In this document: positions 1-64,000 of the stretch, in pieces
How the letters are laid out: each line of letters starts with the position of its first letter
Numbering within the stretch: position 1 is the stretch's first letter
Assembly (NCBI GenBank): GCA_013540605.1
Contig: JABVCK010000009.1
Coordinates: 1 to 64,000, forward strand
Reading direction: 5' to 3'
DNA: 64,000 nt
From: Bacillota bacterium
GTDB lineage: Bacteria > Bacillota > Clostridia > Ch29
Made by a program: the position numbers and the translations under genes
Notes under the pieces: generated by a model
Databases searched by the model: none
What the model saw: the letters and a program-made list of their open reading frames with translations, nothing else
What the model was told of the DNA's origin: nothing

Positions 1-127
1 TTTTGGTGTGGGCCGGGGTCTTTCTTGTGGGGTCTATCCCCCACTGCTTTGCCAGCCATGCACCATAGGTTACATAGGCTATCAGGAAACACACGATGCT
101 GATAAGAACAACCAATAATGAGTTCAT
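1..127 (-). CDS. cstA: CstA-type carbon starvation / pyruvate transporter, N-terminal part (runs off the window)
   Basis: Only the first 42 codons are present; the gene continues beyond base 1. The reading frame starts at the ATG whose complement ends at 127, with a GGAGGG site just upstream. It encodes a hydrophobic helix (about residues 3-22) followed by G-A-W-L-A-K-Q-W-G-I-D-P and T-P-A-H. This resembles the start of CstA/BtsT family proteins, where helix 1 is followed by an [FW]G[IL]DP..TPA motif. Family members are inner-membrane symporters for pyruvate or peptides. The LytTR regulator gene lies directly upstream on the same strand. This matches the arrangement in which LytTR regulators control CstA-like pyruvate transporters (BtsR/BtsT, YpdB/YhjX logic). 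The family call is reasonable but rests on a short fragment; the substrate is inferred. Confidence 0.72.
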   Translation of the reverse strand, partial: MNSLLVVLISIVCFLIAYVTYGAWLAKQWGIDPTRKTPAHTK

Positions 128-353
128 AATAACCCTCCTCATTTTTTTTGCTGCAGGTAATACCTGCAAATTTAAAAAAAGTTTGCCTTGTTATCAGCAA
201 ATTCATCATTCGTTAGATATTCCGGTTGTCGCATTCTTCAGGAGGATCGTTCAAAACGGGTATGTTACATTATATTTGTTTTATTCATTTCATATGCTAT
301 TTATCATATAACAGCAGGCGTGTATATTTGCATTTGCCAATTCCATTATCTTT

Positions 354-424
354 ATTATAAAATATTACAGCAATAACGGTCAAAGCATTTAAGCTGTACT
401 GCAAAATACGTCTATAAACTGCAA
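354..424 (-). promoter_or_regulatory. Promoter of cstA with LytTR-type direct repeats
   Basis: On the minus strand a -35 TTGACC (378-383) and a -10 TATAAT (354-359) are 18 bases apart. Upstream of the -35 lie two copies of TTGCAGT (complements at 418-424 and 398-404) at a 20-base pitch. Direct repeats about two helical turns apart next to the -35 are the usual form of LytTR activator sites. The regulator gene is immediately upstream. A 6-bp inverted repeat (GCAGGT/ACCTGC) sits in the leader just before the cstA ribosome site. Confidence 0.5.
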
Positions 425-440
425 CATTCCGGGTTAAATG

Positions 441-1187
441 TCAAAGGCCCAGGATGGCGTTTAGTTCTTTGGCCTTCTGGCGGCTCACCGGGATTTCATC
501 GTTGTTCGACATGATGAGCTTATATGTGCTGTAGTTCCAGGGGATTATCTCCCTTATATAATCCATATTGGCCATATAGCTCTTATGGCACCGGAAGAAA
601 ACGCTCTGGTCGATCCTATCTTCCAGCTCGTTCAAAGTGAAATTGGTTATATAGCTTGCATCTGCGGTCTTAGCCAGTATATAACCCTGGTCGGCAAAAA
701 AGTAGACTATCTCCTTCGCATCCAACAGCTTAATCCGGCCGTTTTTTTCTACGGGTATGCGTTTTAAATGCGGTTCGCTCCCGTGCTCCAGAAGAGCATT
801 TTCGATTCGCTCGGTAAGCTGTGACCTGATAAGCTCTTTTATTCTCTTTACTGTCTTAAGAAACCTGTTCTCACTTACAGGTTTAAGGAGATAATCGACC
901 GCTTCGGCATCAAAGGCGTTTATAGCATACTTATCATGGGCCGTGACGAATACAGTAATGGGTCTGGGTTCAATGCTTGACAGGGCCTTCGATACTTCCA
1001 GCCCATTCAGCCCGGGCATCTGAATGTCGAGAAAAACAACCCGTGGATAAAGCTCCTTTATCAGAAATACTGCCTGGCTGCCGCTTGAGGCAACCCCTAC
1101 TATTTCAAAGTCCTTTATTTTACTAATCAGGTAGCTAAGCTCTTCCCTGGCGGGGGCTTCATCATCCGCTATGAGCACCCTTATCAA
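441..1187 (-). CDS. LytTR-family response regulator (BtsR/YpdB/LytT-like)
   Basis: This is a 248-residue two-domain response regulator. Residues 1-120 form a receiver with the acidic pair D8-D9, phospho-acceptor D54 in VFLDIQMPG and a conserved K near residue 104. Residues about 145-245 form a LytTR DNA-binding domain, with RIPVEKNGRI, the F-x-R-C-H-K-S-Y motif and a C-terminal PVSRQKAKEL. I chose the TTG at 1187 because GGAGGTGATTGCGAG precedes it and the protein then begins M-I-R-V-L-I-A-D-D-E as in relatives; the longer in-frame ATG at 1262 lacks a site. No sensor kinase gene is visible next to it in the window, so its LytS/BtsS-type partner is either elsewhere or absent. Its obvious target is the CstA-like gene downstream, whose promoter carries LytTR-like repeats. 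Confidence 0.88.
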   Translation of the reverse strand: MIRVLIADDEAPAREELSYLISKIKDFEIVGVASSGSQAVFLIKELYPRVVFLDIQMPGLNGLEVSKALSSIEPRPITVFVTAHDKYAINAFDAEAVDYLLKPVSENRFLKTVKRIKELIRSQLTERIENALLEHGSEPHLKRIPVEKNGRIKLLDAKEIVYFFADQGYILAKTADASYITNFTLNELEDRIDQSVFFRCHKSYMANMDYIREIIPWNYSTYKLIMSNNDEIPVSRQKAKELNAILGL

Positions 1188-1287
1188 CTCGCAATCACCT
1201 CCCTGTTTTTTTAATTTTATATCTAAATTTCCATTAAAGCAACAAGCCAACGAAAGCAGCATTTTTTATTGCCATAAATTTTTGGGG

Positions 1288-1316
1288 TTGATAAATATGA
1301 CAAAATGATGTATAAT
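1288..1316 (+). promoter_or_regulatory. SigA-type promoter of the small Cys-rich gene
   Basis: TTGATA (1288-1293), a 17-base spacer and TATAAT (1311-1316) lie 40 bases before the start codon of the 46-residue Cys-rich protein. Both hexamers and the spacer are close to the vegetative consensus. Confidence 0.6.
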
Positions 1317-1356
1317 TGTATACAATAACACACATATACATAAGGAGGGGTCCTTA

Positions 1357-1497
1357 ATGAGTATTTCCAAAAAAACAGATAAAAAAATATATAAAAAATG
1401 TAACGTTAAGACCTGCATACATTATGCCGGGGGATATTGCACTTGCTGTGCGGACGGCTGTGATCTGTATGAGAAGAACCAGCCCCAGGAACATTGA
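1357..1497 (+). CDS. Small cysteine-rich protein, function unknown
   Basis: This is a 46-residue protein with a strong AAGGAGGGG site 5 bases before its ATG and a good promoter upstream. Residues 1-14 are lysine-rich. The rest carries six cysteines in the pattern C-x4-C-x8-C-x-C-C-x3-C, including C-N-V-K-T-C and Y-C-T-C-C-A-D-G-C. The spacing suggests a small metal- or Fe-S-binding protein, but I do not recognise a named family. The stop codon lies at the left edge of a degenerate heptad repeat (locus A), so the 3' end may have been trimmed by that element. It stands alone between the divergently read regulator and the gamma-glutamyltransferase gene. Confidence 0.6.
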   Translation: MSISKKTDKKIYKKCNVKTCIHYAGGYCTCCADGCDLYEKNQPQEH

Positions 1498-1498
1498 T

Positions 1499-1686
1499 AT
1501 AGTGGCCAGTGGTCAGTGGATAGAGTGCTGTTGGCAGAGCAAAGCAGATGTACTACAAATATATACTGATATATGGAAGGGGAGGCCTATACGGCCTCCC
1601 CTTCCATATATCAGTATATCGGGGACATTTTTCCCCATAAGCACTCCCCTGACATCTGTTATCTGTGATCTGGCAACTGGTCGCTA
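1499..1686. repeat. YAG-heptad repeat element, locus A
   Basis: The left arm (about 1499-1540) reads TAGTGGC CAGTGGT CAGTGGA TAG..., with CAG or TAG recurring every 7 bases. The right arm (about 1650-1686) reads GACATCTGTTATCTGTGATC and so on; its reverse complement shows the same YAG pitch. The arms are therefore inverted and enclose a 27-bp perfect hairpin and a GGGGACATTTTTCCCC palindrome. The same architecture occurs at 25.9 kb, 35.6 kb and around 40-42 kb. No protein is encoded inside. Confidence 0.65.
1561..1619. repeat. Perfect 27-bp inverted repeat with 5-base loop
   Basis: Bases 1561-1587 and 1593-1619 are exact reverse complements around the loop TATAC. The stem centre is GC-rich (GGAAGGGGAGGCC) and the outside AT-rich. 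There is no T-tract after it, so it is unlikely to be a simple terminator. It sits between the arms of heptad locus A. Confidence 0.8.
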
Positions 1687-1770
1687 AATGAAAATTGCAC
1701 AATGCAAGAAGGTAATTTTGATATAATAAGGAATATTAGAAATTAACTAGAAGAACAGGGAGGATAGCAT

Positions 1771-3378
1771 ATGAGATTCGACCCTCTGCAGTACAATTAC
1801 CCGTCTAGGAGAAATATCGTATACGCAGGCAAGGGAATGGTTGCCACATCCCAGCCCCTTGCAGCCCAGGCAGGGCTTGAGGCGCTCAAAAAAGGAGGCA
1901 ATGCCATCGATGCAGCCATAGCTGCTGCAACGTGCCTCACTGTTGTGGAACCTACATCAAACGGGATAGGTGGTGACGCATTTGCCCTTGTATGGACGCA
2001 GGGTAAACTGCATGGACTTAACGCAAGCGGTACCGCCCCGGAAAGCATATCCGTTGAAACCGTAAGAAATTCCGGCCACAGAGAGATGCCGAAATTTGGC
2101 TGGATTCCTGTGACCGTACCGGGGGCACCGTCGGCCTGGGCGGCGCTTTCGGAGCGTTTCGGCAAGCTTCCGTTGTATGAAGTGCTAAAGCCTGCGATCC
2201 GGTATGCGGCGGAAGGATATCCCGTATCACCTAATGTTGCGGAAATGTGGGGAAGAGCATATAAATTGTACCGGGATACGTTAAAGGATGAAAAATTTCG
2301 GTATTGGTTCGAAACCTTTGCCCCGGACGGAAAACCGCCCGGACCGGGAGATATCTGGAAATCTTCCGGTCATGCGCAGACCCTTGAGTCCATAGCCGCG
2401 ACAAAGGCGGAGTCTTTCTACAAAGGAGAACTGGCGGAGAAGATAGATGCATTCTCCAGGAAATACGGAGGCTTTCTGCGGAAGAGCGATTTAGAAGCCT
2501 ATAAACCGGAGTGGGTAGAGCCGATAAGTATTAACTATAGGGGATACGACGTTTGGGAAATACCGCCAAACGGACATGGCATAGTGGCCCTTATAGCTCT
2601 GAATATCCTGAAGGGCTTTGAGTTCACTGAAAAAGAAACGGTGGGCACTTATCACAAACAGATAGAAGCGATGAAGCTTGCTTTTGCCGATGGGCAAAAG
2701 TACGTGGCGGATCCAAAGTTTATGAGCGTTACTGTAGATGAACTCCTCTCGGATAAATATGCGGAGGAGAGAAGAAAGTTGATAGGCACAGAGGCATTGA
2801 CGCCAGCAGCGGGCAGGCCGGCGAAGGGCGGGACAGTATACCTGGCTGCCGCCGATGGAGAAGGAAATATGGTTTCGTATATACAGAGCAACTATATGGG
2901 CTTCGGCTCTGGACTCGTGGTTCCAGGGACCGGCATAAGCCTGCACAACCGGGGCAACAACTTCTCGCTGGAGCCCGGTCACGATAACTGCATAGCACCC
3001 GGTAAGAAACCCTACCATACGATAATCCCCGGTTTCCTCAGCAAAGACGGCAAACCAATCGGGCCCTTCGGGGTAATGGGAGGGTTCATGCAGCCGCAGG
3101 GACATGTACAGGTCATCATGAATACAATAGATTTCCACCTTAACCCTCAGGATGCGCTGGATGCACCGCGGTGGCAGTGGGTAGAGGGCAGGACCGTACA
3201 TATTGAGCACCAGTTTCCCGGCAGCATCGCACATCCATTAGCCAGGATGGGGCATGACCTTAGGCTGCAGGCGGATTCAACATCCTTCGGCAGGGGTCAG
3301 ATTATCTGGCGTTTGGATAGCGGCATTCTTGTGGGCGGAACTGAACCAAGAACCGATGGGACGATAGCTGGCTGGTAG
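1771..3378 (+). CDS. ggt: Gamma-glutamyltransferase family protein (Ggt/YwrD-like)
   Basis: This 535-residue protein belongs to the gamma-glutamyltranspeptidase family of N-terminal nucleophile hydrolases. These enzymes transfer or hydrolyse gamma-glutamyl groups from glutathione and related amides. The N-terminal part has the family signature KGGNAIDAAIAA (41-52) and GIGGDAF (66-72). The expected autoprocessing nucleophile is T355 in KGGTVYLAAAD, which begins the small subunit. A later PFGVMGGFMQPQGHVQ block matches the family oxyanion region. No signal peptide is present (start MRFDPLQYNY), so it is probably cytoplasmic like the YwrD/acylase-like branch rather than secreted Ggt. The start is supported by GGGAGGATAGCAT-ATG. 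It precedes an aminotransferase and the sigma54 regulator on the same strand, suggesting it supplies free amino acids. Substrate is not known. Confidence 0.9.
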   Translation: MRFDPLQYNYPSRRNIVYAGKGMVATSQPLAAQAGLEALKKGGNAIDAAIAAATCLTVVEPTSNGIGGDAFALVWTQGKLHGLNASGTAPESISVETVRNSGHREMPKFGWIPVTVPGAPSAWAALSERFGKLPLYEVLKPAIRYAAEGYPVSPNVAEMWGRAYKLYRDTLKDEKFRYWFETFAPDGKPPGPGDIWKSSGHAQTLESIAATKAESFYKGELAEKIDAFSRKYGGFLRKSDLEAYKPEWVEPISINYRGYDVWEIPPNGHGIVALIALNILKGFEFTEKETVGTYHKQIEAMKLAFADGQKYVADPKFMSVTVDELLSDKYAEERRKLIGTEALTPAAGRPAKGGTVYLAAADGEGNMVSYIQSNYMGFGSGLVVPGTGISLHNRGNNFSLEPGHDNCIAPGKKPYHTIIPGFLSKDGKPIGPFGVMGGFMQPQGHVQVIMNTIDFHLNPQDALDAPRWQWVEGRTVHIEHQFPGSIAHPLARMGHDLRLQADSTSFGRGQIIWRLDSGILVGGTEPRTDGTIAGW

Positions 3379-3510
3379 CGGAAATAATATAACTTAATGG
3401 CACAGGAGATTGGTTGCCGTCACCGTTCCCAAAAAGGCGGATGCATTTAAACATGTATTGGTATAAAATAGATATAGTGATTAAATAAATAAATATTTGG
3501 AGGGATTTAA

Positions 3511-4707
3511 ATGCCGGATATTTCACGACTGGTAGAAGAAATCACGCCGTCTATGACTATTGCTATAACGGCCAAGGCAAAGAAGATGGTTGAGGAAGGC
3601 CTGGATATAGTCGACTTTGGGGTGGGCGAACCCGATTTTGATACCCCGGAGCATATAGCCCAGGCAGGTATACAGGCTATTAAGGGGGGAAAGACAAAGT
3701 ACACCTCCGCCTATGGTATCGATGCGTTGAGGAAGGAAATCTGCAGGAAATTGAAAGAGGATAACAACCTTGAGTATGAGCTGGACAATATTATCCTATC
3801 AAGCGGGGCCAAACACTCCCTTTCGACTGCTTTTCAGGCAATATGCAATCTTGGTGATGAAGTTATTGTACCATCACCCTATTGGGTCAGTTATCCCGAA
3901 ATGGTAAAGATCGCAGGCGCGAAGCCGGTCATTGTGAAAACTTCAAGGGATGAGGACTTTAAAATAACTGCCGGGCAGTTTGAAAAAAGCATAACTCCAA
4001 AGACGAAGGCAATCATTTTGAATTCTCCTTCAAATCCGACGGGTGCTGTTTATTCGAGGAAAGAACTCACGGATATAGCAGAGGTTGCGGTTGATAGGGA
4101 TATATTTGTAATATCCGATGAAATATATGAGAAGCTTATATACGATGGAATGGAACATGTGAGCATAGCCGCCCTGGGATCGGAGGTTAAATCCTTAACC
4201 ATACTGATTAACGGTATGTCCAAGGCCTATGCCATGACGGGCTGGAGGCTTGGATACGCTGCGGCCGAAAAGAAAGTGATTAAAGCAATGGGGACCATAC
4301 AGGGGCATGCAATCTCTCACCCCAGTTCAATAACCCAGTTTGCCGGGGTTGCGGCATTGTCCGGAGAACAGGAAATAGTAACAAAGATGGTGGAAGAGTA
4401 CGACAAAAGAAGAAAATATACGATGCAAAGGCTGGATGGAATTGACGGTCTCGATTATGTGAAACCCCAGGGGGCGTTCTACGTCTACATAAACCTGGAG
4501 AACCTAATCGGGAAGTCCTATGAGGGTAAAACAATTCAGGCTTCAATGGATTTTACGGATTTGCTGCTTGAGAAAGCCAGGGTTGCCGTTGTCCCCGGAA
4601 AGGCTTTTGGAGATGACAACTATATAAGAATATCCTATGCGACTTCCATGGAGCAGTTGGAAAAGGGTTTGGACAGGATGGAGGAGTTCATACGTTCTTT
4701 GGCGTAG
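3511..4707 (+). CDS. Class I/II pyridoxal-phosphate aminotransferase (aspartate aminotransferase-like)
   Basis: This 398-residue fold-type I aminotransferase swaps amino groups between an amino acid and a 2-oxo acid in the cytoplasm. Visible features are the N-terminal FGVGEPDFDTPEHI, the PLP-phosphate region SSGAKHSLSTAF (97-108), NSPSNPTGAVY (171-181), the ISDEIYEKLIY block (201-211) and Schiff-base K238 in GMSKAYAMTGWRLGY. The C-terminal arginine that binds the substrate carboxylate lies in YIRISYATS. The length is normal for the AspC/PatA subgroup. GGAGGGATTTAA precedes the ATG. The sigma54 activator follows after 20 bases, so the two are probably cotranscribed. The amino donor cannot be read from sequence alone; aspartate, alanine or aromatic substrates are all possible. 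Confidence 0.92.
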   Translation: MPDISRLVEEITPSMTIAITAKAKKMVEEGLDIVDFGVGEPDFDTPEHIAQAGIQAIKGGKTKYTSAYGIDALRKEICRKLKEDNNLEYELDNIILSSGAKHSLSTAFQAICNLGDEVIVPSPYWVSYPEMVKIAGAKPVIVKTSRDEDFKITAGQFEKSITPKTKAIILNSPSNPTGAVYSRKELTDIAEVAVDRDIFVISDEIYEKLIYDGMEHVSIAALGSEVKSLTILINGMSKAYAMTGWRLGYAAAEKKVIKAMGTIQGHAISHPSSITQFAGVAALSGEQEIVTKMVEEYDKRRKYTMQRLDGIDGLDYVKPQGAFYVYINLENLIGKSYEGKTIQASMDFTDLLLEKARVAVVPGKAFGDDNYIRISYATSMEQLEKGLDRMEEFIRSLA

Positions 4708-4727
4708 CTAACAGGTGGTGACAAAGG

Positions 4728-6149
4728 GTGAAAGAAACGGATTATAACGAACTGGTCAGGCGTATTGAGCAGCTTGAAGCAGATAACAGTGAATTGAAGA
4801 CAATTATAGATAGCATTTATGCCGGTATATACCTGGCCGATGGAGAAGGCAAAACCCTTATGGTTAACTCCATATATGAGACCATGTCCGGGATACCCGC
4901 CAGTGAACTTGTGGGAAAAAACCTAAAGGACCTGGTGAACGAGGGTTATTTCACCGAATCGGCGAGCCTTGTTGTAATCCAGACCAGATCACCGGCCACG
5001 GTGATATATACGTGCAAGACCGGCAAAAAGCTGATGGCCAAGGGCAAGCCTATATTTGACAAAAAAGGGCAGTTGGTCAGAATTGTAAATACGGTTTGGG
5101 ATATAACCGAGTTGATGAATATGGAGAGTAGGGTGGAAGAAGCCCGGGAGTTTTCACCACAGGAGGACAAGCAGCGATTAAAGCTTGAAGCCATGGAGGA
5201 CTTTGTGGCCAGGAGCGAGAAGATGTTGAAGGTTCTGGACCTGGCTATGCGTGTCGCCAGGGTGGATTCTACGGTGCTGGTGTTGGGAGAGTCCGGTGTG
5301 GGCAAGGAGATAATTGCAAAAATTATTCATAAAGCGGGGAAGAACAATCAGGGCCCCTTTATTAAGGTGAACTGTGCATCCATACCGGAAAACCTGCTTG
5401 AGTCCGAACTGTTTGGATATGAAAAGGGGTCCTTCACAGGGGCAAACAAAGAAGGTAAGATAGGCATGTTTGAGATGGCAAACGGAGGCACGATTCTTTT
5501 AGATGAAATTGCAGAACTTCCGGTACACCTTCAGGCAAAGCTATTGCGGGTGCTGCAGGACAAGGAGATTATCCCGGTCGGAGGTACCAGGGCGCGCAGG
5601 GTGGATATAAGGGTAATCGCAGCTACCAACAGGAATTTAATCGATATGGTAAAGAAGGGCACCTTTAGGGAGGACCTTTACTATAGGCTGAATGTGGTGC
5701 CGGTGTATATTCCCCCCCTCAGGGAGAGGAAGGACGATATATCGTTCTTGCTTGTCTATTTCATGAATAAATACAATAAGAAATACAATACAAACAAAAA
5801 GCTTTCCAATGAAATTATTGAAAAACTGACAAATTACTCATGGCCGGGCAACGTGAGGGAACTTCAAAACTTCGTCGAGAGAATGATAGTTATAACAAAG
5901 GATGAAAATATCTCGCTTCAGGATATTAAGGACTATTTTGTCGGAAGGCAGGAAGATAGTTTTCTGGAGGAGGAAAGGGACCTCACGCTGAAGGAACAGG
6001 TAGAAAGGTTGGAGAAGGCTGCGGTGGAGGAGGCTCTCAGGCGTTATGGTTCTACGCGTAAAGCCGCTGATGTATTGGGAATTGACCAATCAACGGTGGT
6101 GCGAAAGGTAAAAAAATATAATATTCAATACAGCGATGATGCGGATTAG
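4728..6149 (+). CDS. PAS-domain sigma54-dependent transcriptional activator
   Basis: This 473-residue bacterial enhancer-binding protein has a PAS sensor (about 20-130), a AAA+ domain (about 160-390) and a Fis-type HTH at the end (about 425-470). The ATPase has Walker A GESGVGKE (187-194), the sigma54-contacting loop GSFTGA (234-239, the common Ser variant of GAFTGA), Walker B GGTILLDEIAEL and the WPGNVREL sensor II region. The GTG start follows AGGTGGTGACAAAGG. The gene lies 20 bases after the aminotransferase. About 115 bases downstream is a textbook -24/-12 promoter driving the next operon, the most likely target. PAS ligand unknown; related regulators in clostridia respond to amino acids or their keto acids. 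Confidence 0.95.
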   Translation: MKETDYNELVRRIEQLEADNSELKTIIDSIYAGIYLADGEGKTLMVNSIYETMSGIPASELVGKNLKDLVNEGYFTESASLVVIQTRSPATVIYTCKTGKKLMAKGKPIFDKKGQLVRIVNTVWDITELMNMESRVEEAREFSPQEDKQRLKLEAMEDFVARSEKMLKVLDLAMRVARVDSTVLVLGESGVGKEIIAKIIHKAGKNNQGPFIKVNCASIPENLLESELFGYEKGSFTGANKEGKIGMFEMANGGTILLDEIAELPVHLQAKLLRVLQDKEIIPVGGTRARRVDIRVIAATNRNLIDMVKKGTFREDLYYRLNVVPVYIPPLRERKDDISFLLVYFMNKYNKKYNTNKKLSNEIIEKLTNYSWPGNVRELQNFVERMIVITKDENISLQDIKDYFVGRQEDSFLEEERDLTLKEQVERLEKAAVEEALRRYGSTRKAADVLGIDQSTVVRKVKKYNIQYSDDAD

Positions 6150-6265
6150 CATATAAATGATGCATAATTGCATAAGAATTAGATCTGCTTTTTATCCTTC
6201 AGAGACTTAATTATTAGGTTTCTGTTTTTTTTTGTCTTATTCGGTAGTAAGGGTAATGCCGGTGG

Positions 6266-6282
6266 TTGGCATGACCTTTGCG
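6266..6282 (+). promoter_or_regulatory. Sigma54 (-24/-12) promoter
   Basis: TTGGCATGACCTTTGC matches the TTGGCAC-N5-TTGC consensus. The invariant GG (6268-6269) and GC (6280-6281) are separated by exactly 10 bases. Transcription should begin near 6292, which rules out the upstream ATG at 6293 as the start of the next protein. The activator gene ends just upstream. Confidence 0.85.
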
Positions 6283-6319
6283 TATATAATTAATGAAAAA
6301 ACCTTTGGGAGGTATGGTA

Positions 6320-7675
6320 ATGAGTCTGAACAAGGCGCCTCAGAATAACGTGTTCTATAGAAACCAGAACTGGCATTATCCCAAAATTGTACGCGGCGAA
6401 GGAATATATCTGTATGATGACAATGGAAAACAATACATCGATGGATGTTCAGGATCAGCGGTTGCAAACATTGGTCATGGCAATGAAGAGATTGCAGAAG
6501 CGGCTGCTGAACAGATAAAAAAGGTTGCATTTACACATTTGTCAAGGTTTACGGCTGAGCCCATTGAAGAGTGCGCCCGCAAGGTTGCGGAAATGACACC
6601 AGGCGACCTAAACCATGTCTATTTCGTATCCGGGGGAAGCGAAGCGACAGAGACATGTATAAAACTGGCGAGACAGTATTACAAGGAGAGGGATGGAAAA
6701 ACTTCCAAATGGAAGGTTATTTCGAGATGGACCTCGTATCATGGAGCAACGGTAGGGGCTCTTTCGCTATCTGGTACGATAGGCAGGAGAAAGATTTATG
6801 ACCCTTATCTGTGTGATTTTCCCAAGATACACCAGGCGTATTGCTACAGGTGTCCGTATAAATCGAAATATCCGGAATGCGGCTTGGCCTGCGCCTACGA
6901 ACTGGAGAAGGAAATCCTCAAATGGGGAGCAGAAAACATCGCTGCATTTATAGCGGAACCGGTTATCGGCTCGGCTGCACCGGCAGCCCATCCGTCTAAG
7001 GAATACTTTAAGGTTATCAGAGAGATCTGCACCAGGTATGACGTACTGTTTATCATAGACGAGGTAATGATGGGATTTGGCCGTACGGGGCGTAATTTCG
7101 GCGTTGATCACTATGACGTTGTGCCGGATTTGATGGCTTGCGCCAAGGGAATGAGCAGCGGTTACACTCCTCTTGGAGCAGCCGTTGCCAACGATGAGGT
7201 ATTCAATACGATTATGGTTAAGGGTTCGGGACAGTTTGTCCACGGGCATACCTACGGGGGAAACCCTCTATCCTGTGCTATAGGAAGCAAGGTTCTGGAT
7301 ATAATAGTAAGAGATAACCTGGTAGAGAACGCTGCAACGCAGGGAGAATATATATTGCATAGAATGAAAGACCTGTATAAGTATCCGATTGTCGGTGACG
7401 TCAGGGGCAAGGGTCTGATGCTGGGCGTGGAATTTGTCAAAGACCAGGAGAGCAAGGAGCCCTTTGATCCATCTGAAAAAGTGAATTCGAAGGTAACCGT
7501 AAGCTGTCTGGATGAGGGTCTGGTTCCCTACCCGGGAAGCGGGTCGGTGGACGGAATAAGGGGCGACCATATACTTCTGGCGCCGCCCATAACGATAACC
7601 AGAGAAGAGGCTGACCTGTTCTGCGATAAGCTGGACAAAGCCATAGCAAAGGTATCGGAGCAAATCTTTGGATAA
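6320..7675 (+). CDS. Class III aminotransferase (omega-amino acid type)
   Basis: This 451-residue PLP enzyme belongs to the class III (ornithine/omega-amino acid:pyruvate) aminotransferases. It shows the GGSEATETCIKLAR phosphate-binding region (105-118), SYHGATVGALSLSG (139-152), the cofactor aspartate D247 in FIIDEVMMGFGRTG and Schiff-base K276 in CAKGMSSGYTPLGA. I start it at the second ATG after GGGAGG (MSLNKAPQ...), because the longer ATG at 6293 would sit on the predicted transcription start. A cysteine cluster Y-C-Y-R-C-P...C-G-L-A-C (175-191) is present in the middle domain. It is the first gene under the sigma54 promoter and is followed by the BKACE enzyme. That suggests it converts an amino acid (perhaps a beta- or omega-amino acid) into the keto acid that BKACE cleaves. 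Exact substrate unknown. Confidence 0.9.
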   Translation: MSLNKAPQNNVFYRNQNWHYPKIVRGEGIYLYDDNGKQYIDGCSGSAVANIGHGNEEIAEAAAEQIKKVAFTHLSRFTAEPIEECARKVAEMTPGDLNHVYFVSGGSEATETCIKLARQYYKERDGKTSKWKVISRWTSYHGATVGALSLSGTIGRRKIYDPYLCDFPKIHQAYCYRCPYKSKYPECGLACAYELEKEILKWGAENIAAFIAEPVIGSAAPAAHPSKEYFKVIREICTRYDVLFIIDEVMMGFGRTGRNFGVDHYDVVPDLMACAKGMSSGYTPLGAAVANDEVFNTIMVKGSGQFVHGHTYGGNPLSCAIGSKVLDIIVRDNLVENAATQGEYILHRMKDLYKYPIVGDVRGKGLMLGVEFVKDQESKEPFDPSEKVNSKVTVSCLDEGLVPYPGSGSVDGIRGDHILLAPPITITREEADLFCDKLDKAIAKVSEQIFG

Positions 7676-7688
7676 GGGGGAAAATAGA

Positions 7689-8519
7689 GTGGAAAAGCTT
7701 ATCATTACCATAGCACCGACAGGAAATGTCCCAACCAAGGAAACAAACCCGAATACGCCGATTACACCGGATGAGATAGTTGAAGACATAATAAGATGCT
7801 GGAATTTAGGGGCATCTGTGGCACATATACACGTTAGGGATAAGGAAGGGAAACCCACCTGCGACAGGGCAGTTTACAAGGAAATACTTGAAAAGCTGGA
7901 AGCAAGGGGCTGTGATATTATCACCCAGCTTTCAACAGGCGCAAGGGGAGGCGGGGAAGGCGTAGACCCCGCTGAATGGCGTGGACAGATGCTGGATCTG
8001 AATGCAGAAATGGCAAGTCTCTCTACCGGGTCATCCAACTTTGCCACCATGGTAAACTCAAACTCCTTTGAATTAATAGAAGCGCTGGCAAAAAAAATGT
8101 ATGACAACAATATAAAGCCGGAGATTGAAGCCTTTGACCTGGGTATGATAGACAACGCAATATACCTGCAGAAAAAAGGAGTATTGAAAGCACCGATGCA
8201 TTTTAACATGGTTATGAACGTGCTCGGCTCTGTCAGGGGCACGCCAAGGAACCTTCTGCATATGGTTGAGTCTATCCCCCCTGGGTCTACCTTCAATGTC
8301 TGTGGGATAGGTCCGGCCCAGGTACCGATACTCGCTATGTCCATGCTGCTGGGTGGTCATGCCAGGACAGGTCTTGAGGATACATTGTTGTATGAAAAGG
8401 GTGTTCTGGCAACCAATACAATGCTGATGGAGAGGGTACTAAGATTAGCCAGGGAGCTTGGCAGAGAAATTGCAACGCCGGATGAAGCGAGGGGAATCCT
8501 GGGACTAAATAAAAAATAG
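7689..8519 (+). CDS. Beta-keto acid cleavage enzyme (BKACE/Kce, DUF849 family)
   Basis: This 276-residue TIM-barrel enzyme belongs to the family of Kce, which condenses a beta-keto acid with acetyl-CoA to give acetoacetate plus a new acyl-CoA. The metal ligands H46 and H48 in VAHIHVRD and E230 in ARTGLEDTLLYEKG line up with Kce numbering. TQLSTGARGG (79-88) is the family loop. Kce proper has a glutamate near residue 14 that binds the substrate amino group; here the corresponding stretch is P-T-G-N-V-P-T, with no acid. The true substrate is therefore probably not 3-keto-5-aminohexanoate. The GTG start follows AAGGGGGAAAATAGA; the preceding stop is 14 bases upstream. No other lysine-fermentation genes are visible nearby. 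CoA transferase genes follow directly. Confidence 0.9.
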   Translation: MEKLIITIAPTGNVPTKETNPNTPITPDEIVEDIIRCWNLGASVAHIHVRDKEGKPTCDRAVYKEILEKLEARGCDIITQLSTGARGGGEGVDPAEWRGQMLDLNAEMASLSTGSSNFATMVNSNSFELIEALAKKMYDNNIKPEIEAFDLGMIDNAIYLQKKGVLKAPMHFNMVMNVLGSVRGTPRNLLHMVESIPPGSTFNVCGIGPAQVPILAMSMLLGGHARTGLEDTLLYEKGVLATNTMLMERVLRLARELGREIATPDEARGILGLNKK

Positions 8520-8530
8520 GGAGGTAGACT

Positions 8531-9193
8531 TTGGTGGACAAAATAAAATCAGTTAAGGAGGCCATTGATCTGGTAAAGCCCGGCATGTCAGTTATGATCG
8601 GAGGCTTTCTGGGCGTGGGCACACCTGAAAAACTGATCGATGAACTCGTGGAGAAAGGTATAGATAATCTTACAATAATAGGCAATGACACGGCATTTCC
8701 GGACAAGGGTATTGGGAAACTGATCGTGGGGAAACGGGCGAAGAAAGTAATAGTATCCCATATTGGTACAAATCCGGAAACGGGCAGGCAGATGAACGAG
8801 GGTGAGCTGGAAGTTGATCTGGTACCACAGGGAACCCTTGCAGAAAGGATTAGATGTGCGGGTGCAGGGCTTGGTGGCTTTCTAACCCCGACCGGTCTTG
8901 GCACAGTAGTTGAACAGGGTAAACAAAAGATTACTGTTGACGGTCAAGAATACCTGCTTGAACTCCCACTGAAGGCAGACGTAGCGTTGATTAAAGGTCA
9001 TAAGGTTGACAGGAAGGGTAATATATATTATAGAAAGACCGCAAGGAATTTCAATCCCATAATGGCGATGGCAGCAGATACTGTAATAGTTGAAGCGGAG
9101 GAAATCGTAGAGGTTGGGGGTATCGAAGCAAATGATGTTATGACTCCCGGTTTGTTTGTAGACATAATAGTGTCAGGGAGGGATGAAAAATGA
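8531..9193 (+). CDS. Acetate/butyrate-acetoacetate CoA-transferase, alpha-type subunit (AtoD-like)
   Basis: This 220-residue family I CoA-transferase subunit A begins with [25 protein letters not shown], the glycine-rich start typical of AtoD/ScoA. It continues with [40 protein letters not shown] and the [17 protein letters not shown] signature. It pairs with the next gene, which supplies the catalytic glutamate. The complex moves CoA between acyl-CoA and acetoacetate or acetate. GGAGGTAGACT precedes the TTG; a GTG one codon later is an equally possible start. The last bases overlap the next gene by an ATGA junction, indicating translational coupling. In context it should salvage CoA from the acyl-CoA made by BKACE or activate acetoacetate. 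Confidence 0.92.
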
Positions 9194-9855
9194 TTGAGAG
9201 CAAGGAAAGAAGAAGAGAAATAATCGTTAAGAGAGTTGCCCAAGAGTTCAGAGATGGCGATGTAGTAAACCTTGGCATCGGTCTTCCCACATTGGTAGCC
9301 AACTATCTGCCGGAGGGCATAGACATAACCCTTCAATCCGAGAACGGTTTTGTCGGTATGGGACCGGCACCGGAACCGGGCGGTGAGGACCCGGACCTGA
9401 CAAACGCAGGAGCCCAGCCCGTAACAGCTCTCGACGGCGCAGCGTTTTTCGATAGCTGCATGTCCTTCTCAATAATAAGGGGAGGACACGTTGACGCTAC
9501 CGTTCTGGGTGCACTGCAGGTGGACAAAAAAGGCAATCTTGCAAACTGGATGATCCCCGGGAAAATGGTTCCCGGGATGGGGGGAGCCATGGACCTTGTT
9601 GTGGGAGCAAAGAAAGTTATACTCGCCATGGAGCACACAGCAAAGGGTCAGCCCAAGATACTCAATGAATGTACCCTTCCATTAACTGCAAAGGAACAGG
9701 TTAACCTTATAGTGACCGATATGGGGGTTATAGAGGTTACGGACAGGGGCCTGGTTTTAAAGGAGATTGCGCCTGACACTGCGGTTGACGAAGTTGTAGA
9801 GGCAACAGAAGCGCCCCTGATAATAGCCGAGGACCTTAAGGTGATGGAGGTATAG
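9190..9855 (+). CDS. Acetate/butyrate-acetoacetate CoA-transferase, beta-type subunit (AtoA-like)
   Basis: This 221-residue family I CoA-transferase subunit B carries the catalytic glutamate E51 in the S-E-N-G motif, which forms the glutamyl-CoA thioester during catalysis. Other family blocks are [14 protein letters not shown] (26-39), [15 protein letters not shown] and the [13 protein letters not shown] segment. The start ATG overlaps the alpha-subunit stop (ATGA), and the gene closes the sigma54-driven cluster. About 220 bases without a gene follow before the transporter operon. The product is cytoplasmic and should act with the alpha subunit as a heterotetramer. The acyl group is unknown. 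Confidence 0.93.
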
Positions 9856-10079
9856 CATAAATACGATTGCGGCTATGCATATTACAGAATTTTCTGACTA
9901 ACCTACAAAAATACACCAGATACTACATAAATTCCATAGAGGATTTGGGACCTGCCCGAAGAAATATTTGTATACATTTTATTTATTTCGCCGCATTTTC
10001 ATTCAGGGGGTGATAGTCGCAAGCCACCGTTTAAATTATGCAGGCGAATAGTCAAATTAAAGATTAAGGAGGTTGAAGA

Positions 10080-11069
10080 ATGAAAAAAAGAGCTTTATTG
10101 TTTAGCTTGGCTGCTTTGCTAATACTATCCCTTGCTGTAGGATGCAGCAAACCTGCTGCTGAAGGGGAAAAACCCGCTGAGGAGCCGGCAAAGAAGCTTG
10201 AGCTTCTGTATGCTACGGGTGGAACCGCTGGAACTTACTATCCCCTTGGAGGCGCGATGGCAAACGTATGGAACGAAAACATCAGCAGTATAAACGTTAC
10301 AGTACAGCCATCGGGTGCATCGATCGAGAACATTAAGCTCCTTGCAACAGGCCAGGCGGATGTATGTATGGCTATGAACAATATAGCTGACGCGGCCTGG
10401 AAGGGTGAAGGCGAATTTGCCCAGCCGCTGCAGAACTTTAGGGCAGTAGGCGTTGTATACCCGGAGGTTGTTCAGGGGGTTGCCCTCAAGGAAGCGAACA
10501 TCACCAAGCCCGAGGACATGAAGGGTAAGAAAGTAGCCCTCGGTCCGACCGGAAGCGGAACTCAGGCCGCTACGAAGGTTATCCTCCAGGCTGTGGGCAT
10601 GAGCGAGAGCGATGTCAAGGGCGAGTATGCAACCTTTGGTGACGCTGTTATGAAGATGAAGGACGGTCAGCTTGACGCAGCATGGAACGTTATAGCTGCT
10701 CCCGGAGCAGCTATAGTAGACCTCAATACTTCAAGGGACATCACTATGATTGAGATTGATGATGAAACCCTTGAAAGAATTAGAGAAATATATCCCCTTG
10801 TTACAAGGTATGTTATCCCCGGAGGTACATACAGGAGCGTACCGAACGATGTCAATACAATATCCTTCCAGGCAGTTCTGTACGTAAGGGAAGACCTACC
10901 GGAAGACGTGGTATATGAAATGACCAAGGTTATGTACGAGAAGAATGCCGAGATAGGAAAGGGTCATGCAATGGGTGGGCAGATTACTATTGATAAGGCC
11001 CTTGATGGTATAACCACCGATTTCCATCCCGGTGCAATCAAGTACTATAAAGAAAAAGGCGTAATGTAA
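10080..11069 (+). CDS. TAXI-family TRAP transporter solute-binding lipoprotein
   Basis: This 329-residue TAXI (TRAP-associated extracytoplasmic immunogenic) protein captures a solute outside the membrane for the fused permease encoded downstream. The lipobox is L-A-V-G-C with C22, followed by a K/E/A-rich linker. The mature protein opens with LLYATGGTAGTYYPLGGAMA, the defining TAXI motif, and contains PSGASIENIKLLATGQADV and KKVALGPTGSGTQAATK. AAGGAGGTTGAAGA precedes the ATG. A 224-base gap separates it from the CoA transferase genes, so it probably has its own promoter. TAXI ligands known elsewhere include glutamate and other carboxylates; the neighbouring aminotransferase and BKACE genes suggest an amino or keto acid, which is inference. 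Confidence 0.95.
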   Translation: MKKRALLFSLAALLILSLAVGCSKPAAEGEKPAEEPAKKLELLYATGGTAGTYYPLGGAMANVWNENISSINVTVQPSGASIENIKLLATGQADVCMAMNNIADAAWKGEGEFAQPLQNFRAVGVVYPEVVQGVALKEANITKPEDMKGKKVALGPTGSGTQAATKVILQAVGMSESDVKGEYATFGDAVMKMKDGQLDAAWNVIAAPGAAIVDLNTSRDITMIEIDDETLERIREIYPLVTRYVIPGGTYRSVPNDVNTISFQAVLYVREDLPEDVVYEMTKVMYEKNAEIGKGHAMGGQITIDKALDGITTDFHPGAIKYYKEKGVM

Positions 11070-11098
11070 AAATAAAAAGCAAAATCCTAAAGGGGGTT

Positions 11099-11129
11099 AA
11101 AAGCCGGGGAGGTATTTCCCCCGGCTTTT
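11099..11129 (+). terminator. Hairpin between binding-protein and permease genes
   Basis: AAAAGCCGGGG pairs with CCCCGGCTTTT around a short loop, and the 3' arm ends in a run of T. Such partial terminators commonly reduce permease expression relative to the abundant binding protein. The next start codon is only a few bases away. Confidence 0.7.
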
Positions 11130-11134
11130 ACTTT

Positions 11135-11671
11135 ATGAAAAAATGGAATATAATGGTTATGAGTATTGTTCTAATAATTATTACAGTACTGGTCACGGTG
11201 AAAACTGATGTGCTACGAATATATGATGCAGACAGAGATGATGATGAACAAGCCTTGATTTATCAGACAGCTGTTGGAGAAGAGAACGAACTAATCCTAA
11301 GGTGGAAGCACTCAGTCACCAAGCAGTATGTTATAGAAAAATTCAGGATAAACGAGGACAGGGGCTTCGATGTTGTAGAAATGATATTCAACGAACATGG
11401 ACCCAACCTGCCAAAGGGTCCGGAAATGGGGACCAAATGGGAGATCAAGGACGGATATTTTAGGGTCTATAATTATAATCTTACCTTTAATGAATTACCG
11501 GTAAGGATAGGACAGGTCGTGGCGCAGCATTTTATTGATTTTAGAGGCAAAGAAATACCTTTAAATATTGTTGATGAGCCAGGAGGTTATGTAATAATCC
11601 GTGTTGAAAATGTAACACTACTTGATTTTATTGAAAAGGGGGCAAAAATTTGGCTGAGAAATTTAGCGTAA
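11135..11671 (+). CDS. DUF1850-domain protein of TAXI-TRAP operons
   Basis: This 178-residue protein has an N-terminal hydrophobic segment (about 7-23) and an exported domain of the DUF1850 type. The domain contains the typical F-R-I-NED..Y-block, LRWKHSVTKQYVIEKF and the FNEHGPNLPKGPEM segment. DUF1850 proteins are found almost only between TAXI binding proteins and fused TRAP permeases, as here; their role is not established. No strong ribosome site is visible because the terminator-like hairpin immediately precedes the ATG. The 3' end overlaps the TTG start of the permease gene by 22 bases, implying coupled translation. Confidence 0.85.
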   Translation: MKKWNIMVMSIVLIIITVLVTVKTDVLRIYDADRDDDEQALIYQTAVGEENELILRWKHSVTKQYVIEKFRINEDRGFDVVEMIFNEHGPNLPKGPEMGTKWEIKDGYFRVYNYNLTFNELPVRIGQVVAQHFIDFRGKEIPLNIVDEPGGYVIIRVENVTLLDFIEKGAKIWLRNLA

Positions 11672-13614
11672 AAAACCTGAGTCAGGGAATAGACAGCGAA
11701 TCCATAATGGCCCAGTATGACAGGGAGTTCGCCTATAGAAGGTTCCAGGGGCCTATGAAGTATATAGTTTCCACGATAGCCATCGTATGGGCCATACTTC
11801 AGTTGTATACGGCGGCCTTCGGGGTATTCCCTCCAACCCTTCAAAGGGCACCCCATGTGGGTTTTGCATTGGTACTTATTTTCCTTCTCTACCCGTTTAG
11901 AACCAAGAACTCGGACAAAGGTATTCCGTGGTATGATTATATACTGGTTGCCTTATCTCTTATGGTTTCCATATACCATATTATCGAATATGAAGGAATA
12001 ATATACAGGGTTGGACTTTTTAATAAGACCGATACCATCATATCGGTAATAGCAGTACTTCTTGTCCTGGAAGCGACCAGGAGGATTGCGGGTCCGGTAC
12101 TTGTTACGTTGGCATCCTTCTTCCTGCTGTATGCCTATTTCGGACCGTATTTTCCCGGGCTGTTTTCCCACAGGGGTTACAACATCTATAGAATAGCAAC
12201 CTACGGATGGCTGCAGACAGAGTCGATACTGGGCATACCGATAATGGTTTCCTCCACATTTATATTCCTGTTCCTGGTTTTTGCAAGCTTTCTCAAGAAA
12301 ACCGGTATAGGGGACTGGCTGACTGACCTTGCATTGGCGGTTGCCGGCCATGCTACGGGTGGTCCCGCTAAGGCAGCTGTTGTGGCAAGCGCAACCCAGG
12401 GTACGGTTTCGGGTAGTTCGGTTGCCAACACGGTAGGGACCGGTTCAATAACCATACCCCTTATGAAGAGCATAGGCTATAGGTCTGAATTTGCTGCAGC
12501 GGTCGAAGCAGCAGCATCGACCGGTGGGCAGCTAATGCCACCAATAATGGGCGCAGCGGCCTTTATTATGACGGAATTCACAAACCTGCCATATATTACT
12601 ATAGCTCTATCTGCAGCAATACCGGCGATCCTGTATTTTACCGGCATCTTTGTAATGGTTCACCTAGAGGCGAAGAAAACCGGCCTTAAGGGTTTGCCGA
12701 AGAGTCAGCTTCCCAGTGCCAAGAAGCTTATAAAAGAGAAATGGTTTCTATCACTCCCGATTTTTGGTATTATATACTTCTTGGCTTCGGGCCAGTCGCC
12801 GATGAAAGCGGCCTTTTACGGGATAGTGCTTACGATATTGGTGAGCTTTATTCGCAAGGATACGAGAATCGGGTTCAAAGGAATCCTTGAGGGTCTGGAG
12901 GACGGCGCCCGCTCTGCTCTTCCGGTTGTTATGGCTTGTGCCTCTGCCGGTATCATAGTAGGTGTTGTGACGCTGACCGGACTGGGGCTTAAGCTTGCCC
13001 ACGGTATAGTAAAACTTTCGGCCGGTAATATTTACCTCACTATGGTATTCACAATGATAGCGTCCATAATACTGGGAATGGGCATGCCCACAACTGCAAA
13101 CTACATTATCCAAGCTACCATTGCGGCTCCAGCGCTGGTAACCGTGGGTGTACCGGTTATCGCCGCACATCTCTTCGTGTTTTACTTTGGGATAATTGCA
13201 GATATAACACCGCCGGTTGCACTAGCAGCCTTTGCGGGTTCGGGAATAGCGGGTTCAAACCCGTTTAAGACGGGTATTCAAGCTTCAAAGCTCGCCTTTG
13301 CGGCCTACCTGGTACCGTATATTTTTGCAACATCGCCTGTTCTTGTGCTGTATGAGGCTACCCCTCTAAAATTAACCATTGCTCTGATAACTGCCTTAAT
13401 CGGAATGGTAGGTATAGGGGGAGGAGTAAGCGGATTTCTTGTTACCCGCTGTAAGTCTTGGGAAAGGATTCTGCTTTTTGCTACAGGATTGGGGCTGGTT
13501 GTTGTCAACTGGAGGGTTAATCTGGTAGCAGGGGCTGTATTCGCCTTAATCTATCTGCTTCTAAGAAATAGGGCAAGAAAGGAAGACATGAAACTCAGGG
13601 AACAAAACGCATAA
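11650..13614 (+). CDS. TRAP transporter fused permease (DctQM-type, TAXI family)
   Basis: This 654-residue polytopic membrane protein combines the small four-helix and the large twelve-helix TRAP subunits in one chain, as in TAXI systems. An N-terminal cytoplasmic tail is followed by the Q-like helices (about 40-140). The M-like part contains GTVSGSSVANTVGTGSITIPLMK, PPIMGAAAFIM, a second half with GMGMPTTANYIIQ and DITPPVALAAFAGSGIAGSNP. These repeated G-x-x-x-T/P motifs form the solute and sodium sites in the family. The TTG start follows AAAAGGGGGCAAAAAT and overlaps the DUF1850 gene. A strong terminator follows the stop. The transporter should import the TAXI ligand using a sodium or proton gradient. 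Confidence 0.95.
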   Translation: MAEKFSVKNLSQGIDSESIMAQYDREFAYRRFQGPMKYIVSTIAIVWAILQLYTAAFGVFPPTLQRAPHVGFALVLIFLLYPFRTKNSDKGIPWYDYILVALSLMVSIYHIIEYEGIIYRVGLFNKTDTIISVIAVLLVLEATRRIAGPVLVTLASFFLLYAYFGPYFPGLFSHRGYNIYRIATYGWLQTESILGIPIMVSSTFIFLFLVFASFLKKTGIGDWLTDLALAVAGHATGGPAKAAVVASATQGTVSGSSVANTVGTGSITIPLMKSIGYRSEFAAAVEAAASTGGQLMPPIMGAAAFIMTEFTNLPYITIALSAAIPAILYFTGIFVMVHLEAKKTGLKGLPKSQLPSAKKLIKEKWFLSLPIFGIIYFLASGQSPMKAAFYGIVLTILVSFIRKDTRIGFKGILEGLEDGARSALPVVMACASAGIIVGVVTLTGLGLKLAHGIVKLSAGNIYLTMVFTMIASIILGMGMPTTANYIIQATIAAPALVTVGVPVIAAHLFVFYFGIIADITPPVALAAFAGSGIAGSNPFKTGIQASKLAFAAYLVPYIFATSPVLVLYEATPLKLTIALITALIGMVGIGGGVSGFLVTRCKSWERILLFATGLGLVVVNWRVNLVAGAVFALIYLLLRNRARKEDMKLREQNA

Positions 13615-13618
13615 AAAA

Positions 13619-13655
13619 CCACACCGGCATTCAAATATGCCGGTGTGTATTTTTA
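13619..13655 (+). terminator. Rho-independent terminator of the TRAP operon
   Basis: ACACCGGCAT and ATGCCGGTGT form a perfect 10-bp stem around TCAAAT, followed by GTATTTTT. It lies directly after the permease stop and before the convergent two-component genes. Confidence 0.9.
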
Positions 13656-13663
13656 CAGGTCAG

Positions 13664-14558
13664 TTATTTTGAAAGCTGCAGCATGATGCCCTCCAGGAAT
13701 TTTTTTACGTTAATCTTGCCATGGTAGCAGGAATTATCCCGCAGAAAATCCATCTCCTGCTTTACTTCCTTGAAGTCGAACAGGCATGTAGAATACTTGG
13801 TAAAATTTGGGGCTGTTCGGGTTTTCGATGCCCATTGTTGCAATATTCTGCAAGGCCTTGGCTACAGCCCTGCGGATTCTCTGCTCTATCGCCTTAACTC
13901 CTGAAGAGGACTGATAGGGCTCGCCTTCCTGCATGTAATGGTCACTTAGAATTTCATACATGCTGCTTAACTTGTAATTGTAATGCTCGCCCACCGAATT
14001 TTTCTTATCCCGTATCAGCTCCAGCATTTTCTTTATGTCCATGCTCCCTGCTTCACCGGTTATCCCCAAATCCGAAAGAATGGTGTCTATCGTCCTTGCA
14101 CCGGTGTGGGATACCAATTCCCCGGAGGCATACTCCCTAGGGCTTATACTTTCCACCGTCCGGTGTATAATTGATAGAGACTTTTTAAGGTTTATCAGTT
14201 CTTTGACTCTGTCGATAACGGAAACAACTTCTATTATATTTATAGGCTTGTGTATATAAAACTCTATTCCGCACTGGTATGCAAGGGTTATCATGTCTTC
14301 AGCGTCGACCTGGGATATCATAATAAAATTACTGTAGGATTCCGCTTTTTTCAACTTTTTAATAGTTTCTATTCCGTCCATGCCCGGAATTAAAAGGTCC
14401 ATTAGTACAATATCAGGTTTCAGCTCAAGTATCGCTTCGTACGCAGAATTACCGTTGTCCGTTTCCCCTACAACCCTACCAAGATCCTTTGAAGTAATAA
14501 TATTTGACAATACCTTCCTTACGCTGATATCGTCATCAACTATATAAAAGGTAAGCAT
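13664..14558 (-). pseudogene. GlnL/YcbB-like response regulator interrupted by a single-base frameshift
   Basis: The first frame gives 274 residues: a receiver (D8-D9-D10, phospho-acceptor D54 in VLMDLLIPGMDG, HKP near 108-110) and most of a YcbB-type domain with AIEQRIRRAVAKALQNIA. As read, the frame leaves the family sequence at ENPNSPKF and ends in an unrelated tail. Removing one T from the TTTT run (complement of 13802-13805) restores FTKYSTCLFDFKEVKQEM and a KINVKKFLEGIMLQL end stopping at 13664. That tail corresponds to the NPKF..YASKFFDF and KKF regions of B. subtilis GlnL. The lesion is either a real mutation or a homopolymer sequencing error. The kinase gene lies 3 bases upstream. 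Homologues activate glutamine/glutamate uptake and use; here the neighbouring TRAP transporter is the likely target. Confidence 0.8.
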
Positions 14559-14561
14559 ATG

Positions 14562-15851
14562 TTACTCTCCTTTTCCCGTTATTTTTATTTTGGGTATATA
14601 AACGGTAAAACTAGTACCTTTCCCCGGTGTAGAGTTTACTGTAATCTTACCATCCAGGTGTTCTACTATGGACTTGACATGGGTTAAACCAAGGCCTGTT
14701 GACATTGTACCGGTTTTTTCATCATATTTTGTAGAATAACCGGGCTCAAATATTACCTGCAAATCCTCCTCCGGAATGCCCGAACCGTTGTCGGAAACCT
14801 CAATAACAACGCTATTGTTCATAGTGTATTCCTTTACCTTGATTTCACCGGTTTTGTCCGCTGCATCGATAGCGTTAAAAATGAGGTTATTGAGAATTGA
14901 TACCAGAGAATAATATTCCTTAGTATAATAATTATCCGAAGAGGAAAATTTCAGCTTTATCTTTTTACCTATGCTGTCAATATATCTCTTGCTGTTGTTT
15001 CTGATGATTTCAAAAATTTCTGAGATGTTCATTTTTTCATCCTTTATGGGATTTGGCAGAAGTTTCTCTATACCGGTAATTACCCTCTGGTAATCCTTCT
15101 TGATCTCGTGGATATCCCTGGCCACCGAAAGGGCTTGATTCTTATAAGACTGGTATTGGTCTTTACCAGTATCATCCTCTAAGTCATTTATGCTCATATA
15201 CATGGAATAGCTGTCCCTCATAACCTTTTCTATATCTTTCATTGATTTTCGGAGGTAAAATAGTTCCGCCTTAAGGTTTGAAATGAACATGAGAAGTTCT
15301 ATATACCTGCTGTAATGAGCTTTTTTCAGTATCAGAACATTATACAGTTTTATCGACCAATATCCCAATACGGCGATGAAGCTTCTCGACAGGCCAACGA
15401 TCAATAAGCTGGATATCACTGCAGGTATATCCTTGAGTATCTGGTTTCTTATTACCAGTTCGATCACATTGGACAGGCTGTCCATGGTAGTAAGCAGCAC
15501 TATTATAAGAAGAGGCTTTTCTGCATGGTTTCTGGCATCCAGAAGATAAAACAGCAAGCCGTAGAGCAGGTAATACATGCCTCCAGGATAGTGTTTTGTG
15601 ATTATACTCATTACTTCCAGGTTTTGATTGAGATACTCCAGGATAAACCTTCCGAGGAATACAAAAAGGCTTACGGCACAGGCGGACAATACAATGGGCA
15701 GTTCTGAAAAATACAGCAGTGAAAATGAAAAGATAATTGGGCTTAACGCAAGCCTGAAATCGGTGCCAAAGGGGTAGAAATATATCTGTCCTGTGATAAA
15801 GGTGACCAAGCCGAACAACAACAGTTTTTTAATCATTGCAAATCTGCTCAC
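14562..15851 (-). CDS. GlnK/YcbA-like sensor histidine kinase
   Basis: This 429-residue kinase has six or so N-terminal membrane helices (about 7-170), a coiled-coil linker, a dimerisation helix with probable phospho-acceptor H248 in ARDIHEIKKDYQ, and a GHKL ATPase. The ATPase shows the N box LNNLIFNAIDAADK, G1 EVSDNGSGIPEED, F box and G2 TGLGLTHVKSIVEHLDG. The architecture and the adjoining YcbB-type regulator match the GlnK-GlnL pair of Bacillus. The GTG start follows GGAAAGGATAGAATACA; an ATG five codons on is an alternative. The pair reads convergently with the TRAP operon. Its signal is probably glutamine, glutamate or a related amino acid, by analogy only. Confidence 0.88.
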   Translation of the reverse strand: MSRFAMIKKLLLFGLVTFITGQIYFYPFGTDFRLALSPIIFSFSLLYFSELPIVLSACAVSLFVFLGRFILEYLNQNLEVMSIITKHYPGGMYYLLYGLLFYLLDARNHAEKPLLIIVLLTTMDSLSNVIELVIRNQILKDIPAVISSLLIVGLSRSFIAVLGYWSIKLYNVLILKKAHYSRYIELLMFISNLKAELFYLRKSMKDIEKVMRDSYSMYMSINDLEDDTGKDQYQSYKNQALSVARDIHEIKKDYQRVITGIEKLLPNPIKDEKMNISEIFEIIRNNSKRYIDSIGKKIKLKFSSSDNYYTKEYYSLVSILNNLIFNAIDAADKTGEIKVKEYTMNNSVVIEVSDNGSGIPEEDLQVIFEPGYSTKYDEKTGTMSTGLGLTHVKSIVEHLDGKITVNSTPGKGTSFTVYIPKIKITGKGE

Positions 15852-15925
15852 TGTATTCTATCCTTTCCCGTTTCTATGCCTGCCGCCATTCTCCAGTGCA
15901 AGGGCAGAACCCGGGGAATACAACA

Positions 15926-15950
15926 AAACAATAGGGAAACCCTATTGTTT
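15926..15950 (-). terminator. Hairpin terminator after bactofilin gene
   Basis: AAACAATAGGG and CCCTATTGTTT are perfect complements around a 3-base loop. On the minus strand the stem is followed by TGTTGTATT. It lies between the bactofilin stop and the start of the kinase gene and would end the bactofilin transcript. Confidence 0.6.
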
Positions 15951-15958
15951 GCCAGATA

Positions 15959-16366
15959 TTATTCTGCATGTCTGGTTTCAGGCTTTGCTCCGCTTGAGGC
16001 GGCTGCGGTTTTATTTCCCATTATGCATCTTCCTGTAAATACCGCACCTTCGTCAACTACAAAATTGCCTACCTCCACGTCTCCATCAACGGAAGACGAA
16101 GATGTGAGGTGAACCTGTCCCTTTACTTTCAGGTTTCCTTCCACTTTACCGCTTACATGGGCGTTGGTAGCATTGACGTTGCCTATTATTTTTCCTGTTT
16201 CACCAACTACAATATCACCTTCGATATTTAGTTCCCCTTCGAAGACCCCCTCAATTCTCACCGTACCGCTCGCATTCATATTGCCTTTGAAGTTTGAAGA
16301 TTTTCCTATCAGAGTATCTACCTTGTCATATTTGGGAGCTGCATCATCTTTCCTGTTGCTGAACAT
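15959..16366 (-). CDS. Bactofilin (polymer-forming cytoskeletal protein)
   Basis: This 135-residue bactofilin (DUF583) has a short disordered N-terminus, then a right-handed beta-helix built from about 17-residue repeats. Examples are TVRIEGVFEGELNIEGDIVVGETGKIIGNV and HVSGKVEGNLKVKGQVHLTSSSSVDGDV. The C-terminus is disordered. Bactofilins self-assemble into filaments that position cell-wall enzymes. In many Firmicutes the gene sits directly after a membrane-anchored M23 peptidase, and the upstream gene here looks like the N-terminal part of such a protein. AGGAGGTAAGTT precedes the ATG. A REP-like palindrome lies between the two genes. Confidence 0.93.
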   Translation of the reverse strand: MFSNRKDDAAPKYDKVDTLIGKSSNFKGNMNASGTVRIEGVFEGELNIEGDIVVGETGKIIGNVNATNAHVSGKVEGNLKVKGQVHLTSSSSVDGDVEVGNFVVDEGAVFTGRCIMGNKTAAASSGAKPETRHAE

Positions 16367-16391
16367 AACTTACCTCCTTATTATTAAAATC

Positions 16392-16438
16392 GGGGACATT
16401 CCGCGGCAAGGAATACCCGCGATTAGCGGTGTGTCCCC
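16392..16438. repeat. REP-like palindrome with GGGGACA...TGTCCCC ends
   Basis: GGGGACA (16392-16398) pairs with TGTCCCC (16432-16438). Inside are two smaller hairpins, TTCC-GCGGCAA-GGAA and CCGC-GATTA-GCGG, giving a cloverleaf-like fold. Partial copies of the GGGGACA end occur at 1621, 17206 and 55946. It lies exactly between the truncated M23-type gene and the bactofilin gene. Confidence 0.7.
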
Positions 16439-16444
16439 ATACCT

Positions 16445-16795
16445 CTAATCTTTTATTCCCACCAGTTTTTTGATCTTTGCTTCCAGTTCCTCCAAAGACT
16501 TGAGCTTTTCCCTGACCTCGGCGGTTATCATATTCAGTCTACTGATTTCAAGTTTCTGGCTATTGTTAGTCTCCTCCAGCGTATTAATGTCTTCAAGCTT
16601 AGCCTGATATGAGGAACTCAGGTTGGCAGTTGCGTATGTGATGAAGGATGTATATACGACGAATGTCAATATCAAACCCAGAAATACATTGACCATTAGC
16701 TTGGGGAATCTTATGGTTTTGGATTTTTCACCATTTCCTTTTACTATCATCAGGGTTATGTATTGACGCTTCTTCTTCATCCATGCCTTCTTCAA
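16445..16795 (-). CDS. M23-peptidase-type membrane protein, N-terminal region only
   Basis: This 116-residue protein begins MKKAWMKKKRQYITLMIVKG, has basic residues, one transmembrane helix (about 33-52) and a coiled coil ending EELEAKIKKLVGIKD. This is the standard N-terminal half of membrane-anchored M23 (LytM) endopeptidases encoded next to bactofilins. The zinc peptidase domain that normally follows is absent. The stop falls 7 bases from a REP-like palindrome, so the gene may have lost its 3' half by a deletion at that repeat. Alternatively it is a genuine short form. The TTG start is chosen because GGAGGG lies 7 bases before it. If truncated, it could still position bactofilin at the membrane but not cut peptidoglycan. 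Confidence 0.6.
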   Translation of the reverse strand: MKKAWMKKKRQYITLMIVKGNGEKSKTIRFPKLMVNVFLGLILTFVVYTSFITYATANLSSSYQAKLEDINTLEETNNSQKLEISRLNMITAEVREKLKSLEELEAKIKKLVGIKD

Positions 16796-16932
16796 AGTAA
16801 ATCCCTCCAAGATAAACGTTATTATTATTTCTACAAAGAAGCGGGAAATCCTCTTTAATTAGGCAAAAAGAATATACCCGGCCTCCTGTGCAAATATTAT
16901 ATTAGGGATTAAAGACGCGGGAGGTGAGCGGG

Positions 16933-17178
16933 ATGAGCCAGAAGATAGGTGTCGAAGACACCCTTGGGCAGGTAAAACAGTATTTGACGGAGAAGGGATA
17001 TGAGGTGAAGTCCTTACGGGATAATCCAAAGAGCTATGATGCGATTGTAGTCTCAGGGCAGGATGAGGATTTCATGGGCATTCAGGATACCATGACAAAG
17101 GTTCCTGTTATCGATGCCAGAGGCTTAACTTCGGAGCAGGTTTATGACAGACTTAAAATAAGCCTTGATAAAAAATAG
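16933..17178 (+). CDS. ykuS: YkuS family protein (UPF0180)
   Basis: This 81-residue conserved protein of unknown function starts MSQKIGVEDTLGQVKQYL and contains GYEVKSL, YDAIVVSGQDEDFMG and VPVIDARGLT, matching the small YkuS family of Firmicutes. The ATG is preceded by GGAGGTGAGCGG, the anti-Shine-Dalgarno complement extended through GGTGA, which decides this start over the ATG three codons upstream. It is monocistronic: a good terminator follows the stop. Nothing in the sequence indicates a catalytic role. Confidence 0.85.
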   Translation: MSQKIGVEDTLGQVKQYLTEKGYEVKSLRDNPKSYDAIVVSGQDEDFMGIQDTMTKVPVIDARGLTSEQVYDRLKISLDKK

Positions 17179-17203
17179 ACCGCAAGTTGCGGTCTATTTT
17201 TTA
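17172..17203 (+). terminator. Rho-independent terminator after ykuS
   Basis: ATAGACCGCA and TGCGGTCTAT pair around AGT, followed by a run of T. The stem begins inside the last codons and the stop of ykuS. A GGGGACATTCC fragment of the REP-like family follows. Confidence 0.9.
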
Positions 17204-17271
17204 TTGGGGACATTCCTAATAAATTGATATAATAGGATTGAGGTCTAACGATGTATGAAGGGGTGTACATA

Positions 17272-17847
17272 TTGATAACGTTTATCGCTGTTGAACTGGA
17301 GGAAAATATAAAGAATAGGGTGTGGGCATATACCGAAAATGTATTGAAGCCTTGTTGTGAAGGAGGCAGGTGGGTAAGAAAAGATAACTATCATATTACC
17401 TTGAAATATCTCGGGGATACAAAAGAGAAGGATCTGGCCGCTGTTTTCAAGGCCCTTAAGCTTGTTGCACGAAACAAAGAAGGTTTTGTTCTATACACCG
17501 GCAGTCCTGGAACCTTTGGCATGCAGAAGGGGTTAACGGCGAGGGTTCTATGGCTGGGAGTCTCGGGAAATGTGGAGAAATTGAAATCGATTAAAGATGA
17601 AATTGAAGAAGAGATGGCAGGTTTGGGATTTGGTGTGGACAGGAGGTTCTCTCCCCATATAACCCTTTCCAGGGATGTGAAGTTTACCGGAGATATTGAA
17701 GCCGTACCGCCACTTCCGTCCCTAGGCATTTCCGTAAGAGCGATAAGCCTTATGGAGAGCAGGGTAGAAGGAGGGAAGCGGCTATACATTCCATTAGCAG
17801 TTTACAAGCTGGATAATTCCCAAGGTGCCGCACATAAGCAGCGATAA
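17272..17847 (+). CDS. thpR: RNA 2',3'-cyclic phosphodiesterase (ThpR, 2H superfamily)
   Basis: This 191-residue 2H-superfamily enzyme has both catalytic H-x-T-x motifs: HITLKYLG in the N-terminal half and HITLSRDV in the C-terminal half. These act together on 2',3'-cyclic phosphates or in reversible 2'-5' RNA ligation. The start is taken as the TTG preceded by GAAGGGGTGTACATA, giving M-I-T-F-I-A-V-E-L as in relatives; the ATG seven codons upstream has no ribosome site. TATAAT at about 17230 suggests a local promoter. Its physiological RNA substrate is unknown for bacterial members. A small gene follows after about 60 bases. Confidence 0.9.
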   Translation: MITFIAVELEENIKNRVWAYTENVLKPCCEGGRWVRKDNYHITLKYLGDTKEKDLAAVFKALKLVARNKEGFVLYTGSPGTFGMQKGLTARVLWLGVSGNVEKLKSIKDEIEEEMAGLGFGVDRRFSPHITLSRDVKFTGDIEAVPPLPSLGISVRAISLMESRVEGGKRLYIPLAVYKLDNSQGAAHKQR

Positions 17848-17906
17848 AATATTCCTTTTTGAGGATACTAAGGATGAAAATAATAACAAAAAGGAGAGGA
17901 AACGCG

Positions 17907-18107
17907 TTGGATTACTTAGACTACATGAGGAGGGACCCCTTTGCGGGCATTCGAAGGGATGCGGAGGCATTGAACATACTTTTCGACAGGATTCCGGGAG
18001 AGTATTATTATTACCATCTAAGACATCGCTGTCCGCCGGTCGATATGTATGAGACCGGAGGGAAAAAGAAGGAGAAAAACGAAATAAAGAGAAATAAACA
18101 GTATTAA
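17907..18107 (+). CDS. Small acidic-basic protein of unknown function
   Basis: This is a predicted 66-residue protein that I do not recognise. It starts at a TTG preceded by AAGGAGAGGAAACGCG and reads MDYLDYMRRDPFAGIRRD. A Y-Y-Y-Y-H-L-R-H-R-C-P-P segment follows in the middle, and the tail is lysine/glutamate-rich (GGKKKEKNEIKRNKQ). No membrane segment or signal peptide is seen. It lies between thpR and the formiminotransferase gene and ends only 23 bases before the latter, so cotranscription is likely. A longer in-frame ATG at 17859 lacks a ribosome site. Coding status is supported by the ribosome site and compact spacing, not by homology. Confidence 0.45.
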   Translation: MDYLDYMRRDPFAGIRRDAEALNILFDRIPGEYYYYHLRHRCPPVDMYETGGKKKEKNEIKRNKQY

Positions 18108-18130
18108 GATGAACGATGGAGGTGCTGGTT

Positions 18131-19027
18131 ATGGCCAGGCTTATTCAGTGTGTGCCAAATTTCAGCGAAGGCATAAATAAGGATATAGTTGAAGAAATAG
18201 TCGAGGAGATAAGTAAGGTAGACGGCGTAAAACTCCTGGATTATTCAATTGACAGAGACCACAACAGGTCGGTGGTGACCTTTGTGGGAGAACCTGAGGC
18301 AGTTGTGGAAGCGGCCTTTAACTGTACCAGGAAGGCAGCTGAACTTATCGATATGTCGGTACATAAGGGGGGACACCCCAGAATGGGGGCAACGGATGTA
18401 ATACCCCTGGTGCCAATCTCCGAGGTTACAATGGAAGAATGCATAGAATTATCAAAGGTATTAGGCAGGAGGATAGGGGATGAGCTGGGAATACCGGTTT
18501 ACCTGTATGAGGAATCTGCTTCCGTACAGGAAAGGAAGAACCTTGCAAACATACGGAAAGGCGAATATGAAGGCTTTTTTGAAAAGATGAAAAATAAGGA
18601 ATGGTTACCGGACTTCGGACCCAGCACCATGAACAAGAAATCCGGAGTTACGGCGGTAGGCGCAAGGAATTTTCTGGTTGCTTTCAATGTTGAGCTTGAT
18701 ACCAACGATATGGGAATCGCCAATGCTATATCAAGAAAGGTAAGACATATTAACGGAGGCCTGCGGTATGTAAAGGCAATGGGGGTATTCCTGGAGGAGA
18801 AGAACAGGGTGCAGATATCCATGAACATGGTTAATTATGAAAAGACTTCCCTGTATACCGTTCTGGAATTGATAAAGATAGAGGCGAAAAGATATGGCGT
18901 CAATGTTGTTGGCAGTGAGGTGGTCGGTTTGGTCCCGATGCAGGCATTGCTGGAGTGCGCCGTTTACTATTTGCAGTTGAATGGGTTTGATATGGATCAG
19001 GTCCTCGAAAGGAGAATCTATGAGTAA
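18131..19027 (+). CDS. ftcD: Glutamate formimidoyltransferase
   Basis: This 298-residue formiminotransferase moves the formimino group of N-formimino-glutamate to tetrahydrofolate in histidine breakdown. It starts MARLIQCVPNFSEG, the family hallmark, and contains KLLDYSIDRDHNRSVVTFVGEP, HKGGHPRMGATDVIPLVPI and VGARNFLVAFNVELDT. Only the formiminotransferase domain is present; the cyclodeaminase half of bifunctional FTCD is lacking, as usual in bacteria. GGAGGTGCTGGTT precedes the chosen ATG. Imidazolonepropionase follows after 27 bases. Histidase and urocanase are not in the window, so the remaining hut genes must be elsewhere. Confidence 0.96.
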   Translation: MARLIQCVPNFSEGINKDIVEEIVEEISKVDGVKLLDYSIDRDHNRSVVTFVGEPEAVVEAAFNCTRKAAELIDMSVHKGGHPRMGATDVIPLVPISEVTMEECIELSKVLGRRIGDELGIPVYLYEESASVQERKNLANIRKGEYEGFFEKMKNKEWLPDFGPSTMNKKSGVTAVGARNFLVAFNVELDTNDMGIANAISRKVRHINGGLRYVKAMGVFLEEKNRVQISMNMVNYEKTSLYTVLELIKIEAKRYGVNVVGSEVVGLVPMQALLECAVYYLQLNGFDMDQVLERRIYE

Positions 19028-19054
19028 TAGTTGATAATTGTGGGGAGGGGTAAA

Positions 19055-20326
19055 ATGGAGGTTGATGTTTTAATAAGAAATGCGGCTCAGCTTGCCACAT
19101 GCGCAGGATGCAGCAAACCAAGACGGGGGAAGGAGATGTCGTACGATGTCTTCCTGGAGGACGGTTGGGTAGCCATTTCAGGGGACCGTATCGTGGGTAT
19201 CGGAAAAGGAACAATTCCCAGGGAAATACAGACCGGCGAAGATACTGTTGAGATCGATGCAGGGGGCAAAACCGTATTGCCGGGTTTTGTGGATTCACAC
19301 ACCCATCTTGTCCATGGGGGATCAAGGGAGATGGAGCTTGCCTTGAAGCTGGAGGGTGTCTCCTACCTGGAGATTCTAAGCAGGGGAGGTGGAATCCTCA
19401 GCACCGTCAGGGCGACGCGGGCGGCTACAGAAGAGCAGTTGTACGATAAGGCGAAAAAAAGCCTGGATACGATGCTGTTGTTCGGAACTACTACCATAGA
19501 AGCAAAAAGTGGGTACGGATTGAACATGGAAGATGAGCTGAAGTGCCTGAGAGTAGCCGATAAGCTGAATAAAAGCCACCCCGTAGATATTGTTTCTACA
19601 TTTATGGGAGCGCACGCCGTACCGGAAGAGTACAAAAACAGGAAGGAAGAATACATAGATTTCATGATCGAAGAAGTAATGCCCAGGGTGAAGAGAATGG
19701 GCCTTGCTGAATACTGTGATGTATTCTGTGAAAAAGGGGTTTTTTCGATAGATGACAGCAGGAAGATACTTACGAGGGCTAAAGAGATGGGATACCATAT
19801 CAAGATTCATGCCGATGAGATTGAACCCCTTGGAGGAGCGGAGCTCGCCGGTGAGCTAAAAGCAGTTTCGGCAGAGCATCTCCTGGCGGCATCGGATAGC
19901 GGAATCCAGCGGATGAAGGAGGGCAAAGTAATAGCGGTGCTCCTGCCCGGGACATCCTTCAACCTCAACCACGGCAAATACGCCAGAGCCAGGGATATGA
20001 TAGAGGCAGGGCTGCCCGTAGCAATAGCTACGGACTATAATCCCGGAAGCTGTCCTACCGAGAATATACAGCTGATAATGAGCCTTGCTTGCTTAAAGAT
20101 GCGAATGACGCCTGAGGAAGTGGTTACAGCGGTTACAATCAACGGAGCGCACGCAATAGGGAGGGGTAAGGACATCGGCAGTTTGGAGGTCGGGAAAAAA
20201 GCCGACGTGGTGATTCTCGATGTCCCGAATGTCCAGTACATTCCCTACCATTTCGGTATAAACCATGTAGACAAGGTTATTAAGAATGGTAAGCTGGTGG
20301 TTGACGGGCAGAGGCTGGTTTACTAA
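19055..20326 (+). CDS. hutI: Imidazolonepropionase
   Basis: This 423-residue amidohydrolase-superfamily metalloenzyme opens the ring of 4-imidazolone-5-propionate to N-formimino-glutamate, the third step of histidine degradation. It has the metal-binding VDSHTHLVHGG motif, SYLEILSRGGGILSTV, GTTTIEAKSGYGLN, a metal-ligand H in IKIHADEIEPLGG, and ATDYNPGSCPTENIQL with the catalytic aspartate. The start ATG follows GGGGAGGGGTAAA; an upstream ATG eight codons earlier would overlap that site. Together with ftcD it forms a hutI/ftcD pair converting imidazolonepropionate to glutamate. No regulator of the HutP type is seen beside it. Confidence 0.96.
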   Translation: MEVDVLIRNAAQLATCAGCSKPRRGKEMSYDVFLEDGWVAISGDRIVGIGKGTIPREIQTGEDTVEIDAGGKTVLPGFVDSHTHLVHGGSREMELALKLEGVSYLEILSRGGGILSTVRATRAATEEQLYDKAKKSLDTMLLFGTTTIEAKSGYGLNMEDELKCLRVADKLNKSHPVDIVSTFMGAHAVPEEYKNRKEEYIDFMIEEVMPRVKRMGLAEYCDVFCEKGVFSIDDSRKILTRAKEMGYHIKIHADEIEPLGGAELAGELKAVSAEHLLAASDSGIQRMKEGKVIAVLLPGTSFNLNHGKYARARDMIEAGLPVAIATDYNPGSCPTENIQLIMSLACLKMRMTPEEVVTAVTINGAHAIGRGKDIGSLEVGKKADVVILDVPNVQYIPYHFGINHVDKVIKNGKLVVDGQRLVY

Positions 20327-20372
20327 ACAGTTTTTTTCCGGAGCGGGGAATACAACCGGGGCGCCGATAGCT

Positions 20373-20401
20373 TAGACATAGTATGCAGGTGATGGTATAA
20401 T
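20373..20401 (+). promoter_or_regulatory. SigA-type promoter of cheW
   Basis: TAGACA (20373-20378), a 17-base spacer and TATAAT (20396-20401) lie about 30 bases before the cheW start, giving the signalling block its own transcription start. Confidence 0.6.
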
Positions 20402-20432
20402 ACAATTAGACCGAAGAAAGGAGGGGGATAAT

Positions 20433-20885
20433 GTGAAGGAAAACCAACTGGTAGTATTCAGGTTGGGAGAAGAGGAATACGGTATGGATATTCTCGGCGT
20501 GAAAGAGATTATCAGATACCAGAAAACGGTTAAAGTGCCTGATTCTCCGGACTTCATTGAAGGGATAATAAACTACAGGGACAGCGTGGTTCCGATAATG
20601 GACCTTAACAAAAGGTTCAGGCTGACCGGGAAGGGGCTGAGCGATACCACCAGGGTTATTATCGTCAATATGGGGGGAAAACAGGTTGGCCTTATGGTTG
20701 ACCAGGTTGAAGAGGTTCTCAGGATCAACGAAAGCAGTATCGAGGCAACCCCGGAAGTAGTAGCAGGAGTTGACCGGCAGTATATCAGGGGGATAGGAAA
20801 GCTCGAGGGGAGACTGATTATTATCCTCGATGTGGAAAGGGTGCTGACAGAAGGGGAAAAGCAAGAGCTGCAGCAAATACAATAA
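20433..20885 (+). CDS. cheW: CheW chemotaxis coupling protein
   Basis: This 150-residue CheW adaptor links chemoreceptors to the CheA kinase. It shows LVVFRLGEEEYGMDILGVKEIIR at the start, PDFIEGIINYRDSVVPIMDLNKRF in the middle and VGLMVDQVEEVLRI followed by the GIGKLEGRLIIILDVERVL end. The GTG start follows AAGGAGGGGGATAAT. No other chemotaxis genes adjoin it; the only chemoreceptor-like protein in the window is the Rossmann-MCP fusion at 47.4 kb. It lies 37 bases upstream of the agr-type operon, and whether the two are cotranscribed cannot be decided from sequence. Confidence 0.95.
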   Translation: MKENQLVVFRLGEEEYGMDILGVKEIIRYQKTVKVPDSPDFIEGIINYRDSVVPIMDLNKRFRLTGKGLSDTTRVIIVNMGGKQVGLMVDQVEEVLRINESSIEATPEVVAGVDRQYIRGIGKLEGRLIIILDVERVLTEGEKQELQQIQ

Positions 20886-20922
20886 CTCTTTCAATATAAA
20901 GAGGATTAGGGGGTTAATAAAT

Positions 20923-21381
20923 ATGGATGTTATGCCATGGCAGGCGGTAGTTTTTGTCAGTATTCCCGAGGCTTTTTTGATGAACCTGATGGGGCTGACA
21001 TTAATTGGGGCACGGCCGGATTTGAAAAGGCTGGGAATGGCAGCAGCGGTTCAGGCCCTTGCTTCCTTTGCCATAAGGGCTTTGCCTATGGTCTATGGGA
21101 TACATATTATTATGCAAATTCTTGTAGCAGTTATTTTGATAAAAATATTCTTAAGATTCCAGTGGAGGGTAATCATTCCGGGTATTCTTTTGGGTATGGT
21201 GATATTTATAGGCGTTTTGGACTCGCTTTACATTCCGTACGTTGTCAAGATTATCCCCTTAGAGAAGATTTTAGCAAGCCCATGGATCAGGGTGGCGGTT
21301 TCCCTGCCGCAGCAGCTTGTAATGCTGCTTATTATACTCGTGTGCCACAGGTACAATTTCAAGATTATAAGCATGTCATAA
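20923..21381 (+). CDS. Five-helix membrane protein, possible sensor part of a split AgrC
   Basis: This 152-residue integral membrane protein has about five hydrophobic helices (roughly 5-25, 38-56, 60-76, 82-103 and 125-145) and no soluble domain. I do not recognise a named family. It lies directly upstream of a GHKL kinase that has only two membrane helices, 23 bases apart and in a different frame. Typical AgrC receptors have six or seven helices in one chain, so this protein plus the kinase would give the usual count. I infer it may form the signal-binding half of the receptor. GGATTAGGGGGTTAATAAAT precedes the ATG. An immunity or transport role is an alternative. Confidence 0.7.
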   Translation: MDVMPWQAVVFVSIPEAFLMNLMGLTLIGARPDLKRLGMAAAVQALASFAIRALPMVYGIHIIMQILVAVILIKIFLRFQWRVIIPGILLGMVIFIGVLDSLYIPYVVKIIPLEKILASPWIRVAVSLPQQLVMLLIILVCHRYNFKIISMS

Positions 21382-21404
21382 GGATTGATAAAGAAGGGAT
21401 GTAA

Positions 21405-22253
21405 ATGCTCGATACCAACGCCTTGTATATTATAATTATTATCCTTTTCCAGGCCATAGCACTGGTGGTGCTGTTCGAAAGCTTTCACTTCAGCTCTGCC
21501 ACCGGATATATGCTGCCGGCAATAGAAAGGATAGTGCCATATCTTTCTTATATAGTCACAGCATTGACCCTCATAACTATTTTGTCGGTGAGCAAGCTGT
21601 CGCAGCTTGCCCAGAGAAAACAGGAGTTGGAGATAAGGGAAATTAACAGCCAGCATATCAGCCAGCTTAATGAAGCGCTCAGGGGACAGCGCCACGACTT
21701 CAACAACCACCTCCAGGTGCTTCATTCGCTGGTGAAAAACCGGCAGTTTCCGGATGCTGCCCGGTATATCGAGGATGTCATAGGCGAGGCCATAGAGACG
21801 AACGACCTTCTGAATATAAGCAACCCCGTGATTGCCGCTATAGTGACATCAAAGCTGCAGACTGCAAAGAGCAAGGGGGTGGCGCTGGAATACGACCTGA
21901 AGGGCGACCTGGATAAGGGCAGGGTCAAGACCATCCACCTGTCCAGGGTATTGGGTAATCTCCTCGACAACGCCATAGAGGCCGTTGAGGACCTGGAAGA
22001 GGGCAGCAGGCGGGTCTACCTGCAGGTATACGGCGACGACAGCGGCGTATTCATCAGCGTCAAAAACCCCGGCCAGATAAGCCCGTCGGTGCTGGACAGG
22101 CTGTTTGAACCCGGAACATCTACAAAAAAAGGGAATAACAGGGGAATGGGACTAAATATTGTAAAGAGTATTGCCGATATGTATAATGGAAGGGTGGAAG
22201 CCACCAGCCACCCTGAAAACGGCGTCAGGGTATTGGTGGAGCTTCCCCGGTGA
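21405..22253 (+). CDS. AgrC-like GHKL sensor histidine kinase (two-helix form)
   Basis: This 282-residue kinase has two N-terminal membrane helices (about 7-25 and 46-63), a short coiled coil and a Spo0B/AgrC-type dimerisation helix with H97 in LRGQRHDFNNHLQVL. A GHKL ATPase follows. The N box is RVLGNLLDNAIEAVEDLEEG, and the G-box region reads LFEPGTSTKKGNNRGMGLNIVKSI. The H-D-F-N-N-H signature is typical of AgrC and other peptide-sensing or DcuS-like kinases. GAAGGGATGTAA leads into the ATG. It is followed after 10 bases by the AgrB-like gene, and the LytTR regulator lies at the end of the cluster, so it should phosphorylate that regulator in response to the peptide made here. Confidence 0.9.
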   Translation: MLDTNALYIIIIILFQAIALVVLFESFHFSSATGYMLPAIERIVPYLSYIVTALTLITILSVSKLSQLAQRKQELEIREINSQHISQLNEALRGQRHDFNNHLQVLHSLVKNRQFPDAARYIEDVIGEAIETNDLLNISNPVIAAIVTSKLQTAKSKGVALEYDLKGDLDKGRVKTIHLSRVLGNLLDNAIEAVEDLEEGSRRVYLQVYGDDSGVFISVKNPGQISPSVLDRLFEPGTSTKKGNNRGMGLNIVKSIADMYNGRVEATSHPENGVRVLVELPR

Positions 22254-22263
22254 GGTGCGGACT

Positions 22264-22911
22264 ATGAAGGCCATAAGCGACCGAATGGCGCGGTTGATAG
22301 TAAAGCGGTCGGGCAGGGAAGACGTGTATGCTGAAGTCGTAAGCTATGGGCTGCAGGCAGTCCTGGGTACCCTGGCTGAGTTTGCTGCGGTTGTGCTCGC
22401 GGGCTATCTTCTGGGCATGCTGAAGGAAATGGTATTGATGTCTGTAGTATTCGCTGCGATGCGAATGGTGGCGGGGGGAGTTCACCTTTCCACCTACCCC
22501 AGGTGTTTTATATCGAGCGTCGCCATGTTGACCTTAGGGGGGTGCCTTTCCCGGGCCATAAGCAAAGCGGCGTTTCCGGCCGGAGCTGTATTTCTTATAT
22601 CGGCCTCCATCTTTATAACCTATTCGCTGTACAAATATTCTCCCAGGGACAACCCCAACCGGCTGATCAAGGAAGAGGAGCTACCGGGGTTCCGGCGCCT
22701 TTCCTTCATACTGTGGATGGGAGCGGCCGCCTTTGCAGCTCTTTCATTCCTGGTGGAAGGCGGACTTCGCTGGTATCATTTCAGCATGATCACAGGGCTC
22801 GCGATCGAGAGCTTCACCCTTACCGATGCAGGCTACAGGCTATTCACAATACTGGATAGATTCATTAGTAAAGGAGGAGGTGTGAGAGATGAAAAAAGTC
22901 AGAATCTTTAG
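22264..22911 (+). CDS. agrB: AgrB-like cyclic-peptide processing endopeptidase
   Basis: This 215-residue accessory gene regulator B family membrane peptidase has its catalytic pair H74 and C81 in RMVAGGVHLSTYPRC, with the H-to-C spacing of Staphylococcus AgrB (H77/C84). Four or more hydrophobic helices follow or flank it (about 30-58, 60-72, 84-115, 140-170). AgrB trims the C-terminal tail of AgrD and joins the new carboxylate to a side chain in the peptide, forming a ring. The start ATG follows GAGGTGCGGACT. Its 3' end overlaps the signal-peptide gene by 23 bases. All catalytic residues visible here are intact, so the system looks functional. Confidence 0.92.
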   Translation: MKAISDRMARLIVKRSGREDVYAEVVSYGLQAVLGTLAEFAAVVLAGYLLGMLKEMVLMSVVFAAMRMVAGGVHLSTYPRCFISSVAMLTLGGCLSRAISKAAFPAGAVFLISASIFITYSLYKYSPRDNPNRLIKEEELPGFRRLSFILWMGAAAFAALSFLVEGGLRWYHFSMITGLAIESFTLTDAGYRLFTILDRFISKGGGVRDEKSQNL

Positions 22912-23014
22912 CGCAATAGCCACCTTACTGACCCTTATTGCCGCAGCCTTCGCCGGCGGCGCAAGTTTTAGTTATCTGCATCAGCCAGAGACGCCGGAAA
23001 TGCTGAGGAAGTAA
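22889..23014 (+). CDS. agrD: AgrD-like cyclic lactone autoinducer precursor with Ser instead of Cys
   Basis: This 41-residue precursor was located by reading the end of agrB. AAGGAGGAGGTGTGAG lies just before its ATG. It has a basic N-terminus (MKKVR), an amphipathic hydrophobic helix (residues 6-22) that anchors the precursor, then GGA-SFSYL-HQPETPEMLRK. The tail HQPETPEML matches the conserved [YH]QPE.P..L leader-off sequence recognised by AgrB. Five residues before it, where clostridial AgrD almost always has Cys, there is S26. The predicted product is a five-residue ring S-F-S-Y-L closed through the serine hydroxyl (lactone rather than thiolactone). Serine lactones are known in the Staphylococcus intermedius group. 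No cysteine occurs anywhere in the precursor. Confidence 0.85.
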   Translation: MKKVRIFSAIATLLTLIAAAFAGGASFSYLHQPETPEMLRK

Positions 23015-23020
23015 GCGGAA

Positions 23021-23053
23021 GCCGATGAGGTGGACAGGGTCCACCTCATCGGC
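23021..23053 (+). promoter_or_regulatory. 15-bp perfect hairpin between agrD and the regulator gene
   Basis: GCCGATGAGGTGGAC (23021-23035) is exactly complementary to 23039-23053 around AGG. No T-tract follows. It may stabilise or process the agrBD message, act as a weak terminator, or serve as an operator. It starts 7 bases after the agrD stop. Confidence 0.6.
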
Positions 23054-23094
23054 GTAAAGGGGCTGTAGCAATATTTAACAGGAGTGTAATAATT

Positions 23095-23838
23095 ATGCTT
23101 AAGGTTTTGATATGCGAGGACCAGGAGCAAAACGCAAAGGACCTGGCGGATATCCTGGCCGAAATGCAGGACGTTCAGATTGTAGGATATGCAGGGGATG
23201 GCGCAGGCGCCGTCAGCATGGTAAAGAAGCTGTCCCCCGATGTGGTATTGATGGATATCGGCCTGCCCGGTATGGACGGGCTGAGCGCCACCGAGCTGAT
23301 TAAGAGTATAGACCCCGACATATGCGTGGTGATTACGACCGCATATACGGGTTACGCCCTTGATGCATACAAGCTTTACGTCTACGATTACATACTTAAA
23401 CCTTACGATAGGATCAGGATTTTCAAAACCCTCAACAATATTATAAAGAACAGGAGCATAAAACAGCCGGAAACTAGACATTCTTACCCCAAACCGTCAG
23501 CCAAAATCGTGATTAAGACCAGGGATGAGATAATATTTGTCGACCAGATGGAAATTGTCATGGTAGAAAGGGATGAGACAAAGTCCTGCATATATACCCT
23601 GGGCGAGGTGCTGGAGACCTATGATTCCCTAAATACCCTCGAAGAGCGGCTGGACAAAAAAATGTTCTTCCGGTCCCATAGGGGATATCTGGTCAACATG
23701 TATTATGTGGACCGGGTTGTCAATTACGGCCGTAAGGTATACACAATAAGGTTGAAGAATATTGAAAAAGAGGCGCTTATTTCCTATACCAAGATAAATG
23801 AACTGGAGGATTTGATAAGCCAAAATGCCTGTTCATGA
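23095..23838 (+). CDS. LytTR-family response regulator (AgrA-like)
   Basis: This 247-residue regulator has a receiver (E8-D9, phospho-acceptor D54 in VLMDIGLPGMDG) and a C-terminal LytTR DNA-binding domain (about 140-240). The latter shows IVIKTRDEIIFVDQMEIVMVERDETKS, MFFRSHRGYLVNMYYV and a final YTKINELEDLI. It closes the agr-type cluster and is the natural partner of the GHKL kinase upstream. AGGAGTGTAATAATT precedes the ATG. A pair of 18-bp direct repeats at 20-base pitch, followed by an extended -10 promoter, lies immediately downstream and may be a target. It resembles the regulator at 441-1187 in architecture but serves a different operon. Confidence 0.9.
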   Translation: MLKVLICEDQEQNAKDLADILAEMQDVQIVGYAGDGAGAVSMVKKLSPDVVLMDIGLPGMDGLSATELIKSIDPDICVVITTAYTGYALDAYKLYVYDYILKPYDRIRIFKTLNNIIKNRSIKQPETRHSYPKPSAKIVIKTRDEIIFVDQMEIVMVERDETKSCIYTLGEVLETYDSLNTLEERLDKKMFFRSHRGYLVNMYYVDRVVNYGRKVYTIRLKNIEKEALISYTKINELEDLISQNACS

Positions 23839-23842
23839 AGGT

Positions 23843-23915
23843 AAAGGTCGTTTTCACGAAGGAAAGGTCGTTTTCACGAAATTTTACGTGAAACCGGCTT
23901 TTTTTCTGTTATAAT
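23843..23915 (+). promoter_or_regulatory. 18-bp direct repeats, hairpin and extended -10 promoter downstream of the AgrA-like gene
   Basis: AAAGGTCGTTTTCACGAA occurs at 23843-23860 and again at 23863-23880, a pitch of 20 bases. The second copy also forms the 5' arm of a hairpin (TTTCACG / CGTGAAA) followed by a T-run, which could terminate the agr operon. Just after it TGTTATAAT (TATAAT at 23910-23915) is an extended -10 with no good -35, as expected for an activator-dependent promoter. LytTR proteins usually bind such direct repeats next to a poor -35. Confidence 0.45.
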
Positions 23916-23983
23916 AACTACATAGACAAAGTAGGTAAATCATTACCCCTATACTGCTTATTAACCCCTTTATAATCCATTTT

Positions 23984-24010
23984 AAACCCCATCTGCCCCG
24001 GATGGGGTTT
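23984..24010 (+). terminator. Hairpin in the leader of the HgdB-like gene
   Basis: AAACCCCATC and GATGGGGTTT form a 10-bp stem around TGCCCCG, followed by TATCTTTG. It could attenuate transcription from the promoter at about 23910. A second extended -10, TGGTATAAT (TATAAT at 24077-24082), lies closer to the gene. Confidence 0.5.
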
Positions 24011-24113
24011 TATCTTTGTGTACAAGAATATTTTCCGGAATATGCCGGTTTGGGACCATAGCACTTTTGTTTATGGTATAATCTATTTTAACAGGATAAA
24101 AAGGAAGGTCGAT

Positions 24114-25106
24114 ATGGGCAGGATAGGATTTACTACGACAATACCGGTAGAGATAATATACGCGGCAGGGAAGGTGCCCGTTGACTTGAACAACGTATTC
24201 GTCACCCATCCGAACCCGGAGGAACTGTTGTGCCAGGCGGAGAAAAGGGGTTTTCCAAGGAACTCCTGCGCGTGGATCAAAGGGATATACTCTGCGTTGA
24301 TGGGCTTGGGGGATGTGGATTGCATCATAGGAGTGGTGGAAGGAGACTGCTCCAACACCAGGGCGCTGCTGGAGGTCCTGGAGCTGGAAGGCATAGATTA
24401 TGTTCCATTTTCCTATCCGAGGACAAGAAATGAAAAAAGGCTCAAGGAAGAAATCGACAGTCTTATGAGGGCTTTCGGCGTTGACTACAAACGGGTTATG
24501 GAGATCAAGGGTGAGATCGATATGGTCAGGAGGAAGGTTCAATACCTGGACGAACTTACCTATAAATATAATAAGGTCTCCGGTTTTGAGAACCATCTCT
24601 GGCAGGTAAGCTGTAGTGATTTTGAAGGCGATTACAGGGAATACGGCGCAAAGGTGGACGCCCTGACGGTTGAAGCGGAGAAAAGGGCGGAATTCACTCA
24701 ACCGGTCAGGCTCGGCTACGTGGGAGTCCCGCCGGTATTTCCGGAGATATACCAGTTTGTTGAAGAGCATGGCGCAAGGATAGTTTTCAACGAGGTTCAG
24801 AGACAGTTCACCCTGGCGCCGGGAGGTTTTGACAGGGATATTTACCAGGCGTATAGGGATTTTACATATCCGTATTCGCTGGAGGATAGGCTGCAGGATA
24901 TAAGGGCTGAAATATCCAACAGAGGTATTGACGGGATAATCCACTATACACAGGCATTTTGTTTCAGGGGAATTGAGGACATCGTAGTTAAGGAAAGGAT
25001 AGACACCCCTGTGCTGATGATTGAGGGGGACAGACCGGGAGGTTTGGACGCGAGAACAAAGTTGAGGATAGAGTCCTTTATTGAGATGCTACATGATTTG
25101 AAGTAG
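24114..25106 (+). CDS. 2-hydroxyacyl-CoA dehydratase D-component family protein (HgdB/DCCP-like)
   Basis: This 330-residue protein belongs to the BcrC/HgdB family, which holds a [4Fe-4S] or double-cubane cluster and performs ATP-driven low-potential reductions. It begins GRIGFTTTIPVEIIYAAGKVPVDLNN, the family opening. Candidate cluster ligands are C40, C52 (RNSCAWIKG), C70, C79 (VVEGDCSNT), C167 (VSCSDF) and C283 (QAFCFRGIED). The start ATG follows AAGGAAGGTCGAT; the longer frame upstream has no ribosome site. Only one dehydratase-type subunit is encoded, next to its activator. This fits the double-cubane-cluster proteins (DCCP, YjiM-like) better than true two-subunit dehydratases. Known DCCPs reduce small molecules in vitro; their natural substrate is unknown. 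Confidence 0.88.
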   Translation: MGRIGFTTTIPVEIIYAAGKVPVDLNNVFVTHPNPEELLCQAEKRGFPRNSCAWIKGIYSALMGLGDVDCIIGVVEGDCSNTRALLEVLELEGIDYVPFSYPRTRNEKRLKEEIDSLMRAFGVDYKRVMEIKGEIDMVRRKVQYLDELTYKYNKVSGFENHLWQVSCSDFEGDYREYGAKVDALTVEAEKRAEFTQPVRLGYVGVPPVFPEIYQFVEEHGARIVFNEVQRQFTLAPGGFDRDIYQAYRDFTYPYSLEDRLQDIRAEISNRGIDGIIHYTQAFCFRGIEDIVVKERIDTPVLMIEGDRPGGLDARTKLRIESFIEMLHDLK

Positions 25107-25115
25107 GTGATTTTT

Positions 25116-25886
25116 ATGAAGGTTTTAGGTATAGACCTCGGGAGCCGGTTTGTCAAACTGGTGGTGTATGAAGGGGAAAGGTTGGTCTTCAGCGAGGTTT
25201 ACGATACGGTCAGATTTTACAGGGAGTATTGCAAAAATGAGGCGGGCAGCATCTTGCTTCATTTAAATCGGCTGCTTCCTTTGAAGGTGGACAGGATGGT
25301 AAGCACCGGATACGGGCGGAATAATGTCCGTGTTTTGGGCGCGGAGGTTATTACCGAGCTTAAAGCCCATGCCCTTGGTGCGGCGCTGCAAACCGGTTTG
25401 GAGGACTTTGTCCTGCTTGACGTCGGAGGCCAGGACAGCAAGGTAATGCTGGTGGAAAAGGGCAGGCTCGTGGATATGCTGCTGAATGATAAGTGCGCCG
25501 CGTCGAGCGGCAGGTACCTGGAAAACATGGCGGCGCTTCTGGGCATCCCGTTGGATGAACTGACAGTTCATTATAAGAATCCCCTTGCCTTGAACTCAAC
25601 CTGTGCGGTTTTTGCAGAATCCGAGTTGATCGGATATATTTCCGAAGGGGTCGAGGCGAGCAGGCTGTACGCCGGCGTGAATTACTCGCTCTACAAAAGG
25701 ATCAAGCCCATGCTGGCCAGATTCACCGGTGAACGCATAGTGTTCGTGGGAGGCGTGGCGTACAACAAAGCTATGCAGCAGTATATCAGGGAAGGGGAGG
25801 CTTTCAAGGAGCTGATAGTGCCGGAGCACCCTCACCTGAACGGCGCAATCGGATGCTGCCGCCATGCATTTACCAGTGATCAGTGA
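25116..25886 (+). CDS. HgdC-type ATPase activator (BadF/BadG/BcrA/BcrD family)
   Basis: This 256-residue ASKHA-fold ATPase activates 2-hydroxyacyl-CoA dehydratase-like proteins by ATP-coupled electron transfer. MKVLGIDLGSRFVKLVV is the phosphate 1 motif, STGYGRNNV and LLDVGGQDSKVM (100-111) follow. The cluster cysteines are C127 (NDKCAASSGRYLE) and C163 (NSTCAVFAESE), near the positions known in HgdC; they bridge one [4Fe-4S] across the dimer. The VFVGGVAYNKAM and HPHLNGAIGCC end is typical. It starts 9 bases after the HgdB-like gene, so the two form an operon. The last four codons and the stop (T-S-D-Q-stop) lie within heptad-repeat element B, so the natural C-terminus may have been altered. 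Confidence 0.93.
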   Translation: MKVLGIDLGSRFVKLVVYEGERLVFSEVYDTVRFYREYCKNEAGSILLHLNRLLPLKVDRMVSTGYGRNNVRVLGAEVITELKAHALGAALQTGLEDFVLLDVGGQDSKVMLVEKGRLVDMLLNDKCAASSGRYLENMAALLGIPLDELTVHYKNPLALNSTCAVFAESELIGYISEGVEASRLYAGVNYSLYKRIKPMLARFTGERIVFVGGVAYNKAMQQYIREGEAFKELIVPEHPHLNGAIGCCRHAFTSDQ

Positions 25887-26156
25887 CCAGTGGCCAGTGA
25901 TCAGACGTCAGTTATTAGTTGCCAGTTGTCAGAGCATAGGGTAGCGCTAAAGGGAAAAGACCTATAAGCTTTACCCTAGTAACTACCAACTACGAACTAC
26001 CAACCAGCACCTAATACCTGCGAACTGTGATCTGTGATCTGTGATCCGTGAACTGTGATCTGTGATCTACGAACTACGAACTACGAACTACGAACTACCA
26101 CCTAGCACCTGCGATCTGCGATCTGCCGACTGCGATCTATATTCTGCCAACTACAA
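25872..26156. repeat. YAG-heptad repeat element, locus B (most complete copy)
   Basis: The left arm (25872 to about 25932) runs CAGTGAC CAGTGGC CAGTGAT CAGACGT CAGTTAT TAGTTGC CAGTTGT, strictly seven bases per unit with YAG at the start of each. A core (about 25938-25982) with TAGGGTA ... TACCCTA ends follows. The right arm (about 25983-26156) is in opposite orientation: GAACTAC, GATCTGT and GATCTGC units. The core resembles that of locus C (GGGAAAA.ACCT.TAAGC). It encodes no protein and fills the whole gap between the activator gene and the SCP gene. Confidence 0.8.
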
Positions 26157-26231
26157 CATTTTCAAAGCAGGGAAGGATAAAGACAGAGGTTGAAGAATTA
26201 TTACCATAAATATTATAGTGGAGGTATTCAG

Positions 26232-27809
26232 ATGAGGATATCCAGAGTAAAGAAAGGCATACTGGTCGCAGCAATAATCATCCTATTTCAGATATCCCCT
26301 TTTCTTATTGCCAACGGGACGGGAACGGGGATGTGGTATTATCCTCCTACACCCCAGGGAAACGTGGGTGTAAAAAAACCGGCAATACTCTGGACCTTTA
26401 CAGGATTATCGTCGGATGCTATCAAGGGAATCAATATGGTGCTGGATGGAAAGGATGTAAAAGCGGTATTCAGAGAAGATATAAACTCTGTTTACTACAT
26501 GCCGGATATGAATCTGAGCGAAGGAAAGCATAATGCTTCAATAGTTGTCTCGCTTAAAAACGGTGTAAGAATCTCTTCGCCTCCTTTCAGCTTCAATATA
26601 GTAAAGGGTGCATTGGATGAGGCCCCTGACACTCCGGTTTATGAAGAGGTTAGGGACAGGATTAACATCTACAGGAGCATCGCCGGGCTTTCCCCGGTTA
26701 CGGTCAACAAAAACATAAACGCTGCGGCGTATAACCATGCTCAGTATCTGACTGTCAACACCAATGACGGACATTATGAAAACGACAAGTCCAACAAGTT
26801 TTTTTCCGGTGAACTCCCCTGGGACAGGGCTGCGTATTTCGGTTACTTCAGTCCCATGACAGCGGAAAATCTTCATTTTGTCAGTTCCCATATTGCCGCT
26901 GTAGACGACTGGATGGATTCCGTTTATCACAGGTTCCCTATAATCAACCCAATATTCACCGATATCGGATACGGATATGCAAAAAAAGGTGAAAGGCATA
27001 TAAATGTTCTGGATGTAGGGGCGCCGAAGTACAGCAACCTGGAACAGCAGATGGTTGTTTATCCCGCAGACGGGCAAAGAGGGGTTCCCCTTACATGGAG
27101 CGGCTTGGAAGACCCTGATCCTCTTAGGCTTTACCCCGAGGCCGATGGTCCGGGGGGCTATCCGATAACTTTAATGTTATCGGGGGATAGAGTGGAAAGC
27201 GTGGGCTTGGTAAAAAGCAGCGTTACCGGTCCCGATGGAAAAAATGAGCAGATCTATACCTTTGATTTTAAGAACGATCCGGCTATGACAGACAAGCTGG
27301 CCATTGCCATAATACCGAAGAAAAAGCTGGTGCCCAATGCGCAGTATAGGGTCAGTATAACCGGAGAGATAAAGTATAATGATGCTGCTGCGGAGACCTT
27401 CACGAAGGAGTGGTCATTTACTACCGGGAACGGAGTGCTGGAACTGCCGGGCGATAATACGGAACTGAGAATATACGTAGACGGCAGCCGCAAGTATTAT
27501 GAACCAAAGCCGTTCATCAGGAACGGTAGGGTACTGGTTCCGGTGAGAAGTATTTGTGAGCAGTTAGGTGCGGTAGTAAAATGGCATGACCAGACCTATA
27601 CCGTGGAAATCATCAAAGAGGACAGTGTAATAACCTTTAATATAGGCAGCAGGACAACACTGGTCAACAACAAAACTGTGGATATTGACGTGCCGGCTCA
27701 GATTTACTCAGACAGGACCTTTGTCCCCCTGAGGTTTATCTCGGAGGTGCTGGGATACAGGGTTGAGTGGGATAATGCAACCCGTACGGTTTTCGTCTAC
27801 GGCAAATGA
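26232..27809 (+). CDS. Secreted SCP/CAP-domain protein with copper-amine-oxidase-type C-terminal domain
   Basis: This 525-residue exported protein has a signal peptide (MRISRVKKGILVAAIIILF, cleavage near residue 30). An Ig-like sandwich follows (about 35-130). A CAP/SCP domain (about 140-265) contains RINIYRSIAGLSPVTVNKNINAAAYNHAQYL and GENLH-like TAENLHFVSSH. A second Ig-like domain (about 280-400) comes next. A C-terminal 'Cu amine oxidase N-terminal' repeat region (about 410-525) reads YEPKPFIRNGRVLVPVRSICEQLGAVVKW and DRTFVPLRFISEVLGYRVEW. The latter domain is a common wall-associated module in anaerobic Firmicutes and does not imply amine oxidase activity. The ATG after GTGGAGGTATTCAG is chosen. 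Probable role at the cell surface; substrate unknown. Confidence 0.88.
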   Translation: MRISRVKKGILVAAIIILFQISPFLIANGTGTGMWYYPPTPQGNVGVKKPAILWTFTGLSSDAIKGINMVLDGKDVKAVFREDINSVYYMPDMNLSEGKHNASIVVSLKNGVRISSPPFSFNIVKGALDEAPDTPVYEEVRDRINIYRSIAGLSPVTVNKNINAAAYNHAQYLTVNTNDGHYENDKSNKFFSGELPWDRAAYFGYFSPMTAENLHFVSSHIAAVDDWMDSVYHRFPIINPIFTDIGYGYAKKGERHINVLDVGAPKYSNLEQQMVVYPADGQRGVPLTWSGLEDPDPLRLYPEADGPGGYPITLMLSGDRVESVGLVKSSVTGPDGKNEQIYTFDFKNDPAMTDKLAIAIIPKKKLVPNAQYRVSITGEIKYNDAAAETFTKEWSFTTGNGVLELPGDNTELRIYVDGSRKYYEPKPFIRNGRVLVPVRSICEQLGAVVKWHDQTYTVEIIKEDSVITFNIGSRTTLVNNKTVDIDVPAQIYSDRTFVPLRFISEVLGYRVEWDNATRTVFVYGK

Positions 27810-27823
27810 TGGGGTGATGTACA

Positions 27824-28975
27824 GTGGCGGAGCAAAACAGCCAGACCAGGCAGATCGACGAAATCTTAAAAAAGACAATAACCATTATGGAGCAGGCGCA
27901 AAAGGACATATTTGATATTGCTGAGCATTCCCAGCATGAGTTGAAGGACATAGAGGCGGAGCTGGAAAAGCTGAGGGTAAAGGCCCTCAGCATTATTGAA
28001 GAGGTGGAGAAGCTTAAGAAAGAAGAGAACAATGCCCGCTACCGGCTTTTGGTTGTCAGTAAGAACTTCAACACCCACTCGGAAAAGGATATAAAGGAAG
28101 CCTACGAAAAGGCGGAAAACCTCAAGGTAATGCTATCACTTAAGGAGCAGGAAGAAAAACGCATCAGGGAAGACCGCAGCAGGCTGGAGGTTAAGATAAA
28201 AAACCAGCGGAAACTGATGAAGAAGGCGGAAAACATCATGTCCCATATGGGGGCGGTACTGGATTATCTGAGGGTAGGCGCTGAGGGAATAGAGGGGCTT
28301 TCGGAAGATGTCAGGAAAAAGCAGTACCTCGGTTATAGAGTTATAAAAGCTACCGAAGAGGAAAGGCGCAGAATCGTCCGGGAGATTCATGATGTTCCGA
28401 TACAAGCTCTGGTCAATATGGGGATAAGACTGGAATTGTGCCTGCAAACTCTGGACAAGGATATGGATAAGGCAAGGAGCTTTATATTGGAGCTCAAAGA
28501 GCAGGTCAACGACAACATAAAGGAACTCCGAAGGATAATCTATAACCTGCGGCCAATGTCCCTGGACGATCTTGGCCTGACAGCGACCATTGAAAAGCAC
28601 CTGGAGGGCTTTGAAGAAGCAACGGGGATTAGAACAAGCTTCAGAATGTTAGGACAGCCGGCTGAAATAAAAAGTCTGGTGCAGATTGCGCTTTTCAGGG
28701 TGGTCCAGGAGGCTCTGAACAACGTGAGAAGGCACGCATCGGCCGGAAGGGTCATGGTAAAGGTGGAATTTACGGATGATTATGTGTCCCTATTGATAGC
28801 CGATGACGGCACAGGCTTTGATGTTGAAGAATACCGGGCATTGCGGGATAATGAAGAACGGGGATTTGGCCTGGTAGGAATGAGAGAAAGGGTAGAACTG
28901 CTTCAGGGATACATGGAGGTTAGCTCTCAAAAAGGCAAAGGCACAAGCGTATTTGTCAAGATTCCCCTTGACTAA
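27824..28975 (+). CDS. degS: DegS-like cytoplasmic sensor histidine kinase
   Basis: This 383-residue soluble kinase has a long N-terminal coiled coil (about 1-175), a HisKA_3 dimerisation domain with H189 in RRIVREIHDVPIQALVNMGI, and a HATPase_c domain with QEALNNVRRHASAG, DDGTGFD and GFGLVGMRERVELLQG. This is the layout of DegS, including the absence of membrane helices. The usual H-D-G-P around the histidine is H-D-V-P here. The GTG start follows GGGGTGATGTACA, 14 bases after the SCP gene. The DegU-like regulator is next. In Bacillus the pair controls exoenzymes and lifestyle switching; a similar role here is inference. Confidence 0.92.
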   Translation: MAEQNSQTRQIDEILKKTITIMEQAQKDIFDIAEHSQHELKDIEAELEKLRVKALSIIEEVEKLKKEENNARYRLLVVSKNFNTHSEKDIKEAYEKAENLKVMLSLKEQEEKRIREDRSRLEVKIKNQRKLMKKAENIMSHMGAVLDYLRVGAEGIEGLSEDVRKKQYLGYRVIKATEEERRRIVREIHDVPIQALVNMGIRLELCLQTLDKDMDKARSFILELKEQVNDNIKELRRIIYNLRPMSLDDLGLTATIEKHLEGFEEATGIRTSFRMLGQPAEIKSLVQIALFRVVQEALNNVRRHASAGRVMVKVEFTDDYVSLLIADDGTGFDVEEYRALRDNEERGFGLVGMRERVELLQGYMEVSSQKGKGTSVFVKIPLD

Positions 28976-29002
28976 TTCAGTTTACCTGGGGGTGTTATTA
29001 TT

Positions 29003-29641
29003 ATGGCGATTAAGATTTTACTGGCTGATGACCACTCAATTATGAGGCAGGGGCTAAAACAGCTCCTGGAATTGGAAGAGGATTTAACAGTCATCGGAGA
29101 AGCAGGGACCGGATATGAGACCATAGAAAAGGCCAGGGAACTGCAGCCGGATGTAATCCTGCTGGATATTAACCTTCCTGATATCAGCGGATTGAAGGTA
29201 CTGCAGGAACTGAGGGAGGAGAAGTGTCTTTCAAAAATAATAATGCTGACCATTCATGACGACTGGGAGTACGTAAACCAGACTGTAAAACTGGGAGCCA
29301 GGGGATACCTTTTAAAAAACATAGAAGCCCAGAGCCTTTACAGGGCAATCAGAGATGTAAACTGTGGCAAAACTTACATACATCCCAACCTTGCGTGGGA
29401 TATTATTACTCAGAGGGAGAAAACCCTCAGTATCGGTGAACTGACTTCCAGGGAAAAAGAAATTTTATTGTTAATATCCCAGGGATGCAGCAACTTAGAT
29501 ATTGCCCAAAAGCTGGTTATAAGTGAAAAAACCGTGAGGAACCATGTCAGCAGCATATACAGGAAGCTCCAGGTCAAAGATAGAACTCAGGCTGCTCTTC
29601 TTGGGATGAAGAGCAACATTATGCAAAGGTTTGATAATTGA
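29003..29641 (+). CDS. degU: DegU-like response regulator (NarL/LuxR family)
   Basis: This 212-residue regulator has a receiver with D9-D10, phospho-acceptor D55 in VILLDINLPDISG and K near 104 (YLLKNIEA), followed by a LuxR-type HTH. The HTH shows LTSREKEILLLISQGCSNLDIAQKLVISEKTVRNHVSSIYRKLQVKDRTQAAL split over the usual four helices. GGGGGTGTTATTATT precedes the ATG. It pairs with the DegS-like kinase 27 bases upstream. No clear target promoter can be read in the window. Confidence 0.93.
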   Translation: MAIKILLADDHSIMRQGLKQLLELEEDLTVIGEAGTGYETIEKARELQPDVILLDINLPDISGLKVLQELREEKCLSKIIMLTIHDDWEYVNQTVKLGARGYLLKNIEAQSLYRAIRDVNCGKTYIHPNLAWDIITQREKTLSIGELTSREKEILLLISQGCSNLDIAQKLVISEKTVRNHVSSIYRKLQVKDRTQAALLGMKSNIMQRFDN

Positions 29642-29678
29642 GAAATGAACAAATCAAGGGAAAGGAAGGAATTGAGTT

Positions 29679-31097
29679 ATGAAGGAGATGCTTTTGAGGA
29701 AGGACAAAAATATCTGGCAGGAGATAGGGGACGACGAAAAGGTTGAGGTTTTCAGGTTCTGTGATGACTATATAGATTTCCTATCCGAATGCAAGACCGA
29801 AAGGGAATGTGTGGAGTATATGGAGGAGCTCGCAAGGGAGAATGGATTTAAGTCCCTTGATGCCTATATCAAAGGAGGGCAAAGGCTCACAAAAGGAGAC
29901 AAAGTACTGGTCAACTACAGGAATAAGGTATTGATGCTGTTCATAATAGGAGAAAGAGGATTGGAAGAGGGACTTAATATAGTGGGTTCGCACATAGACG
30001 CCCCGAGAATCGATCTTAAACCATCGCCCCTGTATGAGGATGAGGGAATGGTTCTGCTCAAGACGCACTATTACGGGGGAATCAAGAAGTACCAGTGGAC
30101 CGCAATACCGCTGGCTATACACGGCGTCATAATTGATGGAAAAGGAGAAAAAATAGAGGTGGTGCTGGGAGAGGATCCGGATGACGCTGTATTTACAATA
30201 ACCGACCTCCTACCTCACCTGGCAAAGGAACAATCGGAAAAGAAGATTTCTGAAGCAATAACAGGAGAGGGCTTGAATATCCTGTTCGGAAGTATTCCCG
30301 AAAAAAACGCCGATGATAAAGAAAAGGACAAGAACCAGGTCAAGATGGAAATACTGAGACTTCTGAAGGAAAAGTACCATGTTGAGGAAGAGGACTTTAT
30401 CAGCGCGGAACTCACCGCCGTCCCTGCAGGGAGAGCCAGAGATGTGGGCTTGGACCGCAGTATGTTGGGAGGCTACGGACAGGATGACAGGGTATGCGCA
30501 TACACTTCTTTCAGGGCGCTGTTGGATTTAGGAGTTCCCGAAAAGACCTGTGCGGCAATCTTTGTCGATAAAGAGGAGGTGGGCAGCATGGGCAACACCG
30601 GGATGCAGTCCAGGACCCTTGAGAACATACTGGCGGAAATTCTCAACCTGGTAGAGGAAGGTGGCGTGGAGCTAAAACTGAGAAGGTCCATGGCAAACTC
30701 CAAGGTCCTTTCAGCCGATGTTACCACTGCCATTGACCCAAATTTCGAAGGCACCCATGATAAGCGTAATGCCTGCAGGCTGGGAAATGGTGTAGCCATA
30801 TCGAAATACGGGGGTTCGAAGGGAAAATCGAATTCGAGCGATGCCAGCGCCGAGTTTATATCCCAAGTGAGGAATGTATTCAATAGCAATAACGTGGTAT
30901 GGCAGTCCGGCGAGCTTGGGAAGGTAGACCTCGGAGGCGGCGGAACCATCGCTCAGTTCCTGGCAAACTATGGAATGGAGGTTCTCGATTGTGGAGTGCC
31001 CCTTTTGAGTATGCACGCACCCTTTGAAGTAGCAAGTAAAGCCGACATTTATATGACCTATAGGGCTTATAGGGCATTCTATACAGATATGAAATGA
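29679..31097 (+). CDS. M18-family aspartyl/leucyl aminopeptidase
   Basis: This 472-residue cytoplasmic zinc aminopeptidase of family M18 removes N-terminal residues from peptides. Visible metal and active-site blocks are IVGSHIDAPRIDLKPSPLYED, YYGGIKKYQWTAIPLAIHG, GYGQDDRVCAYTSF, FVDKEEVGSMGNTGMQS, DVTTAIDPNFEGTHD and the terminal LLSMHAPFEVASK. These are the usual H, D, E, E, D and H ligands of the co-catalytic zinc pair. Length is standard. GGAAAGGAAGGAATTGAGTT precedes the ATG. It fits the peptide-fermenting gene content. It is followed after 22 bases by an unrecognised membrane protein. Confidence 0.95.
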   Translation: MKEMLLRKDKNIWQEIGDDEKVEVFRFCDDYIDFLSECKTERECVEYMEELARENGFKSLDAYIKGGQRLTKGDKVLVNYRNKVLMLFIIGERGLEEGLNIVGSHIDAPRIDLKPSPLYEDEGMVLLKTHYYGGIKKYQWTAIPLAIHGVIIDGKGEKIEVVLGEDPDDAVFTITDLLPHLAKEQSEKKISEAITGEGLNILFGSIPEKNADDKEKDKNQVKMEILRLLKEKYHVEEEDFISAELTAVPAGRARDVGLDRSMLGGYGQDDRVCAYTSFRALLDLGVPEKTCAAIFVDKEEVGSMGNTGMQSRTLENILAEILNLVEEGGVELKLRRSMANSKVLSADVTTAIDPNFEGTHDKRNACRLGNGVAISKYGGSKGKSNSSDASAEFISQVRNVFNSNNVVWQSGELGKVDLGGGGTIAQFLANYGMEVLDCGVPLLSMHAPFEVASKADIYMTYRAYRAFYTDMK

Positions 31098-31119
31098 TGG
31101 GAGAACGGATGATGCATTC

Positions 31120-32517
31120 ATGGCCGGCAAGGATATAATCAACCACTTCACTAATTTTGTCTATGTTTTTAGCGTGAAAAAAGAAAAAGAATTCCTATCT
31201 TGGCTCCTCAAGGGAGAGCTGGGGTGGCGGTTAAGGCTGTACAACTCACGAAAGAGCAGGGACAAGCAGTTGGTGGGCTACTACCTGCCCTATATGAGGA
31301 AAATACTTTACCCCTCATCTCTGTGGGACAGGACAGGTTTCAGAAACTTTTTCAATGGAGGGAATGCCCAAAGGGTTAATACTCTATATGCCCTGGCCTG
31401 CAAAGACTTTGCAAACAAAGAATTCGAAGGGACCAAGGTAGCAATAAGCTTTGATGCGGGCAGCAGGTTTATTGAAGGAGAGGTTTACGAGATATCCCTC
31501 CGGATGTTTAAGAGGGGGGTAGTGTTCCTTGTGTTTAAGACCAGGCTGGTCGGGGATTCTATCGGAGTTGACGATCTGCTGGACTTTAACTGCTGCTGCC
31601 GGGTACTTGATGATGAAATCAACCTTCCCCATTTCCCTAATGTAAAGATTTATACGCAGAGAAGGGGAGCTTTCGGGAAAATGCAAAGCTTCATCGAGTT
31701 TTTGACAGGAGGGTTTACCTCCGGTTACGGAGAGGACCTTCCGGGAGGCAGGATGCTTGTATATTCCTACTGCTGTTTATCCCAAGACATGTGGCAGCAA
31801 TCCTCCGACCATATTTTTCAAAAATATAAATACGTATGGCGGAACGATATGAACCAGCTTGTTGAGGGCAAGGTTTACAGGGAGGAAAGCGACTATGCGC
31901 CGTGGAAGTATTCCAGATACGGGTTCACGGTGGAAAGCGGTGTGGCGCTGTGTTGTGATAAAGATGTTTTCAACCTGGATATCCTGCCATTTTACTTCGG
32001 CGGAAACTTTTTCGACCTGTATCTTTTCAGCTTATACCAGAGGATAAGGCTCATGAGGTTTTCTCAGCATCTCGCCAATACCGAGATATTCCGTTCAAGC
32101 AAGAAAAAGGTAGCGGAACTCAGGGAAGATATATTGAACTTTTTTAATCAATATATCTTCAACCAGGTATCCAACTACTCCATAGGGAATGAAATCTGGC
32201 GGAAATGGCAGGATGTCCTGGAGATAGAGAGCATGTTCTTACAGGTTCATCAGGAACTGGCGGATATGGACGAATACCTGAAGAGTATAAGGCAGGAAAG
32301 CATGGACAGGTCCCTGGCTTACGCGACATTTTTGCTGATACCCGTCAGCGTAATATCCGGAGTCCTGGGAAGCAATATTACCGAACTGCAGGGGTTGTCC
32401 ATTAAAAATCCATGGATATGGGGCACAACATTGTCTTTATACGTTGTACTGCTCATTTCCTATGCAAGGGCCTTGCTGAGAAGGAATAAGAGGGAGAGGG
32501 GTGATGGAAACATATGA
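31120..32517 (+). CDS. Membrane-anchored protein with CorA-like C-terminal helices, function unknown
   Basis: This 465-residue protein is one I do not recognise. The first 370 residues are soluble, rich in aromatic residues and cysteines (for example FNCCCRV and YSYCCLSQDMW). A helical segment follows (about 325-400) and then two membrane helices (about 410-428 and 437-455) separated by a short loop. The sequence PVSVISGVLGSN near the first helix resembles the end of CorA/ZntB channels, whose loop carries G-M-N; here the motif reads G-S-N. It could be a remote CorA-type magnesium or metal channel, but the N-terminal domain shows no clear match. Its stop overlaps the next gene's ATG, so the lipoprotein downstream is cotranslated. 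Confidence 0.6.
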   Translation: MAGKDIINHFTNFVYVFSVKKEKEFLSWLLKGELGWRLRLYNSRKSRDKQLVGYYLPYMRKILYPSSLWDRTGFRNFFNGGNAQRVNTLYALACKDFANKEFEGTKVAISFDAGSRFIEGEVYEISLRMFKRGVVFLVFKTRLVGDSIGVDDLLDFNCCCRVLDDEINLPHFPNVKIYTQRRGAFGKMQSFIEFLTGGFTSGYGEDLPGGRMLVYSYCCLSQDMWQQSSDHIFQKYKYVWRNDMNQLVEGKVYREESDYAPWKYSRYGFTVESGVALCCDKDVFNLDILPFYFGGNFFDLYLFSLYQRIRLMRFSQHLANTEIFRSSKKKVAELREDILNFFNQYIFNQVSNYSIGNEIWRKWQDVLEIESMFLQVHQELADMDEYLKSIRQESMDRSLAYATFLLIPVSVISGVLGSNITELQGLSIKNPWIWGTTLSLYVVLLISYARALLRRNKRERGDGNI

Positions 32518-33374
32518 TGGGACGTAGGGTTATAGCGCTGCTGTTATTATTGCCGGTCCTGTTGTTTAGCGGCTGCAGCACGCTGCTGGATGGGCATCGG
32601 GTTGCCGTGCTTGAAGAAGGGCATCTGAGAGTACACTTCATTGACGTGGGACAGGGAGACAGCGCTCTGATCGAGTTCCCCAACAACATGACAATGCTTA
32701 TAGATGGGGGAAACCGTCCGGACGGGAAAGCGGTTGTAAGTTATTTAAAAAGGGCGGGTATAGACAGCATCGATTTTCTTATTGCAACCCATCCCCATGA
32801 GGACCATATAGGAGGGCTGATTAAAGTAGTTGAAGATATTCCTGTAGGCAAGGTTTATATGCCCAGGATTACCCATACCAGCAATACCTTTATGCAATTT
32901 ATAAGCCTTTTAAGGGATAAGGGACACGACCTTTACAGGGCGCGGAGCGGCGTAGTGATTTTGGATGAAGACGGCCTGAAAGTGGAGATGCTGGCTCCCA
33001 ACAGGGATAGCTACGAAAAGCTGAACAACTATTCGGCAGTAGTGAAGGTCAGCTACAGGGATACAGGCATAATATTCATGGGAGATGCCGAGAAGGAATC
33101 CGAGATGGAAATTAATCCGCTCAAAGCTAAGGCCCAGATTATTAAGATTGGGCACCATGGCTCCGGTTCCTCCACCTCTCCGGAATTCCTCCAGGCTGTA
33201 AATCCGGGTTATGCAGTCATCAGTGTAGGAAGCAATAACGATTATGGCCATCCCCATGCCGAAACCCTGGAACTGTTGGAGAACCGCGGAATTAAGGTTT
33301 TAAGGACCGACGAGCTGGGTACAATAGTAATAACAACAGATGGCAGTACTATCAATATAGTAAACCTCAGATAG
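32514..33374 (+). CDS. ComEC/Rec2-related metallo-beta-lactamase-fold lipoprotein
   Basis: This 286-residue lipoprotein (lipobox LFSGC, C21) has a metallo-beta-lactamase domain related to the C-terminal domain of ComEC. It begins LRVHFIDVGQGDSALIEFPN, has metal-binding THPHEDHIGG (H93, H95, D97, H98), GDAEKESE and IKIGHHGSGSSTSPEFL. Standalone relatives are thought to be extracellular nucleases or phosphodiesterases, and many are encoded beside DUF3006 proteins as here. The start ATG overlaps the upstream stop (ATGA junction). The DUF3006 gene follows 15 bases after the stop. A role in extracellular DNA breakdown is plausible but unproven. Confidence 0.9.
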   Translation: MMGRRVIALLLLLPVLLFSGCSTLLDGHRVAVLEEGHLRVHFIDVGQGDSALIEFPNNMTMLIDGGNRPDGKAVVSYLKRAGIDSIDFLIATHPHEDHIGGLIKVVEDIPVGKVYMPRITHTSNTFMQFISLLRDKGHDLYRARSGVVILDEDGLKVEMLAPNRDSYEKLNNYSAVVKVSYRDTGIIFMGDAEKESEMEINPLKAKAQIIKIGHHGSGSSTSPEFLQAVNPGYAVISVGSNNDYGHPHAETLELLENRGIKVLRTDELGTIVITTDGSTINIVNLR

Positions 33375-33389
33375 GGGAGGAATTCGCTA

Positions 33390-33599
33390 ATGCTGGTAAT
33401 AGACAGGATTGAGGGAGATTGGGCCGTGATTGAACATGGAGGAATCGAGCGCACCTTTAACATACCGAAGGACCTTCTGCCGGATGGGATAAAGGAAGGA
33501 GATGTTATAGAGCTTTCAATAACCATCAGGAACGATGAAACCGGCGAACGAAAGAAAGCGGTAAAGGATTTTCTTGACAGCAATATGTTGGATTGCTAA
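33390..33599 (+). CDS. DUF3006 family small protein
   Basis: This 69-residue protein of the DUF3006 type reads MLVIDRIEGDWAVIEHGG, IPKDLLPDGIKEGDVIEL and ends with a charged helix. DUF3006 proteins are short beta-barrel-like proteins commonly encoded directly after ComEC-like lactamase-fold proteins, exactly the context here. GGGGAGGAATTCGCTA precedes the ATG. No function is established. A terminator-like hairpin lies about 95 bases downstream. Confidence 0.85.
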   Translation: MLVIDRIEGDWAVIEHGGIERTFNIPKDLLPDGIKEGDVIELSITIRNDETGERKKAVKDFLDSNMLDC

Positions 33600-33694
33600 A
33601 GGGCGAACTTAAATTATCACACTTTTTCAGCAGAGGGAATAAATTTATAGTGCAAGAGAACAAAAGCAGAGTAGTCAAATCACAGAAGAAGAAT

Positions 33695-33732
33695 GGGAGC
33701 TGTCCTTCCCCCCTGGGATAGCTCCCTTTATT
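33695..33732 (+). terminator. Terminator-like hairpin between convergent operons
   Basis: GGGAGCTGTCC pairs with GGATAGCTCCC (one G-T pair) around a C-rich loop, followed by TTTATT. It would end the lactamase/DUF3006 transcript just before the convergent CsoR gene. Confidence 0.65.
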
Positions 33733-33742
33733 AATGATAATA

Positions 33743-34021
33743 CTATTTAAAGTATTTTTTCATCACTTCTGTCAATTCATCCAGGACCTCTTCACCATGA
33801 CCGCTGTCGATGGCCTTTTTCACGCATCTTTTTATGTGGGATTCCATCAGAAGCGCGCTGACACTGTTCAATGCGGATTTTGCAGCGGCGACCTGTATGA
33901 ACACATCGACACAGTATTTATCATCTTCGATCATATTTCTGATGCCCCTGATCTGGCCTTCAATACGGTTTAGCCTTGAGATTAATGAGCTTTTCGCATT
34001 AGAGATTTTATTATCGGGCAC
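33743..34021 (-). CDS. CsoR-like metal-responsive repressor (CsoR/RcnR/FrmR family)
   Basis: This 92-residue all-helical repressor has the family opening SLISRLNRIEGQIRGIRNMIEDDKYC. The copper-type ligand triad is C37, H62 and C66 (YC ... SHIKRC), the C-H-C pattern of CsoR, rather than the H-C-H-H of RcnR. The start is the GTG after AAAGGAGAATTTAT; a longer upstream ATG lacks a site. These proteins bind GC-rich inverted repeats and release them when Cu(I) or reactive sulfur species bind. A TACC...GGGGTA motif lies just upstream and could be its operator. No copper transporter adjoins it, so its regulon is elsewhere, possibly including the ferredoxin-like gene at 48.9 kb. Confidence 0.9.
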   Translation of the reverse strand: MPDNKISNAKSSLISRLNRIEGQIRGIRNMIEDDKYCVDVFIQVAAAKSALNSVSALLMESHIKRCVKKAIDSGHGEEVLDELTEVMKKYFK

Positions 34022-34054
34022 ATAAATTCTCCTTTCACAGATAATCAGCATTAA

Positions 34055-34072
34055 TATACCATTACGGGGTAA
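34055..34072 (-). promoter_or_regulatory. Possible CsoR-type operator
   Basis: ATACCATTACGGGGTAAC contains TACC and GGGGTA half-sites in inverted order within AT-rich DNA, about 35 bases before the CsoR start. This is the general form of CsoR operators. The match is imperfect. Confidence 0.35.
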
Positions 34073-34207
34073 CTATAATTCCATTATATATCAAATAGTC
34101 AAATCTAATCAAACCAAACATTAATAATCTTTTAGTATCATTGTGTTCACAAAAGTTGTTTTTAAACCATATCATATATTGCAAAGACAATTTGGAGGTG
34201 AGTATTA

Positions 34208-34300
34208 GTGGAAGGTAAAAGTTTCTTCGGAGGATTTGGGATAATGTTTCTTCTGTTGATAATTATCATAATATTCTTCGCCGGTGGGAATACCTGGTAA
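34208..34300 (+). CDS. Tiny YjcZ-like membrane peptide
   Basis: This 30-residue peptide starts at a GTG after TTGGAGGTGAGTATTA and reads MEGKSFFGGFGIMFLL, then a run of I/F residues, then AGGNTW. It consists of a glycine/phenylalanine-rich start and one membrane helix (about 11-24). This is the layout of the YjcZ/SscA group of sporulation-associated tiny membrane proteins in Firmicutes. It has its own terminator directly downstream and stands between the CsoR gene and a tRNA gene. It was found by inspection because it is too short for routine gene calling. The family assignment is tentative. Confidence 0.6.
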   Translation: MEGKSFFGGFGIMFLLLIIIIIFFAGGNTW

Positions 34301-34319
34301 AAACTAGATATTACTAATG

Positions 34320-34345
34320 AGGAGCTCTGAAAAGGAGCTCCTTTA
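34320..34345 (+). terminator. Terminator after the tiny membrane peptide gene
   Basis: AGGAGCTC and GAGCTCCT are perfect complements around TGAAAAG, followed by TTA. The T-run is weak. Confidence 0.6.
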
Positions 34346-34431
34346 ATATGTTACATAATTTTTCTCCGGTTCATATAATTGTAGTTGCATTAAGATTTTC
34401 TATGTGCTATTATATTTAATGAACTCAATTT

Positions 34432-34519
34432 GCCGAAGTGGTGGAATTGGCAGACGCGCTAGATTCAGGGTCTAGTGAGCGTTACGCTCGTGCAGGTTCA
34501 AGTCCTGTCTTCGGCACCA
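34432..34519 (+). tRNA. tRNA-Leu (anticodon CAG)
   Basis: The acceptor arms GCCGAAG and CTTCGGC pair, followed by A-CCA encoded in the DNA. The anticodon stem CTAGA/TCTAG encloses the loop TTCAGGG, giving CAG. A long variable arm (GTGAGCG-TTA-CGCTCGT) marks a class II tRNA, and the T-loop is GTTCAAG. A promoter TTGCAT-17-TATTAT lies just upstream and a strong terminator directly downstream, so it is a single-gene transcript. Confidence 0.97.
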
Positions 34520-34520
34520 A

Positions 34521-34565
34521 TTAAAAGTCCCAGAATCTTTAAAGATTCTGGGACTTTTAATTTTT
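34521..34565 (+). terminator. Strong terminator after tRNA-Leu(CAG)
   Basis: TTAAAAGTCCCAGAATCTT and its exact reverse complement form a 19-bp stem with a 2-base centre, followed by TTTTT. Confidence 0.93.
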
Positions 34566-34667
34566 AGTGCTCCCGATAAATACGGCTATTTTAATACGAA
34601 TGCAGCCCGTTTGAATGAGGAATGTGTTAAAATAGGTTATAGGTACCAATAGAAAGGAGAACGGGGT

Positions 34668-35513
34668 ATGAGAGAGGTGCATGTTGATACGGTTACCAAG
34701 ACTATCGAAGAGCTGTGCATGGATGCCAATTATAATCTTCCTGAGGATGTCAAAGAAGCACTGGAACAAGCAGTACAAAAAGAAGCATGTCCTCTGGGAA
34801 AGGAGATACTTCAGGATATAATAAAGAACGCAGAGATTGCTTCGCGGGACAGGGTTCCCATATGCCAGGACACCGGTTTCACAGTGGTATTCCTCGAATT
34901 GGGACAGGACGTCAGAATCGTCGGTGGAGATATAAACGAAGCTATAAATGAAGGGGTAAGGCGCGGTTACAAAAAGGGATACCTGCGTAAATCCATCGTT
35001 GACGACCCGTTTCTGGCAAGGAAGAATACCGGAGATAATACTCCCGCGATAATCCACACCACAATAGTCTCCGGAGACAGGTTGAAGGTAACCGTCGCTC
35101 CTAAGGGTGGCGGAAGCGAAAACATGAGCGCACTGCGCATGTTAAAACCGTCTGATGGGGTTGAAGGCATTAAGAAATTTGTGTTAGAATCAGTAGATAA
35201 TGCAGGTTCCAATCCCTGTCCACCGATCATAGTGGGAGTGGGTATCGGTGGAACGATAGAAATGACAGCACTGATTGCCAAGAAGGCACTCTTGCGTCAA
35301 TTGGGCCGTTACAATCCAAATCCTGAGGTTGCCAAGCTGGAAAAACAGCTGTTGGAGGAGATAAACAAGCTCGGTATAGGTCCCCAGGGTTTTGGCGGCA
35401 GGATAACTGCGCTGGCAGTAAACATTGAAACTTTTCCTGCTCATATAGCAAGTATGCCGGTGGCAGTGAATATTCAGTGCCATGCTGCGAGGCATAAGGA
35501 AGCAATAATATAG
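34668..35513 (+). CDS. fumA: Class I (Fe-S) fumarate hydratase, alpha subunit
   Basis: This 281-residue subunit belongs to the two-subunit class I fumarase/tartrate dehydratase family (TtdA-like). The [4Fe-4S]-ligand cysteines lie in PICQDTGFTVVFLELGQ (C66 region), SNPCPPIIVGVGIGG and the terminal VNIQCHAARH. GDNTPAIIHTTIVSGD and APKGGGSENMS bind substrate. It hydrates fumarate to malate with the beta subunit. GAAAGGAGAACGGGGT precedes the ATG. Normally the beta gene follows at once; here the gap is over 200 bases and is filled by heptad element C, which begins at the stop codon. The oxygen-sensitive cluster fits an anaerobe. Confidence 0.95.
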   Translation: MREVHVDTVTKTIEELCMDANYNLPEDVKEALEQAVQKEACPLGKEILQDIIKNAEIASRDRVPICQDTGFTVVFLELGQDVRIVGGDINEAINEGVRRGYKKGYLRKSIVDDPFLARKNTGDNTPAIIHTTIVSGDRLKVTVAPKGGGSENMSALRMLKPSDGVEGIKKFVLESVDNAGSNPCPPIIVGVGIGGTIEMTALIAKKALLRQLGRYNPNPEVAKLEKQLLEEINKLGIGPQGFGGRITALAVNIETFPAHIASMPVAVNIQCHAARHKEAII

Positions 35514-35730
35514 TTATCAGTTGCTAGTTGTGAGAAATCAGTTGTCAGATATCAGTTCCCAGTTGTCAGATGACAGGCGTCAGGGAAGCTATTATGGGAA
35601 AAACCTGTAAGCCTTGCCTTGGTTACTGTGATTTGTGAGCTAGAATAATCTATGCCCTAGCAACTACGAACTACCAACTACGAACTACGAACTGGTATCT
35701 AATACCTGCGATCTGCGAACTGCGATCTGA
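35511..35730. repeat. YAG-heptad repeat element, locus C, between the fumarase subunit genes
   Basis: The left arm (35514 to about 35583) has CAG/TAG units such as TCAGTTGC TAGTTGTG and CAGTTCC CAGTTGT CAGATGA. The core (about 35584-35625) shares GGGAAAA.ACCTGTAAGC with locus B. The right arm (about 35640-35730) carries GAACTAC, CCAACTAC and GATCTGC units in the opposite sense. The element occupies the entire gap between fumA and fumB. Confidence 0.8.
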
Positions 35731-35751
35731 TGAAGGAATGAGGTGGAAGGA

Positions 35752-36300
35752 TTGGAAAAGACGGTACATACTCCGTTGACCGGTGAGACGGTAAGAGAAC
35801 TGAAGTCCGGGGACAGGGTGCTTTTAAACGGTACAATATATACAGGACGGGACGCCGCCCACAAGAGGCTGGTTGAAATGCTGGACAAGGGGGAGAACCT
35901 GCCCATGGATCTAAAGGGCCAGGTCATATACTACGTCGGTCCCTGCCCGGCTAAGCCGGGTGCCGTAATAGGGTCTGCAGGACCTACTACAAGCGGCCGG
36001 ATGGACGCATATACACCGGCTCTCCTGGAAAGAGGGCTTAAGGGTATGATAGGCAAGGGAATACGGAATCAAAGGGTGATCGACGCGATAGTAAAGCATG
36101 GGGCGGTTTATCTTGGGGCCATAGGCGGCGCCGGCGCACTTCTGGCAGAAGCGATTAAAGAAGCAGAGGTGCTTGCCTTTGAAGACTTGGGTCCCGAGGC
36201 AATCTATAGACTGAGAGTGGAAAACTTTCCTGTTACCGTAATCATCGATAGCCAGGGGAACGACCTGTACACAGTTGGGAAAAAACAGTATAAAGAGTGA
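35752..36300 (+). CDS. fumB: Class I fumarate hydratase, beta subunit
   Basis: This 182-residue subunit (TtdB-like) matches the C-terminal domain of single-chain class I fumarases. It has TPLTGETVRELKSGDRVLLNGTIYTGRDAAHKRL at the start, VGPCPAKPGAVIGSAGPTTSGRMD and the K-H-G-A-VYLGAIGGAGALLA end. The start is uncertain: the TTG at 35752 is preceded by GAGGTGGAAGGA, while an in-frame GTG at 35743 (MEGLEK...) overlaps that site. Ribosome binding must occur directly at the right edge of heptad element C. The partner alpha subunit is upstream of the element. Malic enzyme follows 15 bases later. Confidence 0.93.
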   Translation: MEKTVHTPLTGETVRELKSGDRVLLNGTIYTGRDAAHKRLVEMLDKGENLPMDLKGQVIYYVGPCPAKPGAVIGSAGPTTSGRMDAYTPALLERGLKGMIGKGIRNQRVIDAIVKHGAVYLGAIGGAGALLAEAIKEAEVLAFEDLGPEAIYRLRVENFPVTVIIDSQGNDLYTVGKKQYKE

Positions 36301-36315
36301 AAGGGAGGAGCCATA

Positions 36316-37551
36316 ATGTCGCTAAAGGAAGATGCACTAAAACTTCACAGAGATAATAAAGGCAAGCTGGAAGTGAAAAGCAAGGTGGCTGTAAAAGACA
36401 AGGAAAGCCTTAGTCTGGCTTATACACCGGGCGTTGCCGAGCCCTGCAGGGAGATACATGCAAATCCCGATGCCATTTATGAATACACAGCTAAAGGCAA
36501 TATGGTTGCAGTGGTATCGGACGGAACGGCCGTGCTTGGATTGGGCAACATAGGAGGTCCGGCTGCACTGCCCGTAATGGAAGGGAAATCAGTACTATTC
36601 AAGAGCTTCGCCGGTGTGGATGCCTTTCCTATTTGTCTAAATACAACGGATGTTGACAAGATTGTCGATGTCGTACAGCAGATAGAGCCGACCTTCGGCG
36701 GGATTAATCTGGAGGACATAGCTGCACCGGCCTGTTTTGAGATAGAAAGGCGGTTGAAGGAGAAGCTATCCATTCCGGTGTTTCATGATGACCAGCATGG
36801 TACTGCCATCATTGTGCTGGCCGGCCTGATAAATGCTTTAAAAATCACCGGTAAAGAGATGAAAGAGCTGTCAGCAGTAATTAACGGCGCAGGAGCGGCC
36901 GGGATCGCAATTACGAAAATTCTTCTTGAAGTAGGAGTCAGGAACATTATACTGTGCGACAGGGAAGGTATAATTTACAGGGGCAGAAAAGAAGGCATGA
37001 ACTGGGCAAAGGAGGAAATTGCACAAGTCACAAATACGGGAAATATGAAAGGCAGCCTGTCCGACGCACTGGCCGGAGCGGACGTTTTCATAGGAGTATC
37101 GACAGCCAACGTAGTAACCCAGGAAATGGTAAGGAGCATGAACAAGGACCCGATTATCTTTGCTATGGCCAATCCAGTGCCAGAAATTGATCCGGACCTG
37201 GCAAAGGAAGCAGGAGCCCGGATAGTTGGCACAGGCAGGTCGGATTGTCCGAACCAGATTAACAACGTACTGGCATTTCCGGGGGTGTTCAGGGGAGCGC
37301 TGGACGTCAGGGCAACCGACATAAACGAAGAGATGAAGCTTGCTGCAGCGTATGCGCTGGCAGGGATAATACCGGAAGAAGAACTCACAGAGGATTACAT
37401 AATCCCCGAAGCCTTTGACCCCAGGGTGGCGCCTGTAGTAGCAAGGGAGGTGGCCAGAGCGGCCATCGAAAGCGGGGCAGCCAGGATAAAAGTTGACCCT
37501 GACGAGATTGCTTTGAGGACTAGAGAACTGATCCGGAAAGCCAACGGTTAA
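36316..37551 (+). CDS. NAD(P)-dependent malic enzyme
   Basis: This 411-residue enzyme oxidatively decarboxylates malate to pyruvate and CO2. It contains SLAYTPGVAEPCREI (the short bacterial form), GDGTAVLGLGNIGG-like SDGTAVLGLGNIGGPAALPVMEGK, the catalytic lysine region FKSFAGVDAFPI, metal ligands in GGINLEDIAAPACFEIE and PVFHDDQHGTA. A Rossmann NAD(P) site VINGAGAAGIAITKI follows, then MANPVPEIDPD. GGGAGGAGCCATA precedes the ATG. With fumarase upstream it converts fumarate to pyruvate, a plausible outlet for aspartate or histidine/glutamate carbon. A terminator follows. Confidence 0.95.
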   Translation: MSLKEDALKLHRDNKGKLEVKSKVAVKDKESLSLAYTPGVAEPCREIHANPDAIYEYTAKGNMVAVVSDGTAVLGLGNIGGPAALPVMEGKSVLFKSFAGVDAFPICLNTTDVDKIVDVVQQIEPTFGGINLEDIAAPACFEIERRLKEKLSIPVFHDDQHGTAIIVLAGLINALKITGKEMKELSAVINGAGAAGIAITKILLEVGVRNIILCDREGIIYRGRKEGMNWAKEEIAQVTNTGNMKGSLSDALAGADVFIGVSTANVVTQEMVRSMNKDPIIFAMANPVPEIDPDLAKEAGARIVGTGRSDCPNQINNVLAFPGVFRGALDVRATDINEEMKLAAAYALAGIIPEEELTEDYIIPEAFDPRVAPVVAREVARAAIESGAARIKVDPDEIALRTRELIRKANG

Positions 37552-37584
37552 GAAAAACGTTCCAACAGGCTCCGACGAAGATGG

Positions 37585-37626
37585 AAAACCACCATGTCCA
37601 AATGCAGGATGGGGTGGTTTTTTGTA
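37585..37626 (+). terminator. Terminator after the malic enzyme gene
   Basis: AAAACCACC..TGTCC pairs with GGATGGGGTGGTTTT with small mismatches, and the 3' arm runs into TTTTTT. Confidence 0.8.
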
Positions 37627-37636
37627 TTTGTTTGTA

Positions 37637-37669
37637 TTATAATATACATATGAATATATGTTCATATGT
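37637..37669 (+). promoter_or_regulatory. -10 element and ArsR/SmtB-type operator
   Basis: ACATATGAA (37646-37654) and TTCATATGT (37661-37669) are perfect inverted repeats around TATATG. This TGAA-N6-TTCA form is typical of CadC/SmtB sites. A TATAAT lies just upstream at about 37637, so bound repressor would cover the transcription start. The regulator gene begins 12 bases downstream. Confidence 0.75.
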
Positions 37670-37681
37670 AGGGGGTATTTT

Positions 37682-38050
37682 ATGGAGAACGTGAAGGAAG
37701 AAAGGGATACGTGCAGATGTAATGTTATTCATAGTGACATTGTAGATAAGGTAAAGGCGGAGATGCCGGCCGAAGAAAGGCTTGCGCAAATGGCTGAACT
37801 GTTCAAGGTCTTCGGCGATTTTACAAGGGTTAAGATTATCTGCGCCCTGCTGGATGAGGAAATGTGCGTATGCGATATCGCTTCGCTCCTGGATATGAGC
37901 CAGTCGGCGATATCGCACCAGCTGCGGGTTCTGAGGCACGCAAGGCTTGTGAAATACAGGAGGGAAGGAAGGGTTGTCTACTATTCGCTGGATGATGAGC
38001 ACGTAAAGAATATTTTTGGTCAGAGTTTACTGCACGTTAGCCATAGATAA
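37682..38050 (+). CDS. CadC-like ArsR-family metal sensor repressor
   Basis: This 122-residue winged-helix repressor carries both CadC-type alpha-3N metal ligands: C11 and C13 in the N-terminal arm (DTCRCNVI) and C62 and C64 in helix 3 (EMCVCDIA). That combination senses Cd, Pb or Zn. The recognition helix is MSQSAISHQLRVLRHARLV and the wing REGRVVYYSL. TAGGGGGTATTTT precedes the ATG. It sits between its probable operator and the P-type ATPase gene, a standard autoregulated efflux unit. Confidence 0.93.
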   Translation: MENVKEERDTCRCNVIHSDIVDKVKAEMPAEERLAQMAELFKVFGDFTRVKIICALLDEEMCVCDIASLLDMSQSAISHQLRVLRHARLVKYRREGRVVYYSLDDEHVKNIFGQSLLHVSHR

Positions 38051-38071
38051 TAATTTACGGGGGTATATGAT

Positions 38072-39919
38072 ATGACAGACAGAGAGGATGGTATAAGGTT
38101 AATGAAGCTTGCTGTAGGGGCGGGCATATTCTTTTTTGCAGTAATTTTCCATATGACGCCGGTCGTGGAGTTGACGCTGTTCTTCACAAGCTATCTGCTG
38201 GCCGGAGGGGAGATAGTGGCGCGGGCAGCCGGCAATATCAGGAGGGGCCAGGTGTTTGACGAGAACTTCCTGATGAGCGTTTCCACGATAGGGGCCTTTG
38301 CCATCGGTGAATACCCTGAGGGCGCAGCCGTGATGCTGTTCTTCCAGTTTGGGGAACTCCTTCAGGATGCAGCTGTTGACAGGTCAAGAAGATCAATAGC
38401 CGGCCTGATGAAAATCAGGCCCGATTATGCAAATCTAAAACTGGAAGAAGGCATGGAGCGGGTATCTCCTGGGCAGGTGGACCCCGGCGATATAATAATA
38501 GTGAAGCCCGGAGAGCGGATTCCCCTTGACGGCATGGTTGCTGATGGAGCATCCTCTGTGGACACTTCTGCTCTCACCGGCGAATCTATTCCTAGAGAAA
38601 TACGAGCCGGAGATGAGGTGCTGGCCGGCTTTGTAAACAAGAATGGCAGGATTGAGGTTAAGGTATCAAGGGTTTTTGCGGAATCCACCATATCGCGCAT
38701 ACTGAACCTGGTGGAGAATGCTGGGAGCAAAAAGGCAAAAACCGAGAAGTTCATAACCAGGTTTGCCCGCTATTATACACCGGCCGTTGTATTCGCCGCC
38801 ATGGCAATAGCGCTGTTCCCGCCTCTGGTGATGAAAAATGCGAGTTTCTCCGAATGGTTCTACAGGGGGCTTATCTTTCTGGTCATATCCTGTCCGTGCG
38901 CTCTGGTCGTATCCATACCCCTTGGGTTCTTCGGGGGTATAGGAAATGCGTCCAGGAACGGCATACTGGTTAAAGGAGGCAACTACCTGGAGGCATTGAA
39001 CAGCATAGATACGGTGGTTTTCGACAAGACCGGCACCCTTACAAAGGGTGTATTCAGGGTGGAAAGGGTGCTGCCCCGGGACGGCATAAGTGAAGATGAG
39101 CTTCTGGAATACGCCGCACTGGCGGAAAGCTATTCCAACCATCCCATTGCCCAGTCCATTATGAAGGCCTACGGAAAGGAGATTGACAGGGATAGGGTCG
39201 AGAGCTATAATGAGGCGCCGGGTTATGGGGTGGAGATAAAAACAGGCGGCAGGAGTATACTGGCCGGCAATGCAAGGATGATGGAAAGGGATAATATACC
39301 TTATGATAAATCGGAATACCCCGGTACTGTTGTGTACATGGCTGTGGACAGGGATTATGCCGGGTGCCTGGTAATAGGCGATGAAATAAAAGAAGATGCG
39401 GCGGCAGCCATTGCAGAGCTTAAGCTGATGGGAGTGAGAAAGGTCGTAATGCTGACTGGGGACAATGAGGTTGCAGCCGCGAAGGTTGCGGGTATAACAG
39501 GGATAGACGAGTTCTATTCCGGCCTCCTGCCCGACCGGAAGGTGGAAAAGGTTGAGGAACTGGAGAAGGGGTCCGGTTCAAAGGGCAAGCTGGTTTTCGT
39601 GGGTGACGGGATTAACGATGCACCGGTGTTGGCCCGTTCGGATATTGGGGTTGCCATGGGCGGTCTTGGTTCGGACGCCGCCATAGAGGCAGCGGATATT
39701 GTGCTGATGACCGACGAACCAGGGAAGCTTGCCGATGCAATCAGGATAGCCAGAAGAACAAGGTCGATAGTCTGGCAGAATATTGTGTTTGCTCTGGGGA
39801 TGAAGGGTATAGTAATGGTACTTGGTGCGGCGGGGATGGCGACCATGTGGGCTGCGGTGTTCGCCGATGTGGGAGTTGCGGTGATAGCGGTACTAAACTC
39901 CCTGAGAACTCTAAAGTAG
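38072..39919 (+). CDS. Heavy-metal P1B-type ATPase (CadA/ZntA-like)
   Basis: This 615-residue membrane ATPase exports divalent metal. It has membrane helices at the N-terminus, the actuator motif SALTGESIP, the membrane metal site SCPCALVVSIPLG (CPC), the phosphorylation site FDKTGTLTKG, the P1B HP locus (SNHPIAQSI) and the hinge GDGINDAPVLARSDIGVAMG. No N-terminal HMA metal-binding domain is present; translation begins almost directly with the first helices. The CPC motif with a CadC-type repressor next door points to Zn/Cd/Pb rather than copper. It starts 21 bases after the repressor gene. Heptad repeat material begins just after its stop. Confidence 0.95.
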   Translation: MTDREDGIRLMKLAVGAGIFFFAVIFHMTPVVELTLFFTSYLLAGGEIVARAAGNIRRGQVFDENFLMSVSTIGAFAIGEYPEGAAVMLFFQFGELLQDAAVDRSRRSIAGLMKIRPDYANLKLEEGMERVSPGQVDPGDIIIVKPGERIPLDGMVADGASSVDTSALTGESIPREIRAGDEVLAGFVNKNGRIEVKVSRVFAESTISRILNLVENAGSKKAKTEKFITRFARYYTPAVVFAAMAIALFPPLVMKNASFSEWFYRGLIFLVISCPCALVVSIPLGFFGGIGNASRNGILVKGGNYLEALNSIDTVVFDKTGTLTKGVFRVERVLPRDGISEDELLEYAALAESYSNHPIAQSIMKAYGKEIDRDRVESYNEAPGYGVEIKTGGRSILAGNARMMERDNIPYDKSEYPGTVVYMAVDRDYAGCLVIGDEIKEDAAAAIAELKLMGVRKVVMLTGDNEVAAAKVAGITGIDEFYSGLLPDRKVEKVEELEKGSGSKGKLVFVGDGINDAPVLARSDIGVAMGGLGSDAAIEAADIVLMTDEPGKLADAIRIARRTRSIVWQNIVFALGMKGIVMVLGAAGMATMWAAVFADVGVAVIAVLNSLRTLK

Positions 39920-39925
39920 AATATA

Positions 39926-39999
39926 GATTGCAGTCGGCAGGTAGTAGGTCCTAGGTACTAGATATTAGTTCGTAGTTGGTAGTTCGTAGTTGACAACTG
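39926..39999. repeat. YAG-heptad repeat arm, locus D left
   Basis: The units read CAGTCGG CAGGTAG TAGGTCC TAGGTAC TAGATAT TAGTTCG TAGTTGG TAGTTCG TAGTTGA: nine successive heptads each starting YAG. The matching inverted arm lies at 41912-41994, on the other side of the GGDEF-EAL gene. Confidence 0.8.
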
Positions 40000-40009
40000 G
40001 CCAAAGGTA

Positions 40010-40119
40010 CTCGATCTGGTACATCCGGATTACAGGGCTACTGTAAAGGAAAAGGTGCGAAAAATACTCAAAGATCTGACGTTAGCCTGATAGATGTTTC
40101 AATTCTCGGGTATCCGATA
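40010..40119 (+). pseudogene. Remnant of an upstream PAS domain, frameshifted
   Basis: One frame reads LDLVHPDYRATVKEKVRKIL before two stops, and the next frame reads DVSLIDVSILGYPI leading into the intact gene. Both pieces look like a single PAS domain that has lost its beginning, about a dozen internal residues and the reading frame. The left heptad arm abuts the cut end. Confidence 0.6.
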
Positions 40120-41868
40120 ATGATTGATAATGAGCGGGTGGGGATTTACGGAATATATACGGACATCACCGCTAGAAAGCAGGCCGAAAGAGCTCTGGCG
40201 GAGAGCGAAGAACGCTATAGAAAGCTGGTTGAGTTTCTGCCCGATGCCATCATTGTTCACCGGGAGAGTAAGATAGAATACAGCAACATGGCAGCTCTCC
40301 AGCTCCTTGGCGGCAAGACACAGCAGGAAATCCAGGGACTTCATATTACGCGTCTGATTCATCCGGATTACGCTGAAACGGCAAGGGTCAGACTTACAGC
40401 AGTACTGCGGGACAAAGCGTATATGCCTATGACGGAATACAAGATTGTTCGCTTGGATGGAACTGTCGTTGACGTCGAAATTTCGGCAACATGGCTCTCA
40501 TACAGGGGAGAGGATGCTGTGTTGAGCGTCATAAGGGATATTACCGAAAGGAAAAAGGCACAGGAAACCATAAATAACCTGGCATACTATGATACCCTTA
40601 CCGGGCTGCCGAACCGCACCCTGTTCCAGGAATGCTTCGCCATTGAACTGGCCCATGCAAAAAGGAATAATGCCCCCCTGGCAGTAATGTTCCTTGATCT
40701 GGACAAGTTCAAGAACGTAAACGACACCCTCGGACACGGCGCCGGGGACAAACTGCTCAAGGCGATTGCCGAGCGTTTACAGAAGACGGTGAGGGTTACG
40801 GATACTGTTTCACGGATGAGCGGCGATGAGTTTATATTGGTCTTATCGGAGCTTAACATGGTGGAGGATGTCGTAAATGTGGCGCAGAAGGTCCTGGATG
40901 CCTTCCAGCAGCCCTTTATCGTTGATAACAACGAGTTTTATACCACCATCAGTATCGGAATCAGCTTGTTTCCCCAAGACGGAACGGAAGTAGAGGCCCT
41001 TGTAAAGAACGCGGATGCTGCAATGTACAAGGCAAAGGAAATCGGGGGAAATAACTACCAGTTTTTCACCCCCAATATAAACGAAACCATTATTGAGCGG
41101 CAGAATCTCTTTAACAGGCTGAGAAAGGCTCTTAACAACAAGGAGTTTGAGGTCCACTACCAACCCAGGGTAAACCTGAAAACAGGTAATATAACCGGAA
41201 CCGAAGCCCTGCTTCGCTGGAGGCGCCCTGATAGGGGAATTATACTGCCGGCAGAGTTCATCCCCATTGCAGAAGAAACCGGCCTCATCGTTCCGATTGG
41301 AGAGTGGGTACTTCGAACAGCCTGCGCTAAGAACAAAAGCTGGCAGGAGCAGGGGCTGGTACCTTTACGGGTATCGGTCAACCTTTCCGCCAAACAGGTG
41401 CAGATGCAGAGCTTTGTTATGACGGTGGACAGGATATTGAAGGAAACGGGTTTGGATCCCATGTATCTGGAACTGGAGATTACAGAGAGCGCAGTCATAC
41501 AGAACATGGACCTGACACTAAAAGTGCTGTCCCAGTTGAAGGACATGGGCGTCTATATTTCCATCGATGATTTTGGAACCGGATATTCCTGCCTCAGCCG
41601 TTTGAAGAGAATGAATGTGGATATGCTCAAGGTCGACCAGACCTTTATCAGAGAAGTTATGAACGATAAGAATGATTATGCCATAGTAAGCTCGATAATA
41701 ACAATGGCACACAATATGGATATGGTTGTAACTGCAGAGGGAGTGGACAAGGAAGAACAGTTGAATATACTTAATAGCTTGAACTGTGATGACATGCAGG
41801 GATACCTGTACAGCAAACCGCTGACAGAGGAGGAATTTTTAAGGTTCATGGTTGAAACCGGCAAGTGA
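40120..41868 (+). CDS. PAS-GGDEF-EAL protein, N-terminally truncated
   Basis: This 582-residue predicted cyclic-di-GMP enzyme has the tail of one PAS domain (1-20, VGIYGIYTDITARK), a full PAS domain (about 28-145, ending VIRDITERKK), a GGDEF domain (about 150-320) with SGDEF at 234-238 in place of GGDEF, and an EAL domain (about 330-580). The EAL domain has EALLRW (362-367) and the downstream IDDFGTGYSCLSRL block. SGDEF can be active or allosteric; the EAL catalytic residues look present, so hydrolysis of c-di-GMP is the safer guess. No ribosome site precedes the first ATG and the upstream PAS is decayed, so the gene probably lost its 5' end and may be poorly expressed. Heptad arms flank it. 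Confidence 0.85.
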   Translation: MIDNERVGIYGIYTDITARKQAERALAESEERYRKLVEFLPDAIIVHRESKIEYSNMAALQLLGGKTQQEIQGLHITRLIHPDYAETARVRLTAVLRDKAYMPMTEYKIVRLDGTVVDVEISATWLSYRGEDAVLSVIRDITERKKAQETINNLAYYDTLTGLPNRTLFQECFAIELAHAKRNNAPLAVMFLDLDKFKNVNDTLGHGAGDKLLKAIAERLQKTVRVTDTVSRMSGDEFILVLSELNMVEDVVNVAQKVLDAFQQPFIVDNNEFYTTISIGISLFPQDGTEVEALVKNADAAMYKAKEIGGNNYQFFTPNINETIIERQNLFNRLRKALNNKEFEVHYQPRVNLKTGNITGTEALLRWRRPDRGIILPAEFIPIAEETGLIVPIGEWVLRTACAKNKSWQEQGLVPLRVSVNLSAKQVQMQSFVMTVDRILKETGLDPMYLELEITESAVIQNMDLTLKVLSQLKDMGVYISIDDFGTGYSCLSRLKRMNVDMLKVDQTFIREVMNDKNDYAIVSSIITMAHNMDMVVTAEGVDKEEQLNILNSLNCDDMQGYLYSKPLTEEEFLRFMVETGK

Positions 41869-41874
41869 AGGGTA

Positions 41875-41910
41875 CAAAGGTCCATGGCCATTCCTGACGA
41901 TGGACCTTTG
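41875..41910 (+). terminator. Hairpin after the GGDEF-EAL gene
   Basis: CAAAGGTCCAT and ATGGACCTTTG are complementary around a 14-base loop; only a weak C-rich tail follows. It lies just inside the right heptad arm. Confidence 0.55.
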
Positions 41911-41911
41911 C

Positions 41912-41994
41912 CCAACTACGAACTACCAACTACGAACTACGAACTAATACTTGCACCTGCGATCTGCGAACTGCTATCTAGTACCTGTGATCCG
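41912..41994. repeat. YAG-heptad repeat arm, locus D right
   Basis: CAACTACGAACTACCAACTA and following GAACTAC, GATCTGC and GAACTGC units read in the opposite sense to the left arm at 39926. It lies between the GGDEF-EAL gene and the convergent hydrolase gene and stops 9 bases before the latter's stop codon. Confidence 0.8.
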
Positions 41995-42002
41995 CATGAA
42001 AA

Positions 42003-44147
42003 TTATCGGTTGCTAAGGTTTCCTCTCAGTACAGGAAGCTTTATGTGACTGGGGAACACGGCATCGTGATAAATTGTCTGTTCCGCTGTTACAAATCCGG
42101 TATCTAAGGCCGGGTCGCTGCCGGTATTATGGTTTGGAAAGGCAAGGTTTTTAGCCCCTGAGGTAACCTGTACCCTTATTCTGTGACCCTTCTTGAACAC
42201 GTTGGCAATTTTGGTCATTTTTATTTGATATTTTTCAACCTTACCAGGGGTTAAGAACTCAGGCTTTTTAAAGGAATTCCTGAATCTTGCCCTTAGAATC
42301 CCGTCGGATAGCCTGATTGAGTTACCTTCCTCATCCACATCGGTCAGCCTTACCACCCAGTCGGTATCCCTTGCGCTGCTTGATGCATAGAGCACGGCAA
42401 ATACGTCTCCCGCAATTGCAAGGTCATCCGTAAGGGGCTCAGAGGTATATACAAGCACATCGCTGCGCTTTTCCACATCCCTGTAGTTCTCGGGTACGCT
42501 GAACTCGTTTTCCGAAACGTCAATCAGGTAGGGCGCAGAGTCCTCGGGGTCAAACCTGTAAATGTCCACGGGTTCTTTGCCCGGAATGTTGGTGCCAAGG
42601 GTACCGTTGCCCGCACTGGATACCGCCTTTCCACCGCTGTGTAGGTATAGGTCGGTATACTCAACCTCCTCTGGAGGCCATTTATCAGATTCCATCCATT
42701 GATTGCTGCCTACCATATAGTACTGAACACGGGATTCCCTTTCGACACCATTGTCCATTTTTTTAAGGAAGCGGTCAAACCAGCGAAGATACAGCAGATC
42801 CAGGTCATACCTGATGGCATTGTCCCCAAAGGGTACGTTGTGGATGTCCCTTGTTGAGTTTGCCTGGTGATACCAGGGACCCAGGATGAGCCTTTGGTTG
42901 TCCCGGTTGTTGTTTTGGTTCATTTCCCATGCCTCTGTGGTGCCCATACCATCGTCGTCGTACCATCCCGATATTATGAGAGCAGGCACATCAATCCTGT
43001 CACCGTGGAGAGTCCAGTCTGACCTCTCCCAAAACTCATCGTAATTTGGATGTTTCATCCACTCATCCCAAAATTCTATCGGCTTACCTAGGGTTTTTTG
43101 CGGTATGTTCTTGATTGGCCTGATCTTCAGAACCTTGTCCCAGTCATCCCGGACCATTGCATCTGTGTTCATCGTCTTATCGGCCATCATAAAGGCCCAT
43201 GCAAGCATACCCGATACCACAGTACCCCCTTTTCGCGGTATGTCTACAAAGGGGCTTCCGGCTGTTACCAGGCTGATTATTGCTTTCAAATGGGGGTTGC
43301 CGCTGGCTGCAGCTGCCCACTGGACAAACCCGCCATAGGAACCGCCAATCATGCCAACCTTGCCGTCTGACCATGGCTGGGCTGCTATCCAGTTAAGGGT
43401 GTCGTCACCGTCGCTCATCTCATGCACCATAGGAATCCACTTGCCCTCGGAATCCTCACGGCCTCTCGTATCCTGGGTAACAAGGGCATATCCCCTCTGT
43501 ACAAATCTCAGCTCCACCGCTCCAAACCTAAACCTGCCATAGGGAGTCCTTACAAGTATGGCTGGAACCTTTGCATCCATGGGTAGGCCTGCCGGAAGCC
43601 AGACTTCTGTAGCCAGATTAATCCCATCCCGCATTTTTACCATATGCTTTCCTATGTGTTTTATACAATGGCATGCATCCGATAGCATAGGGTCTTTCCA
43701 TTCCTTCAGCGGTGTCAGGTCCTCATATCCCGGCTTGACCATGATTGTACAACCGTCCCGTTTTGTATAGATGAAGCCTATTACCCGGTTGTTTTCAACG
43801 ATTATGTCCAGGGGAAACCTGGCTTCCCTCTGGGCCCAAATCCATGCCTCCCGGCCATTTGTTTTCACGCCGGTGTAACGATGATATACATGGCCCCATG
43901 GGAAGCGTGCAGAATCATTTCCGTCCCAATCGTACTCATTCATTTCCTTGAGGTTTTTATTTATCTCATAAAGGGGAATTTCATAGGACCGGTCCTGGGG
44001 GTCCAGGGCATCCTCAGGAGACCACTGGCCTGTAGATGTATTCAATTTGCTATGTTGGATCCGGTCCTGACCGAATACTATATCAGCCATATGAATACCA
44101 GAAATATAATACGCAAACCTGTTTTCTTTATCCGGTATACATTTCAA
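42003..44147 (-). CDS. CocE/NonD (X-Pro dipeptidyl-peptidase, S15) family hydrolase
   Basis: This 714-residue serine hydrolase has an unusual N-terminal region of about 155 residues, then the alpha/beta hydrolase (MRDGINLATEVWLP, RTPYGRFRFGAVELRFVQRGYALVTQDTRGREDSEG). The nucleophile is S270 in VGMIGGSYGGFVQW. A C-terminal jelly-roll domain holds VVRLTDVDEEGNSIRLSDGILRARFR. Family members cleave acyl or X-Pro peptide bonds. No signal peptide is visible, so it is likely cytoplasmic. The TTG start follows GAAGGAGTGATTATGC. It is the third gene of an operon with a membrane dipeptidase and a DUF819 transporter-like protein, suggesting use of a particular peptide or amide. Confidence 0.9.
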   Translation of the reverse strand: MKCIPDKENRFAYYISGIHMADIVFGQDRIQHSKLNTSTGQWSPEDALDPQDRSYEIPLYEINKNLKEMNEYDWDGNDSARFPWGHVYHRYTGVKTNGREAWIWAQREARFPLDIIVENNRVIGFIYTKRDGCTIMVKPGYEDLTPLKEWKDPMLSDACHCIKHIGKHMVKMRDGINLATEVWLPAGLPMDAKVPAILVRTPYGRFRFGAVELRFVQRGYALVTQDTRGREDSEGKWIPMVHEMSDGDDTLNWIAAQPWSDGKVGMIGGSYGGFVQWAAAASGNPHLKAIISLVTAGSPFVDIPRKGGTVVSGMLAWAFMMADKTMNTDAMVRDDWDKVLKIRPIKNIPQKTLGKPIEFWDEWMKHPNYDEFWERSDWTLHGDRIDVPALIISGWYDDDGMGTTEAWEMNQNNNRDNQRLILGPWYHQANSTRDIHNVPFGDNAIRYDLDLLYLRWFDRFLKKMDNGVERESRVQYYMVGSNQWMESDKWPPEEVEYTDLYLHSGGKAVSSAGNGTLGTNIPGKEPVDIYRFDPEDSAPYLIDVSENEFSVPENYRDVEKRSDVLVYTSEPLTDDLAIAGDVFAVLYASSSARDTDWVVRLTDVDEEGNSIRLSDGILRARFRNSFKKPEFLTPGKVEKYQIKMTKIANVFKKGHRIRVQVTSGAKNLAFPNHNTGSDPALDTGFVTAEQTIYHDAVFPSHIKLPVLRGNLSNR

Positions 44148-44198
44148 GCATAATCACTCCTTCACCAATAATAGGATGCCGTCCACTTTTACAACCCA

Positions 44199-45359
44199 TC
44201 AACCTCCGATTATGGCCTTTAGAAGGTATGCAACTCCTATGCCCACATAATTGCCCAGGGCCATGCCTATCGCTCCCAGTACTACAGCTACACTGATTAT
44301 TGACTTCCATTTTCCCGTCCCTGCCACTAGTGCTGCCGTTGTGCCATCGGCTATAGCTGCAACGATAGATATCAGTACATATTGATATTTGATTTTGAAC
44401 AGCCGGCACAGAGCAATATGAAGTGCAAGGGAGCCTATGATTACGAAGAAGCAGAATACGGCAATCAGGGGCGCAGAGTTCATGAATTCATTGATATCCA
44501 CAAGGAACCCTATAATAACCAGGAAGAACAGGGCGACAAAGTAGCCTACGTCCATGTTACCCTTGATTTCCCTTATTGGTTTGAACTGAGCCAGTATGAG
44601 CGCAAGGGTGGTTATCAGCAGGATGCGTACGGCGCCCGATGTGAGTGCGCTGAATCCCTGGGACAGGGCTGTAGCCACTTCGGCAACAATGAACCCGATC
44701 GCAAACAGGAGCGCGATATCGGTTATCGACCATTCCTTCTTGGAGAACAATTCCGTATCATCGTCCGTCGACAGCTCTTCCTCGGTCAGCGAATAGGGCC
44801 AAACCCTCTTGAACCATTTTGACCTCGCCAGTATACCGGGAATTGCGAAGAATAGGACTATTGTAGGAAGGCCGATTATATAATCCGCTGCGTTCGCACT
44901 GGCAAAGGTCGTGGGCGAGGCGTTGAGCCCCGTACCTATGGCGGTTAGGTTGCTGCTGCCTCCGGTATAGGTCCCGATAAACATCCCGGCAATTTTCCAG
45001 CCCTCCGGTATTCTGGGAGCAAAGTATAATCCGGCCAACAGGGTGACAGCGCACACGCTGATGACAGCAAAGGCCATTGCTAGCAGAGGCTGTTTGGAAA
45101 GCTTTATCCATTCCTTCAGGTTGACATTCAGAAGAAACATGGTGAGTGCAACGGGAATGGCGTACTGGAAGAATACGCCGTATACGTCGTGCCAGTGGGG
45201 TACAATGTTGAAATTGGCAAGGATAATACCGATGATTATGCAGATTATTGCCGGACCAAAGGATTTAAAAAACTTCAGCCTTTGTAAAAGAAATGATACT
45301 GCCACTATGGAAGCCATAACAGCGAGTATGGCTCCCTGGCTCGTTATTAATGGTTGCAT
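44199..45359 (-). CDS. DUF819 family membrane protein (YjcL-like), probable transporter
   Basis: This 386-residue polytopic protein of about ten to eleven helices belongs to the DUF819 group. Family stretches seen are FKSFGPAIICIIIGIILANFNI, YTGGSSNLTAIGTGLNASPTTF and AIADGTTAALVAGTGKWKSI, with the two inverted-repeat-like halves typical of secondary carriers. Residues about 195-215 form a charged loop. AAGGAGGGAAATAT precedes the ATG. It lies between the dipeptidase and the S15-type hydrolase in one operon, so import of a peptide or amino acid derivative is a reasonable inference. The transport role of DUF819 is not proven. Confidence 0.85.
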   Translation of the reverse strand: MQPLITSQGAILAVMASIVAVSFLLQRLKFFKSFGPAIICIIIGIILANFNIVPHWHDVYGVFFQYAIPVALTMFLLNVNLKEWIKLSKQPLLAMAFAVISVCAVTLLAGLYFAPRIPEGWKIAGMFIGTYTGGSSNLTAIGTGLNASPTTFASANAADYIIGLPTIVLFFAIPGILARSKWFKRVWPYSLTEEELSTDDDTELFSKKEWSITDIALLFAIGFIVAEVATALSQGFSALTSGAVRILLITTLALILAQFKPIREIKGNMDVGYFVALFFLVIIGFLVDINEFMNSAPLIAVFCFFVIIGSLALHIALCRLFKIKYQYVLISIVAAIADGTTAALVAGTGKWKSIISVAVVLGAIGMALGNYVGIGVAYLLKAIIGG

Positions 45360-45390
45360 ATATTTCCCTCCTTGTAATTTATGTAAAATA

Positions 45391-46443
45391 CTATTTCAAT
45401 ACCTGTTCGTATACCCGGAGAAAGTTGTCACCGAGTATCTGCCCTATTTCGTTTTCTCCATACCCTCTGTCAAGGAGCCTGTCGACCAGAAGGTTCATAT
45501 CCTTATGGCCTTCCAGGACGTCAAAGGGTTTCCGGGTTATTCCCTTTATTGCTTCAAAGGAGATATGGCTGAACAGCCTGTTGCACAGGTCAAAACCCAG
45601 GCCCACATGACCGGGTCCTACCAGGTCCACTATGTGGTCTATGTGGTTTACCAGGAAGTCCAGGTTAGCATCCTCGTCCCTGCCCGCAACGAGTATGCTT
45701 GATGCGTTGATTCCAATCACGCCGTCCTTGGACGCTATTGCTCTAATCTGTTCGTCGGTCAGGTTTCTTCCTATACTATTAAGGGTACGGCAGTTTGAGT
45801 GGGAGGCTATAACCGGTTTCCGCGCTACATCGATTGCATCCCAGAAGCCTTCATCGTTAAGGTGGCTCAGGTCTATGAGCATCCCTAGGTTTTCTGCCTC
45901 TCTCACCAGTTCAAAACCAAAGTCGGTCAGACCGCCGCCATTCCCGGTTGCCGCCTCGGAAAAACGGCTTCCATCTCCGGCAAAATTGCGTCTGCTCCAT
46001 ACCAGGCCTACAATCCTCAGTCCCAACTCGTAAAAGACTCTCAGAAGGCTGATATCGTTGTATAGAGGCTCAACACCCTCAAAGGATAGGAGTATTCCCA
46101 GTTTTCCGCTTTCCCGCGCCGCGATGATGTCGGAATAGCTTTTGCAGAGCATCAATTTTTCCCCGGTTTCTTCAATTTCACCGTACAGTGCGCTGACCTG
46201 GTTCAATGCTCTTCTCAATGCCATTTCGGGCAGGAAAATATCGTCAATATATAACGATGAAACAACGAGATTAACACCACCCTCTTCAAATCCGGGCAAA
46301 TAGTCCGATGCAATGACCCTTCTGCGGCCATAACTTCTTTGCTTCTCCACGTCAAAGAGCAAATCGAGGTGCGCATCTGCGACGAAATACTTTCTTAGAA
46401 TACCGGTGGGAATATCGATATCAGCGTCTTCTTTGCTATCCAT
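45391..46443 (-). CDS. Membrane dipeptidase family (M19) zinc dipeptidase
   Basis: This 350-residue amidohydrolase-fold dipeptidase of family M19 hydrolyses dipeptides, often including D-residues or beta-lactam-like substrates. Metal ligands are in FVADAHLDLLFD (H-x-D), SFEGVEPLYNDI (bridging E), the LIDLSHLNDEGFWD histidine and KPVIASHSNCRTL. GLGFDLCNR contributes the final aspartate. No signal peptide or anchor is present, so it is cytoplasmic despite the family name. The ATG after AAGGAGGCGGTGCCA is used. It is the first gene of the minus-strand peptide operon, directly behind a sigma-A promoter and a 30-bp palindrome. Confidence 0.95.
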   Translation of the reverse strand: MDSKEDADIDIPTGILRKYFVADAHLDLLFDVEKQRSYGRRRVIASDYLPGFEEGGVNLVVSSLYIDDIFLPEMALRRALNQVSALYGEIEETGEKLMLCKSYSDIIAARESGKLGILLSFEGVEPLYNDISLLRVFYELGLRIVGLVWSRRNFAGDGSRFSEAATGNGGGLTDFGFELVREAENLGMLIDLSHLNDEGFWDAIDVARKPVIASHSNCRTLNSIGRNLTDEQIRAIASKDGVIGINASSILVAGRDEDANLDFLVNHIDHIVDLVGPGHVGLGFDLCNRLFSHISFEAIKGITRKPFDVLEGHKDMNLLVDRLLDRGYGENEIGQILGDNFLRVYEQVLK

Positions 46444-46484
46444 TGGCACCGCCTCCTTACATGAAATTAGTATTAGGTAAAAAA

Positions 46485-46542
46485 TTAACTATAAGTTAAT
46501 TAACTTATAGTTAAGTATAAGACAGTTTAATTGCTCTGTCAA
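46485..46542 (-). promoter_or_regulatory. Promoter with 30-bp perfect palindromic operator for the peptide operon
   Basis: On the minus strand TTGACA (46537-46542) and TATACT (46514-46519) are 17 bases apart. The perfect palindrome at 46485-46514 (TTAACTATAAGTTAA and its complement) starts at the last base of the -10 and covers the transcription start. It consists of two near-palindromic 15-bp halves. The position is that of a repressor site; the XRE-cupin regulator encoded just upstream is the obvious candidate. Confidence 0.8.
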
Positions 46543-46611
46543 TAACAAACGTAATTGAGATTCGAAATTTTTCAGACAGGGTTTTGATTTTATTGAGAAA
46601 AAAGACCTGGA

Positions 46612-47205
46612 TTAATACATGGCGGGGGACTGATAAGCAACTATTATTGCTTTGGTATCCGTCGGGTTCTTTATATTATGCGGTACGTTGCCGGCGATAT
46701 AAAAGCTGTCTCCCTTGACTAATGTGAATACTTTATCATCTACGTATACTTCCACCAGCCCATCAATCACTATAATGCTCTCTTCCGGTTCATGGGTGAC
46801 GAGTTTCTCGGACACCCAGGCTTGGGGTTTTAACTCGTTGTAGAAACCCAGCATTCTTGGCTTGTTTAAACTGTTTCGGGGAATTGGGGTAATAAACTGA
46901 TACTCGGCACCGATTTCCGGTACTATCATTTTTCTTCTGGAGGTTCCCCTAAGCAAAGCATATCTTTCAAATGCATCACTTTCATGGGTTTCGGCAGGTA
47001 TATATTTTTCGTTTTCATCTATTAGGAATGTAATTATTGGAGTGTGCAGGCCGTCGGAAATCTTTCTCAATGCCTCAAGGGAAGGATTCTTAAGGTTTCT
47101 TTCAATCTGGGAAAGGTAGCTTGCGGTATAGCCCGTTTTTGCTGCAAGGTCGGCAAGGGTGTATCCCTTTTCAATTCGGATGCTTTTAATTTTCTCGCCC
47201 TTCAA
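46612..47205 (-). CDS. XRE-cupin transcriptional regulator
   Basis: This 197-residue regulator has an N-terminal XRE helix-turn-helix (about 4-60: IKSIRIEKGYTLADLAAKTGYTASYLSQIERNLKNPSLEAL) and a C-terminal cupin_2 domain (about 120-195) with EPEESIIVIDGLVEVYVDDKVFTLVKGDSFYIAGNVPHNIKN. This PuuR/MmsR-like architecture usually senses a small catabolite in the cupin. The TTG start follows GGAGGATCAACA. It is transcribed in the same direction as the dipeptidase operon and ends about 70 bases before that operon's promoter region. The palindrome there probably binds it. A short-chain amine, amino acid or peptide effector is likely but not readable. Confidence 0.92.
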   Translation of the reverse strand: MKGEKIKSIRIEKGYTLADLAAKTGYTASYLSQIERNLKNPSLEALRKISDGLHTPIITFLIDENEKYIPAETHESDAFERYALLRGTSRRKMIVPEIGAEYQFITPIPRNSLNKPRMLGFYNELKPQAWVSEKLVTHEPEESIIVIDGLVEVYVDDKVFTLVKGDSFYIAGNVPHNIKNPTDTKAIIVAYQSPAMY

Positions 47206-47402
47206 TGTTGATCCTCCATTCAAACAGAAAAATTAAAATCCACCATAAATATATTAACAGAAATACCTGTGTACAAGCAAGCAGACATAATTTTACATAA
47301 TCAGATACAATAAAATGCCCGATTAACAAATTCGTCAGTATGTGATAAAATTTTCTTGTTAAAACTGATTTTGCTAAAGAACAGTTGACGAGGGGGTATA
47401 TA

Positions 47403-48197
47403 ATGAAGATAGGAATTGTGGGTGCGGGTAAGGGTGGAATGGCTATTCTCAATACACTAAGCAATATTAAGGACATAGAAGTGAGCTGCATAGTGGATAG
47501 GAACGTGGACGCCCCCGGCGTTGTAAGGGCAAAAGAACTGGGTATCAGGTACATTTCAGACCTCGAAAAAATCCCTGCCAGGGATATTGATATTATCATA
47601 GAAGTAACCGGTTCAAAGAGTGTAGCCGACATTTTGCGAGACAGGTATGGCAGTGAATGTAAAATTATGGATTCGGAAGCTGCGAGGCTGCTGACAATAC
47701 TTGTCGAGAAAGCTGAGGAAACCCTAATGGCCCTGAACGGACAGGTGAGGGCCATAAATGAAGCGGACAAGAGAATTGCCATGGAGATTAGACAGATCGT
47801 GGAGGGAATAAGCAATATGGACGATGTGAGCAATGTGCTGTCCAATGCTACTCAGGCCTCCATGAACTATATAAAAGAAACCGACCAGATAGTTACCTAT
47901 GTTAATAAAATCGCCAACCAGACCAAGATCCTCGGAATAAACGCATCAATAGAATCCGCAAGGGCTGGAGAAGCCGGCAAGGGTTTTGCCGTGGTGGCCA
48001 GGGAAGTATCCAAACTTGCCGAGGACAGTGAGAGCTTTGCAAGAGAGATCAACAAGATTCTGGTCAAGCTTTCCGATGAAATGAAATCGGTGGTTTCCCA
48101 GATAGAAAGGCTTACCGAGCTCTCGGAGCAGCAAGTCAGAGCCTCCGGCAAGGTGGAAGACGCTCTCGAAGAATTGAAAAGGATAATAAACAATTAG
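47403..48197 (+). CDS. Rossmann-fold/MCP signalling-domain fusion (cytosolic chemoreceptor-like)
   Basis: This 264-residue soluble protein joins two domains rarely seen together. Residues 1 to about 110 form a dinucleotide-binding Rossmann fold: [16 protein letters not shown] carries G-x-G-x-x-G, followed by [13 protein letters not shown] with an acidic residue at the end of strand 2 (NAD-preferring) and the [18 protein letters not shown] segment, as in DapB or aspartate dehydrogenase. Residues about 115-264 are a methyl-accepting chemotaxis signalling hairpin with the tip region [36 protein letters not shown]. No membrane helix is present. GAGGGGGTATATA precedes the ATG. It could report the NAD(H) state or a nucleotide-linked metabolite to CheA/CheW. 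It has its own transcript next to the XRE-cupin gene. Confidence 0.9.
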
Positions 48198-48204
48198 CCT
48201 TAAC

Positions 48205-48227
48205 AGTCTGCAGCGCTCCTGCAGACT
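48205..48227 (+). terminator. Hairpin between the Rossmann-MCP and dCTP deaminase genes
   Basis: AGTCTGCAG and CTGCAGACT are perfect complements around CGCTC. No T-run follows, so termination would be partial. Confidence 0.5.
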
Positions 48228-48261
48228 TAATACTATAGAAGAGGTTCAGGGAGGGATACTT

Positions 48262-48798
48262 GTGATACTTTCGGATGCAACAATCAAAGCGATGTTGAAA
48301 ACAGGGGAACTCGTGATCCAACCGATCACACCGGAACAGATCCAGCCGGCATCGATCGATCTGAGGCTTGGCACGCATTTCCTCAAGATTGATGAGAACT
48401 GTGTTGAGTGCATATCCATGGATGAACAACTGAAGTATGTGGAGATAGAAAGGGATGAGATTGTTATACCGCCCCATTCCTTTCTTCTTGCGACTACGAT
48501 GGAATACATCAAGCTTCCCAACAATATAACCGCTTTTGTGGAAGGGAGAAGTTCCATAGGGAGGATGGGGCTGTTCATTCAGAATGCCGGGTGGGTGGAC
48601 GCAGGGTTTGAGGGAGAGATAACTCTCGAACTCTTCAACGCGAACACGCTCCCTATAAAACTGGTATCCGGGCGCAGGCTGTGCCAGTTGGTGTTTGCGC
48701 TTATGGACAAAGAAGCGGAAAGGCCGTACCGGGGCAAATACCAGTACCAGAGAAAGGCTACCGGAAGCAGGGTATATATGGACGGAGAGACTAAGTAG
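48262..48798 (+). CDS. dcd: dCTP deaminase
   Basis: This 178-residue trimeric enzyme of the dUTPase/dCTP deaminase superfamily supplies dUTP or dUMP for thymidylate synthesis. It begins [20 protein letters not shown] and has [12 protein letters not shown] (substrate loop), the catalytic-site motif [36 protein letters not shown] and the C-terminal [12 protein letters not shown] lid. The GTG start follows GGAGGGATACTT. Immediately after the stop a 15-bp sequence (ACTAAGTAGAAAAAG) is tandemly duplicated, the second copy repeating the stop codon region. Confidence 0.95.
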
Positions 48799-48820
48799 AA
48801 AAAGACTAAGTAGAAAAAGC

Positions 48821-48882
48821 TTGCAAACTGGTGAAGGGGAGTCTATAATATAAATATATACCCCCTACCAGTATAGGGGATA
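48821..48882 (+). promoter_or_regulatory. Promoter and possible CsoR-type operator of the ferredoxin-like gene
   Basis: TTGCAA (48821-48826), a 17-base spacer and TATAAT (48844-48849) form a good promoter. Just downstream TATACCCCCTACCAGTATAGGGGATA (48857-48882) carries inverted ACCCC/GGGGA half-sites, the general form of CsoR-family operators and comparable to the box before the CsoR gene at 34.0 kb. Confidence 0.5.
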
Positions 48883-48895
48883 AGGAGGAGAAACC

Positions 48896-49108
48896 ATGAA
48901 AAAAGCAGTCATAAATAAGTCAAAATGTGATAGATCACCCTTCTGTCCTGTCAAAAGACTCTGTCCTGTAAAAGCGGTATCCCAGAATGTGAAGGGTTTC
49001 TTTGGCGCGGATACGCCTGAGGTTGACCATGACATCTGCATAGGGTGCGGTAAATGCGTAAATTACTGTCCCATGGGAGCGGTGAAAATGGTGAGCAGCG
49101 GGAAATAG
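48896..49108 (+). CDS. Ferredoxin-like 4Fe-4S protein
   Basis: This 70-residue protein has a C-terminal [4Fe-4S] motif [17 protein letters not shown] (C-x2-C-x2-C-x3-C-P). An N-terminal cysteine group [18 protein letters not shown] could bind a second cluster with altered spacing. The loop [17 protein letters not shown] separates them. Small two-cluster proteins of this type occur beside metal- or sulfur-responsive genes in anaerobes, but I cannot name its partner. GGAGGAGAAACC precedes the ATG, and a CsoR-like operator lies in its leader. It is monocistronic: a hairpin (AGGGTAGAAT / ATTCTACCCT) follows the stop. Confidence 0.88.
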
Positions 49109-49123
49109 TTGTTAAGGGTAGAA

Positions 49124-49270
49124 TTAATATTCTACCCTGGTATTATCATTATGTTTAGCAAATATCTGCTGTTTTTCAGTCTCAGATATAAGCCTGTTAA
49201 TCAGCCATGACATAGTCAGTACACCTATAAGGCTCAATACCCATCTGGTTATGGCAAAGCTATGCTGCAC
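49124..49270 (-). CDS. Possible small single-helix membrane protein
   Basis: This is a 48-residue open frame starting at a GTG with GAGGGTTAT before it. It encodes a short N-terminus, one hydrophobic helix (about 10-28, RWVLSLIGVLTMSWLINRL) and a charged tail ending N-T-R-V-E-Y. It follows the cupin gene on the same strand after 23 bases and could be its operon partner. There is no recognised family, and the 3' end overlaps a hairpin that may terminate the convergent ferredoxin transcript. Coding status is plausible but unproven. Confidence 0.4.
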   Translation of the reverse strand: MQHSFAITRWVLSLIGVLTMSWLINRLISETEKQQIFAKHNDNTRVEY

Positions 49271-49293
49271 ATAACCCTCATATCCGTTGATTT

Positions 49294-49620
49294 TTAGTGT
49301 ATTTGTACTGCAAGCAGGGACATCCTTTCGTAGGCAGCGATGCTCCTTATTGTTTTGGGCGGTACTACGATAATGTCACCTGATTTGATCGTTAATGTGT
49401 TCTTATAATCTGTGCTCCCCTCCCGGCCATAATCGTTAATTTCCCCCCGGCCTTCAACCACATAAAATAAAGTTTCGCTCTCCATTACACATGGCGCAAT
49501 GGTAACCCCATTATCCACTCCAATAGTAAGCAGTTTGTACTTTTCCTTAATGATTAAATCCTTCTTTACCGGATGGCTGCTTGAATATCCTATTTCATTG
49601 GGCATATTAATAACTTTCAT
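49294..49620 (-). CDS. Small cupin-domain protein
   Basis: This 108-residue single-domain cupin reads VTIAPCVMESETLFYVVEGRGEI in motif 1 and IKSGDIIVVPPKTIRSI in motif 2. The usual metal-binding histidines of motif 1 are replaced (E-S-E-T instead of H-x-H), so metal-dependent catalysis is unlikely and a binding or sensing role is more plausible. AGGAGGTTATATA precedes the ATG. Upstream is a 9-bp inverted repeat within AT-rich DNA. It has no obvious functional neighbour apart from the small membrane frame downstream. Confidence 0.8.
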   Translation of the reverse strand: MKVINMPNEIGYSSSHPVKKDLIIKEKYKLLTIGVDNGVTIAPCVMESETLFYVVEGRGEINDYGREGSTDYKNTLTIKSGDIIVVPPKTIRSIAAYERMSLLAVQIH

Positions 49621-49634
49621 TATATAACCTCCTT

Positions 49635-49659
49635 ATATATATGAAATAAACATATATAT
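49635..49659 (-). promoter_or_regulatory. Inverted repeat upstream of the cupin gene
   Basis: ATATATATG (49635-49643) and CATATATAT (49651-49659) are perfect inverted repeats around AAATAAA, 15 bases before the cupin start. It has the form of a repressor operator, but the low sequence complexity lowers confidence. Confidence 0.4.
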
Positions 49660-49818
49660 GATTATAGCTTAATAATAGCATAATGCCGATTCCACTACAA
49701 GTATAAATTTAAAAGCAAAGTTCACAAAATTGTCAAACATCCTTCATAAAATCTCCACAATTAGCGGATAGGATAAAAACGAAAATAAAAAACATCAAAA
49801 AAAGGAGTGTGGTATTAA

Positions 49819-50292
49819 ATGGAAAAGAAAATGTTAGCCTTGGGACTGGCATTTGTGCTGACCATAGGTATCGCAGTGTCGGCATCGGCAGCCGGTTGGG
49901 GTGGAGGCGGAGGACGCTGGTCCGACAGCGACTGGGCACCCGCAATCACAAAATTAGACCTTTCGGATGAGCAGTATGACCAGCTGAGAGAGCTTCACAC
50001 CAATTTATTTAATGAGATGCAGGACTTAAGGACAGAGATTTCCCAAAAGGTATTTGAACTGAAAAACCTGTATTTCCAGAAAAATCCCGATACAAAGGCC
50101 ATTGAAGACAAGAAGAAGGAATTGGCGGACCTTCAGTCCAAAATCTATGACCTGAAAAAGGAACAAATTGACGAGGTGAATGAAAACTTAACCCAGGAGC
50201 AACTGGCGGAACTCGGTAAGATGAGAGGAGCGGGTTTTAGAGGTAAAATGGGAAGGGGTATGGGTGGCTTTTACAACCCAACATCCCTGTAA
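49819..50292 (+). CDS. Exported Spy/CpxP-like (LTXXQ) protein
   Basis: This 157-residue exported protein has a signal peptide (MEKKMLALGLAFVLTIGIAVSASAA, cleavage near 25), a G/W-rich linker and a long helical region. The latter contains KLDLSDEQYDQLRELH and the LTQEQLAEL motif characteristic of Spy, CpxP and metal-resistance (CnrR/ZraP-like) proteins. The C-terminus is glycine/arginine/methionine-rich (MRGAGFRGKMGRGMGGF), which could bind metal. AAAGGAGTGTGGTATTAA precedes the ATG. It begins the efflux cluster and is separated from the next gene by a hairpin (50310-50336). A chaperone or metal-buffer role outside the membrane is inferred. Confidence 0.85.
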   Translation: MEKKMLALGLAFVLTIGIAVSASAAGWGGGGGRWSDSDWAPAITKLDLSDEQYDQLRELHTNLFNEMQDLRTEISQKVFELKNLYFQKNPDTKAIEDKKKELADLQSKIYDLKKEQIDEVNENLTQEQLAELGKMRGAGFRGKMGRGMGGFYNPTSL

Positions 50293-50389
50293 GTGAAGCG
50301 CGACAGGCTCGGGGGAAAGGGATTGACCTATCCCCCGCCTTCATTTTGTGGATAAAGAACTCCGTGGAAAGGAGAAGAAGATAACGTCA

Positions 50390-50920
50390 ATGTTGATGAA
50401 AAAGAATACTGTTTTGCCGGTGTGTATTGTCATTGCCATTTTTCTGCTGTCGGCCTGCGATTCCGGTGCCGGTGTAAATAGCGAATTGCAAAACCAGGGC
50501 CCCAGCAGGAATGATGTATCTCTTTTTGGCGGGCCCGACAGAAATCCTGATGTCTTTGGGAAGGTTAAAAGCATACTGGGGAATGAACTGGTTGTATACA
50601 AATTAGATAGCAACCGTGAAGAGCTGGCCGATGCGGAAAAGGAAAAGCTCAGGAATGAAATGCAAAACTTAAGTCCCGAGGAAAAAGCCAAGCGGAGGGA
50701 AGAACGGAATAAGACTGCAGGGGAGACCTTGGAATTGATAATTCCCGTGGGAACTCCGATTATTTCTCTGTCAAACTTAAGCGGAAAGACAGAGGTAACC
50801 GAACTTCAAATCTCTGATATAAAAGAAGGGCAGACACTGCGGATATGGCTGGAGGAGGCGGCACCCGGCACAACACCCTCATCCGAGTTTATTCATGTGC
50901 AGCAGTTCGGACAGCAGTGA
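50390..50920 (+). CDS. Lipoprotein of the efflux cluster, function unknown
   Basis: This 176-residue lipoprotein has a signal peptide ending LLSAC (lipid-modified Cys near residue 23). The mature part contains DVFGKVKSILGNELVVYKLDSN, a charged helix (AEKEKLRNEMQNLSPEEKAKRREER) and a small beta domain with LELIIPVGTPIISLS and EGQTLRIWLEE. I do not recognise a family. The start is uncertain: ATG-TTG-ATG at 50390 is used because the signal peptide fits, but the best ribosome site (GGAGAAGAAG) is rather far upstream. The ABC-type exporter genes follow after 19 bases, so it may be an accessory surface component. Confidence 0.7.
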   Translation: MLMKKNTVLPVCIVIAIFLLSACDSGAGVNSELQNQGPSRNDVSLFGGPDRNPDVFGKVKSILGNELVVYKLDSNREELADAEKEKLRNEMQNLSPEEKAKRREERNKTAGETLELIIPVGTPIISLSNLSGKTEVTELQISDIKEGQTLRIWLEEAAPGTTPSSEFIHVQQFGQQ

Positions 50921-50939
50921 TGCGGTTAGGAGTGGGATA

Positions 50940-51626
50940 ATGATAGAACTGGTTAATATTGAGAAGGTGTATGGAACCGGTCCGGTTAAGGTGAAGGCCC
51001 TTGAAAGCATTACAATGACTGTAAGCAAAGGCGAATTCGTGGGGATATTGGGCCCGTCGGGGTCCGGAAAGTCGACTCTGATGAATATTTTGGGCTGCCT
51101 CGATCCTCCAACCGCCGGCGAATACTATCTTGAGGGACGAAAGGTCTCAGGCATGAATGATGATGAGCTTGCGGATATCAGAAGTAAAAAAATAGGATTT
51201 ATATTTCAAAAATTCAACCTCCTGCCCAAATTTACAGCAGTACAGAATGTTGAAATACCTCTTCTATATAGGGGTGAAAAAAGGGATACTGCAAGGGAAA
51301 AGGCCAAGGAGTTATTACGGATGGTGGGACTTTTCGACAGGATGCATCACCGTCCCAATGAGCTTTCGGGAGGCCAGCAGCAGAGGGTGGCCATAGCCAG
51401 GGCTCTTGTTGGGAATCCCCAGATAATTCTGGCGGATGAGCCTACGGGTAACCTGGACACGAAATCCGGCAGCGAAGTTTTGGAGTTGTTTTTAAAGCTT
51501 AATTCCATGGGTAACACAATCCTGTTAATAACCCATGATACCGCTGTAGCAAAACTTGCAGGCAGGGTTATTCATATACAGGATGGTAAGATATTAAAGG
51601 ATGAAAAAATACTTAGTTTAGGGTGA
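50940..51626 (+). CDS. MacB/LolD-type ABC transporter ATP-binding protein
   Basis: This 228-residue ATPase has Walker A GPSGSGKST, Q-loop FQKFNLLPKFTAVQNVEIPLLYRG, signature LSGGQQQRVAIARAL, Walker B ILADEPTGNLD and H-loop LLITHD. The sequence places it in the MacB/LolD/FtsE group, which energises mechanotransmission-type exporters rather than classical pumps. The start ATG follows AGGAGTGGGATA. It is the first of four tightly spaced genes: ATPase, TolC-like, adaptor and MacB-like permease. Confidence 0.95.
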   Translation: MIELVNIEKVYGTGPVKVKALESITMTVSKGEFVGILGPSGSGKSTLMNILGCLDPPTAGEYYLEGRKVSGMNDDELADIRSKKIGFIFQKFNLLPKFTAVQNVEIPLLYRGEKRDTAREKAKELLRMVGLFDRMHHRPNELSGGQQQRVAIARALVGNPQIILADEPTGNLDTKSGSEVLELFLKLNSMGNTILLITHDTAVAKLAGRVIHIQDGKILKDEKILSLG

Positions 51627-51631
51627 GGTAA

Positions 51632-52738
51632 ATGGTCAAAAGGATATTAGCTTTAGCCGTCGTAATGCTGGTTGTCGTTCCAAATCTTGCTTTAGCTTCA
51701 GATCTTCAGGATCAAATGATAAATTTCACTCTTGAGGAGACGGTGAACTATGCCCTCGAGCATAGCCCGGAAATCATGCTTGCCCGGATAGATAAGGAAA
51801 AGAGCAGCGTTCTGGATAAAAAAGCAGATAGTGCGGCAGAAAAAATACTTGAGTATTTTACATATGACACAGCTTATTTGAAATACGTGAAGCCTCTAAC
51901 TACCGAAATCGCCTATGAAAGCAGTAAAAAAAACGAGATACTCAAACAGAACAGCATCAGATACAAGGTGGAAAAAGCTTTCTATGATGCTATCAAAGCT
52001 TCCGAGGAAGTCAGGGTGAAGGAAGATGCGCTTGAATACATGAAAGAAATGCAGGATACCCTTAAGAAGAAAAAGGAAGTTGGACTTGCCAAAAATACTG
52101 ATTTTACGCAGGCGGAAATAGACGTCCTTGAAGCTGAACTGCAGCTGAAGTCCGCAATAAACGCAAAGGTCTATGCCTTGGAAATTTTGAAAAACGTTAT
52201 GGGGCTTTCCTTAGAGACTCCTCTAGCTATAGAGTATTCGTTTTCCAATCTGCCACCTTTTCCGGAGATTATCGATTCAACCCTTGATGATGCGTTGGAA
52301 AAAGCAGTGCAAAACCGTTTCGAGGTATTTTCCGCAAAAAGTAAACTGGAAATCGCAAGGGAGAGCTTCGAGCTAATAAGCTGTTATCTTCCCTCAAACA
52401 CCTATGACTATAGGATAATTAAGAGTGACTACGATTCAGCATTGATTGAATTTGACGAAGCTGTTGCGGGCATTGAACTGGAAGTTAGATATGCCTACAG
52501 AAAGCTAGATGAACTTTGGAAGACTCTGGCCCTGAGAAAGGAAGCGTTGAAGCTGGCGGAAGATAACCTGTCAATAATGAACAAAAGGTTCGAAGCAGGC
52601 TTAGCTACAAGCTATGATGCAGTATCTGCTCTTCGGGTTTTAAATGAAACCCGGCTCAGATATATAGAAGATTACCATAATTATAGTATCAGCAGACTGC
52701 GATTTGAAAATGCCCTTTCGCTGGGACCGGCTTATTAA
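51632..52738 (+). CDS. TolC-family coiled-coil protein lacking the beta-barrel segments
   Basis: This 368-residue exported protein has a signal peptide (MVKRILALAVVMLVVVPNLALA). It shows the two-fold repeat of TolC proteins: FTLEETVNYALEHSPEIMLARI and STLDDALEKAVQNRFEVFSAKS, each followed by long helices. The second half ends with the typical KRFEAGLATSYDAVSALRVLNE motif. In true outer-membrane TolC proteins each repeat holds a 60-70-residue segment forming four barrel strands in total. Here the corresponding stretches are very short (around YFTYDTAYLKYV and CYLPSNTYDYRI), leaving no room for a barrel. It probably forms a periplasm-like coiled-coil extension on the adaptor in a cell without an outer membrane. 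It starts 5 bases after the ATPase gene. Confidence 0.85.
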   Translation: MVKRILALAVVMLVVVPNLALASDLQDQMINFTLEETVNYALEHSPEIMLARIDKEKSSVLDKKADSAAEKILEYFTYDTAYLKYVKPLTTEIAYESSKKNEILKQNSIRYKVEKAFYDAIKASEEVRVKEDALEYMKEMQDTLKKKKEVGLAKNTDFTQAEIDVLEAELQLKSAINAKVYALEILKNVMGLSLETPLAIEYSFSNLPPFPEIIDSTLDDALEKAVQNRFEVFSAKSKLEIARESFELISCYLPSNTYDYRIIKSDYDSALIEFDEAVAGIELEVRYAYRKLDELWKTLALRKEALKLAEDNLSIMNKRFEAGLATSYDAVSALRVLNETRLRYIEDYHNYSISRLRFENALSLGPAY

Positions 52739-52763
52739 ACTTATAACTTTGGAGGGATAGAGG

Positions 52764-53975
52764 GTGAATTTGGAAATTCTAATTAAGAACAAAAGAATTG
52801 TAGTGGTTGCTGCAATTATAACCGTTTTCCTGGTAACGGGCTTTTACTTATCAAACAGTAAAAATGCTGATGCCAGTACCGAAACCATAAAAGAGGTTAC
52901 GGTAAGAAAAGACACCCTGAAAGTGGATATGGTCTCGGATGGCAAGGCAGAAGTCTCGACAGTAAACCTTAGGTTTGAGGCAAACGGAATAGTTGGAGAA
53001 ATTCCTGTCTTTTTAGGGCAGGAACTAAAGGCCGGGGACGTAATTGCACGCCTTGTACCGGACAAATACCAGTACGAGTTTGATACGGCCAAAGCTGGGT
53101 ACCAGTCGGCCCTTGCAAAGCTGCAGAAGGCAAGAGAGCAGTATGAGAGTCAGATTCTTTCGGAAGAACTCAAGGTAGCCGGACTGGAGGAGGAGTTAGC
53201 CAAGGAACAGATGCAATATGAGGCAATGATAAAAGTAAAGGAGGCCTTTACCGAACAGGAAGTGGAACTGAAAAGGATAACCCTGGAGAATGTGAAAAAG
53301 TCCTATGAAGCCGCTATAAAAGCTTACGAGAGGACGAAAAACTCCCTTTCGGACATAGAACAGGAGAGGGCAGCTGTAGACCAGGCCCTGGCATCCCTGA
53401 AAAAGGCAGAAATAAACCTTGACAGCACTGTTTTGAAATCCCCGGTGGATGGGAAGCTTGTCTACCTCTCGGGAAACATAGGTGAAAGCGTATCAACCTC
53501 TGCAGATTTTGCCAAGGTAGCGGAAAAGGGCGGGTTATACGTAACGGCAGGGGTGCTCGAACTGGATATTGGTAAAGTTTTTAAGGGGCAGGAGTCAGAG
53601 GTTGTATTCGAAGCATTTCCTGACGATGTCTATACCGGAAAAGTAGAAGATATAGAATACCTTCCGGTAACCGACCCCAGCGGAATAATAGCCTATAACG
53701 TGAAGGTCAGCCTTGACAATCCTGATGACAGGATAAGAAGCGGAATGACCTGTACCGTTTCTTTTATTGTAAAACAGAAGAAGGATGTTCTGGTCATTCC
53801 CAATGAAGCCGTAAAACGGGTAAACGGGGAACAGGTTGTGGAAGTAAAAAAGGGTGAGGGGGAGACAGAAGTCCGTAAGATTAAAACAGGGTTTACCGAC
53901 GGTAGAAATTCCGAAGTATTAGAGGGGCTTAACCAGGGGGACAGGGTGCTAATCCGTCAGAAAGCTGTTAGATAG
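52764..53975 (+). CDS. MacA/HlyD-type membrane fusion (adaptor) protein
   Basis: This 403-residue adaptor has an N-terminal membrane anchor (about 10-30) and a lipoyl/barrel-sandwich half (VNLRFEANGIVGEIPVFLGQELKAGDVIARL). A long coiled-coil hairpin follows (about 110-220: KLQKAREQYESQILSEEL through LEEELAKEQMQYEAMIKV). The returning half (LDSTVLKSPVDGKLVYLSGNIGESV) and beta-barrel and membrane-proximal domains complete it, ending VLVIPNEAVKRVNGEQVVEVKKGEG. The GTG start follows GGAGGGATAGAGG. It links the permease to the coiled-coil TolC-like protein. Substrate unknown. Confidence 0.94.
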   Translation: MNLEILIKNKRIVVVAAIITVFLVTGFYLSNSKNADASTETIKEVTVRKDTLKVDMVSDGKAEVSTVNLRFEANGIVGEIPVFLGQELKAGDVIARLVPDKYQYEFDTAKAGYQSALAKLQKAREQYESQILSEELKVAGLEEELAKEQMQYEAMIKVKEAFTEQEVELKRITLENVKKSYEAAIKAYERTKNSLSDIEQERAAVDQALASLKKAEINLDSTVLKSPVDGKLVYLSGNIGESVSTSADFAKVAEKGGLYVTAGVLELDIGKVFKGQESEVVFEAFPDDVYTGKVEDIEYLPVTDPSGIIAYNVKVSLDNPDDRIRSGMTCTVSFIVKQKKDVLVIPNEAVKRVNGEQVVEVKKGEGETEVRKIKTGFTDGRNSEVLEGLNQGDRVLIRQKAVR

Positions 53976-53990
53976 GGAGAGATTAATACT

Positions 53991-55184
53991 ATGAAATTTG
54001 AAGAGCTTCTAAAGATGGTGTTCATTAACATATGGGCAAATAAGTTCAGGGCCTTTCTAACAATGCTAGGTATAATCGTAGGTACTGCCACAATTATTCT
54101 GGTGGTTGCGGTGGGCAAAGGCGGGCAGGCAGAGGTGAAGGAACAGTTTGCCCGCCTTAACGTGGGAACCCTCTATGTTATGTCTGCCCAGGGACAGAGT
54201 GTAAAGACCAAGCTGAATCCCGATGATGCGCAGGCCATTATGGAAAGGGCCCCGTCGGTAAGCCTGGCTTCTCCCAGTATAAGCGGCAAGGCACAAATAG
54301 GATATCAGGACGTTAGCTATCAAGGCGGCGTAAGCGGAGTTTTGCCTGACTATCAACTGCTGACCAACCTGGAAGTTAGAGAAGGCAGATTTATAGATGG
54401 AGAAGATGATACCAAAAGAAATCGCGTTGCGGTTATAGGATCGGACCTTGCCGAAATCCTTTTCGAAGGGGAAACGGATAGCGTCATCGGTAAGGTCATA
54501 AATGTAAACAAGCGCAGGTTTGAAGTGATAGGTATCCTGGAGAGGCTGGGAGATTCTATGGGCGGCGATACCAGCATCGATGAGAGTATACTTGTTCCCT
54601 ATACTGTAGCTGAAAAATATGTATTGGGATCAAACGTCAGACCCCGCATTATCGTTCTGGCTAAAGACATAAACAGCGTACCGGCGGCCATGAGGGAAAT
54701 AGCTGGTATTATAAGGGAAACCCATAGGCTGAAGGGGGCAGACGATTTTATGATAAGGGATGCGGGGAGCAGGCTGTCGGCCGCCCAGGATTCTGCAAAA
54801 ACCATGTCCGTTCTTCTTATAGCCGTTGCCGTTATTGTGCTTATAGTCGGGGGCATAGGGATAATGAACGTGATGTTTGTATCGGTAAATGAACGTACCA
54901 GGGAAATCGGGATACTAAAGGCCATCGGTACCCGGAGAAAATATATTTTGCTGCAGTTCCTGCTTGAGGCCGTATCTATAAGCTTGATAGGTGGTTTAAT
55001 AGGTACAGTGTTGGGCATATTTGCAGTACCTCTTTTAAAATATCTCGATATAGCTGCCATACCGTCGTTTTCCGGGATTTCACTTGGACTTTTGTTCTCA
55101 GCTTTTACCGGCACATTCTTTGGGTACAATCCCGCTAAAAAAGCTTCACATTTAAGCCCCCTGGAGGCGTTGAGATACGAGTAA
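53991..55184 (+). CDS. MacB-type ABC transporter permease
   Basis: This 397-residue permease has one N-terminal membrane helix (about 17-40: FRAFLTMLGIIVGTATIILVV), a large extracytoplasmic domain (about 45-260) and three C-terminal helices in the FtsX domain. The last part contains VGGIGIMNVMFVSVNERTREIGILKAIGTRRKYILLQFLLEAV and GISLGLLFSAFTGTFFGYNPAKKASHLSPLEALRYE. This is the standard MacB/FtsX exporter layout with ATPase encoded separately. GGGAGAGATTAATACT precedes the ATG. It closes the operon. Likely cargo are peptides, lipids or antibiotics; nothing here decides it. Confidence 0.95.
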   Translation: MKFEELLKMVFINIWANKFRAFLTMLGIIVGTATIILVVAVGKGGQAEVKEQFARLNVGTLYVMSAQGQSVKTKLNPDDAQAIMERAPSVSLASPSISGKAQIGYQDVSYQGGVSGVLPDYQLLTNLEVREGRFIDGEDDTKRNRVAVIGSDLAEILFEGETDSVIGKVINVNKRRFEVIGILERLGDSMGGDTSIDESILVPYTVAEKYVLGSNVRPRIIVLAKDINSVPAAMREIAGIIRETHRLKGADDFMIRDAGSRLSAAQDSAKTMSVLLIAVAVIVLIVGGIGIMNVMFVSVNERTREIGILKAIGTRRKYILLQFLLEAVSISLIGGLIGTVLGIFAVPLLKYLDIAAIPSFSGISLGLLFSAFTGTFFGYNPAKKASHLSPLEALRYE

Positions 55185-55302
55185 GATGTAATTTGAGAGA
55201 ACCTTTCAGGATAAGGAGTGGTAAGTTTGAAAGGGAATACAGTAGTTGTCAGTCCAAGGGAAATTGGTGCCAGATAATCTATGATGAATTTTTATTTAAA
55301 TA

Positions 55303-55341
55303 TTGACTTAACTAATTAATAAATATATACTTTAGTTAAGT
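55303..55341 (+). promoter_or_regulatory. Promoter with 10-bp inverted repeats for the ArsR gene
   Basis: TTGACT (55303-55308), a 17-base spacer and TATACT (55326-55331) form the promoter. ACTTAACTAA (55306-55315) and TTAGTTAAGT (55332-55341) are perfect inverted repeats that overlap the -35 and follow the -10, a layout suited to autorepression. Upstream, a ribosome site and a 16-codon frame (TTG at about 55227) look like a leftover of another gene. Confidence 0.7.
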
Positions 55342-55369
55342 GAATAATTAATTATATGGAGTGTTTTTT

Positions 55370-55708
55370 ATGATAGATTTTACCATTATGTTAAAAGCTC
55401 TAGCAGACGAAACTAGATTTCAAATAGTAAATTTACTGTTAACCCATGATTTTTGCGTAGGGGCTCTTGCTCACCGATTAGGTGTTTCGAAAGCGGCGGT
55501 TTCCCAACATCTAAAAGTTTTAAGAGAAGCGGGGTTAGTAAATGGGGAGAAACGGGGTTACTGGACACATTATTCGGTAGACAAAAATGTACTTATGCAA
55601 ATGGCAGATGAAATGAGAAATATGGCTAATAAACCTGTAGACACTAAAAGTGTATGCAGGAAAGATACTAACAATAAGGACGAATGCTGCGTAAAAAAGG
55701 AGGGATAA
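55370..55708 (+). CDS. ArsR-family transcriptional regulator
   Basis: This 112-residue winged-helix repressor begins MIDFTIMLKALADETRFQIVNLLL, has C-V-G-A-L-A-H-R-L-G-V-S-K-A-A-V-S-Q-H-L-K in the recognition region and a cysteine-rich tail (VCRKDTNNKDECCVKK). The single helix-3 cysteine (DFCVGAL) plus the C-terminal cysteines could form an arsenite or soft-metal site unlike that of CadC. GGAGTGTTTTTT precedes the ATG. It is followed within two bases by a small Cys-rich protein gene. Its operator appears to be the inverted repeat around its own promoter. Confidence 0.9.
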   Translation: MIDFTIMLKALADETRFQIVNLLLTHDFCVGALAHRLGVSKAAVSQHLKVLREAGLVNGEKRGYWTHYSVDKNVLMQMADEMRNMANKPVDTKSVCRKDTNNKDECCVKKEG

Positions 55709-55710
55709 AG

Positions 55711-55836
55711 ATGTGTAAATGCAACTGCGAACACCCGGAAAAATTAAAGGGTAAGCCGGGTGAGTGCAGCCCGGAGCAAATTAAGGAATGTCATGGGGAT
55801 ACAGAAGGTCATCCCTGTGAAAAAGAGGAAGAGTAG
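55711..55836 (+). CDS. Small cysteine-rich protein next to the ArsR regulator
   Basis: This 41-residue protein has AAAGGAGGGATAAAG just before its ATG; the site overlaps the end of the ArsR gene. It reads MCKCNCEHPEKLKGKPGECS, then PEQIKECHGDTEGHPCEKEE. The pattern C-x-C-x-C-x-H at the start and E-C-H-x(6)-C at the end suggests metal binding. I recall similar short proteins beside ArsR genes in anaerobes but cannot name the family with certainty. The tight coupling suggests it is made whenever the regulator is derepressed. Confidence 0.7.
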   Translation: MCKCNCEHPEKLKGKPGECSPEQIKECHGDTEGHPCEKEEE

Positions 55837-55944
55837 TATGGTAAAGAGACGGTGGTCTTTTCATAACTGTATCGGTAAGCGAGGTGTTTGAAGCGCAGAC
55901 CTTTTCGAACTTTTTCAGGTTTCCAATGGTAGTTCATGGAAGAT

Positions 55945-56015
55945 AGGGGACAGGTACGCTGTCTGCTAAAAAGACCACAAATCACCCCTGACAAACAAGC
56001 AATGAACCTGCCCCT
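55945..56015. repeat. REP-like inverted element in non-coding DNA
   Basis: AGGGGACAGGT (55945-55955) pairs imperfectly with ACCTGCCCCT (56006-56015). It resembles the GGGGACA-ended element at 16.4 kb. It lies in a gene-free stretch (about 55837-56060). The minus strand of that stretch encodes a short open segment with YHWKPEKVRKGLRFKHLAY that may be a decayed gene end. Confidence 0.5.
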
Positions 56016-56060
56016 TTGTCTTTTTTCCTCTCTGACCGATAATCGGACGAGCGTGCTCAA

Positions 56061-56597
56061 TTATTTGGGAAGTATCTCCTCCGCCGGTATGTACATCACC
56101 TTGTTATTCTCGGTATCCTGTTCCAGAAATAGTTTTATTGATTTTTCGTCTATTTTGCCATCTATAAGATTTGCCGTAAGCATGAATACAAAATTGGAGT
56201 CATTAGGTTTGCCATATTTATTTTTTAAAGTTTCGTACTCATTTTGAAGTATTTTTTTCTTTTCAGGGTCTGTTTCCTTTTGCGCTTTTTCTTTAGCCTC
56301 AATTATATAAGGTACCGTATCGGGATCTTTTGGTGGAACATTACTATTCATTGTTGTAAAGACGATAGCTTCAAGTTTCCCTTCATCTGTTTTAATGCTC
56401 CGGAATTCAGATGCTATACTATTAATTATGTAATACCTTGAATAGCCATTTTTAAGGAAATCAGATATATATTTTTCCATGACATCTTCATTGTGAAGTT
56501 TATTCATAGGCCCTGGATAAGTAGAATAAAATACTGCAAACCCAATTAGTCCAACACAAACTATCACCGCTAAAATAGCAATAATTTTCTTTTTCAT
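56061..56597 (-). CDS. Anchored or secreted protein of unknown function
   Basis: This 178-residue protein begins with a basic start and one hydrophobic helix (MKKKIIAILAVIVCVGLIGFAVFY), either a signal peptide or an anchor. The rest is a soluble extracellular domain with LHNEDVMEKYISDFLKNGYSRYYIINSIASEFRSI, charged helices (KEKAQKETDPEKKKILQNEY) and a C-terminal NKVMYIPAEEILPK. I do not recognise a family. The ATG after GGGGGGAATACA is used rather than an in-frame start 12 codons earlier. It stands alone between a repeat-containing gap and a tRNA gene on the same strand. Confidence 0.7.
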   Translation of the reverse strand: MKKKIIAILAVIVCVGLIGFAVFYSTYPGPMNKLHNEDVMEKYISDFLKNGYSRYYIINSIASEFRSIKTDEGKLEAIVFTTMNSNVPPKDPDTVPYIIEAKEKAQKETDPEKKKILQNEYETLKNKYGKPNDSNFVFMLTANLIDGKIDEKSIKLFLEQDTENNKVMYIPAEEILPK

Positions 56598-56685
56598 TGT
56601 ATTCCCCCCTGCGAAATTATATTTGTGTAACAACTTAAATTGAAACAGGTTTCTATCCGCTCCGGATCCGTAACATAATTAGCGA

Positions 56686-56732
56686 CAAAAATGGTTTCAC
56701 AGAAATACGATTACTTCCGTGAAACCATTTTC
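56686..56732 (-). terminator. Terminator of tRNA-Leu(CAA)
   Basis: AAAATGGTTTCAC and GTGAAACCATTTT are perfect 13-bp arms around an 18-base loop. On the minus strand they follow the tRNA within 3 bases and end in TTTTT. Confidence 0.88.
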
Positions 56733-56734
56733 TT

Positions 56735-56821
56735 TGGTGCCGAAGGTGGGACTTGAACCCACACGATGTTGCCATCACTGGATTTTGAGTCCAGCGCGTC
56801 TGCCAGTTCCACCACTTCGGC
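56735..56821 (-). tRNA. tRNA-Leu (anticodon CAA)
   Basis: Read on the minus strand, GCCGAAG and CTTCGGC form the acceptor stem with encoded A-CCA. The anticodon stem CTGGA/TCCAG encloses CTCAAAA, giving CAA. The variable arm TGATGGCAACATCGT is long, as in class II leucine tRNAs. Its body is very similar to tRNA-Leu(CAG) at 34.4 kb. It has its own terminator. Confidence 0.97.
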
Positions 56822-56947
56822 AAATTGAGTACAAAATATATATTAGCATATTAAGGCCGAGGTTGCAATAGAAAAAAGTTCTATAGCAATAGACGCCGAA
56901 GCAGTGTAAAATATTATGTAAACCATAATACTGCGAGGTGAACCGCT

Positions 56948-57889
56948 ATGGACCCTTTGACGCATGCTGTAATCGGAGCCGGGACCTATGCGCTTTCTGG
57001 AGGAAGTGTCAGCATTTCCAACCCCTTATTTGCAGGCTGCATTGCAGGAGCGCTCGTCCCGGATCTGGACATAGTGGCAAGGCTCTGGAACGATTATCAC
57101 TACCTGAGGCATCACCGGGGAAGCAGCCATTCTCTAGCCGGGATGCTTCCGATGAGTGCAGCTACAGCCATGATATTATCAAAACTGCTCCCGGGAGGCA
57201 GTTTTTACGGAGTCCTTTTGTGGACGTATATAGGATGTTTGTCCCATGCCTTTTTTGATTTTTTTAACTCATACGGCGCGCAGCTGTTCTGGCCTGTCAG
57301 CAGGAAGAAATATTCCTTAAGCGTACTAAAGATATTCGATTTCTTTATAATTATATTTTTTGCCGCAATGCTGTTTTATAGAAACAGTTCATGGGCTTAC
57401 AAGGGCATTATAATACTATTTTGCGTTTTTTATTTTGGTTTACTTGTATTGATGAGGATACAGGCAAAAAAAATGGTGTCCAGATTTTTTAAGGGCAGGG
57501 TTGATAAGGAAAGCGTGAAAATTTTGCCATCCTCCAAAGGCTTTTTTGACTGGGACTTTATAATAATATCAAACAGGCATACCACAGTAGGCAAAGTGCA
57601 TATTCTAAGGGGCAGAATAGAAATAGTTGAGCGGCTGAGAACGACTAGGCGGGATTACGGGGATAAACTGATGAACAATCGTGTAGGGAAATTCTTCAGG
57701 GAATTTACTCCGTTCTTTCATGTGGAGATAAAGAAACAGAGCAAGCAGGTTGAAGTCATATTTACGGACCTGAGATACAGGGCAAAAAACCGCTTCAAGC
57801 ATCACGCTACCGCAGTGTATAACGCAAAGGGTGTTTTGGAGGAATGCATATTCCATCCTTTCAGCAGAGATAACAATGTAAAGTTCTAA
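56948..57889 (+). CDS. YdjM/DUF457-type membrane-bound metal-dependent hydrolase
   Basis: This 313-residue protein belongs to the LexA-regulated/YdjM hydrolase family (DUF457). It starts MDPLTHAVIGAGTYALSGG and has the histidine-rich motifs GALVPDLDIVARL and HHRGSSHSL typical of the group, with a third in CLSHAFFDFFNSYG. Four to five membrane helices lie in the first 170 residues, followed by a soluble C-terminal domain (about 175-313). GCGAGGTGAACCGCT precedes the ATG. The family's physiological reaction is not well established. The gene stands alone and is ended by a good terminator. Confidence 0.9.
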   Translation: MDPLTHAVIGAGTYALSGGSVSISNPLFAGCIAGALVPDLDIVARLWNDYHYLRHHRGSSHSLAGMLPMSAATAMILSKLLPGGSFYGVLLWTYIGCLSHAFFDFFNSYGAQLFWPVSRKKYSLSVLKIFDFFIIIFFAAMLFYRNSSWAYKGIIILFCVFYFGLLVLMRIQAKKMVSRFFKGRVDKESVKILPSSKGFFDWDFIIISNRHTTVGKVHILRGRIEIVERLRTTRRDYGDKLMNNRVGKFFREFTPFFHVEIKKQSKQVEVIFTDLRYRAKNRFKHHATAVYNAKGVLEECIFHPFSRDNNVKF

Positions 57890-57898
57890 TCTGAAAAT

Positions 57899-57933
57899 GG
57901 TACATGCAGTGCAGCATGTACCTAGTTTTTTTC
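57899..57933 (+). terminator. Terminator after the DUF457 gene
   Basis: GGTACATGC and GCATGTACC are perfect arms around AGTGCA, followed by TAGTTTTTTT. Confidence 0.92.
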
Positions 57934-57994
57934 TCGGAATATTTCAGCCTCCTGCAAATAGATTATATATTGCAGGAGAAGAGGTGAGCATTGA

Positions 57995-59110
57995 GTGGAA
58001 ACGAAAAAAACACAAAATTTGCTATTAGCATTGTTGGCATTATTGTTTCTTTTTCCCCAGGGAGCGGTGGCACAGCAGCAGGAGGACGGCCGCAGAATAA
58101 TCATTGACATACCAAAGTATACCCTTACCCTTTGCCAGGGAGAGGACGTGATCAAGCAATACCCGATAGCGGTCGGAAGGCCAATCGCTGAAACTCCGGT
58201 CGGAAGCTACAGGGTGTATAACAAGGCTGTAAACCCGACATGGCATCCGAACAGCATCAATCCGGTTCCGCCCGGTCCGGCTAATCCCCTCGGTATCAGG
58301 TGGATGGGGTTCTACAGAGGCTACGGCATACATGGGAACAATGACCCGCAGTCGATTGGCAAAAGCATATCCGGCGGGTGTATCAGGATGTTCAACTACG
58401 ATGTCTCTGAACTGTATTCAATGGTTGGCATTGGGATTCCAGTGGAGGTAAAATATGCCGATTTGGTTGAGGTGCCGGGAGAGAACGCAGTAGTTGCGTA
58501 CAGGGATATCTATTCGCGGGAGAACGGATTAAGGGAAAATATCATTGGAGTCCTTGATGATCTTGGATTATTGGAGAAGATTACGCCCGCTAAACTGGAA
58601 AAGCTGTTCAATGCGCTACGGAGCAAAATGGTAGTGTTTTCACCGAACTGGGTGGTCAAGGTGAACGGAGAGTTCCTGACGGCGGATACAATATACGATA
58701 GGACGATGATTTTTGTGAACGCAGAGGAACTGAACCGGTTTTTCGGCACCGATATTGGATGGGATTGGAATAACAGCACCGGTTCCTTGTTTGACAATCC
58801 GGTATCCGCGTATAGGATTGACGAGGTGCTATACGTTTCCATAGCGGATGTGGCCCGTATCCTGGGAGGAAAGCTCACTGCCGCCGGAGATATAGAGGAG
58901 ATAGACTACAGGATAAACTTTGTGAAAATGAATGGGAAATTTCTGACGTCAGATATTGAAGATTTTAAGACTAAGCCCAGGATTGAAGCCGGGCTAATAA
59001 ATCCGTCAGCGGCGGGTAAAAAAGAAATAGAATTTGTACGGCAGGAAGGATTTGAGTATCAAATCTATTCAAAGTATGGTTATATTGAAATATTACGAAA
59101 TTTACCATAG
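57995..59110 (+). CDS. Secreted L,D-transpeptidase (YkuD) with copper-amine-oxidase-type domain
   Basis: This 371-residue exported protein has a signal peptide (about 1-28, ending VAQQQ). Its YkuD catalytic domain (about 30-155) reads RIIIDIPKYTLTLCQGEDVIKQYPIAVGRP and YGIHGNNDPQSIGKSISGGCIRMFN, where H and C of HGNN...SGGCIRM are the catalytic pair. The C-terminal part (about 205-370) contains a 'Cu amine oxidase N-terminal' type repeat (VVKVNGEFLTADTIYDRTMIFVNAEELNRFF). The enzyme forms 3-3 peptidoglycan cross-links or attaches proteins. The GTG start follows GAGGTGAGCATTGA. It is monocistronic between two terminators. Confidence 0.93.
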   Translation: METKKTQNLLLALLALLFLFPQGAVAQQQEDGRRIIIDIPKYTLTLCQGEDVIKQYPIAVGRPIAETPVGSYRVYNKAVNPTWHPNSINPVPPGPANPLGIRWMGFYRGYGIHGNNDPQSIGKSISGGCIRMFNYDVSELYSMVGIGIPVEVKYADLVEVPGENAVVAYRDIYSRENGLRENIIGVLDDLGLLEKITPAKLEKLFNALRSKMVVFSPNWVVKVNGEFLTADTIYDRTMIFVNAEELNRFFGTDIGWDWNNSTGSLFDNPVSAYRIDEVLYVSIADVARILGGKLTAAGDIEEIDYRINFVKMNGKFLTSDIEDFKTKPRIEAGLINPSAAGKKEIEFVRQEGFEYQIYSKYGYIEILRNLP

Positions 59111-59139
59111 AGGAATCAGGCTAGGGTTATAGAATTATT

Positions 59140-59164
59140 AGGACAACAGCATTGCTGCTGTCCT
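59140..59164 (+). terminator. Terminator after the L,D-transpeptidase gene
   Basis: AGGACAACAGCA pairs with TGCTGTCCT (a small bulge) around TTGC, followed by a T-rich tract. Confidence 0.65.
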
Positions 59165-59216
59165 GATTTGATTCTTGGGGAAATTATCCAAAAAAGAAGC
59201 TGGAATGCATATTTAT

Positions 59217-59241
59217 GGAACTTTAGTGGAAAACGACCGTC
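59217..59241 (+). promoter_or_regulatory. ECF sigma-factor promoter (probable autoregulation)
   Basis: GGAAC (59217-59221), 16 bases and CGTC (59238-59241) match the SigW/RpoE-type consensus exactly. The promoter lies 38 bases before the ECF sigma gene, implying that the sigma factor drives its own operon. Confidence 0.75.
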
Positions 59242-59279
59242 AAAAACGGTGTAAGGTGTGAGGGAAGGGAGGAGTATCT

Positions 59280-59876
59280 ATGGCTGCAGAGCTCAGATTA
59301 GTGGAACGCAGCAAAGAGGGAGATTTGCAGGCGTTCGAAGAACTGGTGCTTATGTACCAGAAACAGATATATAACCTGGGCTACAGGATGATGGGCAATG
59401 AGGAGGATGCCTGCGATATAGCACAGGAAGCTTTTCTAAGAGCCTACAAATCTATAGGCAAGTTCAATTTAAAATCCCGCTTTGGAACATGGATATACAG
59501 GATTGCCATGAACCTGTGCATAGACGAGCTGAGAAAGAGAAAGAAAACAAAGCTGTATCCTATAGTCCATAACGACAACCCGGAAGATAAGCAATACAAG
59601 CTGGTTTCTGATGCCGGAGACCTGCCTGAAGAACTGGTAGAGAAGAAGGAGACCAGGCTGAAGGTACAGCAGGCCATAAACAGGCTTCCGGAAGACCATA
59701 GGACGATGATAGTGCTTAGGGATATCCAGGGCAGGAGCTACCAGGAGATAGCCGATATAATGGGGCTGAACCTCGGTACAGTCAAGTCGCGGATAAGCAG
59801 GGCACGGTACAACCTGAAGGAAGAGATAGAGAAGCAAACGGGAACTGAACGTCGAGAACTGCGTCTAAAATGCTGA
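59280..59876 (+). CDS. ECF-type RNA polymerase sigma factor (SigW-like)
   Basis: This 198-residue sigma-70 family factor has region 2 (DLQAFEELVLMYQKQIYNLGYRMMGNEEDACDIAQEAFLRAYKSI, with the -10 recognition helix FGTWIYRIAMNLCIDELRKR) and region 4 (INRLPEDHRTMIVLRDIQGRSYQEIADIMGLNLGTVKSRISRARYNL). A charged linker joins them. GGGAGGAGTATCT precedes the ATG. The next gene encodes a zinc-finger anti-sigma protein, as expected. Its own promoter has the ECF consensus. It probably responds to envelope stress. Confidence 0.95.
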   Translation: MAAELRLVERSKEGDLQAFEELVLMYQKQIYNLGYRMMGNEEDACDIAQEAFLRAYKSIGKFNLKSRFGTWIYRIAMNLCIDELRKRKKTKLYPIVHNDNPEDKQYKLVSDAGDLPEELVEKKETRLKVQQAINRLPEDHRTMIVLRDIQGRSYQEIADIMGLNLGTVKSRISRARYNLKEEIEKQTGTERRELRLKC

Positions 59877-59890
59877 AAGGAGGGATAGAG

Positions 59891-61207
59891 ATGGGAAATT
59901 GCAATGAGGTTAGAGAACAACTCTCTTTATATATAGACGGCATGCTTGAACCCGGAGAGGCTGAAGGGGTTGAAAATCACTTAAAGGCATGCCCTGAGTG
60001 CAGCAAAGAGGTTGAAGAGATCAGAAGACTAATCAGGGAATGCGGGGAAATGGAAGAGAAGGAACCACCGGAATACCTGGCTCCTATGATAATTAACAGT
60101 ATCAGAAAGCAGGCCAGAGGCAAAAATACCAGATTCAGCCGGTGGCTGGGGAACAGAAGGATTGTTTCGGCAGCGGCTGCAGTCCTCCTCGTGCTGGTTG
60201 TGGCCAAAGGAGTAATGCCGGCTTTGGAAAACGGTTTTTGGGGCGGCATGAAAGCGGCAAACGATATGAGCACGGATCAGACCCAAGAAGAGCCCGTTGC
60301 TGAGGAGTACGGCTTGTCCAGTCAGGAAGCCTTGAATAAAGCCATGGCTCCCGAGGGAAGGGGTGCAAGCAGCGAAGCCGAATTTGATGTTGCTGAGGAC
60401 GGGGCCGGTGGACAAATCAAGATGGGCAGGGAAATGTTTGCCTTAACCGCTGATGAAGCCCAGCCTCCTCAGCAGGTAGAACAGAAAGAGGCAGAGGCTG
60501 GAAGAAAGATTATAAATAATGCTGAACTGTCGCTGAACGTGGAAAACTTTGATGAAAGCTTCAGGGCAATACAGCAGGTGGTGGAAAAGACCGGCGGCTT
60601 CATCCAGAGCTCGAACAGCTATGTAAGCCGCTCGAATGTGGGCGAAGACGGCAGGGACTATAAGGAAGGACACGTGGCTCTGAGAATACCCGGTTCCGAG
60701 TTTTACCGGGCACTGGATGAGATAGAGCATCTCGGCAAAACGACAAACAAATCGGTATTCGGAAACGATGTAACCAAGCAGTACATGGACATGGAAGCCC
60801 GGTTGAAAAGCAAAGAGGTGCAGGAAGAACGCCTGCTGGATATATTGAGCAAAGCGGCAAAGGTTGAGGATATACTGAGGATTGAAAATGAACTTAACCG
60901 GGTGAGGACAGAGATTGAGATGTATGTCTCCCAGATGAGGGATTGGGATAACCTGGTGCAGTATTCGACCATAAATGTATTCATTAGGGAAGTTGAGCCG
61001 AAGGATAAGCAGGTCAGCCCTCCGAAGATGGGGAATCTCTGGGATAGGGTAAAGAAAGGGTTTATACTGACCACGAACGGGATACTGGATATTGTTGAGG
61101 CTCTGATTGTCGGCATAGGATTTGCGCTTCCGGTTATAATCATAGCCGGGGCCGGTTACCTGGTATGGAGAGGATTCAGGAATAAGAAGAGTATACAAGG
61201 GAGGTGA
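59891..61207 (+). CDS. Zinc-finger anti-sigma factor fused to a DUF4349 domain
   Basis: This 438-residue single-chain protein has an N-terminal anti-sigma zinc finger (about 1-45: C-N-E-V-R-E-Q-L..Y-I-D-G-M, then H-L-K-A-C-P-E-C). A membrane helix follows (about 85-105), then a low-complexity acidic stretch and an extracytoplasmic DUF4349 domain (about 195-385). A final membrane helix lies at about 400-425. The DUF4349 part has AELSLNVENFDESFRAIQQVVEKTGGFIQSS and QYMDMEARLKSKEVQEERLLDIL. The zinc finger should bind the ECF factor while DUF4349 senses envelope state. The ATG after GAAAGGAGGGATAGAG is used. It begins 14 bases after the sigma gene. Confidence 0.9.
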   Translation: MGNCNEVREQLSLYIDGMLEPGEAEGVENHLKACPECSKEVEEIRRLIRECGEMEEKEPPEYLAPMIINSIRKQARGKNTRFSRWLGNRRIVSAAAAVLLVLVVAKGVMPALENGFWGGMKAANDMSTDQTQEEPVAEEYGLSSQEALNKAMAPEGRGASSEAEFDVAEDGAGGQIKMGREMFALTADEAQPPQQVEQKEAEAGRKIINNAELSLNVENFDESFRAIQQVVEKTGGFIQSSNSYVSRSNVGEDGRDYKEGHVALRIPGSEFYRALDEIEHLGKTTNKSVFGNDVTKQYMDMEARLKSKEVQEERLLDILSKAAKVEDILRIENELNRVRTEIEMYVSQMRDWDNLVQYSTINVFIREVEPKDKQVSPPKMGNLWDRVKKGFILTTNGILDIVEALIVGIGFALPVIIIAGAGYLVWRGFRNKKSIQGR

Positions 61208-61211
61208 ACGT

Positions 61212-61967
61212 ATGTTGAGAGTGGATAAAGCAAAACTTGCGGCATCAGTGCTGCTGGTGGTTTGCCTGGTTCTCGCCGCTTACCTTGTAAAGGATGTATT
61301 TGCCAGTGAGGGCCTTGCAGCGGATGAAGGACTGAAGAACATTATTACCGTGAGCGGCACGGGCATAGTCATGGTGAAACCGGATATAGCCTATATAAGG
61401 GTAGGGGTGGAAACCAGGGGCGCCGATGCAAAGAAAGCACAGCAGGAAAACGCCCAGATAATGGATAAGATAGCGTCCAAACTCAAGTCCTTAGGTGTCA
61501 AGGATGATGACATCAAGACTGTGACTTACAACCTGTACCCCGTTGAGAGATACGACGACAAGACGAACAAATCCTATGTATATGAGTACAGGGTTAACAA
61601 TATAGCAGAGGTTGTGGTAAGGGATATAGATAAGACCGGCGCAGTTATCGACGGAGTTGCTTCGGTGGGCTCGAATAAAATTTCCAGTATAAGGTTCGGT
61701 ATAGAGGATACGGAAAAATACTATAGGGAAGCGCTTAATATGGCTGTTATAAACGCTTCTGGAAAGGCTGAAGCCATTGCCGAGGGACTGGGCGTGAAGA
61801 TCAAAGGTGCAGTGAATGTCCAGGAGGTAAGCAGCGGCGGACCCATAGTATACCGGCAGGATATGGCCCTGGCAAAACTGGCGGAGTCATATGACCAGGC
61901 AGCAACGCCAATATCTGCCGGAGAACTCGAAATCAGCGCAATGGTATCGGTACAGTACAGCTATTAA
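61212..61967 (+). CDS. SIMPL-domain (DUF541) secreted protein
   Basis: This 251-residue exported protein has an N-terminal hydrophobic segment (about 8-28) and a SIMPL/DUF541 domain. The domain shows ITVSGTGIVMVKPDIAYIRVGVETRGADAKKAQQEN at its start, YNLYPVERYDDKTNKSYVYEYRV and a C-terminal EALNMAVINASGKAEAIAEGLGVKI. The family occurs in oxidative or envelope stress contexts in bacteria (YggE-like). It is the third gene of the sigma/anti-sigma operon, 4 bases after the anti-sigma stop, so it is probably part of the response. GGGAGGTGAACGT precedes the ATG. A terminator follows. Confidence 0.9.
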   Translation: MLRVDKAKLAASVLLVVCLVLAAYLVKDVFASEGLAADEGLKNIITVSGTGIVMVKPDIAYIRVGVETRGADAKKAQQENAQIMDKIASKLKSLGVKDDDIKTVTYNLYPVERYDDKTNKSYVYEYRVNNIAEVVVRDIDKTGAVIDGVASVGSNKISSIRFGIEDTEKYYREALNMAVINASGKAEAIAEGLGVKIKGAVNVQEVSSGGPIVYRQDMALAKLAESYDQAATPISAGELEISAMVSVQYSY

Positions 61968-61972
61968 CATTA

Positions 61973-62002
61973 AAGGACCTCAGCGGGAGGTCCTTAGTTT
62001 TT
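61973..62002 (+). terminator. Terminator of the ECF operon
   Basis: AAGGACCTC and GAGGTCCTT are perfect arms around AGCGG, followed by AGTTTTT. Confidence 0.92.
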
Positions 62003-62003
62003 G

Positions 62004-62059
62004 ACCAGACAAGGGTACCAGACAAGTCCCTGTCCCCTTGTCTGGTCCCCTTGTCTGGT
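62004..62059. repeat. Large inverted repeat built from ACCAGACAAG units
   Basis: The arm 62004-62026 contains ACCAGACAAG twice and pairs with 62037-62059 (CTTGTCTGGT twice) with one mismatch over 23 bases; the loop is TCCCTGTCCC. It directly follows the terminator of the ECF operon and precedes polA. No T-run follows. It resembles the GGGGACA-ended intergenic repeats of this genome in composition. Confidence 0.75.
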
Positions 62060-62176
62060 ACCGCCGAAGGGAATCTAGGGTTCCATAGCGGAGCGCCGGA
62101 GGGGCTTTTTTTATCCCCCATGGAGGTTTTTTAATTATTATGGTGAAATACTATATTGTGGAAAGGAGTGTTAAGA

Positions 62177-64000
62177 TTGGGCAAACCTAAGATGGTTATA
62201 ATAGACGGTAACAGCCTTGTCAACAGGGCATTTTATGCACTGCCTCCCCTGACAACAAAGGATGGTCTTCCAACCAACGCTGTCTATGGTTTTCTTACTA
62301 TGCTTTTTAAAATTTATGAAGAGCAGCACCCCGACTATATTAGCGTTGCCTTTGACAGGAAGGAAGCAACTTTCAGGCATAGGGAGTATGAAGGTTACAA
62401 AGCCCAGAGAAAGGGGATGCCGGAGGAACTGGCGCAGCAGATGCCGGTTCTGAAGGATATCCTGGACACTCTGGGGGTTAACCGGGTGGAAATTGAGGGC
62501 TACGAGGCCGACGATATAATAGGTACTCTTTCCAGATACGGAGAAGGGAAAGGGCTTGAAGTTCTTGTGGTTACAGGCGACAGGGATGCGCTGCAGCTTG
62601 TAAGCAGCGAAGTCAAGGTGATTTATACCAAAAGGGGAGTGTCCGAGTTTGAACTCTACGATCTCGACAGCATTGAGAAAGTTTACGGGTTAACGCCGGA
62701 AAAATTGGTGGACCTGAAGGGACTTATGGGGGATAAGTCGGACAATATACCCGGGGTTCCAGGAATAGGGGAAAAGACGGCGTTGAAGCTCCTGCATGAA
62801 TTTGGCTCCCTCGAAGAGGTGCTGGGCAGGTTGGATGAACTGCCAAATGGAAAGCTTAAGCAGAGTCTGGTTGAAAATGCCCACCAGGCTGTTCTGAGCA
62901 AAAAACTCGCTGCAATCCACAGGGATATACCGATAAATATTGACCTGAGCAGATGCAAGAGTATTAGCCCCGACATTGATAACGTACTTGCAAAGTTCTC
63001 ACAACTCGAATTTAACAGTCTTTTTGAAAGGGCATCCAAACTTCTCGCAAGGGATAAGGAAATACCGGTAGAGCATACAGCTTTACCGTCCAGTACCTGC
63101 GAATGTATCAGCACGCTGGAAGAGCTTGAAAAAATACTCTATGGTATAAAAGAAGGCAGCGGTATAGCCATAGAAATTGTGGTCAGCACCGATGATTATA
63201 TAGATTTTGAGATATACGGCATTTCGCTTGCATGGAACGAAAGGGAAGGGGTATATATACCTATAATGCACTCGGGTTACAGCCTTGATAAGAGTAAAGT
63301 ATTTGAGCGCATTAAGCCCATAATGGAAAATGAAAGAATTGAGAAGTACGGACATCACCTTAAACAGGACATAATAGCCTTGAGACAGCAGGGTATCGGA
63401 CTGGTCAATTACAGGTTTGATTCTGAGGTCTTTGCGTACCTTCTGGACCCTGCCGCAAGCAGCTACCAGTTGGAAAAGGTTGCCTTCAAATACCTGGGTA
63501 CCAATATAGCCGGGTTGGAAGACCTTGCTGGAAAGGGCAGGGGGGCTATCGAATTCAGTGAACTGGAAATGGAAAGGGTTTGTGAGCATATGGCTTCCAG
63601 AACTGAAAGCATATTCAGGCTCAAGCCCGTAATGGAGAACGAGATTAAACTAATGGGTATGGAGAGGCTTGCATACGATATAGAACTGCCCCTGATAGAG
63701 GTTCTGGCGGACATGGAGCTATGCGGCATAAAGGTGGATCGCAAAGCCCTTGTCGAGTATTCGGAAAAGCTTGAGGACAGCATACATAGTCTTACTGAAG
63801 AGGTTTACAGCCTTGCCGGTGAGGAATTCAACATCAACTCGACCAGGCAGCTGGGGGAGGTGCTGTTTAATAAATTGGGTTTGCCTCCTATAAAGAAGAC
63901 AAAGACCGGTTATTCAACCGACGCGGAAGTGCTTGAGCAGTTGAAAGAAAGGCACCCGATAGTTGAAAAGGTGCTGGAGTACAGGCAGCTGGTCAAGTTG
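62177..64000 (+). CDS. polA: DNA polymerase I, N-terminal part (runs off the window)
   Basis: The first 608 codons of DNA polymerase I are present and the frame is open to the last base. Residues 1 to about 290 are the 5' nuclease: MVIIDGNSLVNRAFYALPPL, FDRKEATFRH, EGYEADDIIGTL, VTGDRDALQL and KGLMGDKSDNIPGVPGIGEKTA carry its acidic metal ligands. The next domain (about 310-470) is 3'-5' exonuclease-like, but the first motif reads AIEIVVST, without the D-x-E pair, so proofreading is probably lost, as in Thermus and several Bacillus enzymes. The polymerase domain has just begun at LIEVLADMELCGIKVD. The TTG start follows GAAAGGAGTGTTAAGA. It functions in Okazaki fragment maturation and repair. 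Confidence 0.96.
   Translation, partial: MGKPKMVIIDGNSLVNRAFYALPPLTTKDGLPTNAVYGFLTMLFKIYEEQHPDYISVAFDRKEATFRHREYEGYKAQRKGMPEELAQQMPVLKDILDTLGVNRVEIEGYEADDIIGTLSRYGEGKGLEVLVVTGDRDALQLVSSEVKVIYTKRGVSEFELYDLDSIEKVYGLTPEKLVDLKGLMGDKSDNIPGVPGIGEKTALKLLHEFGSLEEVLGRLDELPNGKLKQSLVENAHQAVLSKKLAAIHRDIPINIDLSRCKSISPDIDNVLAKFSQLEFNSLFERASKLLARDKEIPVEHTALPSSTCECISTLEELEKILYGIKEGSGIAIEIVVSTDDYIDFEIYGISLAWNEREGVYIPIMHSGYSLDKSKVFERIKPIMENERIEKYGHHLKQDIIALRQQGIGLVNYRFDSEVFAYLLDPAASSYQLEKVAFKYLGTNIAGLEDLAGKGRGAIEFSELEMERVCEHMASRTESIFRLKPVMENEIKLMGMERLAYDIELPLIEVLADMELCGIKVDRKALVEYSEKLEDSIHSLTEEVYSLAGEEFNINSTRQLGEVLFNKLGLPPIKKTKTGYSTDAEVLEQLKERHPIVEKVLEYRQLVKL

Follow-up and report, generated by a model that had tools for sequence, protein, structure and literature searches.

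An agr-type locus with a predicted serine-lactone signal, a split receptor and a conserved predicted small RNA in an uncultured clostridial bacterium

Introduction

In Staphylococcus aureus, an agr module adjoins the regulatory RNA RNAIII, a structured molecule of about 514 nt whose C-rich motifs can mask ribosome-binding sites. A small RNA also figures in the RgaSR-SpoZ system of Clostridioides difficile: the response regulator RgaR activates SpoZ by way of tandem repeats, with critical Gs at -72 and -51 (PMC10602386). In that organism, RgaS receives no signal from the Agr1 peptide, and its gene lies apart from that of RgaR (PMC10602386). On the side of the signal, Clostridium thermocellum makes a five-residue AgrD product closed from Ser25-O to Phe29, identified by LC-MS/MS against a synthetic standard; its discoverers describe a lactone, whereas other clostridia more commonly use thiolactones (PMC5322536). 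Lactones also occur as the AIP of the Staphylococcus intermedius group and as GBAP of Enterococcus faecalis (PMC3673130), yet these peptides are longer and have either tails or a larger ring, they are paired with a fused AgrC or FsrC, and they come from another class of Firmicutes.

The locus described here lies in the window, the whole 64,000-nucleotide stretch of DNA that was analysed, and belongs to an uncultured clostridial bacterium; features are given by their coordinates on the forward strand. It probably represents an entire quorum-sensing module of the agr type, with a serine lactone as its signal and small-RNA feedback on the receptor. Its precursor resembles C. thermocellum Clo1313_2818 in belonging to the AgrD family, in a five-residue Ser-O lactone (predicted here), in the A|S boundary before the ring and in its origin from an anaerobic clostridium (PMC5322536). 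Unlike that orphan agrD, which has no neighbouring agrB, kinase or regulator, it sits in a full operon. The new content of the locus is its conserved, agr-linked predicted small RNA together with its split receptor.

A Cys-free precursor beside an intact AgrB

The agrD gene (22889-23014) starts inside the 3' end of agrB, with an overlap of 23 nt, and its translation of 41 aa, MKKVRIFSAIATLLTLIAAAFAGGASFSYLHQPETPEMLRK, has no Cys anywhere. A profile search matches it to TIGR04223 at 39 bits (E 6e-10; curated cut-off 19). When AgrDs were aligned to the profile, 161 rows in all, Ser26 took its place in column 35, which is mostly Cys elsewhere. Score and column together put the match far beyond chance. 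The nucleophile of an AgrD is a Cys or Ser five residues before an xQP tail, and Ser26 stands exactly there, within the sequence AFAGGA|SFSYL|HQP. The predicted ring is S26-F-S-Y-L30, with the predicted cut before H31, and cyclic S-F-S-Y-L has a computed [M+H]+ of 598.287.

The neighbouring AgrB, a membrane endopeptidase (22264-22911), reaches 108.7 bits against PF04647 (cut-off 23), and its His74 and Cys81 are invariant in an alignment of four orthologues; a search for a solved structure of an AgrB-like protein found none. An earlier note on this DNA had described an agr-type precursor next to an intact AgrB, with Ser26 at the ring position of a Cys-free peptide, and the profile scores, the retained catalytic pair and the Cys column of the alignment bear this out. 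Its S-F-S-Y-L ring holds as a prediction. A cyclic signal closed through Ser is very likely on this sequence evidence, and by analogy with relatives the window's AgrB would carry out the cyclisation. The predicted lactone is probably tail-less, because the A|S boundary before its ring is the same as in the confirmed C. thermocellum peptide.

Serine at the ring position in the family and the class

Six genomes make up the family of the window genome (G000), and those compared with it include G001, G003, G004 and G005. The orthologous operon is present in G001, G003 and G005, where the rings read S-L-S-Y-L, S-F-T-L-L and S-F-S-Y-L, and Ser is fixed in all four genera with an intact copy; in G004, the regulator and small RNA lie at a contig edge and agrD falls beyond the assembled sequence. 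A second agr locus of the window genome, shared with G001 and G003, also encodes a Ser-type AgrD (ring S-M-W-I-L). The earlier note had proposed aligning AgrD homologues from relatives and had reasoned that Cys in close relatives would point to a local mutation. The alignment of the G001, G003 and G005 orthologues finds only Ser at this column, and a local Cys-to-Ser change is ruled out by the fixation of Ser in the orthologous operons and by the second agr locus. A degenerate locus is likewise rejected for the window copy, even if the second locus does have a decayed copy.

That second locus (L003, G000:C11:316000-325000; agr genes at about 2585-5439) has a stand-alone receptor half whose reading frame is broken by a frameshift in the window genome but complete in G003. 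Past the regulator of this locus come imperfect tandem repeats, and after them the gene of a secreted peptidase-like protein. In the decayed copy (L067, G000:C11:141304-144363), little of agrB remains, agrD lacks its start, and the regulator contains an in-frame stop.

Serine is not confined to this family. A TIGR04223 search of 393 genomes of the class gave a match in 122, and the better-scoring matches, with duplicates removed, comprise 137 AgrDs. Their ring residue is Cys in 98, Ser in 35 and Thr in 4, with Ser distributed over 14 families; one of the Ser cases is ambiguous through an adjacent Cys and another is the decayed copy in the window genome. When the window's family is set aside, Ser still accounts for 27 of 129 AgrDs, in 13 other families. 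On a quick AgrB tree, the residue switched between Cys and not-Cys at least 10 times, although well-supported branches force only 4-5 of these changes. Serine is thus ordinary among the AgrDs of the class (35/137). The earlier note knew of no serine lactone characterised in such anaerobes; this claim to novelty is refuted by the 2017 report of the C. thermocellum Ser-O-lactone, obtained by targeted LC-MS/MS (PMC5322536), and by the census, and the serine-lactone AgrD signal is a kind already known.

The census contains further variants. Near-identical Ser-type AgrDs (ring S-M-F-L-M) with their AgrBs occur at L023, L103, L109 and L100 across three families (f25, f7, f53), a similarity that looks like recent horizontal transfer. 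At L090, L129, L102 and L144, the ring position holds Thr beside an intact AgrB, and threonine lactones are predicted. AgrDs of family f53 are largely orphans without agrB, resembling the C. thermocellum case.

A receptor divided between two genes

The operon has an AgrB with catalytic His/Cys beside agrD and an AgrA-like LytTR response regulator (23095-23838; PF00072 and PF04397). AgrC as a single polytopic protein is absent from it; the sensor half and the kinase half occupy separate genes. The first of these (20923-21381) encodes a 152-aa membrane protein with orthologues in the family and without a significant match among Pfam or NCBIfam families. A profile restricted to stand-alone copies aligns with residues ~12-173 of full-length AgrC-like kinases from other families (E 1e-9 for a 462-aa kinase, 5e-9 for a 466-aa kinase), which identifies the protein as the N-terminal half of an AgrC-type receptor. 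The second gene (21405-22253) supplies the other half, a short Spo0B-type histidine kinase in which Pfam and NCBIfam searches place SPOB_a and HATPase domains alongside two hydrophobic segments. Its phospho-acceptor His lies at about residue 95, compared with about 245 in fused AgrC-like kinases, and this offset equals the size of the separate 152-aa protein.

The two proteins would work like AgrC only if they assemble, as their sequences lead us to infer. Many families of the class have stand-alone sensor halves next to their agr loci, both where the AgrD is of the Cys kind and where it is of the Ser kind, and a search of mainly open-access literature found no description of a split AgrC. Another arrangement of this sensor appears in proteins of ~290 aa (L072 1293 (-), L092 1050 (+), L038 236 (+) and others like them), which combine the AgrC sensor half with a helical tail and no apparent kinase domain. 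These adjoin orphan agrDs without agrB in families f53, f25, f78 and f90.

In the window and its relatives alike, the agr genes are immediately preceded by a CheW-like gene (20433-20885 in the window), taken from the ORF list and assigned by eye rather than by profile search. It ends 37 nt before the next ORF, a promoter scan places a promoter-like TAGACA-17-TATAAT at 20373-20401 upstream of it, and a related gene precedes the agr operon in relatives. The CheW-like gene is possibly the first of the agr transcript, and its presence suggests a tie between quorum sensing and chemotaxis. Within the operon, a perfect 15-bp hairpin (23021-23053; fold z -7.3) separates agrD from the regulator gene. 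Its arms, GAGGTGGA...TCCACCTC (also given as GAGGTGGAC...GTCCACCTC), are conserved in relatives, and it is possibly an RNA-processing element or one that sets expression ratios.

A predicted small RNA follows the regulator

A repeat scan found no response-regulator repeats upstream of the agr operon. Right after the stop codon of the regulator, two tandem 18-nt direct repeats, AAAGGTCGTTTTCACGAA, begin 20 nt apart (23843-23880) and are kept in relatives; these LytTR-type repeats are likely sites for a response regulator. They are followed by a TATAAT (23910-23915), found by promoter scan and aligned in relatives, which would be the -10 element of a small RNA promoter. Next comes a core, AAATCATTACCCCTATACTGCTTATTAACCCCTTTATAATCC, and then an intrinsic terminator (23984-24010), a 12-bp stem with a T tail. 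Together they define a predicted small RNA of ~93 nt (23922-24014), its 5' end placed 7 nt after the -10 box. In predicted folds, the core is largely unpaired while the terminator folds, and the core carries two ACCCC motifs (23942-23949 and 23958-23968).

Repeats, -10 box, core and terminator are conserved in five genomes (the window's, G001, G003, G004 and G005), always after the agr regulator. A covariance model built on the alignments finds exactly one copy in five of the six family genomes (E 5e-23 to 2e-20), including the G004 copy, which was left out of the model yet matched. Beyond the family, it gives five weaker matches in the rest of 291 genomes (best E 1.6e-4). These matches, in five other families with E values of 1e-4 to 4e-3, were rejected as mainly terminator. 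A small peptide encoded in the core was rejected as well, since a one-base deletion in the window core relative to relatives argues against coding. From this conservation, it is highly probable that the small RNA is real.

Control by the adjacent agr response regulator is predicted with good confidence. Counted from the predicted start, the conserved Gs of the repeats stand at about -72 and -52, close to the Gs near -72/-51 through which RgaR activates SpoZ (PMC10602386). Unlike SpoZ, the window small RNA directly follows the agr regulator as the next transcript, and the two RNA sequences were compared via the Rfam search alone. That search returned no significant family, only two weak sRNA matches that fell far short of the gathering scores, and no match to the RNAIII covariance model; the small RNA is therefore not an RNAIII member. 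It shares with the agr-RNAIII system of S. aureus its place beside an agr module and its C-rich motifs, but it is far shorter, mostly linear and predicted to act on the receptor gene itself.

The window genome holds only one further tandem pair of this kind, located before a c-di-GMP-I riboswitch (84.6 bits) and a stand-alone LytTR protein (L170 1500-2224, G000:C35 near 353996). A close match to this LytTR protein was found only in the window genome, and the repeats there are a possible link between agr and c-di-GMP.

Complementarity to the start site of the receptor gene

The ribosome-binding site of the 152-aa receptor gene reads AGGGGGTTAATAAATATG in the window, and within it GGGGTTAATAA (20910-20920) is the exact 11-nt complement of the second motif of the RNA, making it the predicted pairing site. 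In each of the four genomes that allowed the comparison, the receptor ribosome-binding site is complementary to ACCCC motifs of the RNA. Gene starts were ranked as targets over part of each genome's genes: 438 in G000, 305 in G001, 164 in G005 and 247 in G003. Of all the starts ranked, that of the receptor gene has the longest Watson-Crick match in both G000 (11 nt) and G001 (12 nt), and in G001 it also has the best duplex energy of the 305, -36.3 kcal/mol. In G005 and G003, the receptor starts form 13-nt runs that include G-U pairs, through the first motif. Other agr gene starts that could be placed pair poorly with the small RNA.

Between G000 and G001, two adjacent positions show compensatory changes, UU to CA in the RNA and AA to UG in the mRNA, and pairing is kept. 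The G001 RNA fits the G001 site and pairs poorly with that of the window (7 nt).

Duplex energy ranked the receptor start less well than run length did; by energy alone it is unremarkable, 11th of 247 in G003 and 10th of 164 in G005. Moreover, the match was first noticed by eye in G000 and later tested in relatives. For these two reasons, our preference for the receptor start as the true target of the small RNA is a modest one. A G-rich site facing a C-rich RNA is likely to pair to some extent by composition, and the four genomes share ancestry.

Proposed mechanism and competing readings

From the homologies, conservation and complementarity described above, we infer ring closure, receptor assembly, activation of the small RNA and repression, which would proceed as follows. 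AgrB would cleave the Leu30-His31 bond of AgrD, with Cys81 forming an acyl-enzyme that the hydroxyl of Ser26 would then attack to give the five-residue lactone S-F-S-Y-L. The 152-aa membrane protein and the short kinase would together make up the receptor, which would sense this signal and phosphorylate the LytTR regulator. The regulator would then bind the tandem repeats and switch on the small RNA, whose exposed ACCCC motifs may pair with the receptor ribosome-binding site and so damp the system; the RNA may also act on other G-rich start sites. The full chain would run from a serine-lactone agr system, through the family-conserved small RNA that it turns on, to pairing of this RNA with the ribosome-binding site of the split receptor in the same system, and would amount to RNA-based negative feedback within an agr module. 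We put it forward tentatively, at slightly below even chances.

A considerable minority share of the probability goes to a small RNA that is real and agr-controlled and whose main targets are other mRNAs, the receptor match being incidental. Many G-rich start sites score equally by duplex energy, and C-rich RNAs usually have several targets. However, such coincidence would have to produce long matches to the same receptor gene in four of four genomes, through either motif, together with two compensatory changes.

It is rather unlikely that the mature signal is a head-to-tail (homodetic) S-F-S-Y-L cyclopeptide, formed first as the lactone and then by an O-to-N acyl shift, which the N-terminal position of the ring Ser would permit. 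Tail-less pentameric thiolactones do rearrange in minutes (half-life 1.3 min at pH 7). After 22 h, 48% of a lactone analogue that likewise lacked a tail had rearranged and 36% had been hydrolysed (PMC11297923). The shift of the lactone is nonetheless far slower, taking most of a day rather than minutes, so the lactone would last hours, and the C. thermocellum peptide is reported as a lactone (PMC5322536).

Still less probable is a reading of 23843-24014 as a leader or attenuator of the next gene, or simply as the terminator region of the agr operon, with no free small RNA. The stretch does sit between agr and a downstream gene, and the weak model matches elsewhere come mostly from the terminator hairpin. 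Against this, the genes further downstream differ among relatives where the contig continues, a conserved -10 box and repeats belong to the stretch itself, and its core is more conserved than its surroundings. Finally, an AgrD that yields a linear peptide or none, in a decaying locus, is very improbable: the precursor is Cys-free and another agr copy of the window genome (L067) has decayed, but Ser is fixed in four genera with intact AgrB, and C. thermocellum demonstrably makes a lactone from a Ser-AgrD (PMC5322536).

Implications

Although thiolactones are treated as the rule, Ser accounts for about a quarter of the clostridial AgrDs sampled. Among tail-less pentapeptide analogues, thiolactones have lifetimes of minutes and lactones of hours (PMC11297923). 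On the strength of these analogues of another peptide, a Ser ring should outlive a Cys ring, and the choice between Cys and Ser may set signal duration in tail-less pentapeptides. The adjacent small RNA would take RNA-output agr systems beyond the known pathogens, and its feedback on the receptor would become directly testable with a reporter.
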